64,000 bases of DNA from Microbacterium sp. BH-3-3-3. Lineage in GTDB: Bacteria > Actinomycetota > Actinomycetes > Actinomycetales > Microbacteriaceae. The position numbers and the translations under genes are program-made. The notes beneath the pieces were generated by a model. The model ran no database searches and was not told the DNA's origin. It saw only the letters and a list, made by a program, of their open reading frames with translations. Positions 1-64,000 of this stretch are shown piece after piece; the first letter of the stretch is position 1; every line of letters begins with the position of its first letter. The stretch spans positions 682,001-746,000 of the forward strand of contig NZ_CP017674.1 in the NCBI RefSeq assembly GCF_001792815.1, read 5' to 3'.

Positions 1-5
1 ACAAC

Positions 6-42
6 AAAACCCTGATGAAAATAACTTCTCATCAGGGTTTTT
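6..42. terminator. Bidirectional intrinsic terminator downstream of tRNA-Pro
   Basis: A 13-bp perfect stem (6-18 pairs with 29-41) with a 10-nt loop is flanked by A and T runs on both sides, so it reads as a Rho-independent terminator on either strand. On the minus strand it lies just after the tRNA-Pro gene and would end that transcript. It is unusually AT-rich for this genome. Confidence 0.8.
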
Positions 43-45
43 CTG

Positions 46-119
46 TCGGGCTGACAGGATTTGAACCTGCGACCCCCTGACCCCCAGTCAGGTGCGCTAC
101 CAAGCTGCGCCACAGCCCG
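46..119 (-). tRNA. tRNA-Pro (anticodon GGG)
   Basis: Read on the minus strand this is a complete 74-nt tRNA cloverleaf. The acceptor CGGGCTG pairs with CAGCCCG, and the D-loop contains AGCTTGGTAG. The anticodon arm is CCTGA-CTGGGGG-TCAGG, giving anticodon GGG, which reads CCC and probably CCU proline codons. The T-arm carries the GGTTCAAATCC consensus. The discriminator base is A and CCA is not encoded. A truncated second tRNA-Pro-like sequence lies immediately upstream. Confidence 0.95.
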
Positions 120-162
120 TGGCATTCAATTTTCAGTTATTCGAGCCGTCCGGGAGGGGTAA

Positions 163-210
<48 letters not shown>

Positions 211-343
211 TTACCCGCGAGCGGGCAACTCCCCTATATTAGCCCCTCCCCGACCCCGCCGCGAACCAGCGCACGCCCCGGGCGTGTGGGGCTCGGCGGC
301 CCGTTCTTGCGCGCGGAGGATTGTCGATGTCGGAGCCCCTCGC

Positions 344-349
344 TACCGT
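344..349 (+). promoter_or_regulatory. -10 element of leaderless GNAT gene
   Basis: TACCGT fits the actinobacterial TAnnnT -10 pattern. It ends exactly 6 nt before the ATG at 356, which places the transcription start at the start codon (inferred). Confidence 0.5.
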
Positions 350-355
350 CGCGTC

Positions 356-934
356 ATGACCATCGAGATCCTCCCCGCGACCGGCGACCGCTTCGACGAC
401 GCCGAGACGGCGCTCGACAGCGGTGACGGCCCCGAGTGCCAATGCCAGTGGTGGCTGCTGCCGAACGGCCCCTGGAAAGAGGCGTCCGTCGATCAGCGCA
501 CCGAGCTGTTTCGCGCCGAGCTCGACGGGCCGCGCCCGCCGGGCCTCATCGCCTACGTCGACGGCGAGCCCGCGGGATGGGTGCGCGTCGGCCCCCGTGT
601 CGCGCAGCCCCGTCTGCTGCGCACACGCGACGTGACCTCGTCGCCCGCCGAGAGCCTCGACGCCGATGATGTCTGGGCGGTCTCGTGCTTCGTCGTGCGC
701 ACGCAGCACCGCGGGCGGGGCCTCGCGGCGAAGCTGCTGGATGCCGCGATCTTCACCGCCCGAGAAGCCGGCGCCCGGGTGGTCGAGGGGTATCCCCTCG
801 ACCCGAAAGCGGCGAAGCGCTCGTCGAACCAGCTCTTCCGCGGCACGGTGTCGGTGTTCGAAGACGCGGGGTTCACCATCGTCGACCGGCCGAAGCCCGA
901 CCGCGCGCTCGTCTCGCTCACCCTGCGGGACTGA
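356..934 (+). CDS. GNAT family N-acetyltransferase
   Basis: A 192-residue cytosolic protein with a GNAT fold signature. Strand beta4 (DVWAVSCFVV) is followed by the acetyl-CoA pyrophosphate-binding loop QHRGRGLA (residues 117-124) and a helix. A C-terminal segment has the typical late-GNAT pattern (FEDAGF). It should transfer an acetyl group from acetyl-CoA to an amine, but the substrate cannot be told from sequence. The N-terminal half carries a Cys/Trp-rich patch (ECQCQWW, residues 27-33). An upstream in-frame extension to 92 runs through the tRNA-Pro gene and was rejected. The ATG at 356 sits 6 nt after a TACCGT -10 box, indicating a leaderless mRNA. The gene appears to be a single cistron. 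Confidence 0.85.
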   Translation: MTIEILPATGDRFDDAETALDSGDGPECQCQWWLLPNGPWKEASVDQRTELFRAELDGPRPPGLIAYVDGEPAGWVRVGPRVAQPRLLRTRDVTSSPAESLDADDVWAVSCFVVRTQHRGRGLAAKLLDAAIFTAREAGARVVEGYPLDPKAAKRSSNQLFRGTVSVFEDAGFTIVDRPKPDRALVSLTLRD

Positions 935-948
935 CCCGCGCGCGCCCG

Positions 949-978
949 CGGTCACGCCAGCGCCAGCGCCCGTGACCG
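949..978 (+). terminator. Stem-loop after GNAT gene, possible terminator
   Basis: An 8-bp stem CGGTCACG/CGTGACCG with a 14-nt loop begins 14 nt after the GNAT stop codon. There is no T-run, so termination is only plausible. Confidence 0.4.
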
Positions 979-1098
979 TGCCCGCGTGAGCCCCCGCGCC
1001 GTACGCCAGCAGCACCGACCCGTGTCGGTAACGGCGCCCGAGACGCCCACCCGCAGCACCCCACTTACGATGGGAGTTCCCCCGACGAGAGACCTGAC

Positions 1099-1482
1099 AT
1101 GACCGACGCCCCCACCAGCGCCCGCGTCGACGCGTGGCTGTGGGCGGTGCGCGTCTACAAGACCCGGTCGGCCGCAACGACCGCATGCCGCGCGGGTCAC
1201 GTGCGCGTCAACGGCGACCGGGCCAAGGCGGCTCAGCCGGTGCGTCCGGGCGACGAGTTGCGGGTGCGCGTTCAGGGCTTCGACCGAATCCTGGTGGTGA
1301 AGAAGACCATCGCCAAGCGCGTAGGAGCAGCCCTCGTCGCTGAGTCGGTCGATGACCGCACTCCCCCACCGCCCCCGCGCGAGAGCGTGCCGTTCGTTCC
1401 CGTCCGCGACCGGGGAGCCGGTCGGCCGACCAAGCGTGATCGCCGCGACATCGAGAAGCTGCGCGGCCGAGACGGCGAGTGA
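1099..1482 (+). CDS. hslR: RNA-binding S4 domain protein, Hsp15-like
   Basis: A 127-residue basic protein. An S4 RNA-binding domain occupies about residues 8-70 (RVDAWLWAVRVYKTRS, then HVRVNG and a PGDEL turn), followed by a Pro/Arg-rich basic tail. The order and spacing match the Hsp15/HslR family, which binds free 50S subunits that still carry peptidyl-tRNA and helps recycle stalled ribosomes. The ATG at 1099 follows a GAGAGACC ribosome-binding site, and a TACGAT -10 box lies at 1066-1071. The family call is solid; the ribosome-rescue role is taken from E. coli Hsp15. The 3' flank is filled by two tandem repeats. Confidence 0.88.
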   Translation: MTDAPTSARVDAWLWAVRVYKTRSAATTACRAGHVRVNGDRAKAAQPVRPGDELRVRVQGFDRILVVKKTIAKRVGAALVAESVDDRTPPPPPRESVPFVPVRDRGAGRPTKRDRRDIEKLRGRDGE

Positions 1483-1494
1483 GGCATCAGCCGC

Positions 1495-1766
1495 CACGAC
1501 CCGGCGGCCGCAACCCCGCGCACAACCTCCGCGGTGCGCACAACCTCAGCCACCCACGCCTGAATCGCACAGAGGTTGCGCGCATCGCTGAGCGTGCGCC
1601 GCGCCACGACCCCACCGCCGCGCCGCACCGAACCAGCCACACACACGACCCGGCGGTCGCACCCCGCGCACAACCTCCGCGATGCGCACAACTTCCGCCA
1701 CCCACGCCTGAATCGCACGGAGGTTGCGCGCATCATGACCGTGCGCCGAGCCGCGACAACCCCGCA
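1495..1766. repeat. Two tandem ~116-bp repeats with internal inverted motifs
   Basis: The 319-bp gap between hslR and the Nudix-NYN gene holds two imperfect direct copies, about 1495-1610 and 1644-1760, offset by 148-149 bp. Both start CACGACCCGGCGG and share the core CCACCCACGCCTGAATCGCAC. Each copy also has GCGCACAACCTC motifs on its left and an inverted GAGGTTGCGCGC on its right (for example 1666-1679 against 1718-1731, one mismatch), so each unit can fold as a cruciform or hairpin. No convincing gene lies here. The layout resembles REP/BIME-type intergenic repeats between convergent genes. Confidence 0.8.
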
Positions 1767-1801
1767 GCGCCGGCGAACGAGCCCGACGCACGCGCGTGAG
1801 C

Positions 1802-2704
1802 TCAGTCCAACTGCTCCAGCAACCACCGCGTGCCCTGCACGACAGCGCCGAGCTCCTGCACCCGCGCGGCGAGGCCCCGATCGCTCGTCACGACGATCAC
1901 CGGGCTGTGCAGCGCGACCAGCTCGCGCGTGACGGCGACGATCTCATCGTCTCCGGAACCCTCCGCGATGCGCACCGAGACCCCCGCCTCGTCGACGGTG
2001 GCGGAGCGCGCCTGGCCCTCCAGCACCGCGGTGACCGGCGGGAACCAACGCGTCGCTGACAGGCCCAGGGTGTCGGCATCCATTCCCGCCACAGCCCTCG
2101 CCGAGACACGCGCGAGCAGTCGCGACGCGGCTCCCGCGCGATCCTTCCACCAGCCGTCGGGCACCGACCCGACGACGTTGGCGACGTCGACGACCACCGC
2201 GGGGCGCGTCGACAGCGCTGTGCGCAGCGCGGGCCACGCCGAGGCGAAGCCCGGATGCAGGGGCAGAGAGTCGACCCGGTCGACGGCGACCCACTCGAGG
2301 GCCACGCTCTCAGGGTCGCTGATCACGGGCTCGAACGGCACCGTGACGTCGGCGACGAGGGTCGAGTACGACCAGATCCCGAGTTCGAGGACGCTCTCGA
2401 AACGTGCCCGCACGGCATCCGCCGGCACTCCGGCCTCTTCGCCCGACTCGCGCAGGGCGCCGTCGAGGGCCGATTCGTTCTCGTGGCGCGCACCCCCGGG
2501 CAGAGCCCAGGTGTCGCCGAAGTGACTCCACGAAACGCGGTGCTGCAGCAGCACGCCCCGCCGCGGATCGAGCGCGAGCAGACCCGCCGCACCGAAACGA
2601 CCCCAGTACTTCTCGCCTGTCGGGGCGACCACCCAGGCATCGCCGGGGTCGCGGGGCCCATGCGGGCGCCGCGGTTCGCCCGGGGCGGGAGGCTGGATCG
2701 TCAT
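1802..2704 (-). CDS. Nudix hydrolase fused to a C-terminal NYN/PIN-like domain
   Basis: A 300-residue two-domain protein. Residues about 20-155 form a Nudix domain with a complete Nudix box from G71 to V93 (E77, R85-E86, E89-E90, G92), so a nucleoside-diphosphate-X hydrolase activity is expected. Residues about 165-300 look like a NYN/PIN-type RNase fold: a strand with acidic residue VVVDVANVVG near 170, a following WWKD helix, and VIVVTSDRGLAARV near 272-288, where the TSDRG turn supplies a conserved acidic site. No signal peptide or membrane segment is seen. The ATG at 2704 follows GGGGAGG directly. The joint substrate is unknown; processing of capped or modified RNA ends is a guess. The gene is convergent with hslR. 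Confidence 0.8.
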   Translation of the reverse strand: MTIQPPAPGEPRRPHGPRDPGDAWVVAPTGEKYWGRFGAAGLLALDPRRGVLLQHRVSWSHFGDTWALPGGARHENESALDGALRESGEEAGVPADAVRARFESVLELGIWSYSTLVADVTVPFEPVISDPESVALEWVAVDRVDSLPLHPGFASAWPALRTALSTRPAVVVDVANVVGSVPDGWWKDRAGAASRLLARVSARAVAGMDADTLGLSATRWFPPVTAVLEGQARSATVDEAGVSVRIAEGSGDDEIVAVTRELVALHSPVIVVTSDRGLAARVQELGAVVQGTRWLLEQLD

Positions 2705-2792
2705 CCTCCCCAGCCTGACACACCCCGGCCGCGCGTGGACCCTCGGTCGTCATACGGCGCCGTCATCGGCCGGCGTTCCTCCGCAAACGCCA

Positions 2793-2824
2793 CGCGCCCC
2801 GGCTCCACGAGGGAACCGGGGCGC
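2793..2824 (-). terminator. Stem-loop terminator after the DUF805 gene
   Basis: A GC-rich stem (CGCGCCCCGG-C-TCC against GGAACCGGGGCGCG, one C/A mismatch) with a 4-nt loop begins 15 nt past the DUF805 stop codon on the minus strand. The T-run is weak. Confidence 0.55.
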
Positions 2825-2838
2825 GATGAGAGCGAGGA

Positions 2839-3285
2839 TCAGCGGTCGAAGCGCGCACCCTCGGGCTTCGGGCCCATGAGCATGAACACGAAGAGCACGA
2901 TGCCACCAACCAGCGGGACCAGACCGATGAAGATCCAGAAGCCGCTCTTGTCGGAGTCGTGCAGGCGACGCACGACCAGGGCCAGGTACGGCACGATCGT
3001 CGCGAGCGACCAGATGATGTAGACGATGTAGAAGACGAGGCCGATGCCCGAGGGAGTGGCCATCATTCCGTACTCGTCGACCGTGCCGGCGCCGCCGGTG
3101 GCTGCGGCGAGCACGTTCAGGACGCCGCCGACGATGAACATGACCAGCACCCACCACCAGAACTCGCTGCGGCTGGCGCGACCCGAGAAGGTGGCGTACT
3201 TCTTGAAGAAGCGCTTGACGGCGGCGCCGATCGGCGCGCCGTAGTACGGCTGAGCCAGAGGCGGCTCGATCGTGGAATTGCTCAT
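2839..3285 (-). CDS. DUF805 family integral membrane protein
   Basis: A 148-residue protein of the DUF805 family (YhaH type). A short cytosolic N-terminus is followed by the characteristic FSGRASRSEFWWW motif (residues about 33-45), then three to four hydrophobic segments at about 44-62, 80-103 and 118-136. The conserved RRLHDSDKSGFW signature falls between the last two. Family function is unknown. The protein ends in a short polar tail. The ATG at 3285 has a GGGGGAA-like site upstream. It stands alone between der and the Nudix-NYN gene. Confidence 0.9.
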   Translation of the reverse strand: MSNSTIEPPLAQPYYGAPIGAAVKRFFKKYATFSGRASRSEFWWWVLVMFIVGGVLNVLAAATGGAGTVDEYGMMATPSGIGLVFYIVYIIWSLATIVPYLALVVRRLHDSDKSGFWIFIGLVPLVGGIVLFVFMLMGPKPEGARFDR

Positions 3286-3437
3286 GGTTCCCCCAGGCTG
3301 AAGTTTCGATCACGACGGTGCGGGCGGGTATTGCACCGCCGCGAATGAACCTTATCGAACCTGAGTGTTGGCTGTGCACACGACACATGTGTGCTGTATG
3401 CCGGTCCCCTTCGCCAGGACCACGCCCGCAGACGCCG

Positions 3438-3473
3438 AATGCCCCGATCCCCTCGCGGGGACCGGGGCATTCG
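3438..3473 (-). terminator. der: Strong stem-loop terminator after der
   Basis: A 10-bp perfect outer stem GAATGCCCCG/CGGGGCATTC encloses an inner TCCCC/GGGGA stem. It begins 9 nt after the der stop codon on the minus strand and closes the parA-to-der cluster. Confidence 0.75.
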
Positions 3474-3482
3474 ACACGCGCG

Positions 3483-5006
3483 TCAGCGCTGGCGCTTCTC
3501 GCGGATGCGCATGTTCAGCACGATCGGGGTGCCGTCGAAGCCGTAGATCTCGCGCAGGCGACGCTGGATGAAGCGGCGGTAGCCCGGGTCGAGGAATCCG
3601 GTCGTGAACAGCACGAATGTCGGCGGACGCGTCGCCGCCTGGGTGCCGAACAGGATGCGGGGCTGCTTGCCGCCGCGCAGCGGGTGCGGGTGCTCGGCCA
3701 CGAGCTCCGACAGGAACGCGTTGAACTTGCCGGTCGGAATGCGGGTGTCCCACGATTCCAGGGCCGTCTCGAGCGCCGGCACCAGCTTGTCGAGGTGGCG
3801 GCCGGTGCGGGCCGAGATGTTCACGCGCGGGGCCCACGCGACGTGCGCGAGGTCCTGCTCGATCTCACGCTCGAGGTACCGACGACGGTCCTGGTTCTCC
3901 ATGTCGTCGTCGTTCAGGCGGTCCCACTTGTTGAACGCCAGCACGAGCGCGCGACCCGATTCGAGCACCAGATCGATGATGTTCAGGTCCTGCACGCTGA
4001 TCGGCTGCGAGACGTCGATCACGACGACCGCGACCTCCGACTTCTCCAGCGCCGTCGAGGTGCGCAGCGACGCGTAGAAGTCGGCACCCTGCTGAAGGTG
4101 CACGCGACGACGGATGCCGGCGGTGTCGACCAGCGTCCAGAGCTTGCCGCCGAGCTCGACGACCTCGTCGACGGGGTCGCGGGTGGTGCCCGCGAGCTCG
4201 TTGACGACGACGCGCTCTTCGCCCGCCGCCTTGTTGAGCAGCGACGACTTGCCGACGTTGGGGCGTCCCAGGATCGCGACGCGACGCGGGCCGCCGATCT
4301 CGTACCGTGCCACGGCCGAGACCTCGGGAAGCACCTTCATGATCTCGTCGAGCAGGTCGGCCACGCCGCGGCCGTGAATGGCCGAGACGGGGTGCGGCTC
4401 GCCCAGGCCGAGGTTCCAGAGGGCGGCGGCCTCGGGCTCGTGGCGGGCGTCGTCGACCTTGTTGGCGATGAGGAACACCGGCTTGCCGCTCTTGCGCAGC
4501 AGCTTCACGACGTGCTCGTCGGTCGAGGTCGCCCCCACCGTGGCATCCACCACGAACAGCACGATGTCGGCGAGGTCGATCGCGACCTCGGCTTGAGCTG
4601 CCACCGAACGGTCGATGCCGCGCGCGTCGGGCTCCCAGCCGCCGGTGTCGACGAGCGAGAACCGCCGGTCGAGCCACTCGGCCTTGTAGGTGACGCGGTC
4701 GCGGGTGACACCGGGGGTGTCCTCGACGACCGCCTCACGGCGCCCGAGGATGCGGTTCACCAACGCCGACTTGCCGACGTTCGGCCGGCCGACGATCGCG
4801 ACGACCGGCAGCGCCGGCAGGAACTCGATGGCTCCTTCGCCCGACGCGAGGCCCGCGAGCAGCGCGGCATCCTCTTCGTCGAGGTCGAAGTCCTCGAGTC
4901 CCGCGCGCAACGCTTCGGCCCGCTGTTCGGCGAGCACCTCGTCGAGCTGCTCCATCTTTTCGGCGAGCTGGTCGGGCCCGCCTTCGTACTCGTCTTCAAC
5001 GCCCAT
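3483..5006 (-). CDS. der: Ribosome biogenesis GTPase Der (EngA)
   Basis: A 507-residue essential GTPase that acts in 50S subunit maturation. It has the hallmark tandem G-domains: GRPNVGKS at 73-80 and again at 247-254, each followed by switch II (DTGGW near 120; DTAGI in the second), and an NKVD motif at 182-185. A C-terminal KH-like domain ends with RIREKRQR. An acidic N-terminal extension of about 65 residues precedes the first G-domain, as in other actinobacterial Der proteins. The ATG at 5006 overlaps the 3' end of cmk by 11 bp, so der is the last gene of the parA-scpA-scpB-rluB-tyrA-cmk-der cluster. Confidence 0.97.
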
Positions 5007-5721
5007 CGCGGGCTCCCATCGTGGAGTCGACGACGCTCAGCACGGCGTCGACGGTCTGTTCGAAATCGAGGTGGGTCGAATCGACGACCTGCACGCCGGG
5101 GGCGGCGGTGAGGAAGTCGACGACCGTGGAATCTGCGGCGTCGCGCTGGTGCAGAGCTGCGGCGACCTTGGCGGCGTCGTGCCCTGTCAGCTCGGCGCTG
5201 CGACGCGCGGCGCGCACCTCGGGCGCCGCGGTCAGAAGAATGCGCACGGGCGCGTCGGGGAAGACGACCGTGGTGATGTCGCGGCCCTCGACGACGACAC
5301 CACGAAGACCCGCGGATGCCACGAGCCGGCGGAACAGCTCGTTCACCGCGTGCCGCACGGTGGCCACCCGCGCGACGCCGCTGACGGCGTCGGTCACGCG
5401 GGGTTCGCGGATCGCGGCGGTCACGTCGGTGCCACCGACGCGCACCCAGCGGTCGGACGCGTCGAGCGAGATCCCGTAGTCGAAGTCGCCGAACACCTCG
5501 ACCACGGCCGTGGCGTCGGAGGTGTCGATCCCGTGCTGCAGCGCGTGCCAGGCGAGCGCGCGGTACGCGGCGCCGGTGTCGAGGAAGCCGTACCCGAGGC
5601 GGGTCGCGGCGGCCTTCGACACGCTCGACTTCCCGCTGCCGGCCGGGCCGTCGACGGCCACGACGACGGGAGCTGCTGCTCCCGCGGGCGTCGTGGTCAG
5701 CGAGGGGGTGGAGTCAGTCAT
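4996..5721 (-). CDS. cmk: (d)CMP kinase
   Basis: A 241-residue cytosolic cytidylate kinase phosphorylating CMP and dCMP to the diphosphates with ATP. The P-loop GPAGSGKS is at residues 25-32, followed by DTGAAYR (CMP-binding region), a [12 protein letters not shown] segment and a LID region RQRDAADS-like ([11 protein letters not shown]). The start at 5721 was chosen because only about 18 residues then precede the first strand and it overlaps the end of tyrA by 8 bp. A longer upstream extension would run through tyrA. It is translationally coupled to tyrA upstream and der downstream. Confidence 0.96.
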
Positions 5722-6847
5722 GGGTGGTGCTCGCAATCCGCCATCCGCGCTGCTGGAGTCCATCGACGGCACGGCGGACCGCGTCGGGGACGACGCTGAT
5801 CTCGGCCAAGCCGAAGGGGGCACCGGGCGAGTGCTCGAGGCGTAGGTCTTCGACGTTGACGTCGAGGTCACCGAGTTCGCCGAACAGGCGACCCAGCTGG
5901 CCGGAGGTGTCGTCGACCATGACGACGAAAGTATCGAAACGGCGGTTCTGGCCGTGCTTGCCGGGCAGGCGTTCGACGCCCTCGTTGCCCCGGCGGATCG
6001 TGTCGGCGACCGTGCGGCGGGCTCCCGGCACGTCGGGGTCGCGCAGGGCGTCGGCGACGTCGCCGAGGTCGGCGGCGAGCTGATCGAGCACCTCGACCAC
6101 GGGGGCCGCGTTCGCGCCGAGGATCTGCACCCACAGCTCGGGGGCCGACGCCGCGATGCGCGTCGTGTCGCGCACGCCCTGGCCCGCGAGCCGCAGCGAG
6201 CCGTCGGGGGCCTCGATGAAGCGCCCGGCGAGCAGGCTCGCCACCAGCTGCGGCACGTGCGACATGAGCGCGACGGACTCGTCGTGCTCTTCGGGCGTCA
6301 TCTCGATGAGCGTCGCACCGAGGTCGAGCGCGAGCCCTTCGACGAGCGACAGGTCGTGGGCCGAGGTCTCGCCGTCGCGGCAGACCACCCACGGACGCCC
6401 CACGAAGATGTCGGCGCGGGCCGAGATGGCTCCCCCGCGCTCGCGCCCGGCCATGGGGTGCGAGCCGATGTAGTGCGTGAGGTCGACGCCGCGCTCGCGC
6501 AGGGTGCGCAGCGGCTCGAGCTTCACGCTCGCGACGTCGGTGATCACGGCATCCGGGAACGCCGCGAGCTCGCGCTGCACGACGTCGGCGACGACGTCGG
6601 GAGGCGTGGCGACGACGATGAGCGAGGGCGCGTCATCAGGGTGCTCGGCGCGGCCGGCGCCGTAATCGATGGCCAGACGCAGCTGCGACGGAGACGCGTC
6701 GACGAGCACGACGTCGACGCCGCGGGCCGTGAGCGCGTGTCCGATGCTCGCGCCGAGGAGCCCCGAGCCGACGATGCGGACGGTGCCGCTCGTGCGGGTC
6801 GCCAAAGGCCCGGCCGCGCGCGCGGACGTTTCCTTCGGTTCGGTCAT
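5714..6847 (-). CDS. tyrA: Prephenate dehydrogenase with C-terminal ACT domain
   Basis: A 377-residue enzyme converting prephenate with NAD+ to 4-hydroxyphenylpyruvate in tyrosine synthesis. The Rossmann loop [10 protein letters not shown] is at residues 27-36, and the prephenate-binding motif [10 protein letters not shown] comes near residue 135. An all-helical dimerisation domain follows. The last ~75 residues (from [19 protein letters not shown]) form an ACT domain, suggesting feedback control by tyrosine. It sits inside a segregation/translation cluster between rluB and cmk. That position, away from other aromatic genes, is unusual outside Actinobacteria. Confidence 0.93.
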
Positions 6848-6901
6848 CGGGTCTCCTGCTGCCCTGGGCGGCGCCGCTCGCGCCGCGAGACGCGCCGCAC
6901 G

Positions 6902-7708
6902 TCACTCAGCCGGATCGGCCGAGGTGTCGCCGTCTCGACGAGACAGCGTGAGAAGGGCGCCTCGTTCTACTGTAGTCAACTCGCGTGCCTTGCCCACCGG
7001 GAGAGTTCCCAGGTGGAGGGGACCGAACTGCCGCCGCACGAGTTCGATGACCGGGTGTCCGACCTCGTCCATCATGCGCCGCACGATGCGGTTCTTCCCC
7101 GAGTGCAGCGTGAGCTCGACCAGGCTCTCGCCCCGCGACGCGTCGAGCAGGCGTGCCTTGTCGGCGGCGATCCGCCCGTCCTCGAGGTCGACGCCCCGGG
7201 TCAGCTTCGCGATGGTCTGCGGCGTGACGAGCCCCTCGACCTTGGCGATGTACACCTTCGTCACCCCGAACGAGGGGTGGGCGAGCACGTGGGCGAGGTC
7301 GCCGTCGTTGGTCAGCACGAGCAGGCCGCTCGTGTCGGCATCCAGTCGTCCGACGTTGTAGAGGCGTTCCTCCCACTCGTCGGCCCACTCCCGCAGGTCG
7401 GGGCGACCGCGGTCGTCGTTCATCGAGCTGACGACACCGGTCGGCTTGTTCAGCACCACGTAGCGCTTGGACTCGTCGAGTTGGATGGCGACGCCGTCGA
7501 CGTCGACGAGGTCGGTCTCGGGGTGGATGCGCGAGCCCAGCTCGGTGACGGTCTCGCCGTTCACGCGCACGCGTCCCTCGACGATCATGTTCTCGGCCAC
7601 GCGCCGCGAGGCCACGCCCGCGTTGGCGAGCACCTTCTGCAGCCGGATGCCCTCGTCGCTCGCGGAGCCTGCGCCCCCGGTCGCTGCGCCTGTCGAAGCG
7701 TCGCTCAT
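6902..7708 (-). CDS. rluB: 23S rRNA pseudouridine synthase, RluB/RsuA family
   Basis: A 268-residue enzyme. An S4 RNA-binding domain (residues about 20-66, IRLQKVLANAGVASRR) precedes a pseudouridine synthase domain with the catalytic motif GRLDADTSGLL, where D123 is the expected nucleophile. By family it isomerises one uridine in large-subunit rRNA; the exact position cannot be read from sequence. The ATG at 7708 overlaps scpB by 4 bp and was chosen over a longer frame that runs through scpB. Confidence 0.92.
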   Translation of the reverse strand: MSDASTGAATGGAGSASDEGIRLQKVLANAGVASRRVAENMIVEGRVRVNGETVTELGSRIHPETDLVDVDGVAIQLDESKRYVVLNKPTGVVSSMNDDRGRPDLREWADEWEERLYNVGRLDADTSGLLVLTNDGDLAHVLAHPSFGVTKVYIAKVEGLVTPQTIAKLTRGVDLEDGRIAADKARLLDASRGESLVELTLHSGKNRIVRRMMDEVGHPVIELVRRQFGPLHLGTLPVGKARELTTVERGALLTLSRRDGDTSADPAE

Positions 7709-8364
7709 GTCAGTACCTCTCCGTCGAATCCGTCGGCGCCGTCGTCGAGCAACGGCGAGATGTGCGGCAGCTCGTCGAGCGAGTTGATGCCGAGGTTGAC
7801 CAGCAGCTGGTCGGTGGTCCCGTAGTGGATGGCGCCCGTGTCGGGGTCGGTGAAGACCTCGGCGATCAGCCCCCGCGAGAGCAGGGTGCGAACGACCGAG
7901 TCGACGTTCACCGCGCGGATGGATGCCACCTGCCCGCGCGTGACGGGCTGCTTGTACGCGATGACGGCCAGGGTCTCGAGCGCCGCCTGCGACAGGCGCG
8001 AGGGTGCCTGGGTGTTGACGAACTCGCCGACGACGTCGTCGTACTCCTCGCGCACGTACAACCGCCATCCCCCGCCGACCTCGCGCAGTTCGAAGCCGCG
8101 CACGGGTCCGCCGGTCTGCCCGTCGTAGTCGGCGACGAGGCCCGCGACGGCCTGGCGCACCGCGGGCACGGGAGCGGCGACCGCGGCGGCGAGACTCACG
8201 AGGCTCTGCGGCTCGTCGAGCACGAGCAGGATCGCCTCGAGTCGACGGGCGACGGATGCCGGATCGGTCGGGCGGGCGACGGGCGCCGGTTGCTCCGCGG
8301 CCGCGGCGGCGTCGACGGGGGTCGCCGCGGCGTCGACGGCGACGGCGGGGGGATCAACGGTCAT
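7705..8364 (-). CDS. scpB: Segregation and condensation protein B
   Basis: A 219-residue partner of ScpA in the SMC condensin complex. After a 35-residue Ala/Pro-rich tail, two winged-helix domains are visible: SVARRLEAILLVLDEPQSL, then SRLSQAALETLAVIAYKQPVTRGQVASIRAVNVDSVVRTL. The family motif VITDPD-like GLIAEVFTDPDTG and the C-terminal YGTTDQLLVNLGINSLDELP are intact. The gene overlaps both scpA (11 bp) and rluB (4 bp). Confidence 0.96.
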   Translation of the reverse strand: MTVDPPAVAVDAAATPVDAAAAAEQPAPVARPTDPASVARRLEAILLVLDEPQSLVSLAAAVAAPVPAVRQAVAGLVADYDGQTGGPVRGFELREVGGGWRLYVREEYDDVVGEFVNTQAPSRLSQAALETLAVIAYKQPVTRGQVASIRAVNVDSVVRTLLSRGLIAEVFTDPDTGAIHYGTTDQLLVNLGINSLDELPHISPLLDDGADGFDGEVLT

Positions 8365-9292
8365 AGTCGGCTCCGAGGGCGGCGAGGTTCTCTTCCGACC
8401 ACCGTTCGGCGGTCCAGCGCAGCGTCAATTCTCCCAGGGGTTCGAGCTGCTCGAACGACAGGGCGGCGTGGCGGTACAGCTCGAGGATCGACAGGAAGCG
8501 TGCCACGACGACCCCGGTCTCGGTGACCCCGGCCACGAGGTCGCGGAAGTTCAGGGTACCGGCGGAGCGCAGCAGGGTCACGACGATGGCGGCCTGCTCG
8601 CGGATGCTCACGAGCGGGGCGTGCAGGTGATCGAGGCCGACGGTGGGGATCTGCTTCGGGGCGAGCGCCACGACCGCCAGCGCCGCGAAGTCCGCGGCGT
8701 TCAGCGTCCATTTCAGCTCCGGCACGGCGCTGCGGTACTTCTCGTCGAGGCGCACGGCACGCGTATGGCGGCGGTCCTCGCGCTGCAGGCAGCGGGCGAA
8801 CCACGCCGACACCTCTTTGAACGCCCGGTACTGCAGCAGGCGGGCGAACAGCAGGTCGCGTGCCTCCAGCAGCGCCACGGACTCGGCATCCACCAGCTCG
8901 CCCTGCGGCAGCAGACCCGCGATCTTCATGTCGAGCAGGGTCGCGGCGACCACCAGGAACTCCGACGCCTCATCGAGATCGCCGTCGGGCCCCATCGCGC
9001 GCAGGTAGGCGATGAACTCGTCGGTCACGCGGCTGAGGGCGACCTCGGTGATGTCGAGCTCGGCCCGCGAGATGAGCGTGAGCAGCAGGTCGAAGGGACC
9101 GTCGAAATCGGGAAGGGTGACGCGGAAGCCCGCGGGCTCGGGGGCCGAGGCGGGCTCGGTCACCGGCGCGGGCTCGGGCGCTGGCTCGGGCACCGACGCC
9201 GGTTGGAAGTCCGAGGCCGGAGCATCGAGCGTCGCGGCGGGGGCGCCGTCCTGCGGCGCGGCGGAAGCGGTGTCGTCAGGCGACGGCGCCAC
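8354..9292 (-). CDS. scpA: Segregation and condensation protein A
   Basis: A 312-residue kleisin subunit bridging SMC heads. The N-terminal SMC-binding region FRVTLPDFDGPFDLLLTLI is near residues 54-72, and the C-terminal winged helix is at the end (LEPLGELTLRWTAERW). About 45 residues of Pro/Ala/Glu-rich linker precede the core, which is longer than in Bacillus ScpA. The GTG at 9292 is proposed as the start because it gives a 17-bp overlap with parA and no ATG exists before the conserved domain. Confidence 0.92.
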   Translation of the reverse strand: MAPSPDDTASAAPQDGAPAATLDAPASDFQPASVPEPAPEPAPVTEPASAPEPAGFRVTLPDFDGPFDLLLTLISRAELDITEVALSRVTDEFIAYLRAMGPDGDLDEASEFLVVAATLLDMKIAGLLPQGELVDAESVALLEARDLLFARLLQYRAFKEVSAWFARCLQREDRRHTRAVRLDEKYRSAVPELKWTLNAADFAALAVVALAPKQIPTVGLDHLHAPLVSIREQAAIVVTLLRSAGTLNFRDLVAGVTETGVVVARFLSILELYRHAALSFEQLEPLGELTLRWTAERWSEENLAALGADYDR

Positions 9293-10178
9293 GGGCGACC
9301 AGTTCCCGCGCCAACCGCAGGTAGGCCTGGGCTGCGGCGTGCTCGGGTGCGAACTCCGTGATCGGCATGCCCGACACCGAGGCGTCGGGGAACTTGACCG
9401 TGCGGCCGATGACCGTCTCGAGCACATCGTTGCCGAATGCCTCGACCACGCGCTCGAGCACCTCGCGCGAGTGCAGCGTGCGGGGGTCGTACATCGTCGC
9501 CAGCACACCGTCGAGCTCGATCGCCGGGTTGAGGCGGTCGCGCACCTTGTCGATCGTCTCGACCAGCAGTGCGACGCCGCGCAGGGCGAAGAATTCGCAC
9601 TCGAGCGGGATCAGCACGCCGTGCGCCGCGGTCAGCGCGTTGACGGTGAGCAGGCCGAGCGAGGGCTGGCAGTCGATGAGGATGACGTCGTAGTCGGCCG
9701 CGACCTTGCGCAGCACGCGCGCCAGGATCGTCTCGCGGGCGACCTCGTTGACGAGGTGCACCTCGGCCGCCGACAGGTCGATGTTGGCCGGCAGGATGTC
9801 GAGGCCCTCGACGCGCGTCGCCACGATGACCTCGCGCGGGTCGCGCTTGGTGTCGAGCAGCAGGTCGTAGATGGTCGGCACGTCGTGGGTCTGGATGCCG
9901 AGACCCGCCGACAGCGCACCCTGGGGGTCGAAGTCGATGGCGAGCACGCGGCGCCCGTACCCCGCGAGGGCGGCGGCCAGGTTGATGGTGGTGGTCGTCT
10001 TACCGACGCCACCCTTCTGGTTGCACAGCGCGATGATGCGCGCCGGACCGTGGCTATCGAGGGCGGCCGGGGTGGGGAACCCTTGGTAGGGGCGACCGGT
10101 GGGTCCGAGGATGACCTCGTCCGCGACCGTCTTCTTGCCCTTCGTGCTCGCCGACACCGAGTCTCCCGCCTTCGTCAT
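9276..10178 (-). CDS. ParA/Soj family ATPase (scpAB-linked copy)
   Basis: A 300-residue Walker-type ParA ATPase. The deviant Walker A KGGVGKTTT starts at K55, followed by IDFDPQGALSAGLG (80-93) and DVILIDCQPSLG. No partner ParB is encoded nearby. In Actinobacteria this scpAB-linked ParA is a second copy distinct from the parAB operon near the origin. It probably acts in chromosome organisation, but its partner is unproven. An in-frame upstream extension through GC-rich DNA was rejected. The ATG at 10178 lies 10 nt after a TAGACT -10 box. Confidence 0.9.
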   Translation of the reverse strand: MTKAGDSVSASTKGKKTVADEVILGPTGRPYQGFPTPAALDSHGPARIIALCNQKGGVGKTTTTINLAAALAGYGRRVLAIDFDPQGALSAGLGIQTHDVPTIYDLLLDTKRDPREVIVATRVEGLDILPANIDLSAAEVHLVNEVARETILARVLRKVAADYDVILIDCQPSLGLLTVNALTAAHGVLIPLECEFFALRGVALLVETIDKVRDRLNPAIELDGVLATMYDPRTLHSREVLERVVEAFGNDVLETVIGRTVKFPDASVSGMPITEFAPEHAAAQAYLRLARELVARGAVA

Positions 10179-10459
10179 AACGCCCCCGAGTCTAACCGCC
10201 GCCCGCTCCCCCGCCCGGTGCACGCGCCGGACGCCGGCCCGGTCGGTGCCGAGACCGCTCGGAGGCCGCCGGACGGGCCGCAGGGGGCGGCCGCCGGGCG
10301 GGGGGCGTGCCGCCGGACGCGGGCGATGCCCGCCGAAGACGCACGCGATTGACCAGGACGCACGGGATGGGCGTCGAAGCCGTACGGCCTCGGCAATCGC
10401 ATGCGGTCTCGACGCCGGGCGGTGCCGGGCGCGGGGGGCGCGGGGCCGCCGGACGCGGG
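10179..10459. other. GC-rich intergenic region with parA promoter
   Basis: This 281-bp gap has no credible gene. The parA -10 box TAGACT (minus strand) is at 10189-10194. The motif GCCGCCGGACGCGGG occurs twice (near 10309 and 10446), as a short direct repeat. Confidence 0.5.
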
Positions 10460-11248
10460 TCAGCGGCTGCGACGCACCGCGGCGCTGCGGGCCTGCACGG
10501 CGAGCGCGAGCACCAGCGTCGCCGCTCCCCAGGCGGCGGCGACCTTCACCAGCACACCGTAGATGAGGTGGGTCGGGGTGTAGCCCGCGTCGAAGCCGCC
10601 CGCGACAGCGAGCGCAACGATGGACGCGACGACCAGCGCGGCCGGCAGCGACAGCCACCACGCGACGCGCACGGCATCCGGAAGCACGCGGTCGACGGGC
10701 GTCGCCGCGCGCCGCGACCACCACCACAGCCCGAACGCCGCAAGACCCGCCAGCCCGAACACCCCCGAGCCGTACTGCAGCCACTTCACGCCGAGCAGCG
10801 GCCCCCACTGCTGCTCCAGCACGGGCAGCAGCGCCTCGCCCGCCCGTCCCTCGTGCGTGAAGAAGTCCCAGACGACGTGCGTGACCACACCGATCGTGAG
10901 CGAGAGCACGAGCCACACGATGCCGCGCACTCCCCCGCTCAGCGTCTCGCGGGCGGCGGCGCGAGCCCCGGCATCCCACCCGTCGGGGAGACGGTCCGCG
11001 ACGACGCGGGGAGTCAGCTCCCGCGTCGCGGGGCGCAGGACGCACCTCCACACCAGCAGCAGCACGAACGCCATGACCACCGTCACCGGCAGCCACGCGA
11101 GATCGTGCGTCACCGAGTACGGGGGCACGATCCCGCGCAGGAACAGCGGAAGGTCGGGCGTCATCGCGCCGATCGCGATGGCCGCCGGCACGAGCGGTGT
11201 GCGCAGGAACGGCAGCGCGACGACGGCGTGACTGACCGTGAACGGCAT
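10460..11248 (-). CDS. DUF4184 family membrane protein
   Basis: A 262-residue protein that begins MPFTVSHAVVALPFLR and continues through GAMTPDLPLFL, both diagnostic of DUF4184. These share the His/Asp pattern of metal-dependent membrane hydrolases related to YdjM/LexA-regulated proteins: H7 and D49-type positions, then THVVWDFFTHEG further on. About six hydrophobic segments are present. The ATG at 11248 lies 1 bp inside the tyrS stop region, so the gene is co-transcribed behind tyrS. Function unknown; the conserved His and Asp residues suggest metal binding. Confidence 0.85.
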   Translation of the reverse strand: MPFTVSHAVVALPFLRTPLVPAAIAIGAMTPDLPLFLRGIVPPYSVTHDLAWLPVTVVMAFVLLLVWRCVLRPATRELTPRVVADRLPDGWDAGARAAARETLSGGVRGIVWLVLSLTIGVVTHVVWDFFTHEGRAGEALLPVLEQQWGPLLGVKWLQYGSGVFGLAGLAAFGLWWWSRRAATPVDRVLPDAVRVAWWLSLPAALVVASIVALAVAGGFDAGYTPTHLIYGVLVKVAAAWGAATLVLALAVQARSAAVRRSR

Positions 11249-11249
11249 G

Positions 11250-12563
11250 TCAGTCGAGGAACAGGCCGGCGAGCGTCTTCTTGCCGCGGCGCAGCACCGA
11301 CACACCGCCCGGGAGCGTCCCCTCGACGACGGCGTCGTCGGAGGTCACCTTCTGGCCGTCGAGCGACACCCCGCCCTGCGCGATCGCGCGGCGGGCCTCG
11401 CTGAGGCTGCCCGACAGCTCGGTGGCGGTGAGCGCCTCGACCACGGTCGTGCCCCGGGCGACGGTCGCGTGCGGCAGCTCCTCGAGCGCGGTGCGCAGCA
11501 CGGCGGCGTCGAGGGCCGTCACATCGCCCTGACCGAACAGGGCCTCGGTGGCGGCGATGACGGCCTCGGTCGCCTCGGCGCCGTGCACGGTCGTGACGAC
11601 CTCGCGGGCGAGACGCTTCTGCGCCGCGCGCCGGAAGGGCTCGGCCTCCACCTGGGCGGCGTACTCCTCGATCTCGGCGCGCGTGAGGAACGTGAACACC
11701 TTGAGGCGCTCGAGCACGTCGCGGTCGTCGGTGTTGAGCCAGAACTGGTACATCGCCCACGGGCTGCACATCTCGGCATCCAGCCAGATGGCGTTGCCCT
11801 CGCTCTTGCCGAACTTCGTGCCGTCGCTGTTGGTGATCAGCGGCGTGCCGATCGCGTGCACCGAGGCGCCCTCGGCGCGCCGCACCAGGTCGGTGCCGCT
11901 GGTGAGGTTTCCCCACTGGTCGCTGCCGCCGGTCTGCAGCACGCAGCCGTAGGCGCGGTACAGCTCGAGGTAGTCGAGCCCCTGCAGGATCTGGTAGCTG
12001 AACTCGGTGTAGCTGATGCCCGCCTCGGAGTTCAGGCGCGCGCTCACCGCGTCTTTCTTGAGCATCGTGCCGACGCGGAAGTACTTGCCGATCTCACGCA
12101 GGAAGTCGATGGCGCTCAGCGGCGCCGTCCAGTCGAGGTTGTTGACGATGCGGGCGGCGCTGTCGCCCTCGAAGCTCAGGAAGCGCTCGACCTGCGCCCG
12201 CAGGCTGGCGACCCACTCGGCGACGGTCTCGCGCGTGTTGAGCGTGCGCTCGGCCGTGGGGCGCGGGTCGCCCACCAGACCGGTGGAGCCGCCGACGAGG
12301 CCCAGCGGGCGGTGGCCGGCGAGCTGCAGGCGACGCATCGTGAGCAGCTGCACGAGGTTGCCCAGGTGCAGGCTCGGCGCGGTCGGGTCGAAGCCGCAGT
12401 AGAACACGATCGGGTCTCCGCCGAGCAGTTCGCGCAGCTCGCCCTCGTCGGTCGACACGTGGATCAGCCCCCGATAGACCAGCTCGTCCCAGACGTTGTC
12501 GAAGGTCGGGTCGTTGGCGGGGGTGAGGGCGCTCACGGGCGCCGCGTCGATCGGTGCAGACAC
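11250..12563 (-). CDS. tyrS: Tyrosine--tRNA ligase
   Basis: A 437-residue class Ic synthetase charging tRNA-Tyr. The HIGH-type motif HLGN is at 66-69, the tyrosine-binding segment is QGLDYLEL, and the KMSKS-type loop KFGKS is at 250-254. A C-terminal S4 domain (SGSLSEARRAIAQGGVSLDGQKV) binds the tRNA. The start is GTG at 12563. It sits exactly 6 nt after a TACCCT -10 box, so the mRNA is predicted leaderless. DUF4184 follows without a gap. Confidence 0.97.
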   Translation of the reverse strand: MSAPIDAAPVSALTPANDPTFDNVWDELVYRGLIHVSTDEGELRELLGGDPIVFYCGFDPTAPSLHLGNLVQLLTMRRLQLAGHRPLGLVGGSTGLVGDPRPTAERTLNTRETVAEWVASLRAQVERFLSFEGDSAARIVNNLDWTAPLSAIDFLREIGKYFRVGTMLKKDAVSARLNSEAGISYTEFSYQILQGLDYLELYRAYGCVLQTGGSDQWGNLTSGTDLVRRAEGASVHAIGTPLITNSDGTKFGKSEGNAIWLDAEMCSPWAMYQFWLNTDDRDVLERLKVFTFLTRAEIEEYAAQVEAEPFRRAAQKRLAREVVTTVHGAEATEAVIAATEALFGQGDVTALDAAVLRTALEELPHATVARGTTVVEALTATELSGSLSEARRAIAQGGVSLDGQKVTSDDAVVEGTLPGGVSVLRRGKKTLAGLFLD

Positions 12564-12569
12564 CGGCCC

Positions 12570-12575
12570 AGGGTA
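12570..12575 (-). promoter_or_regulatory. tyrS: -10 element of leaderless tyrS
   Basis: On the minus strand TACCCT ends 6 nt before the GTG start of tyrS at 12563. The spacing predicts transcription starting at the first codon. Confidence 0.5.
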
Positions 12576-12679
12576 TCAGCGGGGTCGTGGGGCTCCGGAT
12601 GCCGAGACCCCGCCGCCGACGCGCTCGCCCCGCGCTCGTCACCTGCCGCTCGGTCCGCACGCGCGGCCGCGCGCTGCCG

Positions 12680-13390
12680 TCAGCCCGCGTGCACGCCCCA
12701 CCACACGAGGAACGCCGCCGCCAACGACGTCACCCAGCTCACGAGGCTGCCGATCAGGAAGTACTCCGCGCGGTCTCCCCCGTCGCCGTCACGCGAGATC
12801 TCGGGGAAGCGCACGATGCCCTTCGCGGCCAGCACCGCGGCGATGAGCGTGTACGCCCCGGCGAGCGTCAGCACGAAGACCAGGATGCGCTCCAGCGGTC
12901 CGATGAGGCGTCCACCCTTGAGCGTCGGCGTCGCCGTCTCGTCGGGGACGACGCGGCCACCCATCTCGGAGCGGAGCGCGATGCGCACGACCGCGTTGCC
13001 GGACTCGAGCAGGAACACCAGGCACCCGACGACCAGCACGATCACGTCGACCGACACGGCGTCGGCCGGTCGGTAGGTGGTCCACATCTCGCCCAACACG
13101 CCGGGGCGGACGCGGCCCGGGGCGATGACCACGCAGGCCGCCGCGGCGAGCGCCAGCAGGGCCACGGGCCAGAGGCCCGCGCGCGCGGGACCGTGCTCGG
13201 GCACGACCCACGTCCAGATCGCGGCGACGGCGACGGCGAGCAGGCCCGCGATCACGGCATCCAGTCCCGCCGACACCACGACGAGCGCCACCGCCGCCGC
13301 AGCGAAGGCGATCCAGCGGCGGGAACGGATCATCTGGCGCACCAGGTCGACCGACCCGACGGCCAGCAGCAGAAGTCCCGCGGCGATCAC
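12680..13390 (-). CDS. Integral membrane protein paired with SatD
   Basis: A 236-residue protein, mostly hydrophobic, with about six to seven membrane segments (VIAAGLLLLAVGSV at the start, WIAFAAAAVALVVVSAGLD, ALLALAAAACVVIA, VIVLVVGCLVFLL, ILVFVLTLAGAYTLIAAV, SLVSWVTSLAAAFLVWW). A polar cytosolic stretch includes SEMGGRVVPDETATPTLKGGRLIGPLER. It starts with GTG inside the satD stop codon (GTGA overlap), so it is translated with satD. I do not recognise a family with certainty. Its pairing with a SatD regulator suggests a shared, unknown envelope function. Confidence 0.75.
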   Translation of the reverse strand: MIAAGLLLLAVGSVDLVRQMIRSRRWIAFAAAAVALVVVSAGLDAVIAGLLAVAVAAIWTWVVPEHGPARAGLWPVALLALAAAACVVIAPGRVRPGVLGEMWTTYRPADAVSVDVIVLVVGCLVFLLESGNAVVRIALRSEMGGRVVPDETATPTLKGGRLIGPLERILVFVLTLAGAYTLIAAVLAAKGIVRFPEISRDGDGGDRAEYFLIGSLVSWVTSLAAAFLVWWGVHAG

Positions 13391-14034
13391 GAGCGCGCTC
13401 CGCGGGTGAGGGCGGCGAAGCCCTCGACGATCGCGGCGGAGCCGGCGGAGGCCAGGGCCTGCGAGACGGCCGACTGGCTGACGCCCTCGGTCTCGGCCAG
13501 TTCGCGCTGCGAGCGACCCAGGCACCGGCCGTAGGTGAGGCGGCGCGTGCGTTCGCTCATCGTCGAGACCAGTTGGTCGCGGCTGAGCGCGTAGGCGTTG
13601 GCGAGCGAGATGGTGTCGACCATGGCGGCATCCTCTCCCTCGGCGGCCTCGATCCACGTGCGCGCGAACGGCGCGGCGCGCTGCTGCAGTCGTGCGGTTC
13701 TCTCGATCGCGGCGCGGGCTGCCCACCAGGCCGGCCCTTCGGGCACGGTGCGTCCGTCGAGCTCGATGGGTCGTACCGCGCCGACACCGACACCGAAGCG
13801 GCAGTCGATCCCGTCGGGGAGTGCCAGACGCACGAGCAGCAGCGACCCCAGCGCGTCGCCGAGTCGGTCGTACTCCCCCTGCAGTTCATCGCCCACGACG
13901 GCCTCGAGGGGCTGCCTCGCGACCGGCAGATCGCGGTCGGCGTCGCCGACGACCCGCGCGATGCGTCGCTGTGCGGCGGCGCGGTCGACGAGCTGCCTCG
14001 AGGCGACGATGTCAGCGATCACGGCGATACTCAT
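13387..14034 (-). CDS. SatD family protein with C-terminal helix-turn-helix
   Basis: A 215-residue protein. The N-terminal SatD signature VIADIVASRQLVDR and the following GDELQGEY and RFGVGVG segments match the SatD family, named from Streptococcus mutans satCDE. Residues about 160-200 (TYGRCLGRSQRELAETEGVSQSAVSQAL) form a helix-turn-helix, so it is likely a DNA-binding regulator. The ATG at 14034 sits 6 nt after a TACGCT -10 box that lies inside a perfect palindrome, so self-repression is a natural model. The next gene, a membrane protein, overlaps its stop codon. Confidence 0.82.
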   Translation of the reverse strand: MSIAVIADIVASRQLVDRAAAQRRIARVVGDADRDLPVARQPLEAVVGDELQGEYDRLGDALGSLLLVRLALPDGIDCRFGVGVGAVRPIELDGRTVPEGPAWWAARAAIERTARLQQRAAPFARTWIEAAEGEDAAMVDTISLANAYALSRDQLVSTMSERTRRLTYGRCLGRSQRELAETEGVSQSAVSQALASAGSAAIVEGFAALTRGARS

Positions 14035-14037
14035 GAC

Positions 14038-14073
14038 ATAAGCGTATCGCTTATCTTTACGGTTTGATAAGCG
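14038..14073 (-). promoter_or_regulatory. satD promoter with overlapping palindromic operator
   Basis: ATAAGCG-TAT-CGCTTAT (14038-14054) is a perfect 7-bp inverted repeat. A third copy of ATAAGCG lies at 14067-14073. On the minus strand the -10 box TACGCT (14041-14046) lies within the palindrome and ends 6 nt before the satD ATG. A TTATCA -35-like hexamer (14065-14070) overlaps the third half-site. A protein bound here would block RNA polymerase; SatD itself is the obvious candidate. Confidence 0.7.
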
Positions 14074-14085
14074 AAAAGCTGATAC

Positions 14086-15528
<1,443 letters not shown>

Positions 15529-15538
15529 CCGAGGCGTC

Positions 15539-18775
<3,237 letters not shown>

Positions 18776-18779
<4 letters not shown>

Positions 18780-19678
18780 GCCACCACCTCCGTTCCGATT
18801 CCCTTGCTGGTGAACAGTTCGACGAGGACCGAGTGCGGCACACGGCCGTCGATGATGGCCGCGGAGGGCACTCCCCCGTCGACGGCGTCGAGGCAGGCCT
18901 GCATCTTGGGGATCATGCCCGATTCCAGACGCGGCACCATCTCGCGCAGCTCGGTCGAGGTCAGGTGCGACACGAGCGAGTCGCGATTGGGCCAGTCGGC
19001 GTACAGGCCGGGCACGTCGGTCAGCACCACGAGCTTCTTGGCGTTCAACGCCACCGCGAGCGCCGCGGCCGCGGCATCCGCGTTCACGTTCAACGACGCG
19101 CCGGGGTGGTCGAGGTCGGGCGCGATGCTCGAGACGATGGGCACGCGGCCCGCGGCGAGGTGATCGAGCACCGGCTGCGGGTCGACCGTGACCACGTCGC
19201 CCACTCGGCCCAGGTCGTGCTCGACGCCGTCGACGACCACACCGCGACGACGACCGCCGAACAGGCCGGCATCTTCACCGCTCAGTCCCGTGGCCAGCGG
19301 ACCGTGGGCGTTGACCTTCGCGACGAGCTGCGGGTTGATCTGTCCCGTGAGCACCATGCGCACGACGCCGATGGCCTCGGTGGAGGTCACGCGGTAGCCG
19401 CCGCGGAACTCGCTCGGAATGTCGAGGCGGTCGAGCATCGACGAGATCTGAGGTCCGCCACCGTGCACGACGACCGGCTTCACCCCGACGTAACGCAGAT
19501 AGGCGATGTCGGCCGCGAAAGCGTCCTGCAGCTCGTCGCTGACCATCGCGTTTCCGCCGTACTTCACCACCACGACCTGGTCGCGGTACTTGCGCACCCA
19601 CGGCAGCGACTCGACGAGCGTGACCGCCCGGTCACTGGCCTGGGCGGGATCGGTGTCTTGAAGGTCGATGTGTGTCAT
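18776..19678 (-). CDS. argB: Acetylglutamate kinase
   Basis: A 300-residue amino-acid kinase that phosphorylates N-acetylglutamate. The nucleotide-binding lysine motif KYGGNAM is at 39-45, VVHGGGPQI begins near residue 70, and the C-terminal loop [14 protein letters not shown] is conserved. The N-terminal helix ([14 protein letters not shown]) resembles arginine-sensitive hexameric kinases, so feedback inhibition by arginine is likely (inference). The start at 19678 overlaps the argJ stop by 4 bp. Confidence 0.96.
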
Positions 19679-20832
19679 GAGGAGTAGGCGCTGTTCTCGT
19701 GGACGTAATCGTGCGTCAGGTCGTTGGTGCGGATCGTGGCCTCGGCCGAGCCGGCACGGAGGTCGACGACGAGGTCGAGCGCGCGCGGAGTGAGGTCGAC
19801 GTCTTCGCGAGGGCGGTCGGGGCCACCCGCGGTGCACACGCGCACGCCGTTCATCCAGACGTCGACGTCGTACGGGTCGAACCGGGCCGAGGTCGTGCCG
19901 ATCGCCGCGAGGACCCGCCCCCAGTTGGGATCGTTGCCGAACACGGCAGCCTTGAACAGGTTGTTGCGCGCGATGGAGCGGCCCACCTCGACGGCCTCGT
20001 CCTCGGAGGCGGCCTGGGTCACCCGGATCGTGATGTCGTGACTCGCCCCCTCGGCGTCGCCCTGCAGCTGCGCGGCGAGGTCGTCGCACACCGCGGCCAG
20101 CGCCGTGGCGAACTGCTCGGCGGGTACCCGGATGCCACTGGCCCCGCTGGCGAGCAGCGTCACCTGGTCGTTGGTCGACATGCAGCCGTCGGAATCCAGA
20201 CGATCGAAGCTCACGCGCGTGGCCGCCCGCAGGGCCGCGTCGGCTTCGTCGGCGTCGAGCACGACGTCGGTGGTGACGACGACGAGCATGGTGGCGAGGC
20301 CCGGAGCCAGCATGCCGGCGCCCTTCGCCATCGCGCCGATGCTCCATCCGTCGCCGACGTGCACGGCGCGCTTGGGGCGGGAGTCGGTGGTCATGATCGC
20401 CAGCGACGCGTCTTCTCCCCCGTCGGTCGAGAGAGTGGCGATACCCGTGTCGACACCGGCGAGCACCTTGGCGCGAAAGACCTCGTCGCCCGTGCCGATC
20501 AACCCGGTCGAGCAGACCACCACGTCTCCGGCGCCGACACCCAGCAGCTCGGCGGCACGCTCGGCGGTCTGGTGCGTCGTCTGGAACCCGAATGCGCCCG
20601 TGAAGCAGTTGGCCCCGCCCGAGTTGAGCACGACGGCCTCGATGACGCCGTCCTTCACGACCTGCTCCGACCAGAGGATCGGATTGGCCTTGGCACGGTT
20701 CGACGTGAAGACGGCCGCACCGACCTTGAGAGGGCCGCGGTTCACGACGACGGCGACATCGCGCGCACCGGTCGACTTCAGGCCTACAGCGACTCCGGCT
20801 GCCTCGAATCCTGCGGGGACGGTCACGCTCAC
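19675..20832 (-). CDS. argJ: Bifunctional glutamate N-acetyltransferase / N-acetylglutamate synthase
   Basis: A 385-residue self-cleaving enzyme that transfers acetyl from N-acetylornithine to glutamate, making the pathway cyclic. The autoprocessing site [14 protein letters not shown] is intact. Cleavage is expected between A180 and T181, and T181 becomes the nucleophile of the beta chain. The start is GTG at 20832, inside the argC stop codon (GTGA). Whether it also uses acetyl-CoA cannot be judged from sequence. Confidence 0.95.
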
Positions 20833-21878
20833 GGGGCGACTCCGTTCAAGGGGAGGGCGGTGGTCTCGGCGAGGCCCAGCGCGATGTTCATGGATTGCAC
20901 GGCGGCACCGGCGGTGCCCTTGACGAGGTTGTCGACGGCGGCGACCACGACCACGCGGTTCGCCGCGCGGTCGATGGCGAGACCGAGCGAGGCGACATTG
21001 GCGCCGAGCACGTCGGCGGTGCGCGGGAACACACCCTCGGGAAGCAACTCGACGAAGGGCTCGTCGGCGTAGGCCTGCTCCCACGCGGCGCGGATCTCGG
21101 CATCCGAGACCCCCTCACGGATCGGGGCCGACGACGTCGCGAGGATCCCGCGCGCCATGGGAACCAGGACGGGGGTGAACGAGATGCGGATGCCAGCGGC
21201 GGGCGTCCCCGCGGCGGCCAGCGCCTGGCGGATCTCGGGGATGTGACGATGTGTGCCGCCGACGGCATATGGGTTGGCGGTCCCGAGGATCTCGCTGGCG
21301 AGGAGGTTCGTCTTGGCCGACTTTCCTGCCCCGCTCGGGCCCACCGCGAGCACCGAGACGATGTCGCCGGGCTCGATGACCCCCGCCGCGATCCCCGGCG
21401 CGAGCGAGAGGGCGACGGTCGAGGCGTTGCATCCCGGAGCGGCGATACGTGCGGCGCCCCGCAGCAGCTCACGCTGCTTGCGACCCCCGACGGGCAGCTC
21501 GGGAACACCGTAGGCCCACGGCTCGGGGTGCGCTCCGCCATAGAACTCCGCCCAGTCGTCCGGCGAGGTCAGGCGGTGGTCGGCACCCGCGTCGATGACG
21601 AGCGGGGTGTCGGCCAGCGCGTCGGTGTACTGCGCGGACTGGCCGTGTGGGAGGGCGAGGAAGACGACGTCGTGACCGGCGAGCACCTCGGGTGTCGTCG
21701 GCTTCAGTTCGAGATGCGCGAGAGAGCGCAGGTGCGGCTGATGGGCGACGAGGGGCTGGCCAGCACTGGAGTGCGCCGTGACCGTTCGCACCTGGACGTC
21801 GGGATGATCGGCCAGCAGACGGAGGATCTCGCCGCCCGCGTAGCCGGAAGCGCCGGAAACGGCGACCGAGAGGGTCAT
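20829..21878 (-). CDS. argC: N-acetyl-gamma-glutamyl-phosphate reductase
   Basis: A 349-residue NADPH-dependent reductase, the first gene of the arginine operon. The Rossmann motif GASGYAGGE is at 9-17, the active-site cysteine C150 is in PGCNAST, and [13 protein letters not shown] [10 protein letters not shown] is conserved. The ATG at 21878 has an AAGGTGG ribosome-binding site. The 5' region carries an Arg-rich leader ORF and its promoter, so expression is likely set by arginine supply through the leader. Confidence 0.97.
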
Positions 21879-21960
21879 GTGTCCACCTTAGGAGTCGGGG
21901 CTGGTGCTGAACTCAGCGATAACCGGGGCGGCGACGCCCGCATGCCCGACCGTCGGCGGG
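21879..21960 (-). promoter_or_regulatory. argC leader: candidate attenuator region
   Basis: The 82 nt between the leader ORF stop and argC can form competing stems: CCCGC/GCGGG (21937-21941 with 21956-21960) and CGACG/CGTCG (21932-21936 with 21951-21955). An upstream hairpin (21970-21984, 6-bp stem) covers the last two Arg codons of the leader. The argC ribosome-binding segment GGTGGACAC (21879-21887) is complementary at 8 of 9 positions to GTGTGCACC inside the leader (22033-22041). There is no T-run, so the switch could be Rho-dependent or translational. Mechanism is inferred. Confidence 0.5.
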
Positions 21961-22056
21961 TTACGAGGTCGCCGAAACTCGGCGTGCGACCCGACGTCGA
22001 CGCACGGCAACGGGGCTCACGGAGAGCTCCTCGGTGCACACGACGGTCGACGACAT
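21961..22056 (-). CDS. Arginine-rich leader peptide upstream of argC
   Basis: A 31-codon ORF on the minus strand beginning MSSTVVC. It contains VRRRRVARRV, that is CGT CGA CGT CGG GTC GCA CGC CGA, or six Arg codons within eight, followed by VSATS and TAA at 21961-21963. It lies alone between pheT and argC and ends 82 nt before argC. Its ATG at 22056 is exactly 6 nt from a TAACCT -10 box with a TTGCCC -35 box, so it is predicted to be translated from a leaderless mRNA. The composition and position match amino-acid attenuator leader peptides: ribosome stalling at Arg codons would control the operon. Peptide synthesis is not proven. Confidence 0.7.
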   Translation of the reverse strand: MSSTVVCTEELSVSPVAVRRRRVARRVSATS

Positions 22057-22062
22057 GAGGCG

Positions 22063-22092
22063 AGGTTATCCGCCGCGCCCGGGCGAGGGCAA
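22063..22092 (-). promoter_or_regulatory. Promoter of the arg leader and arg operon
   Basis: On the minus strand: -35 TTGCCC (22087-22092), 18-bp spacer, -10 TAACCT (22063-22068), then 6 nt to the leader ATG at 22056. It is the best sigma-A-type promoter I can see in the 347-bp argC-pheT gap. No ARG box resembling the ArgR consensus was recognised. The rest of the gap up to pheT (22093-22225) shows nothing else. Confidence 0.65.
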
Positions 22093-22225
22093 ATCAGCGA
22101 CCGTGTGCACGCCCGCGTGAGAGCAGCGAATGACCGGCCGCGCGAAGGCGTCGCGTTCGCGGAGCCCGCCGAGACGACGAAGCGCCGCGCGGCGTGAGCC
22201 GGCGGCGCTCCGTTCGATCAGGGCG

Positions 22226-24736
22226 TCAGTCGCGAATGGCCGCGCCGAAGCGCTCGGCGGCCACCGCGACGCCGGCGAGCTTGGCCTCCGTCGCCTCGGC
22301 CGCGGTCAGGGTGCGGTCGTCGGCGCGGAAGCGCAGCGCGAACGTCAGGCTCTTGGTGCCGTCGGTGAGTCCGGGGCCGCGGTAGTCGTCGACCAGACGC
22401 GCCCCCTCGAGCAGCGGGGCCCCACCCTCGATGAGCGCGGCACGCACCGACCCCGCCGACACCTCGACCGGGACCGTCAGCGAGACGTCCTGCGTCGCCG
22501 CCGGGAAGCCCGAGAGCGATGCCGCGACCACGCGCGCCTGCGCCAGCTCGAGCATCGCGTCGAGGTCGAGTTCGGCCACGAGCACCCGGCCCGGCAGGTC
22601 GGCGTCGGCCGAGACGGCGGGCAGCAGCTCGCCGACGTAGCCGATGTCCTGCCCCGCGGCCAGGACGCGTGCGGTGCGTCCGGGGTGCAGGGCTGCGCGC
22701 TGAGCCTGCACGAGCTCGATGTCGAGGCCCGCCGCCGAGGCCAGCACGCGCACGGCGTCGACCGCATCGGCCAGGTCGGCCGCGACGGCCGGCTGCCCGG
22801 ACTGCTTGGCGACGGCGTTCCCGGCCAGCAGCACGGCGACGTGTCGGCGCTGCGGCGGGATCGAGGCGTCCAGAGCGGTGAGGGTCGCGGCATCCGGTCG
22901 CACCGCCAGCGGCGGAACCGACGCGGTGCCGTATTGCACGCCCGGCTTCGGCAGGAAGACGGTGCCCATCTCGAACAGCGCGAGATCGACGATGCCGCGC
23001 GAGACGTTGCGGTGTGCGACCTGCAGCAGGGCGGGCACGAGCGAACGACGCAGGTACGGCGCAAGACCGTCGAGCGGATTGGCGAGCTTCACGCTCGGCA
23101 GCGCGTCGCCCGACGGCGAGCCGTGCAGGGCGTTCTGCTCGTCGGTGGTGAACGGGAACGACGGCGTCTCAACGAAACCGGCCGCGGCCAGCGCGTTCGT
23201 CACCCGACGACGACCCTGCTGCGCGGCGGTGAGACCCCGGCCCGAGGGAGGCGTCGGCAGCACCGAGGGGATGCGGTGGTATCCCTCGATGCGGGCGACC
23301 TCTTCGGCCAGCGTCCACTTGTCGGTGAGGTCGTGGCGCCACGAGGGGGCGACCACCGACCAGCCCGACTCGCGCTCTTCGACGGTGCATCCGATGAGCC
23401 GGAGCGCCGAGACGATCTCGTCGTCGGTGTACTCGACGCCGATCAAGCCCGAGACGAACCCGGCCGGCAGGGTGATCGCGTCGCGACGGTACGCCGACGA
23501 GAGCGAACCGCCGAGCTCGGTGTCGAGCGTGCCGCCGGCGAGCTCGACCATCAGCGACGCGACGCGCTCGGCGGCGACGTACGGCACGAGCGGGTCGACG
23601 CCGCGCTCGAAACGGCGCGACGCTTCGGAGGGCAGCTTGTGCCGCCGCGCGGTACGCGCGATCGAGACCTGGTCGAACGTCGCCGCCTCGATCAGCACGT
23701 TGCGGGTGGCGTCGCTCATCTCGGTGGGGCCACCGCCCATGACACCGGCCAGGCCGATGGGGCCCGACTCGTCGGTGATGAGCAGATCTTCGGCGTTCAG
23801 GGTGCGCACCTGGCCGTCGAGGGTCTCGAGCTTCTCGCCCGGCGCGGCGCGGCGCACCGTGATGCCGCCCTGCAGGCGGTCGAGGTCGTAGCCGTGGATC
23901 GGCTGGCCGAGCTCGAGCATGACGTAGTTCGTGATGTCGACCAGCACGCCCAGCGACCGGATACCGGCGAGCGAAAGCCGCGTGATCATCCACGGCGGAG
24001 TCGGACGCGAGGGGTCGACGTCGCGCACGATGCGCGCCACGAACTCGGTGGCGCCGTGACGACCTCGGATCGGCGCCTGATCGTCGACGGTGATCGCGAA
24101 GCCCGAGGGCGTGCGTGAGACGGCCTCGTCGTGACCGGCACCGGGGTCGCGGAAGTCGGCACCCGTGGCGTGCGAATACTCGCGGGCGACCCCGCGCAGC
24201 GACAGGGCGTAGCCGCGGTCGGGGGTGACGTTGATCTCGACCGCGAGGTCGTCGAGCCCCAGCAGCGCGATGGCATCCGTTCCCACGGGCGCGTCGATGC
24301 CGAGGTCGATCAGACGCAGGATGCCGGAGTGCTCGCTGCCGAGCCCCAGCTCTTTCGCCGAGGCGATCATGCCGTCGGAGACGTGGCCGTAGGTCTTGCG
24401 CGCGGCGATGGGGAACGGGCCGGGCAGCACCGAACCGGGCAGGGTCACCACGACCTTGTCGCCCTCGAAGAAGTTGCCGGCACCGCAGACGACGCCGCGC
24501 ACTCCCCCGTTGTCGGCACCGACGTCGACCTGGCACCAGCGGATGGTCTTGCCGTTGGACTGCGGTTCGGCGGTGAACTCCTTCACCTCGCCGACGACGA
24601 TCGGGCCCGACAGTTCGAAGCGGTGCACGTCTTCTTCTTCGAATCCGACCGAGACCAACTCCGCGAGGACGTCTTCGGGCGTGGCCGTCACGGGTACGTC
24701 GACGTACTCGCGCAACCAGGAGAGCGGGACGCGCAT
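22226..24736 (-). CDS. pheT: Phenylalanine--tRNA ligase beta subunit
   Basis: An 836-residue beta chain of the (alpha-beta)2 PheRS. Domains in order: N-terminal MRVPLSWLREYVDVP, an EMAP-like tRNA-binding domain (about 40-155), B3/B4 editing domain, B5 DNA-binding-like domain, catalytic-like core, and C-terminal ferredoxin-like anticodon-binding domain (FPAATQDVSLTVPVEV near 735-750). All are full length. The ATG at 24736 overlaps the pheS stop (ATGA-type), so the two subunits are translated in a coupled way. Confidence 0.97.
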   Translation of the reverse strand: MRVPLSWLREYVDVPVTATPEDVLAELVSVGFEEEDVHRFELSGPIVVGEVKEFTAEPQSNGKTIRWCQVDVGADNGGVRGVVCGAGNFFEGDKVVVTLPGSVLPGPFPIAARKTYGHVSDGMIASAKELGLGSEHSGILRLIDLGIDAPVGTDAIALLGLDDLAVEINVTPDRGYALSLRGVAREYSHATGADFRDPGAGHDEAVSRTPSGFAITVDDQAPIRGRHGATEFVARIVRDVDPSRPTPPWMITRLSLAGIRSLGVLVDITNYVMLELGQPIHGYDLDRLQGGITVRRAAPGEKLETLDGQVRTLNAEDLLITDESGPIGLAGVMGGGPTEMSDATRNVLIEAATFDQVSIARTARRHKLPSEASRRFERGVDPLVPYVAAERVASLMVELAGGTLDTELGGSLSSAYRRDAITLPAGFVSGLIGVEYTDDEIVSALRLIGCTVEERESGWSVVAPSWRHDLTDKWTLAEEVARIEGYHRIPSVLPTPPSGRGLTAAQQGRRRVTNALAAAGFVETPSFPFTTDEQNALHGSPSGDALPSVKLANPLDGLAPYLRRSLVPALLQVAHRNVSRGIVDLALFEMGTVFLPKPGVQYGTASVPPLAVRPDAATLTALDASIPPQRRHVAVLLAGNAVAKQSGQPAVAADLADAVDAVRVLASAAGLDIELVQAQRAALHPGRTARVLAAGQDIGYVGELLPAVSADADLPGRVLVAELDLDAMLELAQARVVAASLSGFPAATQDVSLTVPVEVSAGSVRAALIEGGAPLLEGARLVDDYRGPGLTDGTKSLTFALRFRADDRTLTAAEATEAKLAGVAVAAERFGAAIRD

Positions 24737-25776
24737 CAGACCACCATTCCGAACTGCTCGCTGAAGCGCACATCGCCCTCGGCCATGTCGCGCATGTCCT
24801 GCACGTCGCTGCGGAACATGAGCGTGCGCTCGATGCCCATGCCGAAGGCGAAGCCCGAGTACTCCTCGGGGTCGATGCCGGCGGCGCGCAGCACATTGGG
24901 GTTCACCATTCCGCACCCGCCCCACTCGATCCAGCGTGCCCCGCCCTTGAAGGTGGGGTGCCACAGGTCGAGCTCGGCGCTCGGCTCGGTGAACGGGAAG
25001 AAGTTCGCGCGGAAACGCGTCTTGGCCTCGGGCCCGAACAGCACGCGCGCGGCGTGGTCGAGGGTGCCCTTGAGGTGGGCCATCGTGATGCCCTTGTCGA
25101 TGACGAGGCCCTCGAACTGCGTGAACACCGGCAGGTGCGTCGCGTCGAACTCATCGGTGCGGTACACGCGGCCGGGGCACAGCACGTAGATCGGCAGATC
25201 GCGCTCGAGCATGGAGCGCACCTGCACGGGGCTCGTGTGCGTGCGCAGCACCAGGTGCCGCGCGACCGGGTCGACGAAGAACGTGTCCTGCATCTGGCGC
25301 GCCGGGTGGTCGACGTCGAAGTTGAGGGCGTCGAAGTTGAACCACTCGTGCTCGAGCTCGGGCCCCTCGGCGATCTCCCATCCCATGCCGACGAAGATGT
25401 CCGACACCTGCTCCTGCAGGAGCGAGATCGGATGCCGTGCCCCCACGCGCGCGCGCTGCGGCAACGCCGTCACGTCGATGCGCTCGGCCTCGAGCTGGGC
25501 GGCGGTCTCGGCTTCGGCCAGCTCGGCCTCGCGGGCGGCGAGCGCCTGAGTGACCTGGCCGCGGGCCTGACCCACGAGCTTGCCGAAAGCGGCCTTGTGC
25601 TCGGGGGCGACGGCGCGCATCTGGGCGTTCAGCCGCGCGAGGGAGGATTGCTCCCCCGTGTGCGCGGAGCGGGCGGCTTTCAGGTCGGCCGTGGTCGCGG
25701 CCGCGGCGATGGCCGCGAGTGCGGCTTCGACGGCGGAGGCGACGGCCTCGGGGGTGATCTCGGGTGCGTCGGACAC
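24736..25776 (-). CDS. pheS: Phenylalanine--tRNA ligase alpha subunit
   Basis: A 346-residue catalytic alpha chain. An N-terminal coiled coil (residues about 10-100, Ala/Glu-rich) is followed by the class II core: motif 2 region near PGRVYRTDEFDATHLPVFTQFEG and motif 3 GMGIERTLMFR close to the C-terminus. The start is GTG at 25776, because the coiled coil begins just after it and a TAGACT -10 box (25785-25790) ends 8 nt before it. The start codon lies only 14 nt beyond the gluD terminator. Confidence 0.95.
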   Translation of the reverse strand: MSDAPEITPEAVASAVEAALAAIAAAATTADLKAARSAHTGEQSSLARLNAQMRAVAPEHKAAFGKLVGQARGQVTQALAAREAELAEAETAAQLEAERIDVTALPQRARVGARHPISLLQEQVSDIFVGMGWEIAEGPELEHEWFNFDALNFDVDHPARQMQDTFFVDPVARHLVLRTHTSPVQVRSMLERDLPIYVLCPGRVYRTDEFDATHLPVFTQFEGLVIDKGITMAHLKGTLDHAARVLFGPEAKTRFRANFFPFTEPSAELDLWHPTFKGGARWIEWGGCGMVNPNVLRAAGIDPEEYSGFAFGMGIERTLMFRSDVQDMRDMAEGDVRFSEQFGMVV

Positions 25777-25784
25777 GAGATGAG

Positions 25785-25790
25785 AGTCTA
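25785..25790 (-). promoter_or_regulatory. -10 element of pheST
   Basis: Minus-strand TAGACT ends 8 nt before the pheS GTG. It directly adjoins the gluD terminator hairpin, so the two signals share about 45 bp. Confidence 0.45.
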
Positions 25791-25822
25791 CCGACGGGCG
25801 GGGACACTCCCCCGCCCGTCGG
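25791..25822 (-). terminator. Terminator of the gluABCD operon
   Basis: A 13-bp perfect stem CCGACGGGCGGGG/CCCCGCCCGTCGG with a 6-nt loop begins 9 nt after the gluD stop codon on the minus strand. Confidence 0.75.
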
Positions 25823-25831
25823 CGGATTCGA

Positions 25832-26731
25832 TCAGATCGCCGGACCGCCGCGCTGGGCGACGATGAGCGCCGTGTCGGTGCCGCCCTGCTGCGGGGGCTG
25901 CACGGGGGCGGCCACCTGGCCGACGCGCGGCGACCGGCGCAGACGCTTCTCGACCAGGGTCGCCACGTAAGACAGCAGCAGGCAGAGGGCGATGTAGATC
26001 GCGCCGACGATGATCGTCGCCGGGATGATGGGCGAGCCCACGCTCGGCTGCGCACCGATGTACTTCGCGTAGAACAGCAGCTCGGGGTACGTGATGATGA
26101 AGCCGAGAGCCGTGTCCTTCAGGGTCACGACGAGCTGGGCGATGATGACGGGCATCATCGCGCGGATCGCCTGCGGCAGCAGCACGAGGCGCATGACCCC
26201 GGCCTTGCGCAGGCCCACGGCGTAGCCCGCCTCGGCCTGCCCGCTGGGCAGCGACTCCACACCCGCGCGGATGACCTCGGCGAGCACCGAGCCGTTGTAG
26301 CAGATGAGGGCGATGACGACGGCCCAGTACGGCTCCATGCGGATGCCGAGGACGGGGAAGCCGTAGTAGAGCAGGAACATGAACACGAGCACCGGGATCG
26401 CGCGGAAGACCTCGATCACGGCGGTGAACGGCCAGCGCACCCACTTGTGATCGGACAGGCGACCGATCGCGAGCACGAAGCCCAGGGCCAGCGCACCGAC
26501 GGCGGCCACGACGAAGGCGGCGATGGTACGCATCGTGGCCTCGCCGATCTGCGCCCACACGTTCGTGTAGGTGAACGCCGACCACTTCTGGGCGGTGAAC
26601 TGACCGGTGTCGGCGAGACGCCAGACGAAGAATCCGATGATGCCGAGCACGACCAGGATCGTGACGACACCGAGGACGCGGTTGCGGGCGACGGCCTTGG
26701 GACCGGGGACGTCGTACAGGACGCTGCTCAT
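25832..26731 (-). CDS. gluD: Glutamate ABC transporter permease, GluD-like
   Basis: A 299-residue inner-membrane permease of the polar amino acid (HAAT) type. An N-terminal segment (RVLGVVTILVVLGIIGFFVW) precedes the usual permease core. The EAA loop contains SGQAEAGYAVGLRKAGVMRLVLLPQAIRAMMP and contacts the ATPase. The Pro/Gln-rich cytosolic tail is variable. The ATG at 26731 overlaps the gluC stop by 4 bp. Together with gluC it should form the membrane channel for glutamate uptake. Confidence 0.9.
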   Translation of the reverse strand: MSSVLYDVPGPKAVARNRVLGVVTILVVLGIIGFFVWRLADTGQFTAQKWSAFTYTNVWAQIGEATMRTIAAFVVAAVGALALGFVLAIGRLSDHKWVRWPFTAVIEVFRAIPVLVFMFLLYYGFPVLGIRMEPYWAVVIALICYNGSVLAEVIRAGVESLPSGQAEAGYAVGLRKAGVMRLVLLPQAIRAMMPVIIAQLVVTLKDTALGFIITYPELLFYAKYIGAQPSVGSPIIPATIIVGAIYIALCLLLSYVATLVEKRLRRSPRVGQVAAPVQPPQQGGTDTALIVAQRGGPAI

Positions 26732-27384
26732 CGTGCGACCCTCCATCGGTTCTCGAGCGTTCGCTGCAGCCACGACAGCAGCAGGACGAGCGCGACGAAG
26801 ATGACCATCACCCACAGGATGACGACGAACGCGTTCTCTCCGCGCTCACTGAGGTAGTTGCGAACCGAACCCAGGTTCACGATCGAGAAGCCCGCGGCGA
26901 CGGTCGTGTTCTTGAGCAGCGCGATGAACACACTCATCATCGGGGGGATCACGGAACGGAACGCCTGCGGCAGCACGACGAGCGTCATGACCTGGCCGAA
27001 GCCCAGGCCGAGCGCTCGAGCGGCCTCGGCCTGACCGACGGGGACGGTGTTCACGCCCGACCGGATCGCCTCGGCGACGTACGTCGCCGTGTAGATACCG
27101 AGGGCGCAGATCCCGAGCGTCAGCGAGACGTCGCCCGTCAGACGCAGCCCCAGGAGCGGGGGCAGCGCGAACACGAACGCGAAGAAGACGAGCGTGAGGG
27201 GGGTGTTGCGGATCGCGCTCACATAGAACGTGCCGACACCGCGGGCGATCGGCACGGGCGAGACGCGCATGGCGCCCACGATGAGGCCGAGCACGAGGGC
27301 CAGCGCTCCGCCCGCGAAGAACAGCAGAAGGGTTCCGCCGAGCGCCTCGCTCCACACGTCGAGGTTGTCGGTGATGACGCCCAT
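26728..27384 (-). CDS. gluC: Glutamate ABC transporter permease, GluC-like
   Basis: A 218-residue permease with about five membrane helices. The EAA loop reads VPVGQAEAARALGLGFGQVMTLVVLPQAFRSVIPP. It pairs with GluD. The ATG at 27384 lies 60 bp after gluB, separated from it by a strong hairpin. Family: amino acid ABC permease of the HisM/GlnP group. Confidence 0.92.
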   Translation of the reverse strand: MGVITDNLDVWSEALGGTLLLFFAGGALALVLGLIVGAMRVSPVPIARGVGTFYVSAIRNTPLTLVFFAFVFALPPLLGLRLTGDVSLTLGICALGIYTATYVAEAIRSGVNTVPVGQAEAARALGLGFGQVMTLVVLPQAFRSVIPPMMSVFIALLKNTTVAAGFSIVNLGSVRNYLSERGENAFVVILWVMVIFVALVLLLSWLQRTLENRWRVAR

Positions 27385-27409
27385 GCGTGCTCCTTATCTT
27401 GGTCGGGGA

Positions 27410-27440
27410 TTCGGGGGCGGTGCGGTGCACCGCCCCCGAA
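27410..27440 (-). terminator. Intercistronic hairpin between gluB and gluC
   Basis: A 13-bp perfect stem TTCGGGGGCGGTG/CACCGCCCCCGAA with a 5-nt loop begins just after the gluB stop. It has no strong T-run, so it probably causes partial termination or protects the 3' end of gluAB mRNA, raising binding-protein levels over permease. Confidence 0.6.
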
Positions 27441-27444
27441 CGGA

Positions 27445-28344
27445 TCACTCGTCAGCGGTGGGCTGGTCGCCCTTGATACCGGCGGGCGCGAGGTTCTTCT
27501 CGAACAGCGCCGTCCAGACGTCGCCGCCGTCGTTGAACAGGGTGTTGATGTGGTCCTTCAGGACGGTGTCACCCTTGGGCAGGCCGACGCCGTAGCGCTC
27601 CTCGCTGAAGGTGTCGCCAGCGATCTTGAACGCGTCGGGCTCCTGGGCGACGTAACCGGCGAGGATCGCCTGGTCGGTGGTCACCGCGTCGACCGAACCC
27701 GCGCGCAGCTGCTCGAGGCACTGCGTGTAGGTGTCGTACTCGACGGTGTCGCCGGGGGCGTACTCGTCGCGGATGCGCTGCAGCGGCGTCGAACCGGTGA
27801 CCGAGCAGACGATCTTGCCGGCGAGGTCGTCGGGGCCGGTGATGTCTTCGTTGTCGGCGGCGACGAGCAGGCCCTGACCGGTGATCAGGTAGGGGCCGGC
27901 GAAGTCGATCTGCGCCTTGCGCTTGTCGGTGATCGAGTAGGTGCCGACGTAGTAGTCGACGTTGCCGTTCACGAGCTCCTGCTCGCGGTTGGCCGAGGGG
28001 ATCGTCTTGTACTCGATCTGGTCCGCGTCGAAGCCGAGCGAGGCCGCGATCCACTGAGCGATCTCGACGTCGAAGCCGCCGCGCTCGTTGCTGACCGGGT
28101 CCTTGAAGCCGAGACCGGGCTGGTCTTCCTTCACACCGACGATGACCTTGTCGGCGGCGACCATGCGGTCGTAGGTGGGGCTGCCGTCGAGGGAGACGTC
28201 GGAGGCGACCTCCCACAGCTGAGTCGATTCGGTGCCGCCCTCGGCGCCGGGAGCCGCGCCCGGGGTGCCGCTGTTACAGGCCGTCAGGGCCAGAAGGCCG
28301 GCGGCGACGATGCTCGCGCCGGCGAGAAAACGTGTCTTACGCAT
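27445..28344 (-). CDS. gluB: Glutamate-binding lipoprotein, GluB-like
   Basis: A 299-residue extracellular solute-binding protein (SBP family 3). The signal peptide MRKTRFLAGASIVAAGLL ends in the lipobox LTAC, with lipidated C23. A flexible Gly/Ser/Ala-rich linker follows. The mature part has the family 3 signature GFDVEIAQWIAASLG and a QCLEQLRAGSVDAVTTD segment. It captures glutamate or a related amino acid outside the membrane. An AAGGAG ribosome-binding site precedes the ATG at 28344. Confidence 0.93.
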   Translation of the reverse strand: MRKTRFLAGASIVAAGLLALTACNSGTPGAAPGAEGGTESTQLWEVASDVSLDGSPTYDRMVAADKVIVGVKEDQPGLGFKDPVSNERGGFDVEIAQWIAASLGFDADQIEYKTIPSANREQELVNGNVDYYVGTYSITDKRKAQIDFAGPYLITGQGLLVAADNEDITGPDDLAGKIVCSVTGSTPLQRIRDEYAPGDTVEYDTYTQCLEQLRAGSVDAVTTDQAILAGYVAQEPDAFKIAGDTFSEERYGVGLPKGDTVLKDHINTLFNDGGDVWTALFEKNLAPAGIKGDQPTADE

Positions 28345-28477
28345 GTGATGTCTCCTTGGTTACGTGTGCTGTGCGGATAAGGGTCGTCGGTGACGGCGCG
28401 CGAGATAGACCGGGGGGAACGGCAACCATGCGGTCGGCGGGAGAACCTCCTCGTTCATCGCCGTCAAGGGAAGAGCG

Positions 28478-29236
28478 TCAGTGGGTGATGAGCTTCGACA
28501 GGAAGTCCTTCGCCCGATCGGATTCGGGCTTCGTGAAGAACTGCTCGGGCGTCGCCTGCTCGACGATCTGCCCGTCGGCCATGAACACCACGCGGTTCGC
28601 GGCCTTGCGCGCGAAGCCCATCTCGTGCGTCACGACGATCATCGTCATGCCGTCTTTGGCGAGACCGACCATCACGTCGAGCACCTCGTTGATCATCTCT
28701 GGGTCGAGCGCCGAGGTGGGCTCGTCGAAGAGCATCACCTTGGGCTTCATGGCCAGAGCACGGGCGATCGCGACGCGCTGCTGCTGACCGCCCGAGAGCT
28801 GGGCGGGGAGCTTGTCGGCCTGGTGACCGACGCCCACGCGTTCGAGGAGCGCGCGCGCCTCTTTCTCGGCATCCGCCTTCTTCATCTTGCGGACCTTGAG
28901 GGGGCCGAGCGTGACGTTCTCGAGGATCGTGAGATGGGCGAACAGGTTGAACGACTGGAACACCATGCCGACGTCGGCGCGCAGTTCGGCCAGGCCCTTC
29001 CCCTCTTTGGGAAGCTCCTTGCCGTCGATGGTGATCGTCCCGCTCGTGATGGTCTCGAGGCGATTGATGGTGCGGCACAGCGTCGACTTGCCCGAACCCG
29101 AGGGTCCGATGACGACGACGACCTCGCCGCGGTCGACGGTGAGGTCGATGTCTTTCAGAGCCTGGAACTGTCCATAGTGCTTCTGGACGTCGCTGACGAC
29201 GACCAGGGGCTCGGTCTTCGGGGGAACGGATGCCAT
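28478..29236 (-). CDS. gluA: Glutamate ABC transporter ATP-binding protein, GluA-like
   Basis: A 252-residue ABC ATPase. Walker [10 protein letters not shown] is at 44-52, the Q-loop is in MVFQSFNLF, the signature LSGGQ at 147-151, and Walker B VMLFDEP at 167-173, followed by the D-loop and H-switch (VVTHEMGFA). It is most like GlnQ/GluA of polar amino acid uptake. The ATG at 29236 is 6 nt after TAGGGT, so the operon is predicted to begin as a leaderless mRNA. gluB, gluC and gluD follow. Confidence 0.94.
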
Positions 29237-29242
29237 GTCAAC

Positions 29243-29248
29243 ACCCTA
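29243..29248 (-). promoter_or_regulatory. gluA: -10 element of leaderless gluA
   Basis: Minus-strand TAGGGT followed by GTTGAC and the gluA ATG. The 6-nt spacing predicts transcription starting at the first codon of the operon. Confidence 0.5.
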
Positions 29249-29312
29249 TGAGGATGCTGGGCGCCCGACCACATTCCGGCGCGCGCCTTAACCGATCTGT
29301 AACAGCAGGGGT

Positions 29313-30110
29313 TCAGCGATCGCGCTGCGCGAACGCCGTCTCGTAGAGGCAGACGCTGGCCGCGGTGGCGAGGTTGAGCGACTCGGCACGCCCGTAGATC
29401 GGCAACCGCAACGCGATGTCGGCGTGCGCCAACGCCTCGTCGTCGAGACCGCGCGCCTCGTTCCCGAACAGCCACGCCGTGGGTTCGGCGAGCATGTCGC
29501 GGGATGCCAAGAAGTCGCCGCCTTCGACGTCGGCGGCCACCACCCGCATCCCCGCCTCGTGCACCCGCGCGACGACGTCGGCCAGCTCGAGGTCGACGGC
29601 GACGGGCAGGTGGAAGAGCGACCCCGTGGTCGAGCGGACCACCTTGGGGTTGTACGGGTCGACCGTGCGACCGGTCAGGATCACCGCGTCGGCTCCCGCC
29701 GCGTCGGCCGCGCGGATGATGGTGCCGAGGTTGCCGGGGTCGCGCACCTCTTCGCAGATGGCGATGAGGCGGGGGCCCGCTGCCAGAACGTCTTTCAGGG
29801 CGGTCGGCGACTGGCGGGCCACGGCGACGATGCCCTGCGGCGTGACGGTGTCGGCCATGGCATCCAGGACCGCTTCGGTCGTGTACTGCAGGTCGACGCC
29901 CGCGGCCTCGGCGGCCTCGCGCAGGTCGCCGTGCTTTTCGAGCGCTGTCGGGGTCGCGTACATCTCGATCACCGTCTCGGGTGCCCACGCCAACGCCTCG
30001 CGGGCCGCCTGCGGTCCCTCGAGGAGGAACAGACCGGTCTCTTGACGGGCGGCGCGCTTGCTGAGTTTTGCCACGGCGCGCACCCGGGGCGAACGGGGGT
30101 TCTCGAGCAC
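29313..30110 (-). CDS. TrmH/SpoU family RNA 2'-O-methyltransferase
   Basis: A 265-residue SPOUT methyltransferase. An N-terminal substrate-binding domain ([12 protein letters not shown]) is followed by the knotted catalytic domain with its three motifs: [18 protein letters not shown] (motif 1), [10 protein letters not shown] (motif 2) and [22 protein letters not shown] (motif 3). It methylates a ribose in rRNA or tRNA using SAM. The start is GTG at 30110, 6 nt after TACACT, so a leaderless mRNA is predicted. It sits downstream of rplT, as in many Actinobacteria. Confidence 0.9.
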
Positions 30111-30116
30111 GTCCTC

Positions 30117-30122
30117 AGTGTA
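30117..30122 (-). promoter_or_regulatory. -10 element of leaderless TrmH-family gene
   Basis: Minus-strand TACACT ends 6 nt before the GTG start at 30110. Confidence 0.45.
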
Positions 30123-30165
30123 TGGCGTCTGCGGTATGCGCTCCGGACGCCGCGCAGGAACGACG

Positions 30166-30195
30166 AACGGGCGCCCTCCGAAGAGGACGCCCGTT
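30166..30195 (-). terminator. Terminator of the infC-rpmI-rplT operon
   Basis: A 13-bp stem (AACGGGCG-T-CCTC against GAGG-G-CGCCCGTT, one wobble) is closed by a stable TTCG tetraloop on the minus strand, 17 nt after the rplT stop codon. Confidence 0.75.
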
Positions 30196-30212
30196 TGACG
30201 AGGAACTGCGTA

Positions 30213-30596
30213 TTACGCGGTCTTCGCGGCGTTGACGTCGCTGGGCAGCGCCGCCTTCGCGGTCGCGACGAGCGAGGCGAACACGGCCGGCTCGTTCACG
30301 GCGAGCTCGGCGAGCATACGACGGTCGACCTGCACACCCGCGAGGCCGAGGCCCTGGATGAAGCGGTTGTACGTCATGCCGTTCTGGCGGGACGCCGCGT
30401 TGATGCGCTGGATCCACAGACGACGGAAGTCGCCCTTGCGCTTGCGACGGTCACGGTACGCGTAGACGAGGGAGTGGGTGACCTGCTCCTTGGCCTTGCG
30501 GTACAGGCGCGAACGCTGACCGCGGTAACCGGACGCGCGCTCGAGGATGACGCGACGCTTCTTGTGGGCGTTTACTGCCCGCTTGACTCTAGCCAT
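30213..30596 (-). CDS. rplT: 50S ribosomal protein L20
   Basis: A 127-residue basic protein beginning [33 protein letters not shown], cut here only to the recognisable L20 start, with the conserved [18 protein letters not shown] centre. L20 is a primary rRNA-binding protein of the large subunit and in many bacteria represses its own operon. It follows rpmI by 29 bp. Confidence 0.98.
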
Positions 30597-30625
30597 TTCT
30601 TCTTCTTCCTAACGTGCGTCGGCGC

Positions 30626-30820
30626 TCAGAGGCCGAGGAGCTTCTTGGCGACCTTGGCGTCACCCTTGGCCAGGACCTGCTCCTGGTTCAGGCGACGGGT
30701 GCGCTTGGACGCCTTGCCCTCGAGGTTGTGCCGCATGCCGGCCTGCTGCTTCATGAGCTTGCCGCTGCCGGTCAACTTGAAACGCTTCTTGGCACCGGAG
30801 TGGGTCTTCTGCTTCGGCAT
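30626..30820 (-). CDS. rpmI: 50S ribosomal protein L35
   Basis: A 64-residue basic protein starting [20 protein letters not shown], the invariant L35 beginning. It is the middle gene of infC-rpmI-rplT. A GAAGGA ribosome-binding site precedes the ATG. Confidence 0.98.
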
Positions 30821-30867
30821 GTCTCTTCCTTCGTTGTGTTTCCCGCCGGGCGGGAGCCTGGGGGGCC

Positions 30868-31518
30868 TTACTCGGCGGGGGCCGAGGTGGGCTGGTCTGC
30901 GGGAGCCGCGGTGGGCTCGCCCTCGGAGTCCGAGTCGCCGCGGGCGGCGCTGCGTGCTGCTTCACGGTTCGCCGTGCGCTGCGCGTTCTGCTCGGTCTTG
31001 ACCTCGGACTTGTTCTTGTGAGGCGCGACCACCATGACCATGTTGCGACCGTCGATCGTGGGGCTGGACTCCACGGTGCCGAACTCGGCGACGTCTTCCG
31101 CGAACTTGCGGAGCAGACGCACGCCCTGGTCGGGACGCGACTGCTCGCGACCACGGAACAGGATCATGGCCTTGACCTTGTCGCCCGCCTGGAGGAAGCC
31201 CTCGGCGCGCTTCAGCTTGGTTATGTAGTCGTGCGCTTCGATCTTCAGGCGGAACCGCACCTCTTTGAGCACGGTGTTGGCCTGGTTGCGGCGCGTCTCT
31301 TTGGCCTTCTGAGCGGCCTCGTACTTGAACTTGCCGTAATCCATGATCTTGACCACGGGCGGCTTCGAGCTCGGCGCAACCTCGACCAGGTCGAGGTCCG
31401 CTTCCTGGGCCAGGCGCAGCGCAGCTTCGATGCGGACGATGCCGACCTGCTCGCCGTTGGGTCCGACGAGACGGACCTCCGGGACTCGGATGCGCTCGTT
31501 GGTGCGGGGATCGCTGAT
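30868..31518 (-). CDS. infC: Translation initiation factor IF-3 (ATC start)
   Basis: A 216-residue factor that prevents subunit joining and proofreads initiation. The N-domain runs [18 protein letters not shown] and the C-domain contains [11 protein letters not shown] and the FRGRE motif. A Ser/Ala/Glu-rich tail of about 35 residues is added, as in other Actinobacteria. No ATG or GTG lies at the domain start. ATC at 31518 has AAGAGGAG 6 nt upstream and gives the family's usual first residues, so it is the proposed start. Rare start codons let IF-3 discriminate against its own mRNA (known for E. coli AUU). Confidence 0.93.
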
Positions 31519-31763
31519 GCGGAACTCCTCTTGTCTACGGATGACGGCCGCCGCGATCCAAGGGAATCGCGGGCGAAGAGGAGAAACACGCCACCCGGCA
31601 CAGTGCTACCAGCACCGGCTTCTGCACCCAGACAACCCCGTGCGAAACGGAGCGGAGTGCGGGAACCCGGTAGCCTGGAGCGGCAAGCGCGGGTGGGATG
31701 TCATCCTCTTTCGTTCGGAGTGAAGCACTCCGAAGCCCGCCATAGTCTAGCAGAGAGATTCAC
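31519..31763. promoter_or_regulatory. Divergent infC / DUF1844 promoter region with a hairpin
   Basis: This 245-bp region separates infC (minus) and the DUF1844 gene (plus). The sequence TAGTCTA at 31744-31750 provides a TAnnnT -10 box on both strands, TAGTCT on the plus and TAGACT on the minus. Next to it, 31714-31734 is a 9-bp perfect hairpin (TTCGGAGTG-AAG-CACTCCGAA) that would lie near the 5' end of the long (about 220-nt) infC leader. The leader shows no other gene. Confidence 0.55.
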
Positions 31764-32189
31764 GTGGACACGATCCCCCCCGACCAGCCCGCCGACGACA
31801 GCGCCGCACACCGCCACGGAGCCGAAGACGAGCGCCTCGCCCGCTGGGAAGAGCAGGAGCGCGCCTCCGCCTCCGCCACCCGCGACATCGCCGACGTCCC
31901 CGCCGTCGAAGTCATCACCACCGCCGCCGTGCACCTCATGAGCGCCGCCGCGGTGAAGACCGGCCTGGCCGACAACCCCGCGCAGCAGCTCGACCTCGAC
32001 GAGGCCCGCAAGCTCATCAACTCCCTCGCCGGCCTCATCACCGCCGGAGCCCCCGAGATCAGCGACATGCACGCCCGCTCCCTGCGCGACGGCCTCCGCT
32101 CCCTGCAGCTCGCTTTCCGCGAGGCGTCGGTGATCCCCGACCCCATCGGTAAGGGGCCGGGCGAGAAGTGGACGGGGCCCGTCACGTAG
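31764..32189 (+). CDS. DUF1844 domain protein
   Basis: A 141-residue acidic cytosolic protein. A polar, disordered N-terminus (residues 1-45) is followed by the DUF1844 core [25 protein letters not shown] and [17 protein letters not shown], then a short tail ending GPVT. Family function is unknown. It is often found beside infC in Actinobacteria. The start is GTG at 31764 with AGAGAG upstream. Confidence 0.88.
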
Positions 32190-32503
32190 GTCGTTCGTTC
32201 TGGGGGGGGTACCGGGCTCCGGAATGGCCCCTCCCCGGGGCAAGAGCAGGGCCCCTACCCCGATTGCCCCGGGGAGGGGCCATTCCTCCGCCCTCTGCCA
32301 CCGCAGGCCGACTCCACCGTGACACCCGTAGGGGTATGAGGCGGTGCCCCTTCCCCGATTGCCTCGGGAGGATGGCATCCCTGCGCCCTGTGCCGCAGGC
32401 CGACTGCACCGTGACACCCGTAGGGGTAGGGGGCAGTGGGCCCCTCCCCCTACGGACGACGCTGCCCACTCCCGGCAGACAGGCTCCCGGAAGAACGCGG
32501 GAC
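32190..32503. repeat. Repeat-rich gap: long inverted repeat plus direct repeats
   Basis: The 314-bp gap between two convergent genes holds no gene. A perfect 23-bp inverted repeat (32221-32243 with 32264-32286; arm starts GGAATGGCCCCTCC) has a 20-nt loop and is a probable bidirectional terminator. Two imperfect direct copies of about 80 bp follow: one from 32258 to 32336, the other from 32353 to 32428. Both begin CCCCGATTGCC and end in CCGTGACACCCGTAGGGGTA. Confidence 0.8.
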
Positions 32504-33358
32504 TCAGGCCTCGGTGCTGCGGTGCAGCTTGACCGTCAGGGAGTCGACGAGCACGGCGATGCGGTCGTCGGCGGCCCAGCGGCGGGCGACGCGGGCGAGC
32601 ACGGCATCCAATTCCTCCTGCGCGAGACCCGACATCAGCTGCAGATGCACCACCAGCTCGGGACCGCGGAGGCGTCCGGTCGGGTCTCCCGCTTCGACGG
32701 CCAGATCGAGCACGGCCAGCTCGCCCGAGATGCTCTCCTGCAGGCCGGTGAAGATCGTGGGCGACGTGTGCGCGGGCTCCCACGCCTCGCCCTGTGCGAT
32801 CGCCCAGACGGCGGGGCGGCGGATGACGAACTCCGTCTCCGAACCCGGATCGACGACGATGAGCTCGGTGTCCTCGGAGGCTGCGGCCAGGGCCGTGCGA
32901 CGCCCGTCGGCGGGAACCGGTCGGGCCAGGGCGTCCCAGGTCTGCAGCGCCGTCACCGACGTGAACACCGGCAGGACCTTGCGGCCGTCGGGAGCGGCGA
33001 CCGTCACGATCGACAGCTCCTGCGTCTTGTCGACCTCGAGGCCGTGCGCGCCGATGCCGTGGTCGCCCTTCTCGGCGACGAGCGGGATCAGCAGGCGCGC
33101 CTCGCGGTAGGCGTCGACCACCGCACGCGCGTCGCCCTCACCGGCGCGGAACGCCAGAAGAGCTGCGAGCAGGGCGGGGTCGGCAGAACCGTCGTCACCC
33201 GAGTGCGGGTTGGATTGGAAGCTGCGTCCCTCCCACGGCACGCCGGCGGAATCCGCGTTGGCGGCGTCCGAATGGAGGGCGTCCGTGTGCGGAGCGTGCG
33301 CACGCTGGTCGTGCCCGTGCGCGCCGTGGCCGTGCGGACCGTCAGTGTCCGGCGACAT
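32504..33358 (-). CDS. SseB family protein
   Basis: A 284-residue protein of the SseB family. A His/Asp-rich disordered N-terminus (residues 1-55, with [11 protein letters not shown]) may bind metal. The SseB core then shows the segments [23 protein letters not shown] and [13 protein letters not shown]. Family members are cytosolic and of unclear role. The ATG at 33358 overlaps the priA 3' end by 17 bp, so it is the last gene of the his operon transcript. Confidence 0.85.
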
Positions 33359-34088
33359 CCAGTGCCTCAGCGAGGGTGAACTGCCCCGCGTACAGTGCCT
33401 TGCCCACGATCGCGCCTTCGACGCCGAGCGGCACCAGGTCGCGCAGCGCCGCGATGTCGTCGAGGCTCGACACCCCGCCCGACGCCACGATCGGCTTCGG
33501 GGTGCGCTGCGTCATCTCGCGCAGCAGTTCGATGTTCGGGCCGCGGAGCGTGCCGTCTTTGGTGACGTCGGTGACGACGTAGCGGCTGCAGCCGGCGTCT
33601 TCGAGCCGGTCGAGGACGGTCCACAGGTCGCCGCCGTCGCGGGTCCAGCCGCGCGCGGCGAGCGTGGTGCCGCGCACGTCGAGGCCGACGGCGATCGCCT
33701 CGCCGTAACGGTTGATGACATCGGCGGCCCACTCGGGGTTCTCGAGTGCGGCCGTGCCGAGGTTGATGCGGCTCGCGCCGCTCTCGAGGGCGGCCTCGAG
33801 GGAGCGGTCGTCGCGGATGCCGCCCGACAGCTCGACCTGCACGCCCTTGACCTGCTTGATGACCTTGCGCATCACCGCGGCGTTGTTGCCGCGACCGAAG
33901 GCGGCGTCGAGGTCGACGAGGTGGATCCACTGAGCGCCCTGGCGTGCGAAGTCCGCGGCGGCGTCGACGGGGTCGCCGTAGCTGGTCTCGGTGCCGGCCT
34001 CACCCTGGGTCAGGCGGACGGCTTTGCCGTCGGCCACATCGACCGCGGGAAGCAGGACAAGTTCGGGCGTCGACGCGAAATCGTTCAT
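33342..34088 (-). CDS. priA: Phosphoribosyl isomerase A (HisA, possibly bifunctional HisA/TrpF)
   Basis: A 248-residue TIM barrel isomerising ProFAR in histidine synthesis. The N-terminal acid-base region is [15 protein letters not shown] (D17). The phosphate loops are GGIRDD and GGVSSLDD, and the second catalytic region is [15 protein letters not shown]. In many Actinobacteria the same enzyme also acts as TrpF; no trpF is seen here to decide. The ATG at 34088 was chosen, although GAGGAG lies only 2 nt before it. A GTG at 34100 is the alternative. Confidence 0.9.
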
Positions 34089-34134
34089 GGCTCCTCGCAC
34101 CCGTCAGCGCACTTCGCCGAGCCTGGGCACGAGG

Positions 34135-34785
34135 TCACACAGTAGTCGTGCGCAGCCCGTCGATCCAATTGGCCAGGAGCCGGATGCCGGCTTCGCCCGA
34201 CTTCTCGGGGTGGAACTGCGTCGCCGACAGCGGACCGTTCTCGACCGCCGCGAGAAACGGTGCGCCATACGTGCACCACGTCAGCACGGGCTCCGGGAAC
34301 GGCGGCGTGACCTCGAGCGACCACTGCTGCGCCGCGTACGAGTGCACGAAGTAGAAGCGCTCCTTCTCGATGCCCTGGAACAGGCGCGACCCGTCTCCGG
34401 ACGCCACGGTGTTCCAACCCATGTGCGGGAGTACGGGCGCTTCGAGCTCGTGCACCGTGCCCGGCCACTCACCGAGCCCGGGGGTGTCGGCACCGCGCTC
34501 GACCCCCCGCTCGAACATCACCTGCATGCCGACGCAGATACCGAGCACCGGGCGGCCCCCGGCGAGCCGCCGGTCGATGATCTCTCCCCCGCGGCTGGCG
34601 TTCAAGGCCCCCATCACCGCGCTGTAGGCACCCACACCGGGCACGAGGAGCCCGTCGGCGTCGAGGAGAAGCGCGCGGTCGGAGGTCAGTCGGGCGTCGG
34701 CACCGGCTTCGATGAGCGCCTTGACGGCCGAGTGGACGTTGCCGGAACCGTAATCGAGGACCGCGACGACGGGCTTGCGCGTCAC
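34135..34785 (-). CDS. hisH: Imidazole glycerol phosphate synthase, glutaminase subunit
   Basis: A 216-residue class I glutamine amidotransferase that feeds ammonia to HisF. The nucleophile is C84 in GICVGMQ, and the catalytic His-Glu pair is in TQFHPEKSG near the C-terminus. The oxyanion loop LVPGVGAY is present. Its partner hisF is not in the window. The start overlaps the hisB stop by 4 bp. Confidence 0.95.
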
Positions 34786-35396
34786 AACGCACCCTTGGTG
34801 CTGGGGATGCCGTCGACCAGCGGGTCGAGGGCCTTGGCCTGACGGAAGGCGCGCGCGAGCGCCTTGTACTCGGCCTCGGCGATGTGGTGCGGGTCGCGCC
34901 CACCCAGAACGCGCACGTGCACCGTGAGGCCGGCGTGGATCGAGATGGCCTCGAACGTGTGACGCACGAGCGAACCGGTGAAGTGGCCGCCGATGAGGTG
35001 GTGCTCGAAGCCCACGGGCTCACCGGTGTGCACGAGGTACGGGCGACCGCTGATGTCGACGACCGCCTGCGCCAGCGCCTCGTCGAGGGGAACGAGCGCG
35101 TCGCCGTAGCGGGCGATCCCCGACTTGTCGCCCAGGGCCTGACGAATCGCCTGACCGAGCACGATCGCGGTGTCCTCGACCGTGTGGTGGGCGTCGATGT
35201 GGGTGTCGCCCGTCGCGCGCACCCGCAGATCGGTCAGCGAGTGCTTGGCGAAGGCCGTGAGCATGTGGTCGAAGAACGGCACCGTGGTCTGGATGTCGCT
35301 GACCCCGCGACCGTCGAGGTCGAGTTCGAGTTCGATACGCGACTCGCTCGTCTCGCGCGTGATCGAGGCGGTACGGGGCGTGGCGGGGCCGGTCAT
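34782..35396 (-). CDS. hisB: Imidazoleglycerol-phosphate dehydratase
   Basis: A 204-residue manganese enzyme of histidine synthesis. Both metal-binding repeats are present: HHTVED at 70-75 and PHHIAEA near 170. The family motif [15 protein letters not shown] is at 39-53. The ATG at 35396 overlaps hisC by 4 bp. Confidence 0.96.
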
Positions 35397-36478
35397 GACC
35401 GCGATCCTACCGAGGCGAGGGCGTCGAGGAACGCGGTGGTCTCGTCGTCGGTACCGGCCGTGACACGCAGGTGGTGCGCGATGCCGACGTCGCGGATGAG
35501 CACACCGCGGTCGTACAGCGCCTTCCACGTGGCGGCGGGGTCGTCGACGCCGCCGAAGAGCACGAAGTTCGTCCACGACTCGTGGGCGGTGTACCCGAGG
35601 GCGGCCACGGTGGCCGAGATGCGGTCGCGCTGCGCGACGATCTCGTCGACCATCGACAGCATCGTCTCGGCGTGCACGAGGGCCGCCGTCGCCGCGGCCT
35701 GCGTGAGCGCGCTCAAGTGGTACGGAAGACGGACGAGTCGCAGCGCGTCGACCAGAGCAGGATCGGCCGCCAGGTACCCCACGCGTGCGCCGGCGAAGGC
35801 GAAGGCCTTGCTCATGGTGCGCGACACCACCAGACGCGGGCGACCGGGCAGCAGCGACACGGCCGAGGGCTCGTCACGCGGAGCGAACTCCTGGTAAGCC
35901 TCGTCGACGATCACGATGCCGTCGGTCTCGGCGTACACGGCCTCGATCACATCGAGACGCAGCGGGGTACCCGTGGGGTTGTTCGGCGCGCAGAGGAAGA
36001 CGATGTCGGGGCGGTGCTCACGCACCTGGGCCGCGGCGGCCTCGGCGCTCAGCGAGAAGTCGTGCGCGCGTTCCCCGGCGATCCATCGCGCGCCCGTCGC
36101 GCGGGTGAGGATCGGGTACATCGAGTAGGTGGGTGCGAAGCCCATGGCCGTCCGGCCCGGTCCACCGAAGGCCTGCAGGATGTGCTGGAGCACCTCGTTG
36201 GAGCCGTTGGCCGCCCAGATCTGCTCGCGCGTCAGGCCATGACCGAGGTATGCGGCGAAGCTCTCTCGGAGAGCGGTGAACTCGCGGTCGGGATACCGGT
36301 TGACGTCGCGCAAGGCCCGAGCCACGGCGTCGAGGATGTCATCGGCCACCTCGGGCGGAACCGGATGCGTGTTCTCATTCACGTTGAGAGCCACGGGCAG
36401 GGCGGCCTGCGGGGCTCCGTAGGGGGTCATCCCCCGCAGATCGTCGCGAAGAGGCAGGTCGTCGAGGCGTACGGTCAC
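35393..36478 (-). CDS. hisC: Histidinol-phosphate aminotransferase
   Basis: A 361-residue class I/II PLP aminotransferase. The Schiff-base lysine is K224 ([17 protein letters not shown]), with CAPNNPTG at 163-170 and VDEAYQEF at 191-198. GTG at 36478 was chosen as the start. It gives the typical beginning [22 protein letters not shown], cut here to that region, and lies 7 nt after a TACGAT -10 box (36486-36491). An ATG at 36487 falls inside that -10 box and is unlikely. Here hisC is first in its operon; hisD is absent. Confidence 0.92.
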
Positions 36479-36532
36479 CCCACCCATCGTAGGCGGCGTG
36501 CCGAGGAGCGGCTCATCGCGCACCCGCGGAGG

Positions 36533-36883
36533 TCAGCCGGCCTGGATGTACTCGGTGGGGATCGCGATGCGCTGACCGGCCGCGAGCGAGCCGCCCTGGA
36601 GGGCGTTCAGACGCGTGATCTCGGCGACGACGTCGCGCGGATCGGCCGCGGGGGCGATGTCTTCGGCGATCGACCACAGGGTCTCGCCGCTCATGACCGT
36701 GATCTCCGTGAACGAACCGGCCGGTGCGCCGGCGTCGCCCGAGGCGAGTGCTGCTCCCCCACCGACGGCGGCGACGCCCAGGGCGACGGCGAGCGGGAGG
36801 GCGACGACGAAGGCGACGACACGGCGCCCGCGGGCGGTGATACGCAGGCGGGTCGTCGAGGCGGTGGAGGTGATGCTGCTCAT
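36533..36883 (-). CDS. LysM protein, probable SOS-induced division suppressor
   Basis: A 116-residue protein. A cytosolic basic start is followed by one membrane anchor ([22 protein letters not shown], residues about 21-42 in parts) and a C-terminal LysM domain ([18 protein letters not shown] to RIAIPTEYI). LysM proteins divergent from lexA include YneA, ChiZ (Rv2719c) and DivS, which block division during DNA damage. Position and architecture match. A near-consensus LexA box lies upstream. The ATG at 36883 has an AAGGAG site. Confidence 0.85.
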
Positions 36884-36904
36884 GGTGTGCTCCTTGGTGG
36901 GGAG

Positions 36905-36948
36905 AGATTCGCACCCCGCCCTCGGCCGGGAGGGCGGTGTGCGAATCT
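36905..36948. promoter_or_regulatory. Large hairpin in the 5' leader of the LysM gene
   Basis: A 19-bp stem with one mismatch (36905-36923 against 36930-36948; arms start AGATTCGCAC and end GTGCGAATCT) encloses a 6-nt loop. It would form in the LysM mRNA just upstream of the ribosome-binding site and may set its translation or stability. Confidence 0.65.
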
Positions 36949-36953
36949 GTATT

Positions 36954-36969
36954 CCGAATCTATCTTCGA
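36954..36969. promoter_or_regulatory. Candidate LexA (SOS) box between LysM gene and lexA
   Basis: CCGAATCTATCTTCGA (minus strand TCGAAGATAGATTCGG) matches the actinobacterial SOS consensus TCGAAC-N4-GTTCGA at 9 of 12 positions and keeps the dyad. It lies between the divergent LysM and lexA genes. Confidence 0.6.
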
Positions 36970-37140
36970 TACTGCGACGGTGTCAACACACCGGTTGTCG
37001 GAAACGAATCGAACGCGACACGCGTGCGGCTCCGTGTCATTCGTGTCGTCGACCGGATACGGTTTCGACACGGAGACCTCATCACCAACCTCCGACATTC
37101 GAATTTCCGCCGCCCTTCCCGCGGCGCGAGGGGAGCACAG

Positions 37141-37830
37141 ATGACCGACGCGACGACCGCCGCAGGGCGCGAACGACCGCAGACGCGACGGCGCAAGAAC
37201 CTCAGCGACAAGCAGCTCGCGATCCTCGAAGTCATCCAGCGATCGATCGCGCGGCACGGTTATCCGCCGAGCATGCGCGAGATCGGCGACGCCGTCGGCC
37301 TGAAGTCGCTGTCGAGCGTCACGCATCAGCTGAACCAGCTCGAGCTCAGCGGCTATCTGCGCCGCGACCCGGGTAAGACCCGCGCCATGGAGGTGCTGAT
37401 CGACCTTCCCGGCACCGCCGCCGAGAACCCCGCCGACTCCGCCCCCGCCGTGGGCGACGCCGCCCTCGTGCCCCTGGTGGGCCGGATCGCGGCGGGCGTG
37501 CCCATCACCGCCGACCAGCACGTGGAGGAGATCTTCCCCCTCCCCCGCCAGCTCGTCGGCAAGGGCGAGTTATTCATGCTCAAGGTCTCGGGCGACTCGA
37601 TGATCGATGCGGCGATCTGCGACGGCGACTGGGTGGTCGTGCGCTCGCAGGCGAATGCGGAGAACGGCGAGATCGTGGCCGCGATGCTCGACGGCGAGGC
37701 AACGGTGAAGACGTTCCGTCGCCGTGACGGCCACACCTGGCTGCTCCCCCGCAACAGCGCGTTCGAGCCCATCCTCGGCGACGAGGCCGTCGTGCTCGGG
37801 CGCATCGTGGCGGTGCTGCGCGCGGTGTGA
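37141..37830 (+). CDS. lexA: SOS repressor LexA
   Basis: A 229-residue repressor. The N-terminal winged helix ([16 protein letters not shown] to [16 protein letters not shown]) binds SOS boxes. The C-terminal S24 protease domain has the self-cleavage site A118-G119 (GRIAAGVPI), nucleophile S153 (GDSM) and general base K190. RecA filaments trigger the cleavage. An in-frame extension upstream to 36937 lacks conservation. The ATG at 37141 follows GGGGAG and gives the usual actinobacterial length. Confidence 0.97.
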
Positions 37831-37864
37831 ACCGTGCGTCGCGGCGGCGGGCCACAATGGCGCC

Positions 37865-38896
37865 ATGACCGTCGGCCCGCCCTCGACCGCATCGACCTCG
37901 ACGAAACGCGTCGCGAAGCCGTCACCCGTGGTGCGCGTCACGGCATCCGTCGTGGTGCTGATCGTGGTGGCCCTGCTCACGCCGCTGGCCCTCGTCGCCT
38001 CGTGGGCGCGCGTGCAGCTCGTCGATGAGGACTCCTTCGTCGCCACTCTCGCGCCCCTCTCGTCCGACCCCGCCGTGCAAGACCTCGTCATCGCCGAGAC
38101 GACGAGCGCCATCTCGGCGTCGGTCGACTTCTCGGCGATCGCGGGCGCGGGCGTCGACGGTCTCGTCGCCCTCGGCGTGCCGCAGGAAGCGGCGCGCGTC
38201 CTCGGCCTGGTGGCACAGCCGTCGGCCGACTCGCTGCGATCGATCACGCGGCAGGCGGTGACCGACGTGGTGCACTCCGATCGGTTCTCCGACGTCTGGT
38301 CGGGGGTCGTGCGCACCGCGCACCGCGCCTTCGTCTTCGGAGCCACCTCCGACGGTGGTGGCATCATCGTGCAGTCCCCGGACGGCCTGGGCGTGCAGAT
38401 CGGCGGGGTGGTCTCGGCGATCGTCGCCGAGCTGGACCTGCAGGGATCGCCCGTGGCCGCGCTGGTCCCCCCGATCGACCGGGTCGTGGTCCTCGGCGAC
38501 GGAACGACGCTGCAGGCCGTGCGGTCGGCGTACGCGGCCGCCACCACGGCGGGAGTGGCGGCACCCCTGCTCGTGGGCGTGCTCCTGGTCGGCGGGGTCG
38601 TCGTCGCTCCCCGTCGACGGCGCGCGCTGATCGGCGCCGGCATCGCGGTCGCCGTCGGCTCGGCCACGGTGCTCGTGGCGGTCGCCGTGGGCGCGGCGCA
38701 GGCGCACCGCACCGCCGTTCTGCGGGGCTTCGACGCCGCCGGGGTCGACGCCGTGGTGCGGCAGCTGTCGTCCGGTCTCGTGGGCACCGCGAGCACGGTT
38801 CTGGGCATCGGCCTCGTCGCGGGCATCGCGGGCGTCCTGCTCGTCCGGCGTGCCCGCCCCCGACGGATGTCGGAGCCCCGGCCTACGCTGGAGTGA
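37865..38896 (+). CDS. Membrane protein of unknown function
   Basis: A 343-residue protein. One N-terminal membrane helix (VVRVTASVVVLIVVALLTPLAL) is followed by an extracytoplasmic domain of about 185 residues rich in Val, Ala and Asp. Three C-terminal helices follow (VAAPLLVGVLLVGGVVV, LIGAGIAVAVGSATVLVAVAVG, VLGIGLVAGIAGVLLV). The layout of one helix, an outer domain and a helix cluster recurs in uncharacterised actinobacterial proteins. No enzymatic motif is seen. The ATG at 37865 lies 6 nt after CACAAT, a weak -10 candidate. Its stop overlaps the start of the peptidase gene. Confidence 0.75.
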   Translation: MTVGPPSTASTSTKRVAKPSPVVRVTASVVVLIVVALLTPLALVASWARVQLVDEDSFVATLAPLSSDPAVQDLVIAETTSAISASVDFSAIAGAGVDGLVALGVPQEAARVLGLVAQPSADSLRSITRQAVTDVVHSDRFSDVWSGVVRTAHRAFVFGATSDGGGIIVQSPDGLGVQIGGVVSAIVAELDLQGSPVAALVPPIDRVVVLGDGTTLQAVRSAYAAATTAGVAAPLLVGVLLVGGVVVAPRRRRALIGAGIAVAVGSATVLVAVAVGAAQAHRTAVLRGFDAAGVDAVVRQLSSGLVGTASTVLGIGLVAGIAGVLLVRRARPRRMSEPRPTLE

Positions 38897-40782
38897 TGGC
38901 AGACACCCTCCCCTACGGTTCCTGGCCCTCCCCGATCACTCCCGAGTCGGTGGCGCAGTCCTCCCCCCGCATCGACGGCGCGCTGTTCGTCGGCGATGAG
39001 GTGTGGTGGGCGGAATCCGTGCCCGCCGAGGCGGGTCGCGTCGCGGTGAAGCGGCGCCGCACCGACGGTGCGGTCGAGGCGGTGCTGCCCGCACCCGCCA
39101 ACGCCCGTTCCGCCGTTCACGAATACGGCGGCGGGGCTTGGACCGCCTCCGACGACGGGGAGCTGTTCTACGTCGAGAAGACCGACCAGCGCGTCTACGC
39201 CCTTCGCCCGGGCGGCGAGGCGCGCGCGCTGACGCCGGCCGACGACACGGTGCGCCACGGCGGGTTGCGGTTCGAGCACGGCACCCTGCTCGCCGTCCGC
39301 GAGACGCACGGGAGTAACCGCGTTCCCGCACGCGCCATCGTGCGCATCTCGCTCGACGGCGCCGTCGACGTGCTCGCCGAGGGCAGCGACTTCGTCGCGC
39401 AGCCCGCGCTGTCGCCCGACGGCCGGTCTCTCGCGTGGGTGGCGTGGAACCACCCCGACATGCCTTGGGATGCCACGACCCTGCGCGTGACCGAGATCGG
39501 CACCGGCGAGGTGCGCGAGATCGCCGACACCCCGCGCCGCGCTCCGCTGCAGCCCGTGTGGCTCGGCGACGACGAGCTGTTGTACGCCGACGACCCCGAC
39601 GGCCGGTGGAACCTGTTCCGCCGTCCCCTCGACGGCGAGCCGCAGCCGGTGTCGCCGGTCGACGCCGACACGGGCGGCGGGCTGTGGGTGCTCGGGACGC
39701 GGTGGTTCGGAGCGACCGACGACGGGCGCATCGTCGCCGTCCGCACCGACGGTGCCGACGAGATCGTCGAAATCGCGCCGTCCGGCGTGCGTCCGGTGGA
39801 CGTGCCCGTCGTGGCCGGCGCGGCGATCGATGACGTGCGCGGGCACCGCGTGCTCGTGTCGGGCTCCGACGCCGGCGGCCGCTCGGGGCTGTGGGCGGTC
39901 GACCTCGACGCCGGCACCGTCGACCTGGTGACCGGTGGATCCGGGGCCTGGGGCGACGAATGGATGCCGACGGCCCGCGCCCTCGAGACCGAGGGGCCGC
40001 ACGGACCCGTGCACGCTTTCGCCTACGCGCCCACGAACCCCGACGTCGCCGCGCCCGAGAACGAGCGCCCGCCCTACGTCGTGCTCGTGCACGGTGGCCC
40101 CACCTCGCACGTGGGTCCGGCGCCGTCAGCCAAGACGGCGTTCTTCACGAGCCGCGGCATCGGCGTGCTCGACGTGAACTACGGCGGTTCCACCGGATAC
40201 GGTCGCGACTACCGTGACCGGCTGAAGGGTCAGTGGGGCGTGGTCGATGTCGATGACGTCGCCGCCGCGGCCTCCGCCCTCGCCGAGGCGGGTCTGGCCG
40301 ACCCCGAGCGCCTGGCGATCGCCGGCGGCTCCGCCGGCGGATGGACGGTGCTCGCCGCCGTGACGAACACCGACGTGTTCTCGGCCGGGATCTCGCGCTA
40401 CGGCGTGGGCGACGCCCGTGCCCTCGCCGAAGACACTCACGACTTCGAGGCCCGGTATCTCGACGGCCTGATCGGACCGCTGCCCGAGGCCGAAGCGGTG
40501 TATGTGGAGCGCTCGCCTCTGAGCCATCCCGAGCGCTTCCGCGTTCCCCTGCTCATCCTGCAGGGAAGCGAGGACCGGGTCGTGCCGCCGTCGCAGGCCG
40601 AGGCGATCCGTGACGCCCTCGCGGCGCACGAGGTTCCCCACGCGTACGTCCTGTACGAGGGCGAGGGCCACGGCTTCCGCCGCGCCGAGACGGTGATCGA
40701 CTCCCTGCGACGCGAACTGGGCTTCCTCGGGGCGGTTTTCGGCTTCGAGACCCCCGGGGTTCCGCCGCTGGAGCTGAGCTGA
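38896..40782 (+). CDS. S9 family prolyl oligopeptidase-like serine peptidase
   Basis: A 628-residue peptidase with an N-terminal beta-propeller (residues about 20-370, with repeated strand motifs such as QPALSPDGRSLAWVAW) and a C-terminal alpha/beta-hydrolase domain. The catalytic triad is S479 (GGSAGG), D560 (GSEDRVV) and H592 (GEGHGF). No signal peptide is present, so it is probably cytosolic. It most resembles acylaminoacyl-peptidase/DPP IV-like S9C members. The ATG at 38896 overlaps the TGA of the previous gene. Substrates are unknown. Confidence 0.92.
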   Translation: MADTLPYGSWPSPITPESVAQSSPRIDGALFVGDEVWWAESVPAEAGRVAVKRRRTDGAVEAVLPAPANARSAVHEYGGGAWTASDDGELFYVEKTDQRVYALRPGGEARALTPADDTVRHGGLRFEHGTLLAVRETHGSNRVPARAIVRISLDGAVDVLAEGSDFVAQPALSPDGRSLAWVAWNHPDMPWDATTLRVTEIGTGEVREIADTPRRAPLQPVWLGDDELLYADDPDGRWNLFRRPLDGEPQPVSPVDADTGGGLWVLGTRWFGATDDGRIVAVRTDGADEIVEIAPSGVRPVDVPVVAGAAIDDVRGHRVLVSGSDAGGRSGLWAVDLDAGTVDLVTGGSGAWGDEWMPTARALETEGPHGPVHAFAYAPTNPDVAAPENERPPYVVLVHGGPTSHVGPAPSAKTAFFTSRGIGVLDVNYGGSTGYGRDYRDRLKGQWGVVDVDDVAAAASALAEAGLADPERLAIAGGSAGGWTVLAAVTNTDVFSAGISRYGVGDARALAEDTHDFEARYLDGLIGPLPEAEAVYVERSPLSHPERFRVPLLILQGSEDRVVPPSQAEAIRDALAAHEVPHAYVLYEGEGHGFRRAETVIDSLRRELGFLGAVFGFETPGVPPLELS

Positions 40783-40910
40783 GGCTGTCGCGCGGCTGAA
40801 GCGGGCGAAGCAGGCTCTCGGTGCGGGAAAAGCCGAGGCGTCGGCGCGCGCGTCGGGAGAGCGTCGAGGGCGAGGTCGGCGTCGACGGTGCGCGCCCCCG
40901 AACCGCACGC

Positions 40911-40946
40911 CGACGGGCCCCCACCGCGATCGGAGGGGGCCCGTCG
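40911..40946 (-). terminator. hflX: Terminator after hflX
   Basis: A 12-bp perfect stem CGACGGGCCCCC/GGGGGCCCGTCG with a 12-nt loop, starting 11 nt past the hflX stop on the minus strand. It also faces the end of the peptidase gene on the plus strand. Confidence 0.75.
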
Positions 40947-40957
40947 TGCGACGGCCG

Positions 40958-42475
40958 TCAGGCCGCGAACTGCTCCAGCTCGGCCGCCAGGCGCGCCCCC
41001 ACGTGAGCGTGCAGGAACGTCCCCGTGTCGCGGTGCTCCTGCGCCACGATGAGTCCGCTCTCGTGCACGGCCGACACGAGGTCACCACGGTCGTACGGGA
41101 CGACCGCCTGCACCTCGACGGCGGGGAGGGGCAGAGCGTCCTCGATGGCGGCGCGAAGCTCCTCGATCCCCTCGCCCGTGCGCGACGAGACGAACTTCGC
41201 GTTCGGGGCGAGGCCGCGCAGCACCAGGCGTTCGTCCTCGGTCACGAGGTCGGCCTTGTTGAAGACGACGATCTCCTGACCGAAGTTCGCGTCGACATCG
41301 CCCATCACGTCGCGCACCGTCATCAGCTGCGCGGCCGGATCGGGATGCGACGCGTCGACGACGTGCAGGATGACGTCGGCGTCGCCGACCTCTTCCAACG
41401 TCGAGCGGAACGCCTCGACGAGCTGGTGCGGCAGGTTGCGCACGAAGCCGACCGTGTCGGTCAGCGTGTACACGCGCCCGTCGGTCGTCTCGGAACGGCG
41501 GACCGTGGCATCCAGGGTCGCGAACAGCGCGTTCTCGACCAGCACGCCCGCGCTGGTGAGGCGGTTGAGCAGGCTGGATTTTCCGGCGTTGGTGTACCCG
41601 GCGATCGCGACCGACGGGATGGTGTGACGCTTGCGCTCGGCACGCTTGGCCTCGCGCGCCGGGGCGAAGTCGCGCAGCTGCTTGCGCAGCAGAGCCATCT
41701 TCGTGCGGATGCGACGACGATCGAGCTCGATCTTCGTCTCACCCGGACCGCGCGAGCCCATGCCCGCGCCTCCGGCACCGACCTGTCCACCAGCCTGGCG
41801 CGACATCGAGTCACCCCAGCCGCGCAGACGCGGCAGCAGGTATTCGAGCTGCGCGAGCTCGACCTGCGCCTTGCCCTCGCGGCTCTTCGCGTGCTGGCTG
41901 AAGATGTCGAGGATCACCGTGGTGCGGTCGATCACCTTCACCTTCACGACGTCTTCGAGCGCGCGACGCTGGCTGGGGGCGAGCTCGGTGTCGGCGATCA
42001 CGGTGTCGGCGCCGACGGCGGCGACGATGTCGCGCAGCTCCGCCGCCTTACCCCGACCGACGTAGGTCGCGGGATCCGGATGCGGACGGCGCTGCAGAAC
42101 GCCGTCGAGCACGACGGCCCCGGCGGTCTCGGCCAGCGCCGACAGCTCGCGCAGGGAGTTCTCGGCATCGGCCTGCTCGCCCTGCGGGTGCACGCCGACG
42201 AGAACGACGTTCTCGAGGCGCAGCTGGCGGTACTCGACCTCGGTGACGTCTTCGAGCTCGGTCGACAAACCGGCCACGCGGCGCAGCGCTGCGCGTTCCT
42301 CGCGGTCCCACTGGTCGCCGTCGGCGTCGCCGCCGTAGGCCGTGGAGGCGTCTTGGAGCGCCTGCGCTGCACCGAAGACCCGGACCCCGCGGTGCGCTTC
42401 GGCGCGCGACAGCACGCGGTCCACCGGGTCGACCGGCGTCGCGTCCGTGCTCGGGGGTGTGGTCTGTTCGGTCAT
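40958..42475 (-). CDS. hflX: Ribosome-associated GTPase HflX
   Basis: A 505-residue GTPase that splits or rescues stalled ribosomes. An N-terminal HflX domain is followed by the Gly-rich linker GGQVGAGGAGMGSRGPGETK and a G-domain with P-loop GYTNAGKSS, switch II DTVGF and NKAD motifs. It is about 70 residues longer than E. coli HflX at the N-terminus. The ATG at 42475 has a GGAAGGA site. A CCGCGGG-TGTT-CCCGCGG hairpin lies at 42489-42506 in its leader. Confidence 0.95.
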   Translation of the reverse strand: MTEQTTPPSTDATPVDPVDRVLSRAEAHRGVRVFGAAQALQDASTAYGGDADGDQWDREERAALRRVAGLSTELEDVTEVEYRQLRLENVVLVGVHPQGEQADAENSLRELSALAETAGAVVLDGVLQRRPHPDPATYVGRGKAAELRDIVAAVGADTVIADTELAPSQRRALEDVVKVKVIDRTTVILDIFSQHAKSREGKAQVELAQLEYLLPRLRGWGDSMSRQAGGQVGAGGAGMGSRGPGETKIELDRRRIRTKMALLRKQLRDFAPAREAKRAERKRHTIPSVAIAGYTNAGKSSLLNRLTSAGVLVENALFATLDATVRRSETTDGRVYTLTDTVGFVRNLPHQLVEAFRSTLEEVGDADVILHVVDASHPDPAAQLMTVRDVMGDVDANFGQEIVVFNKADLVTEDERLVLRGLAPNAKFVSSRTGEGIEELRAAIEDALPLPAVEVQAVVPYDRGDLVSAVHESGLIVAQEHRDTGTFLHAHVGARLAAELEQFAA

Positions 42476-42562
42476 GTGTTCCTTCCGTCCGCGGGTGTTC
42501 CCGCGGTTTCTCCTGGTGTTCTCGCACTTTAGCCGCCCGCGGCGTCGCGCGGCCGGGTCGGA

Positions 42563-42568
42563 TATTCT
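42563..42568 (+). promoter_or_regulatory. -10 element of leaderless methyltransferase gene
   Basis: TATTCT ends 6 nt before the ATG at 42575. The 99-bp gap to hflX serves as a divergent promoter region. Confidence 0.5.
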
Positions 42569-42574
42569 GTGGGG

Positions 42575-43219
42575 ATGGGGAGCGAGCACTACTTCAGCGC
42601 GTCGCCGTCGAGTCCCGAACAGCTCCGCCGTATCCGAGTGACACTCGCGGGGCGCGAATTCGAGGCCGTGACGGCGGGTGGCGTCTTCAGTCCCGATCAC
42701 GTGGATGCCGGAACCTCGGTGCTGCTGCACAACACCCCTCCCCCTCCCGCCGGCGGGGACTTCCTCGACCTGGGGTGCGGGTGGGGTCCGATCTCGTTGT
42801 CGCTCGCGCTCGCCTCACCGCACGCGACCATCTGGGCGGTCGACGTCAACGAACGTGCTCTCGATCTCGTGAGGCGGAACGCACAGTCCCTCGGCCTCAC
42901 CAACATCAACGCGGTGCGACCGGAAGATGTTCCCGACGACGTGTCGTTCCGGACCATCCGGTCGAACCCGCCGATCCGCGTGGGCAAGAGCGAACTGCAC
43001 GGCATGCTCGAGCACTGGATCCCGCGGCTCACCGAGCGCAGCGACGGGTGGTTCGTCGTGCAGCGCAACCTCGGCTCCGACTCGCTGCAGCGCTGGCTGT
43101 CCACGACGTTCGAGAACGGCTACAGCGTGCAGCGGGCCGCCACCGGGCGCGGTTTCCGTGTGCTCCGGGTGCGCCGTCACGGCTCGCCGCCGAGCGAGCC
43201 GATCGACATCATCGCCTGA
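42575..43219 (+). CDS. Class I SAM-dependent methyltransferase, RsmC-like
   Basis: A 214-residue methyltransferase. The SAM loop FLDLGCGWG is at 63-71, the acidic ribose-binding residue follows in VDVN, and SNPPIRVGK (N131-P-P) is the amino-group methylation motif of the RsmC/RlmG family. It probably makes m2G in small-subunit rRNA, but it has only the catalytic half of E. coli RsmC. The start at 42575 follows a TATTCT -10 box by 6 nt. An in-frame GTG at 42569 is less likely. Confidence 0.88.
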   Translation: MGSEHYFSASPSSPEQLRRIRVTLAGREFEAVTAGGVFSPDHVDAGTSVLLHNTPPPPAGGDFLDLGCGWGPISLSLALASPHATIWAVDVNERALDLVRRNAQSLGLTNINAVRPEDVPDDVSFRTIRSNPPIRVGKSELHGMLEHWIPRLTERSDGWFVVQRNLGSDSLQRWLSTTFENGYSVQRAATGRGFRVLRVRRHGSPPSEPIDIIA

Positions 43220-43304
43220 GTCGCCGTCGTTCAGGCGCAGCGACGATCCCGACCGTCGGCCGGATGCCCCTCGGCTCGCGCCGGACCGCGGTCCATCGAC
43301 AAGC

Positions 43305-44159
43305 TCAGGCCAGTGCGACCTCGCCGGTGAACACCAGCGATGCCGGCCCCGACAAGAACACGCGCCCCTCGGCGACCCGCACCCCGAGCGTGCCGCCGGG
43401 GGTGTCCACGACCCACGAGTCGGGAGCAGCCGCCCCCGCCCAGTGCCGCACGGCCAGGGCGGCGGCCGCGACGCCGGTGCCGCAGCTGAGCGTCTCGCCG
43501 ACTCCGCGTTCGAAGACGCGCAGGCGGATCGCGCCGACGCCGTCACGCACCAGCGGATCGGCGGGAACGACGAACTCCACGTTCGCCCCGTGCCGCGGCG
43601 CGGGATCGAGCACCGGCTGGTAGGCGAGCTCGAGGCCGTCGAGCTCCGCCTCGGACGACAGCGCGACGACGACGTGCGGGTTGCCCACGTCGATGCCCAC
43701 GCCCGGTCGCGCCACCGGAAGCCCCTTCGCGCGGACGAGGGTCTCTTCCGCCTCGATCGCGTAGGCCCCCAGATCGACCTCGAAGCCGCGATCGCTGCGG
43801 GTGAGGGTCTTGACCCCCGCGCGGGTGCCGATGCGCAGGCCTCCCTCGATCGAGGCGAGGCCGGTGTCGGTGAGGTAGCGGGCGAACACGCGCGTGCCGT
43901 TCCCGCACATCTCTGCCGCGGACCCGTCGGCGTTGCGATAGTCCATGAACCACTCGGCGCCGGATGCCATGGCATCCGCCCCCTCGTCGATCGCCGAGGA
44001 GCGCACCACGCGCAGCAGGCCGTCGGCACCGATGCCGAAGTGGCGGTCGCAGAGCGCGGCGATCTGCGCGGCGGACAGGTCGAGCTCGCCGTCGGGGTCG
44101 GCCACGACCACGAAATCGTTGCCGGTGCCGTGGCCTTTGGTGAACGCGAGAGTCGCCAT
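43305..44159 (-). CDS. dapF: Diaminopimelate epimerase
   Basis: A 284-residue cofactor-independent racemase that converts LL-DAP to meso-DAP for lysine and peptidoglycan. The two catalytic cysteines are C85 (EMCGNG) and C226 (LSCGTG), symmetric as required. The ATG at 44159 is 6 nt after TAGACT, so the mRNA is predicted leaderless. It is convergent with the methyltransferase gene. Confidence 0.97.
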
Positions 44160-44165
44160 GCGACC

Positions 44166-44171
44166 AGTCTA
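44166..44171 (-). promoter_or_regulatory. dapF: -10 element of leaderless dapF
   Basis: Minus-strand TAGACT followed by GGTCGC and the dapF ATG. Confidence 0.5.
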
Positions 44172-44297
44172 GGAGCGGGCGTCGGGGTCGCTTCCCGGGG
44201 CGTCTGCGAAACGGCACCGCGCGGGTGACTGCACGCGCTCCTCGCGGCGGTCGCTAGGCTGTCCCAGCCCTCCGCCCCGTCCGATTCGAGGAGACCC

Positions 44298-44960
44298 ATG
44301 CCCAAGCCCGCCGCCCTGGTCGCGCCCTCGTTCGATCGCCCTCCGCTGGACGATCTCGATGCCGGAGCGCCTGCGGCCCTCGCTCCCCGGGCGGCCCTGG
44401 AGGGGCTGTCGTTCCGCGACCTCCGCATCGACGGTCTCGACCTCGAGAGCGCGGAACTGACGCTGTGCCGCATCGAAGGCCTCCGCGTGCCCGAGGTCAC
44501 GCTGCGGTACGCGCACCTGTCCGAATCCGCGCTGTCGGGCTGGGACGTGCCGATCGTCCGGTCGGCGCGGACCACGTGGCGCGACGTCGAGATCGAGGGT
44601 TCGCGTACGGGATCGCTCGAGGCCTACGAGTCGACCTGGAACGGCGTGCATTTCGTCAACTGCCGACTCGGATTCGTGAACCTGCGCGGGTCCCACCTGC
44701 AAGACGTCGCCTTCACCGACTGCACGATCGACGAACTCGACCTGGGGCAGTCCCGGGTCACCCGCTTCGCCGCGAACGGCACCCGGATCTCGCAGCTCAT
44801 CGTCGAGCAGGCGACGCTGCAGCACACCGACCTCCGCGGCGCCGAGCTGGAAGGCCTCGCGGGTCTGTCGGCGCTGCGAGGCGCGACCATCTCGTCGATG
44901 CAGCTGCAGCAGCTGGCCCCGCTCCTGGCCGCGGACCGTGGCATCACCGTCCGGGACTGA
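44298..44960 (+). CDS. Pentapeptide-repeat-like protein
   Basis: A 220-residue protein with degenerate A(D/N)LXX-type repeats from about residue 35 to 195 (FRDLRIDGLDLESAELTLC, LRYAHLSESALSG, FVNLRGSHLQDV, LQHTDLRGAELEGLAGL), predicting a right-handed quadrilateral beta-helix. No signal peptide is present. Some pentapeptide proteins protect DNA gyrase, but no feature here supports that role specifically. The ATG at 44298 follows a GAGGAG site. Confidence 0.82.
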   Translation: MPKPAALVAPSFDRPPLDDLDAGAPAALAPRAALEGLSFRDLRIDGLDLESAELTLCRIEGLRVPEVTLRYAHLSESALSGWDVPIVRSARTTWRDVEIEGSRTGSLEAYESTWNGVHFVNCRLGFVNLRGSHLQDVAFTDCTIDELDLGQSRVTRFAANGTRISQLIVEQATLQHTDLRGAELEGLAGLSALRGATISSMQLQQLAPLLAADRGITVRD

Positions 44961-45037
44961 CACGAGCGGGCGCGGGTCGGCGATAGACCCGTGGGCCCGA
45001 CGCGTGAGGCCAGCGCCGGGAACGCAGACCGCCGCGC

Positions 45038-45487
45038 TCAGCCGGGTGGCGGCGGTCCGCCCGGTCCGTCGACGACGAGCCTCTTCCCGGTGGCCCACGT
45101 CTCGAACGGTTCGTACCCCAGGGCGTCGTAGAAGCCCCGGGCACCCGTGTTCTCGGGACGCACCATGAGCTGCACCTTCGGACAGCCGAGCGCCTCGAGC
45201 AGCCGCTCCGCCTCGGCCACGAGCAGGCGACCGACACCTCGACCGCGGTGCGACGCCGCCGCGGCCAGGTAGTAGAGCCATCCGCGGTGGCCGTCGTAGC
45301 CCGACATGACGCTGCCGACCACGGTGTCGCCGTCGACGGCCACGAGGAACAACTCCGGCTGCACCGTGAGCTTGCGGCGGATGTCGGCTCGGGGGTCGTT
45401 CCACGGTCGGGTGAGACCCGCCTCCTCCCAGAGGGCGACGACGGCGTCCTCGTCGTCGAGCTCGAAGCTCCGCACGATGATGCTCAC
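45038..45487 (-). CDS. GNAT family N-acetyltransferase, YpeA-like
   Basis: A 149-residue GNAT enzyme. The acetyl-CoA loop RGRGVGR starts at R81, preceded by [12 protein letters not shown], followed by a helix and the late motif [15 protein letters not shown]. It resembles YpeA/RimI-like small GNATs; substrate unknown. The start is GTG at 45487, overlapping the miaA stop by 4 bp. The tail ends in a proline run. Confidence 0.87.
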
Positions 45488-46419
45488 TCCCCCGCCTCCC
45501 CCGCGGACATCAGGGTCGTGGCATCCACGGTGCGGGCGTCGACCCATCGAGCCTCGGCGTAGCGGCGGAACCACGACACCTGTCGCCGCGCGTACCGACG
45601 AGTGAGGGCCTGCGTCTCGGCCACCGCCTCGTCTCGTGTCAGGTCGCCGCGGAGCTGCGAGAGGGCCTGTGCGTACCCGATCGCCCGTGCGGCGGTGACC
45701 CCGCGCTCGAGCCCGTCGCCGCGCAGCCGCTCGACCTCGTCGACCATGCCGGCGGCCCACATGCCCTCGACGCGGGCGTCGAGGAGCGGCACGAGCTGTT
45801 CGCGGTCGACGGTCGTCGCGATGATCCGGGTATCGGGATGCCAGAACTCCGGCGCGGAGGGAAGGGCGCCGCCGTGCGTCTCGCCGCCCTGCGCCAGCAC
45901 CTCGAGTGCCCGCACCACCCGGCGACCGTTGCGCGGATCGATGCGCTCGGCGGCGGCGGGATCGGCCTCGCGCAGGCGCGCGTACAGCGCACCCGCGCCG
46001 AGACGGTCGAGCTCCGCCTCGAGCCGCGCCCGGACGGCCTCGTCGCGCGGGGGGAACCGGAAGTCCCACAGCACTCCGGAGACGTACAGGCCGGAGCCGC
46101 CCACGAGGATCGCGTCGGCTCCGCGCCCGTGGATCTGGGCGATCGCCGCGCGGGCGGCATCCTGATACCAGGCCACCGCCGCCTCGTCGGTCACGGCGAG
46201 AGCGTCGAAGAGGTGATGCGCGATGCCGTGGCGGTCACCGACCGGGAGTTTCGCGGTCCCGATGTCCATGCCCCGGTACAGCTGCATGGCGTCGGCGTTC
46301 ACGATCTCGGCCGCGCGTCCGCGGGCGGCGAGGGCCTCGGCGAGATCGAGGGAGAGCCCCGTCTTGCCGGTGCCGGTGGCCCCGACGACGGCCCACACGC
46401 GCGGCGCGGCGGAACTCAC
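45484..46419 (-). CDS. miaA: tRNA dimethylallyltransferase
   Basis: A 311-residue enzyme that adds dimethylallyl to A37 of tRNAs reading UNN codons. The P-loop GATGTGKT is at 13-20, followed by [17 protein letters not shown] and the LVGGSGLYV motif. It acts just before MiaB, which is the gene upstream. The ATG at 46419 overlaps the miaB stop by 4 bp. Confidence 0.96.
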
Positions 46420-47963
46420 ACTCCGACGCGCAGGGACGGCAGACCGAGCGAGACCGCGCGCGGGGTCGCGGCGTCGCCCGCCGGCGCCGGGACGCCGCAG
46501 GACTCCGCCTGCGAACGGTCCCAGGCATCTCCCGCGCGCGTCCGACGGATGCGCAGGGGGGCGGCATCGGGCGCGTCGGCCAGCAGGTGGAAGGGCGCGG
46601 CGTGCGTCACGGTGACCGAGACCACGTCGCCGGGGCGTGGGACGGGAGAGCCCGCCGGCACCTCGAAGTGCACGAGACGATTGTCTTCGGCGCGACCGGT
46701 GAGGCGGTGCGTCGCGGCGTCCTTCTTGCCCTCGCCGGCCGAGACGAGCACCTCGAGCGTGCGTCCGAGCTGCTTCTGGTTCTCTTCGGCCGCGATGCGG
46801 TCCTGCAGCGCCATGAGCCGCTCGTAGCGCTCCTGCACGACGGCCTTCGGGACCTGGTCGGGCATGGTGGCCGCCGGCGTCCCCTCGCGGATGGAGTACT
46901 GGAACGTGAAGGCGGTCGCGAACCTCGATGCCTCGACGACCCGCAACGTCTCGAGGAAGTCCTCCTCGGTCTCGCCGGGGAAGCCCACGATGATGTCGGT
47001 CGTGATGGCCGCGTGCGGCATGCGCTCACGCACCCGATCCAGGATGCCGAGGAACTTCTCGCTCCGGTAAGACCGGCGCATCGCCTTGAGCACGCGGTCG
47101 GAACCGGACTGCAACGGCATGTGCAACTGCGGCATGACGGCGGGCGTCTCGGCCATCGCCGCGATGACGTCGTCGGTGAACGCGGCGGGGTGCGGGCTCG
47201 TGAACCGGATGCGCTCGAGGCCCTCGATCTCGCCGGCCGCGCGCAGGAGCTTGCCGAAGGCGAGACGGTCGCCGAATTCGACGCCGTACGAATTGACGTT
47301 CTGGCCCAGGAGGGTGACCTCGATGGCACCGTCGTCGACCAGCAGGCGGATCTCGTTCAGGATGTCGCCGGGGCGACGGTCTTTCTCTTTGCCGCGCAGG
47401 CTCGGCACGATGCAGAACGTGCAGGTGTTGTTGCATCCCACCGAGATCGACACCCAGCCGCTGTGCACCGAGTCGCGCTTGGTGGGCAGGGTGGAGGGGA
47501 AGATCTCGAGCGACTCGAGGATCTCGAGCTCGGCCTCGCCGTTGTGGCGGGCGCGCTCGAGCATTCCGGGCAGCGATCCCATGTTGTGCGTGCCGAAGAC
47601 GACATCGACCCACGGCGCCTTCTGCTGCACGGCGTCCTTGTCCATCTGCGCCAGGCACCCGCCGACCGCGATCTGCATGCCCGCGTGGGCGTCCTTGCGG
47701 GACTTCAGGTGCCCCAACGTGCCGTACAGCTTGCCGGCGGCGTTGTCTCGCACGGCGCACGTGTTGATCACGACGACGTCGGCCTCGGACCCGACATCGG
47801 CGCGGACGTATCCCGCGCTCTCGAGCGATCCCGACAGGCGCTCCGAATCGTGGACGTTCATCTGGCATCCGAAGGTGCGCACCTCGTAGGTGCGGGCGCC
47901 CGTCTCGCCCTGTGCGGCGGGAGAGGGAGCGATGAGCGTCGGGGAGGAAACGGGGGTCGTCAT
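46416..47963 (-). CDS. miaB: tRNA-2-methylthio-N6-dimethylallyladenosine synthase
   Basis: A 515-residue radical SAM methylthiotransferase acting on i6A37 of tRNA. The N-terminal UPF0004 domain has the auxiliary cluster cysteines C33, C69 and C103. The radical SAM motif CNNTCTFC gives C177, C181 and C184. A TRAM domain (about 385-450) follows, then a basic tail. The ATG at 47963 lies 10 nt after TAGACT (47974-47979), giving a leader of only a few nucleotides. Confidence 0.96.
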
Positions 47964-48169
47964 GATGCGAGCAAGTCTAAGCGCCGGGGCGGGACGCGCC
48001 TCGGGCGGGATCTCGGCGCCACGAGGACAGGATCGGAGCGACCTTCGTCGCCGGAGACTACTGGGGGGCACTACTGGTCTCGAGAGATGGGGACTACCTG
48101 TCTGCCGCCTTCGGCGCAAAAGGCGCAATACGCTGCGGATAGAGGCCGGAAGATGCTGCGCTCAGTAGG

Positions 48170-48175
48170 TAGCCT
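48170..48175 (+). promoter_or_regulatory. Candidate -10 element of the LuxR-family gene
   Basis: TAGCCT lies 56 nt before the LuxR start. Transcription would begin near 48182, just before the terminator-like hairpin. No clear -35 box is seen. Confidence 0.35.
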
Positions 48176-48191
48176 TTCGGTCGTACGCCAT

Positions 48192-48215
48192 AACCCGTCC
48201 GCCTGCGGGTTTTTT
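48192..48215 (+). terminator. Terminator-like hairpin in the LuxR gene leader
   Basis: AACCCG/CGGGTT (48192-48197 with 48206-48211) forms a 6-bp stem followed by a run of six T (48210-48215). It sits between the candidate promoter and the GGGGGAG ribosome-binding site at about 48218-48225. It is oriented to stop plus-strand transcription and so may act as an attenuator for the LuxR gene. Confidence 0.55.
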
Positions 48216-48231
48216 CCGGGGGGAGATGGGC

Positions 48232-50796
48232 ATGCGGAAAGAACGATCGAGGGAGTGGGCGAAAGCCCTCGTGGGGGCAGACAGGAATGCCGGCGCGCTG
48301 GCATCCCGACTGCGAGAGGGGACCTCTCTCGTGGTGGCGGGGCCACGAGGAAGTGGACGGAGCTACCTGCTCCGCACCGTCGCCGCCGAGCTCGAACGCT
48401 GGGGGCCTGCGCCCGTCGTGCTGCGTCCGTCCACCCTCCTGAGCGACATCCCGTTCGGCGCGATCGACGCCACCGACGATCCTCGGGCGGCCGCTCTGCG
48501 GGACGGCCCGCCACCCGACTCCGCCCGCACCATCGTGATCGTCGACGACGTCGACGCGCTCGATACCGCCTCCACGACCGCGATCGTCCGCGCGGCGGCC
48601 GCGCGGCGGGTCACCGTCCTCATCGGCGTGCGCACCGCGCGGGCACGGGCAGCCCGCCCCACCGCAGAATCCGACGCGCAGCGCCTCGCCCTGGGGCTGT
48701 GGCACGACGGCTTCGCGAAGCGGATCGATCTCGGTGAGCTCATCTCCGTCGACGCCGAGGAGCTCGTGGCCTTCTTCCCCGGGAGTGAGGCTCTCGACAG
48801 CGCCACCCGCGCGGGGCTCGTGTGGCGCGCCGACGGCTCCCGCACGCTTCTGCGGCACCTCCTTCTCGAGGCCCTCTCGGCCGTGGCCGCGGGACGTGAT
48901 CCCCTCCGCGCGCTCGAGAACATCGCACCGCAGAGCCGCCTGGCCGTCGCTGTCGAGAGTCACGTCGCCGACATCGCCCCCGACGACCTCATGTGCCTCT
49001 CCGTCGTCCACCGACTCCCCCACCTCGAGCTCAGCGTGGCGACACGCCTGTTCCCGTCCGACACCGTCGACGGTCTGGTGGCCGGCGGACTGATGCACGC
49101 CGACGGCACTCCGGCTCGGCGCCTCACGGCGAACGATCTGATCGCGCGCGAGGGCGAACGTCAACTCGGGTCGGCGTGCGTGCGCGCGGTCATCGACGCC
49201 GCCTGTGAGCGCATGCTGGCCGAGGCAGACGAATGGTGGAGCCTGCCGATCTCGCTCCACGTCGCCGAGAAGTGGCACCGTGACGGTTCCTCGTCGGCCG
49301 ACGCCCCGCAGGTCGATCCCCTCGTCCGCGCACGGATCGCGCTCGACGCGGCGAGGATCGCCAACGATCGAGGCGATTCCGCTCACGCGGCCGCACACGC
49401 CGCACGGGGCCTGCGCGCCTACGATCACCCCGACCTCCGACTGGAGGCGGTGCTGGCCAGCGGCGGATGGAGCGATTCCGAGTCCGGCGTCGACGCGTCG
49501 GATCGCGACGTCCTTCGGCGACTCGCCCGGCTGCGCGCGCGACGGCGCGCGAGCGCCCCGGACTCCGCAGCCCCGCGTGCCGAGGGTGACGCGGACACCC
49601 GGATCGAAGTCTTACTCGTGCGATCCGGCCAAGCGGGCGACGCCCTCGACTGGGCTGCGGCCGCCGACCTCGCGGCTCAAGCCGTGGCGGTGCAGGCCGC
49701 GTCGTCCGAGGCGCGTCTGCGCGCACTCATCACCGCCGGAACCTCGGCGGCCTTTCGCGGCGGGTGGAGCGCCGCCTACCGGTACTACCGCGCCGCGGAA
49801 AGACTCTTGGATTCCCGCCAGAAGGTCACGGGGATCTCCGCCAAGGACCGATTGTCAGCCGTGATGTTCATGCTCGCCGGATACCAGGTGGCGGGGGCCG
49901 ATGGAAACGACGTGCGCCAGCGGCTCGACGAAGAGCTGCACATCGCGGCACGCGAGGGCGGGGCCGCCGAGCTGACGCTCGCGGGGGCTGCCGCCTCCAT
50001 CGCCTTCGCCGGCGAGGGCCGACCGGTGGAGTCGCAGCGGGAGTGGGAGGCGGCGCTCGGCCGGCAGCCGCTCGCCGTCACGGATTCGAACGCCGCGATG
50101 ATCGAGCTCGGCGTCGCCGAGGAACTCGCGATGAGCGGACGAACCAAGGAGGCACGCGCCTCTTTGGCGAGTCTGGACCTGGAAGCCAGCCCGATGCTCC
50201 TCCACGGCATGCGGTACGTCGAAACGACCATCCTCGCGGCCGAAGGGCGAGACGAGGAGGCACGGGCGACCGCTCGTGCGGCGGCCGAAGTGACGGCCGG
50301 GACGACCGCCGCGGCGCTGCGGATCCGCGACCTCTTCCGCCTATCGACCCTGGGAGCAGCCACCCGGGAAGAGACCGACGAACTGATCCAGCTCGCCGCC
50401 ACCACAGACCTCCCCCTCGCCGCCGAGGCGGTGCGGCGGTTGTCGGCCCGTTCGGCGGAAGAGGAATCGACTCCCGTCGACGAGTTGCGCCTGCACAACC
50501 TGTGGACCGCGGATCACGGCGAGCGGTCGGCGGAACCGGGAGGGATCGAGCGGCTCCCCGCGCACTCCCCAGCCCTGGCCTCGGGCGAGGAACTGACCCG
50601 ACGCGAGCACGAGATCGCCGTGCTGGTCGTCGAGGGCCTGACGAACCGGGAGATCGCGACGCGACTGTTCCTGTCGGTACGCACGGTCGAATCGCACGTG
50701 TACCAGGCGCGCTTGAAGGTGGGGGCAGCGAGTCGACGCGATCTGGGCCGCATGGTGGCCGCCGGCGTGGTGCCTGTGCCGCCCGGGGTGCGGTGA
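48232..50796 (+). CDS. LuxR-family regulator with N-terminal ATPase domain
   Basis: An 854-residue regulator of the LAL/MalT-like type. An N-terminal ATPase has the P-loop GPRGSGRS (37-44) and an IVIVDDVDALDT Walker B. A long helical, TPR-like middle (about 350-750) is rich in Ala and Arg. The C-terminal LuxR HTH (LTRREHEIAVLVVEGLTNREIATRLF to VRTVESHVYQARLK) binds DNA. The ligand is unknown. ATG 48232 was chosen because GGGGGAG lies 6 nt upstream. ATG 48226 would abut the ribosome-binding site. The stop codon lies inside the first unit of a minisatellite. Confidence 0.88.
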   Translation: MRKERSREWAKALVGADRNAGALASRLREGTSLVVAGPRGSGRSYLLRTVAAELERWGPAPVVLRPSTLLSDIPFGAIDATDDPRAAALRDGPPPDSARTIVIVDDVDALDTASTTAIVRAAAARRVTVLIGVRTARARAARPTAESDAQRLALGLWHDGFAKRIDLGELISVDAEELVAFFPGSEALDSATRAGLVWRADGSRTLLRHLLLEALSAVAAGRDPLRALENIAPQSRLAVAVESHVADIAPDDLMCLSVVHRLPHLELSVATRLFPSDTVDGLVAGGLMHADGTPARRLTANDLIAREGERQLGSACVRAVIDAACERMLAEADEWWSLPISLHVAEKWHRDGSSSADAPQVDPLVRARIALDAARIANDRGDSAHAAAHAARGLRAYDHPDLRLEAVLASGGWSDSESGVDASDRDVLRRLARLRARRRASAPDSAAPRAEGDADTRIEVLLVRSGQAGDALDWAAAADLAAQAVAVQAASSEARLRALITAGTSAAFRGGWSAAYRYYRAAERLLDSRQKVTGISAKDRLSAVMFMLAGYQVAGADGNDVRQRLDEELHIAAREGGAAELTLAGAAASIAFAGEGRPVESQREWEAALGRQPLAVTDSNAAMIELGVAEELAMSGRTKEARASLASLDLEASPMLLHGMRYVETTILAAEGRDEEARATARAAAEVTAGTTAAALRIRDLFRLSTLGAATREETDELIQLAATTDLPLAAEAVRRLSARSAEEESTPVDELRLHNLWTADHGERSAEPGGIERLPAHSPALASGEELTRREHEIAVLVVEGLTNREIATRLFLSVRTVESHVYQARLKVGAASRRDLGRMVAAGVVPVPPGVR

Positions 50797-50986
50797 GCGG
50801 GCACGCCGGGGTGCGGTGAGCCGGCACGCCGGAGTGCGGGGAGCGGGTACGCCGCGGTGCGGCACGCCGGAGTGGGGTGACCGGGTACGCCGCGGTGCGG
50901 TGACCGGTACGCCGCAAAGCGGCAAGCCGGCAGGCCGGAATGCGGTAAGCGGGCGCGCCGGGGGCGCTGAGCGGGTCCGCCGACAT
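50791..50986. repeat. 22-23-bp minisatellite, about nine units
   Basis: Nine imperfect tandem units of consensus CGGTGAGCGGGTACGCCGGGGTG occupy 50791-50986. Units start at 50791, 50814, 50837, 50860 (a 15-bp short unit), 50875, 50898, 50920, 50943 and 50965. They fill almost all of the gap between the convergent LuxR and recX genes. The LuxR TGA lies in unit 1. The period is not a multiple of three, so it is not coding. Confidence 0.85.
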
Positions 50987-51021
50987 CCGGCGTCCGGGAC
51001 CCGCCCGGCGACGCGCGGGCC

Positions 51022-51983
51022 TCAGTCGTCGGGTGTGAAACGAACGCTCGTCGACGGCGAAGACCGGAACGTCGAACGACCGCGACCCAGTCCGGCCTCG
51101 TCGAGCGCCGTCCGCGCCGCCGTCAACGCCACCGATGACGGGTAACCGCGTCGCGCGAGCTGGCCGACCAGGCGGCGCAGATCGGTGTCGAAGTCTTTGC
51201 CGCCCACCGACCGCACCTTCGATCGCGCGAAGTCCAACGCCCGCTCGGCGTCGTCGTCGGGCATCTCGGCGATCGTCGCCTCGGCGACATCGCGCGAGAT
51301 GCCGCGCTTGCGCAGAGTCTCGGCCACGGCACGACGACCCTGCCCACGACGTTCGGTCGCCGACATGGCCAGCTGCTCGGCGAACGAGGCGTCGTCGAGA
51401 TAGCGGAGGTCGAGGAAGCGATCGATGATCTCGGCCGTGATCGCGTCGTCGACACCGTCGACACCGCGCAGAACCGTCCGCGCCTCGGACAACGACAGCG
51501 AGCGGGAATTCAGCTTGCGTAGCAACACGGATTCGGCGCGCTCGCGGATCTCGTCGGGGCCCGGCGCAGCCTCTTCGGGTGCGAGCCCCTCGTCGGCGTC
51601 GCCGGGGTCGTCGACTCGTGACAACCCTCGTTTTGATCCTCGTGAGCCGCGCTGCGCCGGGTGCTCGTTCCGGTCGCGCCAGGACGACGATCCGGCGGGA
51701 GCATCGTCCGATGCGCCTCGCGAGGGGTGCGGAGCCGATTTCGCTCCGCCGTTTCCGAAGAGCGGGATGACGGGAGCGAGGGTGTCGTCGTCCAGGGCGC
51801 GCAGCGCCGGCCGCGCACCCCGTGCGTCGTCGACGCCGAGCGAGGCCTCGTCGCTCGACGCGACCTCACCGACGGAGCCCGCGTCGACGGCGCCGAGCCC
51901 TCGGTCGTCTACATCGTCAGGGTTCTGGTCGCCGCCCGCCCGTCTGAACGGACGAAGACCAGAACCCGATTCGTGTTCCGTCA

Positions 51984-51984
<1 letters not shown>
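51022..51984 (-). CDS. recX: Regulatory protein RecX
   Basis: A 320-residue protein that controls RecA filaments. The RecX three-helix repeats occupy about residues 150-300 (LLRKLNSRSLSLSEARTVLR, RYLDDASFAEQLAMSATERRGQGRRAVAETLRKRGI, cut here to recognisable parts). The first ~145 residues are acidic and disordered and have no counterpart in E. coli RecX. The ATG at 51984 overlaps the recA stop codon. Confidence 0.93.
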
Positions 51985-53039
<1,055 letters not shown>

Positions 53040-53224
53040 GACGTCTACTTTCTGCTCGCGTTCCGGTCGCCTATAGGCTGTCGCGCTCCCCATCGACGAT
53101 GGGGCTGCCCGACAAGGCGTTCAGAGTGTCGTTCGACGTTGTCCACGTTAGGGAGGGCCTCCGACATTGGCGGAGGAGAACCTCCCCGATGGGGATGAAC
53201 GCGTCGCAATCGCTCTTGTGAAGA

Positions 53225-53230
53225 AGCCTA
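53225..53230 (-). promoter_or_regulatory. recA: -10 element downstream of the recA SOS box
   Basis: Minus-strand TAGGCT. Its -35 region would fall at about 53248-53253, that is inside the LexA box, so LexA binding would exclude RNA polymerase. Confidence 0.5.
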
Positions 53231-53237
53231 CCGACAA

Positions 53238-53253
53238 TCGAACGAAGATTCGA
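53238..53253 (-). promoter_or_regulatory. recA: LexA (SOS) box of recA
   Basis: TCGAACGAAG-ATTCGA on the plus strand matches the actinobacterial SOS consensus TCGAAC-N4-GTTCGA with a single mismatch. It lies 199 bp upstream of the recA ATG, between the DUF3046 stop and recA. Confidence 0.85.
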
Positions 53254-53289
53254 TGACCGCCGCGCCCGGCGTGTCCGACTCCCGAAACC

Positions 53290-53514
53290 TCAGTGTCGTC
53301 GCGGCTCGAGGCGTCCGACGCCGTACCGACGGTCGGCGGGCACGTCGGTCTCGGCACACAACGCCAGCCAGACGTCGCGCGGGTCGACTCCCGCCGCCAA
53401 TGCGTCGACGCTCGTGCGGCCGCCGACCGCGGACAGGACGAGGTCGGTCAGCAGAGAGCCGCCGCGTGCGCCGAATTCATCTGCCACGGCGCGATCGAAC
53501 TCGCTACGACGCAT
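53290..53514 (-). CDS. DUF3046 protein
   Basis: A 74-residue protein of the actinobacterial DUF3046 family (MRRSEFDRAVADEFG to YGVGRLEPRRH), usually found just upstream of recA. Function unknown. The start at 53514 lies 21 bp after the XRE gene, so the two are probably co-transcribed and may read into recA. Confidence 0.85.
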   Translation of the reverse strand: MRRSEFDRAVADEFGARGGSLLTDLVLSAVGGRTSVDALAAGVDPRDVWLALCAETDVPADRRYGVGRLEPRRH

Positions 53515-53535
53515 GGAAGACGACGAGTCGGCTGC

Positions 53536-53844
53536 TCAGCGCAGCGAGAGCTCGGGTTCGACCGATGCGACGAGCTCGTCGGGAACGACGTCGGGGAACG
53601 TCTGGAGCCCCTCGAGGACGGAAAGTCGGTCTCCGACTTCGCGCATGATGGTGGAGATGGGAACGTCGAGGGCCTCGGCCACCGAGGCGAGGATCTCGCT
53701 CGACGCCTCTTTCTGGCCACGCTCGACTTCGCTGAGGTACCCGAGGGCCACGCTCGCGCGGCTCGCGACCTGGCGGAGGGTGCGACCCTTCTGCTGGCGG
53801 AGGTCACGCAGGACTTCGCCGATCTCTTGACGAACCAGGATCAT
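53536..53844 (-). CDS. XRE-family regulator, ClgR-like
   Basis: A 102-residue Cro/CI-type DNA-binding protein (IGEVLRDLRQQKGRTLRQVASRASVALGYLSEVERGQKEASSEIL, shown only in part, residues about 8-60). By its place between cinA and recA it corresponds to ClgR of Mycobacterium and Streptomyces, which activates Clp protease genes. The ATG at 53844 has a GAGGAGGG site. Its targets here are not known. Confidence 0.88.
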   Translation of the reverse strand: MILVRQEIGEVLRDLRQQKGRTLRQVASRASVALGYLSEVERGQKEASSEILASVAEALDVPISTIMREVGDRLSVLEGLQTFPDVVPDELVASVEPELSLR

Positions 53845-54046
53845 TTCGGGCCCTCCTCACTGCTGATTCCGTCGCTGTCCGGGTGGACAACTGTAAACAC
53901 CGTCTGTGTCACCCTAATGCCGCGCGCTGTGCACCGGATGGGAATCGCTAGACGAAACCGGGATGTGCGACCATTTGTTCCCGCGAATTCGGGCGGGTTC
54001 TCGCGACGGCTCGCGGACGGTCTCGGCGTCCGGTCGCGAGTCGCCG

Positions 54047-54574
54047 TCACAGCGCCGCCAGAGCCCGTCGGATCGCCTGGTGGGCCGTCTCGTGACGGAT
54101 GCGATCACGATCTCCCGCGATCACGAGCGAGTCGACTCGCGTTCCCAGGGGCGTGGAGACGGCGATGTGCACGGTACCCACCGGTTGTCCGTCTTGCTCG
54201 TCGGGACCGGCGACGCCGGTGGTCGCGATCCCCACCTGAGCCGCCGCGCCATCGATGCCGAGCACGTCACGGACACCGCGAGCCATCTGGCGCGCCACGC
54301 GGGGATGCACGGCCCCGTGCGCCTCGAGCAGAGCCGCATCGACGCCCAGCACGCTGTGCTTCAGATCGGTCGCGTACGCGACGACTCCGCCCCGCACGAC
54401 GCGTGACGCCCCCGGCACATCGACCAGCGACGACACCACGAGCCCACCCGTGAGCGACTCGGCGACCGCGACGGTCCACCCCAGCTCCACCAGCCGCTCG
54501 ATCAACGACGCCGCACTCTCACGAGGGTCCCGGACGAAGGTCTCGTCGAAGTCCTCGGGAACGCCGTCGATCAT
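54047..54574 (-). CDS. CinA family protein (nicotinamide-nucleotide amidase, PncC type)
   Basis: A 175-residue CinA C-terminal-type protein. The signature AESLTGGLVVSSLVDVPGAS and VVAYATDLKHSVLGV are intact, as is TGVAGPDEQDG. It deamidates nicotinamide mononucleotide in NAD recycling (PncC), or is named CinA by context with recA. The long N-terminal MoaB-like half of full CinA is absent. The start overlaps pgsA by 4 bp. Confidence 0.9.
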   Translation of the reverse strand: MIDGVPEDFDETFVRDPRESAASLIERLVELGWTVAVAESLTGGLVVSSLVDVPGASRVVRGGVVAYATDLKHSVLGVDAALLEAHGAVHPRVARQMARGVRDVLGIDGAAAQVGIATTGVAGPDEQDGQPVGTVHIAVSTPLGTRVDSLVIAGDRDRIRHETAHQAIRRALAAL

Positions 54575-55158
54575 CGGGCGACTCGGCCCTTGCGCGCCGC
54601 TCTGATCTCGGTGACGACGTAATCGAGGCCCGAGGCGATGGTCAGCACGACCGCGATCGTCATGGTGATCACGCTCACCCACCAGACGGTGTTCTGCCAC
54701 GCGCTCGCGTCGGACAGACCGGCGAACGGAACCAACGCGATCGAGAGCGCCACGGCCTGGGCCACGGTCTTCAGCTTGCCCATCCATGCGGCCGCCAGCA
54801 CGTGGTCGCTGACGACGATGAAGCGGTAGATCGTGATGCCGATCTCTCGGATCAGCACGATGATCGTCACCCACCAGGGCAGTTCGCCGAGCAGAGACAG
54901 ACCGACGAAGGCCACGCCCGTCAGAGCCTTGTCGGCGATCGGATCGAGGAGTTTGCCGAGATCGCTGACGATGTCGTACCGACGGGCGATGTACCCGTCG
55001 ATGCCGTCGGTCGCGATCGCGACGATGAAGACGACCGCGGCCGCCCACCGGAGTCCTCCGCCCCGTCCGTCATCGGCCAGCAGCAACCACAGGAACACCG
55101 GCGCGCACAGGATGCGCGCGATGGTGATCGCATTGGGGAGTTGGGGGTGCACTGCCAT
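54571..55158 (-). CDS. pgsA: CDP-diacylglycerol--glycerol-3-phosphate phosphatidyltransferase
   Basis: A 195-residue membrane enzyme of the CDP-alcohol phosphotransferase family, making phosphatidylglycerol phosphate. The family motif D-G-X2-A-R-X8-G-X3-D-X3-D is exact: D54, G55, A58, R59, G68, D72, D76. About five membrane helices follow. It lies between ftsK and cinA and shares the ftsK stop codon position (ATG 55158). Confidence 0.95.
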   Translation of the reverse strand: MAVHPQLPNAITIARILCAPVFLWLLLADDGRGGGLRWAAAVVFIVAIATDGIDGYIARRYDIVSDLGKLLDPIADKALTGVAFVGLSLLGELPWWVTIIVLIREIGITIYRFIVVSDHVLAAAWMGKLKTVAQAVALSIALVPFAGLSDASAWQNTVWWVSVITMTIAVVLTIASGLDYVVTEIRAARKGRVAR

Positions 55159-57893
55159 CAGTCGCGTCCTGTCAGCTGCCAGGCGTCTTCCGAGCCTTCG
55201 TCGTCGTCGCTCTCGACGACCGGGAGGCCATCGTACTGAGACGCGATGGCATCGGTACCGTAGCGGTCGTCATCGGCGAGGGCCGATGCCGCCGACGGAG
55301 CCGCTGCCGGCGCGGGTGCCGACGGGGCGTCGTCGCCGCGCAGACGAGCGATCACCGCGGGAAGCTGCTCGTTGGTGACGAGCACGTCGCGGGCCTTCGA
55401 TCCCTCGGACGGTCCCACGATCTCTCGGGATTCGAGCAGGTCCATCAGGCGGCCGGCCTTCGCGAAGCCGACGCGGAGCTTGCGCTGCAACATCGAGGTC
55501 GACCCGAACTGCGTCGAGACCACGAGCTCCGCCGCAGCGAGCAGCAGCTCGAGGTCGTCGCCGATGTCGGCGTCGATCTCTTTCTTCTCGGCGGCCACCT
55601 GCACGTCGGACCGGTACTCGGGCCGCGCCTGCTGGGTGACGTGCGCGACGACCTTCTCGATCTCTTGCTCGCTGACCCACGCCCCCTGCACGCGGACGGC
55701 CTTCGAGGCCCCCATCGGCAGGAAGAGCCCGTCACCCTGACCGATGAGACGGTCGGCACCCGGCTGGTCGAGGATGACGCGGGAGTCGGTGACGCTCGTC
55801 ACGGCGAACGCGAGACGCGAGGGCACGTTGGCCTTGATGAGACCGGTGACCACGTCGACCGACGGACGCTGCGTGGCGAGCACGAGGTGGATGCCGCTCG
55901 CACGGGCGAGCTGCGTGATGCGCACGATGGAGTCCTCGACGTCACGGGGCGCCACCATCATGAGGTCGGCGAGCTCGTCGACGACCACGAGCAGGTACGG
56001 GTACGGCTTGAGCACCCGCTCGCTGCCCGCGGGCAGCGTGATCTCGTTGTTGACGACGGCCTTGTTGAAGTCGTCGATGTGACGGAAGCCGAACGACGCG
56101 AGGTCGTCGTAACGCATGTCCATCTCTTTCACGACCCACTGCAGCGCTTCGGCGGCCTTCTTGGGGTTCGTGATGATGGGCGTGATGAGGTGCGGAACGC
56201 CGGCGTACGACGTCAGCTCGACGCGCTTGGGGTCGATGAGCACCATGCGCACGTCGGAGGGCTTGGCCCGCATCAGCAGGCTCGTGATCATCGAGTTGAC
56301 GAAGCTCGACTTTCCGGATCCGGTGGAGCCGGCCACCAGGAGGTGGGGCATCTTCGCGAGGTTCGCCACGACGAATCCCCCACCGACGTCCTTGCCGACG
56401 CCGATCGTCATCGGGTGCGTGGACGACGTGGCCGCGTCAGAGCGCAGGATGTCGCCGAGCGTGACGATCTCGCGGTCGGCGTTGGGGATCTCGACACCGA
56501 TCGCGCTCTTGCCGGGGATGGGCGCGAGGATTCGCACTTCGTTCGAGGCGACGGCGTAGGCGATGTTGTTGGTGAGCGCGGTGATGCGCTCCACCTTCAC
56601 GCCGTGTCCGACCTCGATCTCGTACTGCGTGACCGTGGGGCCGCGCGAGAAGCCCGTCACCCGGGCGTCGACCTTGAACTGCTCGAGGACGCTCTCGATG
56701 GCCTTGACCACCGCGTCGTTGGCGGCCGAACGCGCCTTCGGCGGGGTTCCGGCGGCCAACGCGGTGACCGCCGGCAGACGGTAGTTCGCCGCGGGCGGGG
56801 CCCCCGCATTGTCGCCGCCGAGGCCCGAGATGCCGGGCAGTTCGTGGTCGGGTGCGTCGTCGACGGGCGAGTCGTCGTGCAGCCCCCGACCGGCGGCGGC
56901 TCCGGCGAGGGCGCGCGCGTCGAACACCTCGGTGAGGGCATCGGGCGTGGGGGTCGACGGCACCGGCGGACGAAGGGGGGCGGTGACGGGCTCAGGTGCC
57001 ACGACCGCGGATTCGAAGCCGCCCTGCGTGGTGCCGGGGCTGAGCAGGGTGGTGAGGTCGTCCGACCCCAGGGCGCCGTCGGTGTCTTCTTCGCGACCGG
57101 ACTTGTTGCGCCGCCACCAGGGCAGCGACTTCTCGGCCGGCTCGTCGTCATGATCGTCGACGGGGAGGACCTTGGTGGTCGCGTCGCGCTCGACGCGCTC
57201 GGCGCCGAACATCCAGGCGTAGAGGTCGCCGAGGCGACGGCCGATGCGGTTGGGCGGCGTCTTGGTGAGGATGAGGACGCTGAGCACGGCCAGCAGGGAC
57301 AGGGCGATGTACGCGCCCACCTCGGTCAGCAGGGTGAGCGGTTCTCCGACGATCCAGCCGGCGATCCCCCCGGCGCGGCTGAGGACCGGCGGTCCGCCCT
57401 CGTTGGGGGCTGGTCGGCCACCCGCGACGTGACAGAAGCCCGACACGGTGACGACGAACAGGCCGAAGCCGATGCCGACCCGGCCGTTGTCGTGGACAGA
57501 GGAGGGATGCCGGAAGAGCCATCCCGCCAGAAGCAGCAACAGCACGGGGAGCACGAAGGCGACACGCCCGAAGAGGAGCCCGAAGCTGTACGCGCTGATC
57601 AGCGCCGCCGCCTCGGTCCCGATGAAGAACCATTCCACGACGGCACCGACGACGGCGAGCACGACGAGGAAGAACGGGAAGCCGTCTCGACGCTGATCCC
57701 GCTCGAGGTTCTCGGGGCCGAAGGTGCGGAACATCCCGCCCACCCCGTGGGCGAGCGCCATCCAGGCGCGGACGGCGGCCGAGGGCTTCTCGGGCTCGTC
57801 GACGTAGCGCTTCGGCGCCGGAGCCGAGGCTTTCGATCGCGGAGACCCCTTCGCGGGGGCGCGACCGCCGGTGGGGGACGAACTGCGAGCCAT
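55158..57893 (-). CDS. ftsK: DNA translocase FtsK/SpoIIIE
   Basis: A 911-residue septal DNA pump. Four N-terminal membrane helices (about 70-230) are followed by an acidic Pro-rich linker, then the motor domain with Walker [13 protein letters not shown] and Walker [12 protein letters not shown]-terminal gamma winged helix ([26 protein letters not shown]) reads KOPS sites. ATG 57893 is 6 nt after TACCGT, predicting a leaderless mRNA. Confidence 0.97.
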
Positions 57894-57899
57894 GCCTCC

Positions 57900-57905
57900 A
57901 CGGTA
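57900..57905 (-). promoter_or_regulatory. ftsK: -10 element of leaderless ftsK
   Basis: Minus-strand TACCGT followed by GGAGGC and the ftsK ATG at 57893. Confidence 0.45.
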
Positions 57906-57943
57906 GGCGGGACCCCCGACATTCGCCCGCACCGACGCGGGGT

Positions 57944-58435
57944 TCAGCCCAGGCGCTTCACCATCACGTCGCGTCCGATCCCGGGGCGCGTGACCGCGAA
58001 GCCCTCGGATCGGTACAGGCTGACGGCGTAGTTCCCGCGCTCGACGCTGAGGCTGATCCGGGCGTAGCCCTGCGCACGGGCCTGATCGACGAGGCGCTGC
58101 AGGAGCGCGCGCCCGACGCCGTGGGCACGCCAGACGGGCCGGACGCCGATGATCAGCTCGGGCACCCCGGTGCCCACCCATCCGAATCCGGGTTCGTCGC
58201 GCGGCAGCATCCGGTACCAGGCCGCGCCGACGGCTTCTCCCCCGGGCGACTCGGCGATGAAGCCGGCGTCTCCGGGACGCATCCATCCCGCGATGTACCG
58301 GCGGTACTCGGGGCTGCTCACGATCTCGTGACGAGCACGTGCCGCTCCCGCGCGCCACAGGGCGGCCTCGACCGTCATGTCGGCGAGGAAGGCGCCGTCG
58401 GAGGCGACGGCCGCGCGGATCGGGAGACCGGGCAT
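57944..58435 (-). CDS. GNAT family N-acetyltransferase
   Basis: A 163-residue GNAT enzyme. The motif [31 protein letters not shown] is the acetyl-CoA helix and following strand, and [12 protein letters not shown] is the late GNAT motif. It lies between rnj and ftsK on the minus strand. ATG 58435 is 6 nt after TATCAT, so a leaderless mRNA is predicted. Substrate unknown. Confidence 0.88.
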
Positions 58436-58441
58436 GCCCGA

Positions 58442-58447
58442 ATGATA
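58442..58447 (-). promoter_or_regulatory. -10 element of leaderless GNAT gene
   Basis: Minus-strand TATCAT followed by TCGGGC and the ATG at 58435. Confidence 0.5.
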
Positions 58448-58482
58448 GCGGCGGCGCGCCGCTCCCGCGCCGGGTGAATCGA

Positions 58483-58526
58483 CGAAGCGCCGCCGGCGAA
58501 CCCGAGGGTCGTCCGGCGGCGCTTCG
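58483..58526 (-). terminator. Terminator after rnj
   Basis: A 14-bp perfect stem CGAAGCGCCGCCGG/CCGGCGGCGCTTCG with a 16-nt loop begins 9 nt past the rnj stop. Confidence 0.75.
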
Positions 58527-58535
58527 GAACGCGGG

Positions 58536-60212
58536 TCAGGCCTCGATGACCATCGGCACGATCATCGGCCGACGGCGCAGCGACTGGTTGACCCAGCGAC
58601 CGATCGTGCGGCGCACGACCTGCTGCAACGCGTGGTTGTCGCGGACACCCGACTTGGCGGCTTCGGCCAGGGCCGCGGCGATCTTGGGCTTGACGCTGTC
58701 GAAGACCTTGTCGTCTTCGGCGAAACCACGGGCGTGGATCTCGGGACCCGAGATGATCTTGCCGGTCGCCGAGTCGACGACGACGATCACCGAGATGAAG
58801 CCCTCCTCGCCCAGGATGCGGCGGTCCTTGAGGTCGGCATCCGTGATCTCGCCCACCGACGAGCCGTCGACGTAGACGAAGCCGATGTCGATCTGACCGA
58901 CCACGCGGGCGACGCCGTCGCGCAGGTCGACGACCGTGCCGTTCTCGCCGAGGATCGTGTTCTCTTCGGGGATCCCGGTCTCGCGCGCGAGCTTCGCGTT
59001 GGCCATGAGGTGGCGGTACTCGCCGTGCACGGGCAGGACGTTCTTGGGCTTGAGGATGTTGTAGCAGTACAGCAGCTCACCCGCGGCGGCGTGACCCGAC
59101 ACGTGCACCTTCGCGTTGCCCTTGTGCACGACGGTCGCGCCGAGCTTGGTCAGCCCGTCGATCACGCGGTAGATCGCGTTCTCGTTCCCCGGGATCTGGC
59201 TGGATGCCAGGATGATCGTGTCGCCCTCGCCCGGCTCGATCGCGTGGTCGAGGTTGGCCATGCGGCTGAGCACGGCCATGGGCTCGCCCTGCGAACCGGT
59301 CGACATGTAGACGATCTTGTCGTCGGGCAGGTCGCGGGCCTTCTTGTAGTCGATCAGCACGCCGTCGGGGACGTTGAGGTACCCGAGGTCGGCGGCGATG
59401 CCCATGTTGCGCACCATGCTGCGACCCAGCAATGCCACGCGCCGACCGTTCGCGTGCGCGGCGTCGAGCACCTGCTGCACACGGTGCACGTGGCTCGAGA
59501 AGCTGGCGACGACCACGCGGCGCGGAGCGCGCGCGATGACCTGATCGAGCACCGGACCGATGGCCCGCTCGGTGGGCGTGAACCCGGGGACGTCGGCGTT
59601 GGTGGAATCGACGAGGAACAGGTCGACGCCCTCTTCACCGAGGCGGGCGAACGCGCGCAGGTCGGTGATGCGGCCGTCGAGCGGAAGCTGATCCATCTTG
59701 AAGTCACCGGTGGCGAGCACGAGGCCGGCGGGCGTGCGGATCGCCACGGCGAGCGCGTCGGGGATGGAGTGGTTCACCGCGATGAACTCGAGGTCGAAGG
59801 GCCCGACCTTCTCGTGCTGCCCCTCTTTCACCGTCAGGGTGTAGGGGCGGATGCGGTGCTCTTTGAGCTTCGCCTCGATCAGCGCCAGCGTGAGTCCCGA
59901 CCCGATGAGGGGGATGTCGCCCTTGAGCTTGAGCAGGTAGGGAACAGCGCCGATGTGGTCTTCGTGTCCGTGCGTCAGAACGACGCCGACGATGTCGTCG
60001 AGACGGTGCCTGATCGGCTCGAAGTCGGGCAGGATCAGGTCGACGCCGGGCTGGTGCTCCTCGGGGAACAGCACGCCGCAGTCGACGACGAGCAGCTTGC
60101 CCTCGTACTCGAAGACGGTCATGTTGCGTCCGACCTCGCCGAGACCGCCGAGCGGGACCACGCGCAGCGTGCCGGGCGCGAGTGCGGGGGGATCGTAAAC
60201 AGTCGTGGGCAT
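58536..60212 (-). CDS. rnj: Ribonuclease J
   Basis: A 558-residue metallo-beta-lactamase nuclease with 5'-3' exo- and endonuclease activity on RNA. The metal motif HGHEDH is at 81-86, the beta-CASP region contains ATGDFKMD and STGSQGEP, and the C-terminal domain is full. An intact GAGGAGG site precedes the ATG at 60212. A GGATGCCAC/GTGGCATCC hairpin (60225-60245) lies just above that site and may modulate its translation. dapA is 76 bp upstream. Confidence 0.96.
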   Translation of the reverse strand: MPTTVYDPPALAPGTLRVVPLGGLGEVGRNMTVFEYEGKLLVVDCGVLFPEEHQPGVDLILPDFEPIRHRLDDIVGVVLTHGHEDHIGAVPYLLKLKGDIPLIGSGLTLALIEAKLKEHRIRPYTLTVKEGQHEKVGPFDLEFIAVNHSIPDALAVAIRTPAGLVLATGDFKMDQLPLDGRITDLRAFARLGEEGVDLFLVDSTNADVPGFTPTERAIGPVLDQVIARAPRRVVVASFSSHVHRVQQVLDAAHANGRRVALLGRSMVRNMGIAADLGYLNVPDGVLIDYKKARDLPDDKIVYMSTGSQGEPMAVLSRMANLDHAIEPGEGDTIILASSQIPGNENAIYRVIDGLTKLGATVVHKGNAKVHVSGHAAAGELLYCYNILKPKNVLPVHGEYRHLMANAKLARETGIPEENTILGENGTVVDLRDGVARVVGQIDIGFVYVDGSSVGEITDADLKDRRILGEEGFISVIVVVDSATGKIISGPEIHARGFAEDDKVFDSVKPKIAAALAEAAKSGVRDNHALQQVVRRTIGRWVNQSLRRRPMIVPMVIEA

Positions 60213-60224
60213 AAGTGCCTCCTC

Positions 60225-60245
60225 GGATGCCACCGCGTGGCATCC
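60225..60245 (-). promoter_or_regulatory. Hairpin upstream of the rnj ribosome-binding site
   Basis: A perfect 9-bp stem GGATGCCAC-CGC-GTGGCATCC lies in the dapA-rnj gap. It could block or mark processing of the dapA-rnj mRNA; its role is inferred. Confidence 0.5.
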
Positions 60246-60288
60246 CCTCGTGTGGCGTCCCAGGCCGCGGATCGGCGGACGCCCATGT

Positions 60289-61266
60289 CTATCTCGTGGT
60301 GCCGTGCACCTTCGGCAGGGCACCGCCGGCGGCCGCGTTGCGGTCGGGGCGGAAGTTTGAGAAGTCGGCACCCGCGACGTCGGCGACCAGGGCGAGCTCG
60401 TCTTCGATCACCGCGGCCTCCCACTCTTCGGGGCCGACCAGGGGCAGGCGCACGCGCGGGCTGGCGATGCGCCCGAGGCCGTGCAGGATGTACTTCGCGG
60501 CCACCGTGCCGGGCACGTGCGTCATGACGGCGCGCACGAGCGGCTCGAGGCCCCGGTGTGCGGCGGTGGCCGTGGCGAGATCGCCGGCGTTCACGGCATC
60601 CACGATCGTGCGGTAAGGCGCGGCGGCGATGTTGGCCGTCACGCCGATGAGCCCGCTCGCACCGATCGACAGGTGCGGCAGCACGTTGGCGTCGTCACCC
60701 GAGAAGTACATGAGGTCGGTCTGGTTGAGCACCCGGCTGACCTCGCTGAAGTCGCCCTTGGCGTCTTTGATCGCGAGGATGTTGGGGTGCTTCGCCAGGC
60801 GCAGGATCGTCTCGTACTTGATGGGCACACCGGTGCGGCCGGGGATGTCGTACAGGATCACCGGGAGGTCGGTCGCGTCGGCGACGAGACGGAAGTGCGT
60901 CAGGATGCCGGCCTGGGTGGGCTTGTTGTAGTACGGCGTGACGATCATGATGCCGTCGGCGCCGGCCTTCTCGCTGGCCTTGTAGAGCTCGATCGCGTGC
61001 GCGGTCTCGTTGGACCCGCCGCCCGTGAGGATCTTGGCGCGGCCCGCCGAGACGTCTTTGCCGACCTCGACCAGACGCAGCTTCTCGGGGTCGGTCAGGG
61101 TCGAGGTCTCACCGGTGGTGCCGGTGACGACGATGCCGTCGGCGCCCGCGGTGATGACGTCGTCCATGTGCTTCTCGACGGCGGGCCAGTCGACTTCGCC
61201 GTCGGCGGTCATCGGGGTGATGAGCGCGACGAGCACCTGACCGAAGGGATTGCCGGAGTGCGTCAT
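60289..61266 (-). CDS. dapA: 4-hydroxy-tetrahydrodipicolinate synthase
   Basis: A 325-residue TIM-barrel aldolase condensing pyruvate and aspartate semialdehyde for lysine and DAP. The Schiff-base lysine is K167 (LAIKDAKGD), and Y139 is in ILYDIPGRTG. The GTTGETSTL loop is at 49-57. ATG 61266 is 6 nt after TATCCT, so the transcript is predicted leaderless and probably continues into rnj. Confidence 0.96.
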   Translation of the reverse strand: MTHSGNPFGQVLVALITPMTADGEVDWPAVEKHMDDVITAGADGIVVTGTTGETSTLTDPEKLRLVEVGKDVSAGRAKILTGGGSNETAHAIELYKASEKAGADGIMIVTPYYNKPTQAGILTHFRLVADATDLPVILYDIPGRTGVPIKYETILRLAKHPNILAIKDAKGDFSEVSRVLNQTDLMYFSGDDANVLPHLSIGASGLIGVTANIAAAPYRTIVDAVNAGDLATATAAHRGLEPLVRAVMTHVPGTVAAKYILHGLGRIASPRVRLPLVGPEEWEAAVIEDELALVADVAGADFSNFRPDRNAAAGGALPKVHGTTR

Positions 61267-61272
61267 GCACCC

Positions 61273-61278
61273 AGGATA
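61273..61278 (-). promoter_or_regulatory. dapA: -10 element of leaderless dapA
   Basis: Minus-strand TATCCT followed by GGGTGC and the dapA ATG at 61266. Confidence 0.5.
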
Positions 61279-61312
61279 TCGGTTCGCGGCCCGCTCTCCG
61301 CGGCGTCCATCT

Positions 61313-61370
61313 GCATGATCGGTGGGGCAGCAGTGAACATCGGGCGTCGAAGTGCCCCTGCTGCATGATG
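61313..61370. repeat. TGCATGAT-bounded hairpin element, left flank of the nuclease gene
   Basis: The element is bounded by TGCATGAT on both sides, with GCAGCAG and CTGCTGC arms inside (7-bp stem). It lies just after the nuclease gene stop. A related sequence with TGCATGATCG lies at the far end of the gene (about 62342-62412). Confidence 0.5.
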
Positions 61371-61374
61371 CCGG

Positions 61375-62223
61375 TCATGCATACCGACCACCGCGCGCGT
61401 GTGCGCGGCGCGCCAGGACCGCCGCCTCCACCAGATGCCATTCGTGCAGCACCATCGCATAGTCGAAGCGCAAGGTCTCGAAGCCCTGCGCCGCGGCGAT
61501 CGCGTCCCGGCGCAGATCTTTGTGCCGCAGCGACACCCCGTCATGGTTCTCGCGGCCGTCGACCTCCAGGATGATCCGCCCGTCGAGCAGGAAATCGACC
61601 ACGCCGACGCCGGGAATGCGTACCTGACTCTCCAGGCGGATGCCGAGACGACTCAACCGCAGCCGAAGGATCGACTCGAGCCCGCTGTCGGCATCGGGAC
61701 GCGCGAGGTCGACGAGCCCTCGTCGTCCAGCGCGCAGTCCCGCCCTCACTTCTGCCCGTTGTGCACGATCGATCAGCCCCTTGCGCCATGCGGACTCGAA
61801 GGCGGCGAAGAAGACCTCGTCTCCGAGGCAGGTCGCCACTTGCACGAGAGCCTGAACGATCGACACGACACCGAACGAGGCAGTCCCGGCATCGTGGTGG
61901 TTGACGCACCGGCATCCGGGATGACCGTGGCGGCGACCCGAGGTGCCCAGCCACACGTGGACGCGCGCGTCGTCCTCCCACAACCAGACCCCGTACCGGC
62001 GGAGGGCGGAGGCGCACGCGACGGATCCGCCGTGCATCGCCGCCGTCGCGACGAGCGGATCGGTCTCGGGCAGGGCGAGCACGCCGTCGCGCAGGCGTTC
62101 GAACACCTCGCCCCGCACGAATCGGCGGACGTCGGCATGCGTGGCACCGCGGCGGATCAGGTCGGCTCGCCGCATCACGCCCCCGGCTCGCGCCACGAGT
62201 TCGATGGCGGTGGATGTGCGCAC
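61375..62223 (-). CDS. DUF559-type endonuclease-like protein with AbiEi-like N-terminus
   Basis: A protein of about 282 residues from GTG 62223 (or 323 from ATG 62346). The N-terminal winged helix (LVARAGGVMRRADLIRRGATHADVRRFV, shown in part) resembles AbiEi antitoxins. The C-terminal domain (VGVVDFLLDGRIILEVDGREN, then LRRDAIAAAQGFETLRFDYAMVL) has the D-x(n)-E-x-D core of DUF559/Vsr-like restriction-endonuclease folds. Such proteins are abundant in Actinobacteria; no partner toxin gene is adjacent. The gene is bounded by similar TGCAT-rich flanks. Confidence 0.75.
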   Translation of the reverse strand: MRTSTAIELVARAGGVMRRADLIRRGATHADVRRFVRGEVFERLRDGVLALPETDPLVATAAMHGGSVACASALRRYGVWLWEDDARVHVWLGTSGRRHGHPGCRCVNHHDAGTASFGVVSIVQALVQVATCLGDEVFFAAFESAWRKGLIDRAQRAEVRAGLRAGRRGLVDLARPDADSGLESILRLRLSRLGIRLESQVRIPGVGVVDFLLDGRIILEVDGRENHDGVSLRHKDLRRDAIAAAQGFETLRFDYAMVLHEWHLVEAAVLARRAHARGGRYA

Positions 62224-62341
62224 TCGTGCAGCGTGCCCGAGCGCGACCCGCGCTCGGGCGCCTCCGGGCGCGGCTGTGGATAACAGCCCGCCCGCCGGCC
62301 CCGCCTGCCCGGCGGGCGGCGGGCGCGGTGGGCGGTCGATA

Positions 62342-62412
62342 TGCATGATCGCTGGTGCGCCTGCGCACAGATGTGGCGAATGGAGCCGTCGCGCCCAGCC
62401 CGCTCCTGCATC
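62342..62412. repeat. TGCATGATCG element, right flank of the nuclease gene
   Basis: ATGCATGATCGCTGG at about 62341-62355 and CTCCTGCATCTGA near 62404-62414 resemble the left-flank element. The gene ends also form a rough inverted repeat: GTCATGCATACCGACC (from 61375) against its opposite-strand partner ATCATGCATATCGACC at 62335-62350. The copies are diverged. Confidence 0.4.
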
Positions 62413-62436
62413 TGAACCACGGCACGAGCCGCGCCG

Positions 62437-62442
62437 TAGGGT
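62437..62442 (+). promoter_or_regulatory. -10 element of leaderless Nudix gene
   Basis: TAGGGT followed by GACCTC and the ATG at 62449. Confidence 0.5.
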
Positions 62443-62448
62443 GACCTC

Positions 62449-62985
62449 ATGGCCTGGACCACCCGCGCATCGCGCACCGTCTACGAGAACCGCTGGATCC
62501 ACGTGCGCGAAGACGAGGTGACGGGGCCCCACGGCGACGGCATCTACGGGGTCGTCCGCGTGCAGCACCCGGCGGTGTTCGTGATCGCCCTCGACGACGA
62601 CGAGCGCGTGTGCGTCATCGAGCTCGAGCGCTACACGACCGGGCGTTCGCTCGAAGTGCCCGCGGGCGGCTCCGACGGCGAGGATCCGCTCGAGGCCGCG
62701 AAGCGGGAACTCCTCGAGGAGACCGGGGTCACGGCATCCGAGTGGCACTACCTCGGCCGCATGAATGCCCTCAACGGCATCGCCGACGCCCCGGAGCATG
62801 TGTACCTCGCGCGGGGTCTCGAGACGACGGATGCCACGGCGTCCCAGCACGAGGAGGGGATCGACCAGGTGCGATGGATCCCGTTCGCGGAGCTGCTGGC
62901 CCTCGTGGCCGACGGCACCGTCTCGGACGGCGAGACGATCGCCGCCCTCGCGTTCGCCGGCATCCACCTGGGACGCTTCCGCTGA
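62449..62985 (+). CDS. Nudix hydrolase, ADP-ribose pyrophosphatase-like
   Basis: A 178-residue Nudix enzyme. The box spans residues 72-94 (E78, R86-E87, E90-E91, G93), with Ala rather than Gly at its first position (A72, in PAGGSDGE). That form recurs in ADP-ribose pyrophosphatase-like members. It likely hydrolyses ADP-ribose or a related NDP-sugar. The ATG at 62449 is 6 nt from TAGGGT, predicting a leaderless mRNA. It is convergent with the SDR gene. Confidence 0.9.
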   Translation: MAWTTRASRTVYENRWIHVREDEVTGPHGDGIYGVVRVQHPAVFVIALDDDERVCVIELERYTTGRSLEVPAGGSDGEDPLEAAKRELLEETGVTASEWHYLGRMNALNGIADAPEHVYLARGLETTDATASQHEEGIDQVRWIPFAELLALVADGTVSDGETIAALAFAGIHLGRFR

Positions 62986-63036
62986 GCAGCGACCCGGCCG
63001 TCGCGGTGGCCCGAGCCGGCCGCGGCTCAGGGAGTT

Positions 63037-63792
63037 TCAGCGCCCTCGGGCGGCGGCGCGCACGACCAGCCCGTCGGGCAGCAGACGCGACGCGGCGACC
63101 AGCACCTTGTACCGCAGCGACGGTACCGACACCGCGCGTCCGCGCGCGGCATCGCGGAGTCCTTCGCGCACGACGTCTGTGGCCGTCAACCACATTCCCG
63201 GCGGCACCCCCTCTTCGCCGGGAGGCAGGCCCAGACGCTCGTGGAAGTTCGTGTGCACGAACCCCGGGCACACCGCGGTGACGCTGACGCCCCGCTTACG
63301 GTAGGCGACGTTGGCCCAGCGGCTGAAGGAGATCAGCCACCCCTTCGCCGCGCCGTAGGTGCCGCGCGGCACGAAACCCGCCACCGAGGCGACGTTGACG
63401 ATGCGTCCACTCCCCCGCGCGAGCATCGCCGGCAGCGCGGCGTGCGTGAGACGCAGGGCGACCTCGACGTGCAGACGCAGGTGACGCACCTCGTCGTCGA
63501 CGGCGTTCTCGTCGAACGCGAGGTCGAGTCCGAAACCGGCATTGTTGACGAGGATGTCGACGCCCGCGGCCACCCGCCTCTCGACGAGGGCCACGGCGTC
63601 GTCGTCGAGAAGGTCGGCGACGACGACCTCGACCCCGACGCCGTGCGCGGCACGCACGTCGGCGGCGACGGCCTCGAGTGCCTCGCGATTGCGGCCCACG
63701 AGCACGACGTCGGCGCCGCGCGCGGCGAGCTGGCGGGCGAACTCCGCGCCCAGACCGGAGCTCGCGCCCGTGATGAGAGCGGTGCGCGTCAT
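63037..63792 (-). CDS. SDR family oxidoreductase
   Basis: A 251-residue short-chain dehydrogenase. The NAD(P) loop TGASSGLG is at 8-15, NNAG at 83-86 and the catalytic triad is S136, Y146 and K150. The Arg after strand 2 (GRNRE) favours NADPH. The C-terminus is close to the DltE/YqjQ-like subgroup, with unknown substrate. The ATG at 63792 lies 1 bp from the dihydrofolate reductase stop. Confidence 0.92.
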   Translation of the reverse strand: MTRTALITGASSGLGAEFARQLAARGADVVLVGRNREALEAVAADVRAAHGVGVEVVVADLLDDDAVALVERRVAAGVDILVNNAGFGLDLAFDENAVDDEVRHLRLHVEVALRLTHAALPAMLARGSGRIVNVASVAGFVPRGTYGAAKGWLISFSRWANVAYRKRGVSVTAVCPGFVHTNFHERLGLPPGEEGVPPGMWLTATDVVREGLRDAARGRAVSVPSLRYKVLVAASRLLPDGLVVRAAARGR

Positions 63793-63793
63793 G

Positions 63794-64000
63794 TCAGGCG
63801 CCCCGGCGCTCGTAAGTCTCGAAGCGGTACCGGATGCCGCTGCGCGACACGTGCCATCCCTCGACGGGGGTGGCGGCGACCAGCGACCATCCGTCGAGGC
63901 CCGGAGCGTGGGTGTCCCCGTCGACGGCGACGTCGAGACGGGTGAGCTCGATGCGGTCGGCGTGGCCGATCGCCTCGGAGTAGAGCTGCCCGCCCCCGAT
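63794..64000 (-). CDS. folA: Dihydrofolate reductase (C-terminal part only)
   Basis: The last 68 residues of a dihydrofolate reductase: IGGGQLYSEAIGHADRIELT, a typical strand and NADPH pyrophosphate loop, then the final beta-hairpin ending YRFETYERRGA. It makes tetrahydrofolate with NADPH. The gene continues beyond the window edge, so the start and active-site Asp are not seen. The SDR gene follows it on the same strand. Confidence 0.88.
   Translation of the reverse strand: MGGGQLYSEAIGHADRIELTRLDVAVDGDTHAPGLDGWSLVAATPVEGWHVSRSGIRYRFETYERRGA

Follow-up and report, generated by a model that had tools for sequence, protein, structure and literature searches.

An arginine-coding leader upstream of argC is very probably a leaderless arginine attenuator in much of the Microbacteriaceae

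The window, which is the whole stretch of 64,000 nucleotides analysed here, belongs to a host genome of one contig (3.5 Mb) and carries, on the minus strand, a short leader ORF between pheT and argC. The genes 3' of argC match the ArgJ, amino acid kinase, class-III aminotransferase, and ornithine carbamoyltransferase families of Pfam, and the gene names used here (argC, J, B, D, F, argH, and pheT) are consistent with their Pfam families. The closest named argC relatives, within the best 80 of 505 matches, are from Microbacterium, including M. proteolyticum and M. testaceum, with 89–92% identity. The earlier note had described a 31-codon minus-strand ORF with six Arg codons within eight, whose ATG follows TAACCT after exactly 6 nt, with TTGCCC 18 nt further upstream, and which ends 82 nt from argC; all of these features are present as described (argC ATG at 21878). 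The features of the locus, in the direction of transcription, are as follows.

22087..22092, minus strand: −35 element TTGCCC of the leader promoter, 18 nt upstream of TAACCT, read from the sequence
22063..22068, minus strand: −10 element TAACCT, marking a putative leaderless start exactly 6 nt 5' of the leader ATG
21961..22056, minus strand: leader ORF of 31 codons plus stop (ATG at 22056, TAA at 21963–21961), read from the sequence; peptide MSSTVVCTEELSVSPVAVRRRRVARRVSATS
21979..22002, minus strand: element A, CGT CGA CGT CGG GTC GCA CGC CGA, with Arg codons 19–22 and 25–26
21965..21973, minus strand: element B, GGCGACCTC (family form GGCGACGCC), from the family comparison
21945..21950, minus strand: GTCGGG, 5' arm of the competing hairpin when B is masked, from the minimum-energy fold of this one sequence; its register is not conserved
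21929..21938, minus strand: element C, GGCGTCGCCG, the partner of B (21974–21968 with 21935–21929) in the predicted argC-on structure
21894..21899, minus strand: CCCGAC, 3' arm of the same B-masked hairpin as GTCGGG, inside stretch D and ending 4 nt 5' of AAGG, from the minimum-energy fold
21890..21928, minus strand: stretch D, from element C to the Shine-Dalgarno sequence, which pairs with the 5' part of C family-wide
21886..21889, minus strand: Shine-Dalgarno sequence (SD) AAGG of argC, inside TAAGGT, 11 nt 5' of the argC ATG
20829..21878, minus strand: argC, gene 1 of the argCJBDF operon, with the Pfam semialdehyde dehydrogenase domains

The leader promoter was absent from a strict sigma-70 consensus scan (0 found); T at −24 from the start of the −10 box carried 1.42 bits over 56 leaders. 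A search of Rfam with window positions 20000–24000 gave four matches, with E values up to 5, and 0 of them lay inside 21800–22100, so that none is in the leader. Seven leader peptides gave no match in NCBIfam.

Bacterial arginine biosynthesis is commonly regarded as the domain of the repressor ArgR, which performs at the ARG box the same regulatory task on arg genes. The leader differs from that system in its genomic context, since the Arg_repressor family (PF01316) was found neither in the host genome nor in any of the 199 sampled Microbacteriaceae genomes. By contrast, PF01316 matched 224 of the 230 genomes sampled from the rest of the order. The order sample comprised 248 genomes, 224 of which matched; 18 belong to the Microbacteriaceae, with no match in any of the 18, and four non-matching genomes were placed outside this family from the sort order. 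The ArgR C-terminal family (PF02863) was detected in 0 of 150 Microbacteriaceae genomes, the host included. In several other families, ArgR adjoins argG (for example, in G200, G203, G206, and G207). In the host genome, the best argG match lies more than 1 Mb from argC, and no ArgR gene was seen between argF and argH. That interval holds, at 15539–16891 of the window, a gene with HGSNAT_cat and DUF418 matches, and neither ArgR nor argG was found there.

argC was present in 190 of the 199 family genomes. Upstream regions were taken for 130 of these, the most similar first, and 129 were usable (L079 was too short). An Arg-run leader ORF was found in 80 upstream regions, five were relics lacking the leader, and 44 had neither. 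The 80 leaders consist of 76 that were scored by an Arg run with a −10 box at leaderless distance, and four that were recognised by eye (L055, L058, L062, and L071). These four were excluded from the test set, as was L084, a divergent scored leader with an insertion; the remaining 75 leaders, 66 of which form alignment A1, were reduced to 56 representatives by shared 8-mers. The 44 upstream regions without a leader are also, as far as the family was sampled, without ArgR, and 35 of them carry TANNNT 5–8 nt 5' of argC, which suggests that argC may itself be leaderless there. In the five relics (L077, L092, L096, L098, and L123), the leader ORF is absent, the 3' end of pheT abuts elements C and D, and the last pheT codons (e.g. 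CGATTCGGGGCGAC) occupy the position of B; a TANNNT box precedes argC in three of the five. These genomes possibly reflect decay of the leader or, alternatively, a leader 3' end that derived from pheT.

The earlier note had proposed conservation of the Arg run in close relatives as a check. This was examined at 80 named loci, mostly from Microbacterium, which are close relatives because they are the best 80 of 505 confirmed argC matches. At least four Arg codons within a run of 10 codons, behind a −10 box, were found in 79 of these 80 loci (best 80 of 505), and the run was kept while much of the remaining peptide varied; the 79 Arg runs comprise 19 codon strings, and the 11 closest relatives share nearly all one string. 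In a frame test, element B was located by its motif (B and the 11 nt before it), with the promoter, the start, and the further-upstream Arg content unused, and each frame was asked for a start codon with TANNNT 5–8 nt upstream. Within the best 80 of 505 matches, 79 loci could be anchored on the RNA motif (L264 could not), and the start codon with TANNNT was found in the frame of B in 79/79 and in each of the other two frames in 0/79, with a spacing of 6 nt in 78 loci and 7 nt in one.

The best 8-codon window contained at least five Arg codons in 36 of the 56 leader ORFs, compared with 8/112 for the two other forward frames, and the Arg fraction was 0.283 in the leader frame versus 0.138 and 0.181 in the others. 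One reverse-complement frame reached an Arg fraction of 0.304. Since CG-rich repeats are read as Arg on both strands, the Arg count alone is no proof; it is the start, the frame, the promoter spacing, and the synonymous variation that place the leader ORF beyond chance. Arg was found at slots −29, −26, and −23 relative to B in 38, 38, and 36 of the 56 representatives, respectively, where the third-position entropy (1.76, 1.91, and 1.44 bits) exceeded the first-position entropy (1.00, 0.81, and 1.03 bits). The main-run Arg codons thus show synonymous variation, with the third base the freest of the three. These comparisons indicate that Arg is under selection in the leader.

The Arg slot at −8 before B is CGA in 55/56 representatives, with the third base also fixed, and the RNA motif itself therefore seems to be constrained at this slot. 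CGA accounts for 160 of 505 Arg codons in the Microbacterium leaders, as compared with 5/224 across eight of the window's arg and phe genes; this excess is due partly to the fixed −8 slot and partly to the second codon of the run. An attractive reading is that CGA may serve as a slow codon within the sensor. In 52/56 leaders, four or more Arg codons lie at least 13 nt upstream of B, and a ribosome stalled at least 13 nt before B should leave B free.

Element B starts at the G of the TAG stop in 30/56 representatives and begins 10–25 nt before the stop in 26/56. Judging from the size of the ribosome footprint, a ribosome at the leader stop should cover B in both layouts. Element C follows 32–53 nt downstream of B, and AAGG occupies the Shine-Dalgarno place in 52/56 representatives, with the motif starting 11 nt before the argC ATG in 42/56.

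Pairing was assessed by partner swapping, in which a segment and its own partner were compared with the partners of other genomes. As shared ancestry is not fully removed in this test, pairings of the same sequences that came out null serve as the control. A clear gain was seen for B:C (z = −4.9) and C5:D (z = −3.7), A:D was marginal (z = −1.9), and six other pairings were null (z from −0.4 to +0.6). The repeat and control swap tests, as well as the region folds, used 51 of the 56 representatives (those with D longer than 50 nt were dropped). The short C5:D pairing was again partner-specific (z = −4.3, 0/3000 permutations). The control segments paired with D were null, with z values of +0.9 for the stretch intervening between B and C, −0.4 for the leader start, and 0.0 for upstream DNA, and the argC codons were less complementary to D than by swapping (z = +2.6). 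The whole B-to-C stretch together with C5 was weakly partner-specific for D (z = −1.3).

The B:C segments formed 89.1% standard pairs, versus at most 68.5% when slid against each other. The covariation score and the number of pair types for B:C were reached by 0/500 shuffles, and the number of doubly changed pairs (four) by 43/500. Four of the nine pairs are invariant, the cores of B and C are near invariant, and two of the pairs fail to form in 17 and 19 of 48 sequences. With the full alignment, RNAalifold returned four pairs only, all within the B:C core and without double changes, which is why the partner-swap and pair-count tests were used. The fold of the B–C region was more stable than its shuffles (mean z = −3.5; below −1 in 50/51 representatives), whereas that of the C–D region had a mean z of −1.06, with 27/51 below −1 and fewer than four C:D pairs in the minimum-energy fold of 9/51. 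When B was masked, the mean number of C:D pairs rose from 2.2 to 4.8, increasing in 35/56 representatives and decreasing in two. These comparisons support two mutually exclusive predicted hairpins downstream of the Arg run, B:C and C:D, which share C. Attenuation logic follows, since C can serve only one of them at a time and B would be covered by a ribosome at the stop.

The earlier note had placed competing stems both over and after the Arg codons. Those after the run are borne out by the partner-specific B:C and C:D pairings, whereas pairing of the Arg codons with B or C was rejected (A:B, z = −0.4; A:C, z = +0.6). The complementarity of a leader segment to the argC ribosome-binding region (8 of 9), which the note had also put forward, did not hold up as a family feature, since it was not partner-specific over the 56 leaders (z = −1.35). 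The duplex between the leader and the SD of the window is strong (−17.9 kcal/mol), and the other 55 SDs never pair better with the window leader; this candidate was set aside as strong in the window alone and unconserved over the 56 leaders.

In the window's own RNA, B:C (21974–21968 with 21935–21929) forms when folding ends at the SD or when the whole leader is folded, and the stability of the whole-leader fold is unremarkable (z = −0.91). When the fold extends from B into argC, other pairs prevail over B:C and B prefers argC codons. Pairing of B with the argC start, which dominates this one window fold, was null across the family. With B masked, GTCGGG (21950–21945) pairs with CCCGAC (21899–21894).

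A covariance model of the RNA element was built from 48 of the 56 sequences (L003, L021, L056, L069, L075, L107, L111, and L127 were dropped). Searches over many genomes used stricter filters, by which weak matches are lost, and the matches include the relics that lack the leader. At E ≤ 1e-4, the model matched 118 of 249 family genomes among the matches listed, and 15 of the 248 genomes of the order sample, all 15 of them Microbacteriaceae; outside this family, the order sample had no match at that threshold (best E, 6.3e-4). In the host genome, the model matches a single place, which is the argC leader. Although it includes just two Microbacterium sequences (L001 and L002), the model matched 80/80 named loci (best 80 of 505) at E ≤ 0.01, and E was 1.3e-4 or lower for 79 of these loci.

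The central reading of the earlier note was a leaderless Arg leader that controls argC by attenuation where ArgR is lacking. It gains support from the conserved Arg run, the absence of ArgR from the sampled family genomes, and the competing hairpins, and we hold with good confidence that the leaderless Arg-coding leader is an arginine attenuator of argC. The leaderless mRNA would begin at the leader AUG. When arginine is plentiful, the ribosome would pass the Arg codons, stop at or just after B, and cover it; C would then be free to pair with D, giving a GC-rich hairpin beside the argC SD, and argC expression would be low. When arginine is short, the ribosome would presumably stall before it reaches B, at the first Arg cluster, so that B:C could pair, the C:D hairpin would be prevented, and argC would be read. 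We infer both that the leader responds to arginine and the direction of this response from the arrangement of the sequence elements.

In our estimate, the output of the switch would probably be the initiation of translation at argC; termination, either without a U-tract or by Rho, is a lesser possibility, and any other output is unlikely. Control of argC translation is favoured over intrinsic termination because no U-tract follows the hairpin, with a mean of 1.8 T in 8 nt over 42 representatives. An intrinsic terminator was rejected on this ground together with the count of terminator-like sites, which was 0 in window positions 21800–22240. Translation control is also favoured because the hairpin is close to the SD and AAGG accompanies the element: among the 42 representatives with a C:D hairpin, its end lies a median of 5 nt before the SD, and 0–8 nt before it in 30 of them, and AAGG precedes argC in 74/85 element-bearing genomes versus 6/44 others. 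Sequestration of the SD by C:D was discarded, as the mean openness of the SD was 0.44 in both states, being freer in the stalled state in 10/56 representatives and less free in 13/56. Since the SD is not paired more in either state, the block on argC would be steric, and this is the weak point of the model.

The same leader and switch might instead act by stopping transcription at C:D, an alternative that we regard as possible, if doubtful. The equal openness of the SD in both states would fit it, and classical amino-acid attenuators work in this way; an intrinsic terminator of this kind would have to do without the missing U-tract, and the position of the D arm close to the SD (median, 5 nt; at most 8 nt in 30/42), together with an SD that tracks the element, argues against it. 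For Rho, which would act on a D that is C-rich by consensus, there is a precedent in the suggestion made for terminator-less mycobacterial cysteine leaders in the accessible part of one survey (PMC1262725), but Rho loading should be favoured when D is single-stranded, that is, at low arginine, which is the wrong direction.

It is improbable that leader and argC are uncoupled, with argC transcribed from a leaderless promoter of its own (TAAGGT, 6–7 nt 5' of its ATG) and a leader transcript of little consequence. T0 and T5 of TAAGGT are conserved, and the hexamer could be a −10 box. TANNNT lies 5–8 nt before argC in 65/85 element-bearing and 35/44 other genomes, but 20/85 element-bearing genomes are without it, no −35 signal was seen upstream (this signal is weak also in element-free genomes), and AAGG follows the element (74/85 versus 6/44). 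An independent argC promoter would, moreover, leave B:C and C:D unexplained. We give still less credence to the view that the conserved RNA is a binding site for a protein or metabolite and the Arg run a by-product of a CG-rich motif. The near-invariant cores of B and C, the equally Arg-rich reverse-complement frame (0.304), and the fixed third base of the CGA 8 nt before B (55/56) would agree with such a site, whereas the synonymous variation of the main-run Arg codons in a promoter-anchored frame and the lack of an Rfam match in the leader disagree with it. The leaderless arginine attenuator thus stays our preferred account of the argC leader, and it is very probably present in much of the Microbacteriaceae.

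Among known systems, those closest in kind, as far as the accessible parts of the sources describe them, are the leaderless polycysteine short ORFs of mycobacteria, for which cysteine-responsive attenuation has been reported (PMC9031893) and, for cysteine genes, translation attenuation named (PMC13236596). Both they and the argC leader, which is putatively leaderless as well, are actinobacterial short ORFs with a run of codons for the sensed residue before an operon; the run is cysteine there and arginine here, where the repressor ArgR was not found. Elements B, C, and D are described for the argC leader, and the comparison with the polycysteine ORFs rests on the ORF features given in those accessible parts. 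In the Salmonella speF leader, as its accessible account has it, two consecutive Arg codons of orf34 sense arginine (PMC6386406), much as is proposed for the argC leader ORF. That system differs in its target (putrescine synthesis), its means (Rho, RBS unfolding, and RNase G), its own SD, and its organism (PMC6386406). The rbfL uORF of S. aureus, according to the accessible part of its account, likewise uses Arg codons to sense a shortage of arginine, and its effect is on translation initiation, the output proposed for argC (PMC13009471); there, however, stalling covers the RBS and represses the biofilm regulator rbf, and a competing-hairpin switch is not mentioned in that part (PMC13009471).

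The classical attenuators (trp, ilv, and his) share with the argC leader a run of cognate codons, mutually exclusive hairpins, and a stop at which a terminating ribosome should cover the second arm, but the argC leader lacks a U-tract terminator and a supported pairing of Arg codons with B. T-boxes, which also control arginine genes at the RNA level, sense uncharged tRNA themselves and involve no leader peptide; the argC leader differs from them, and from known riboswitches, in having no Rfam match. Arginine T-boxes are named for other species in the accessible part of a 2005 survey of Actinobacteria, and the same part reports that no conserved RNA structure was found upstream of arginine operons (PMC1262725). 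In the literature searched, which lay mostly outside subscription journals, we found no description of an arginine leader upstream of genes for arginine biosynthesis.

We lean towards a broader interpretation, at somewhat better than even odds, in which ArgR was lost in an ancestor of the Microbacteriaceae and the feedback was rebuilt in much of the family with a leaderless Arg leader; this leader, with an otherwise rare codon, CGA, in its run, would toggle a hairpin next to the SD of argC. The leader would then be the first leader-peptide attenuator of arginine biosynthesis known in bacteria, with a DNA-binding repressor replaced family-wide by a translation-coupled RNA. A family with no ArgR found and with a conserved Arg leader in many of its genomes offers a testable answer to how feedback survives the loss of a repressor; it would add arginine to cysteine as a residue with leaderless leader peptides, and would supply actinobacterial work with a natural, compact sensor of arginine.

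Second matches of the RNA model were inspected in three genomes. In L167, which also has an argC leader, it is weak (L167:1652–1791, minus strand; 33.8 bits), lies before an ABC transporter permease (PF00528), and is probably due to chance; the other two are in L168 and L169. In the argG upstream regions of 17 same-genus genomes, the host included, no promoter-anchored Arg leader appeared among the top candidates within 220 nt. By eye, argG itself seems to be leaderless in most of these regions (L178–L186, L189, L190, and L192–L197), its ATG being preceded at about 6 nt by TAGACT or TAGAAT.
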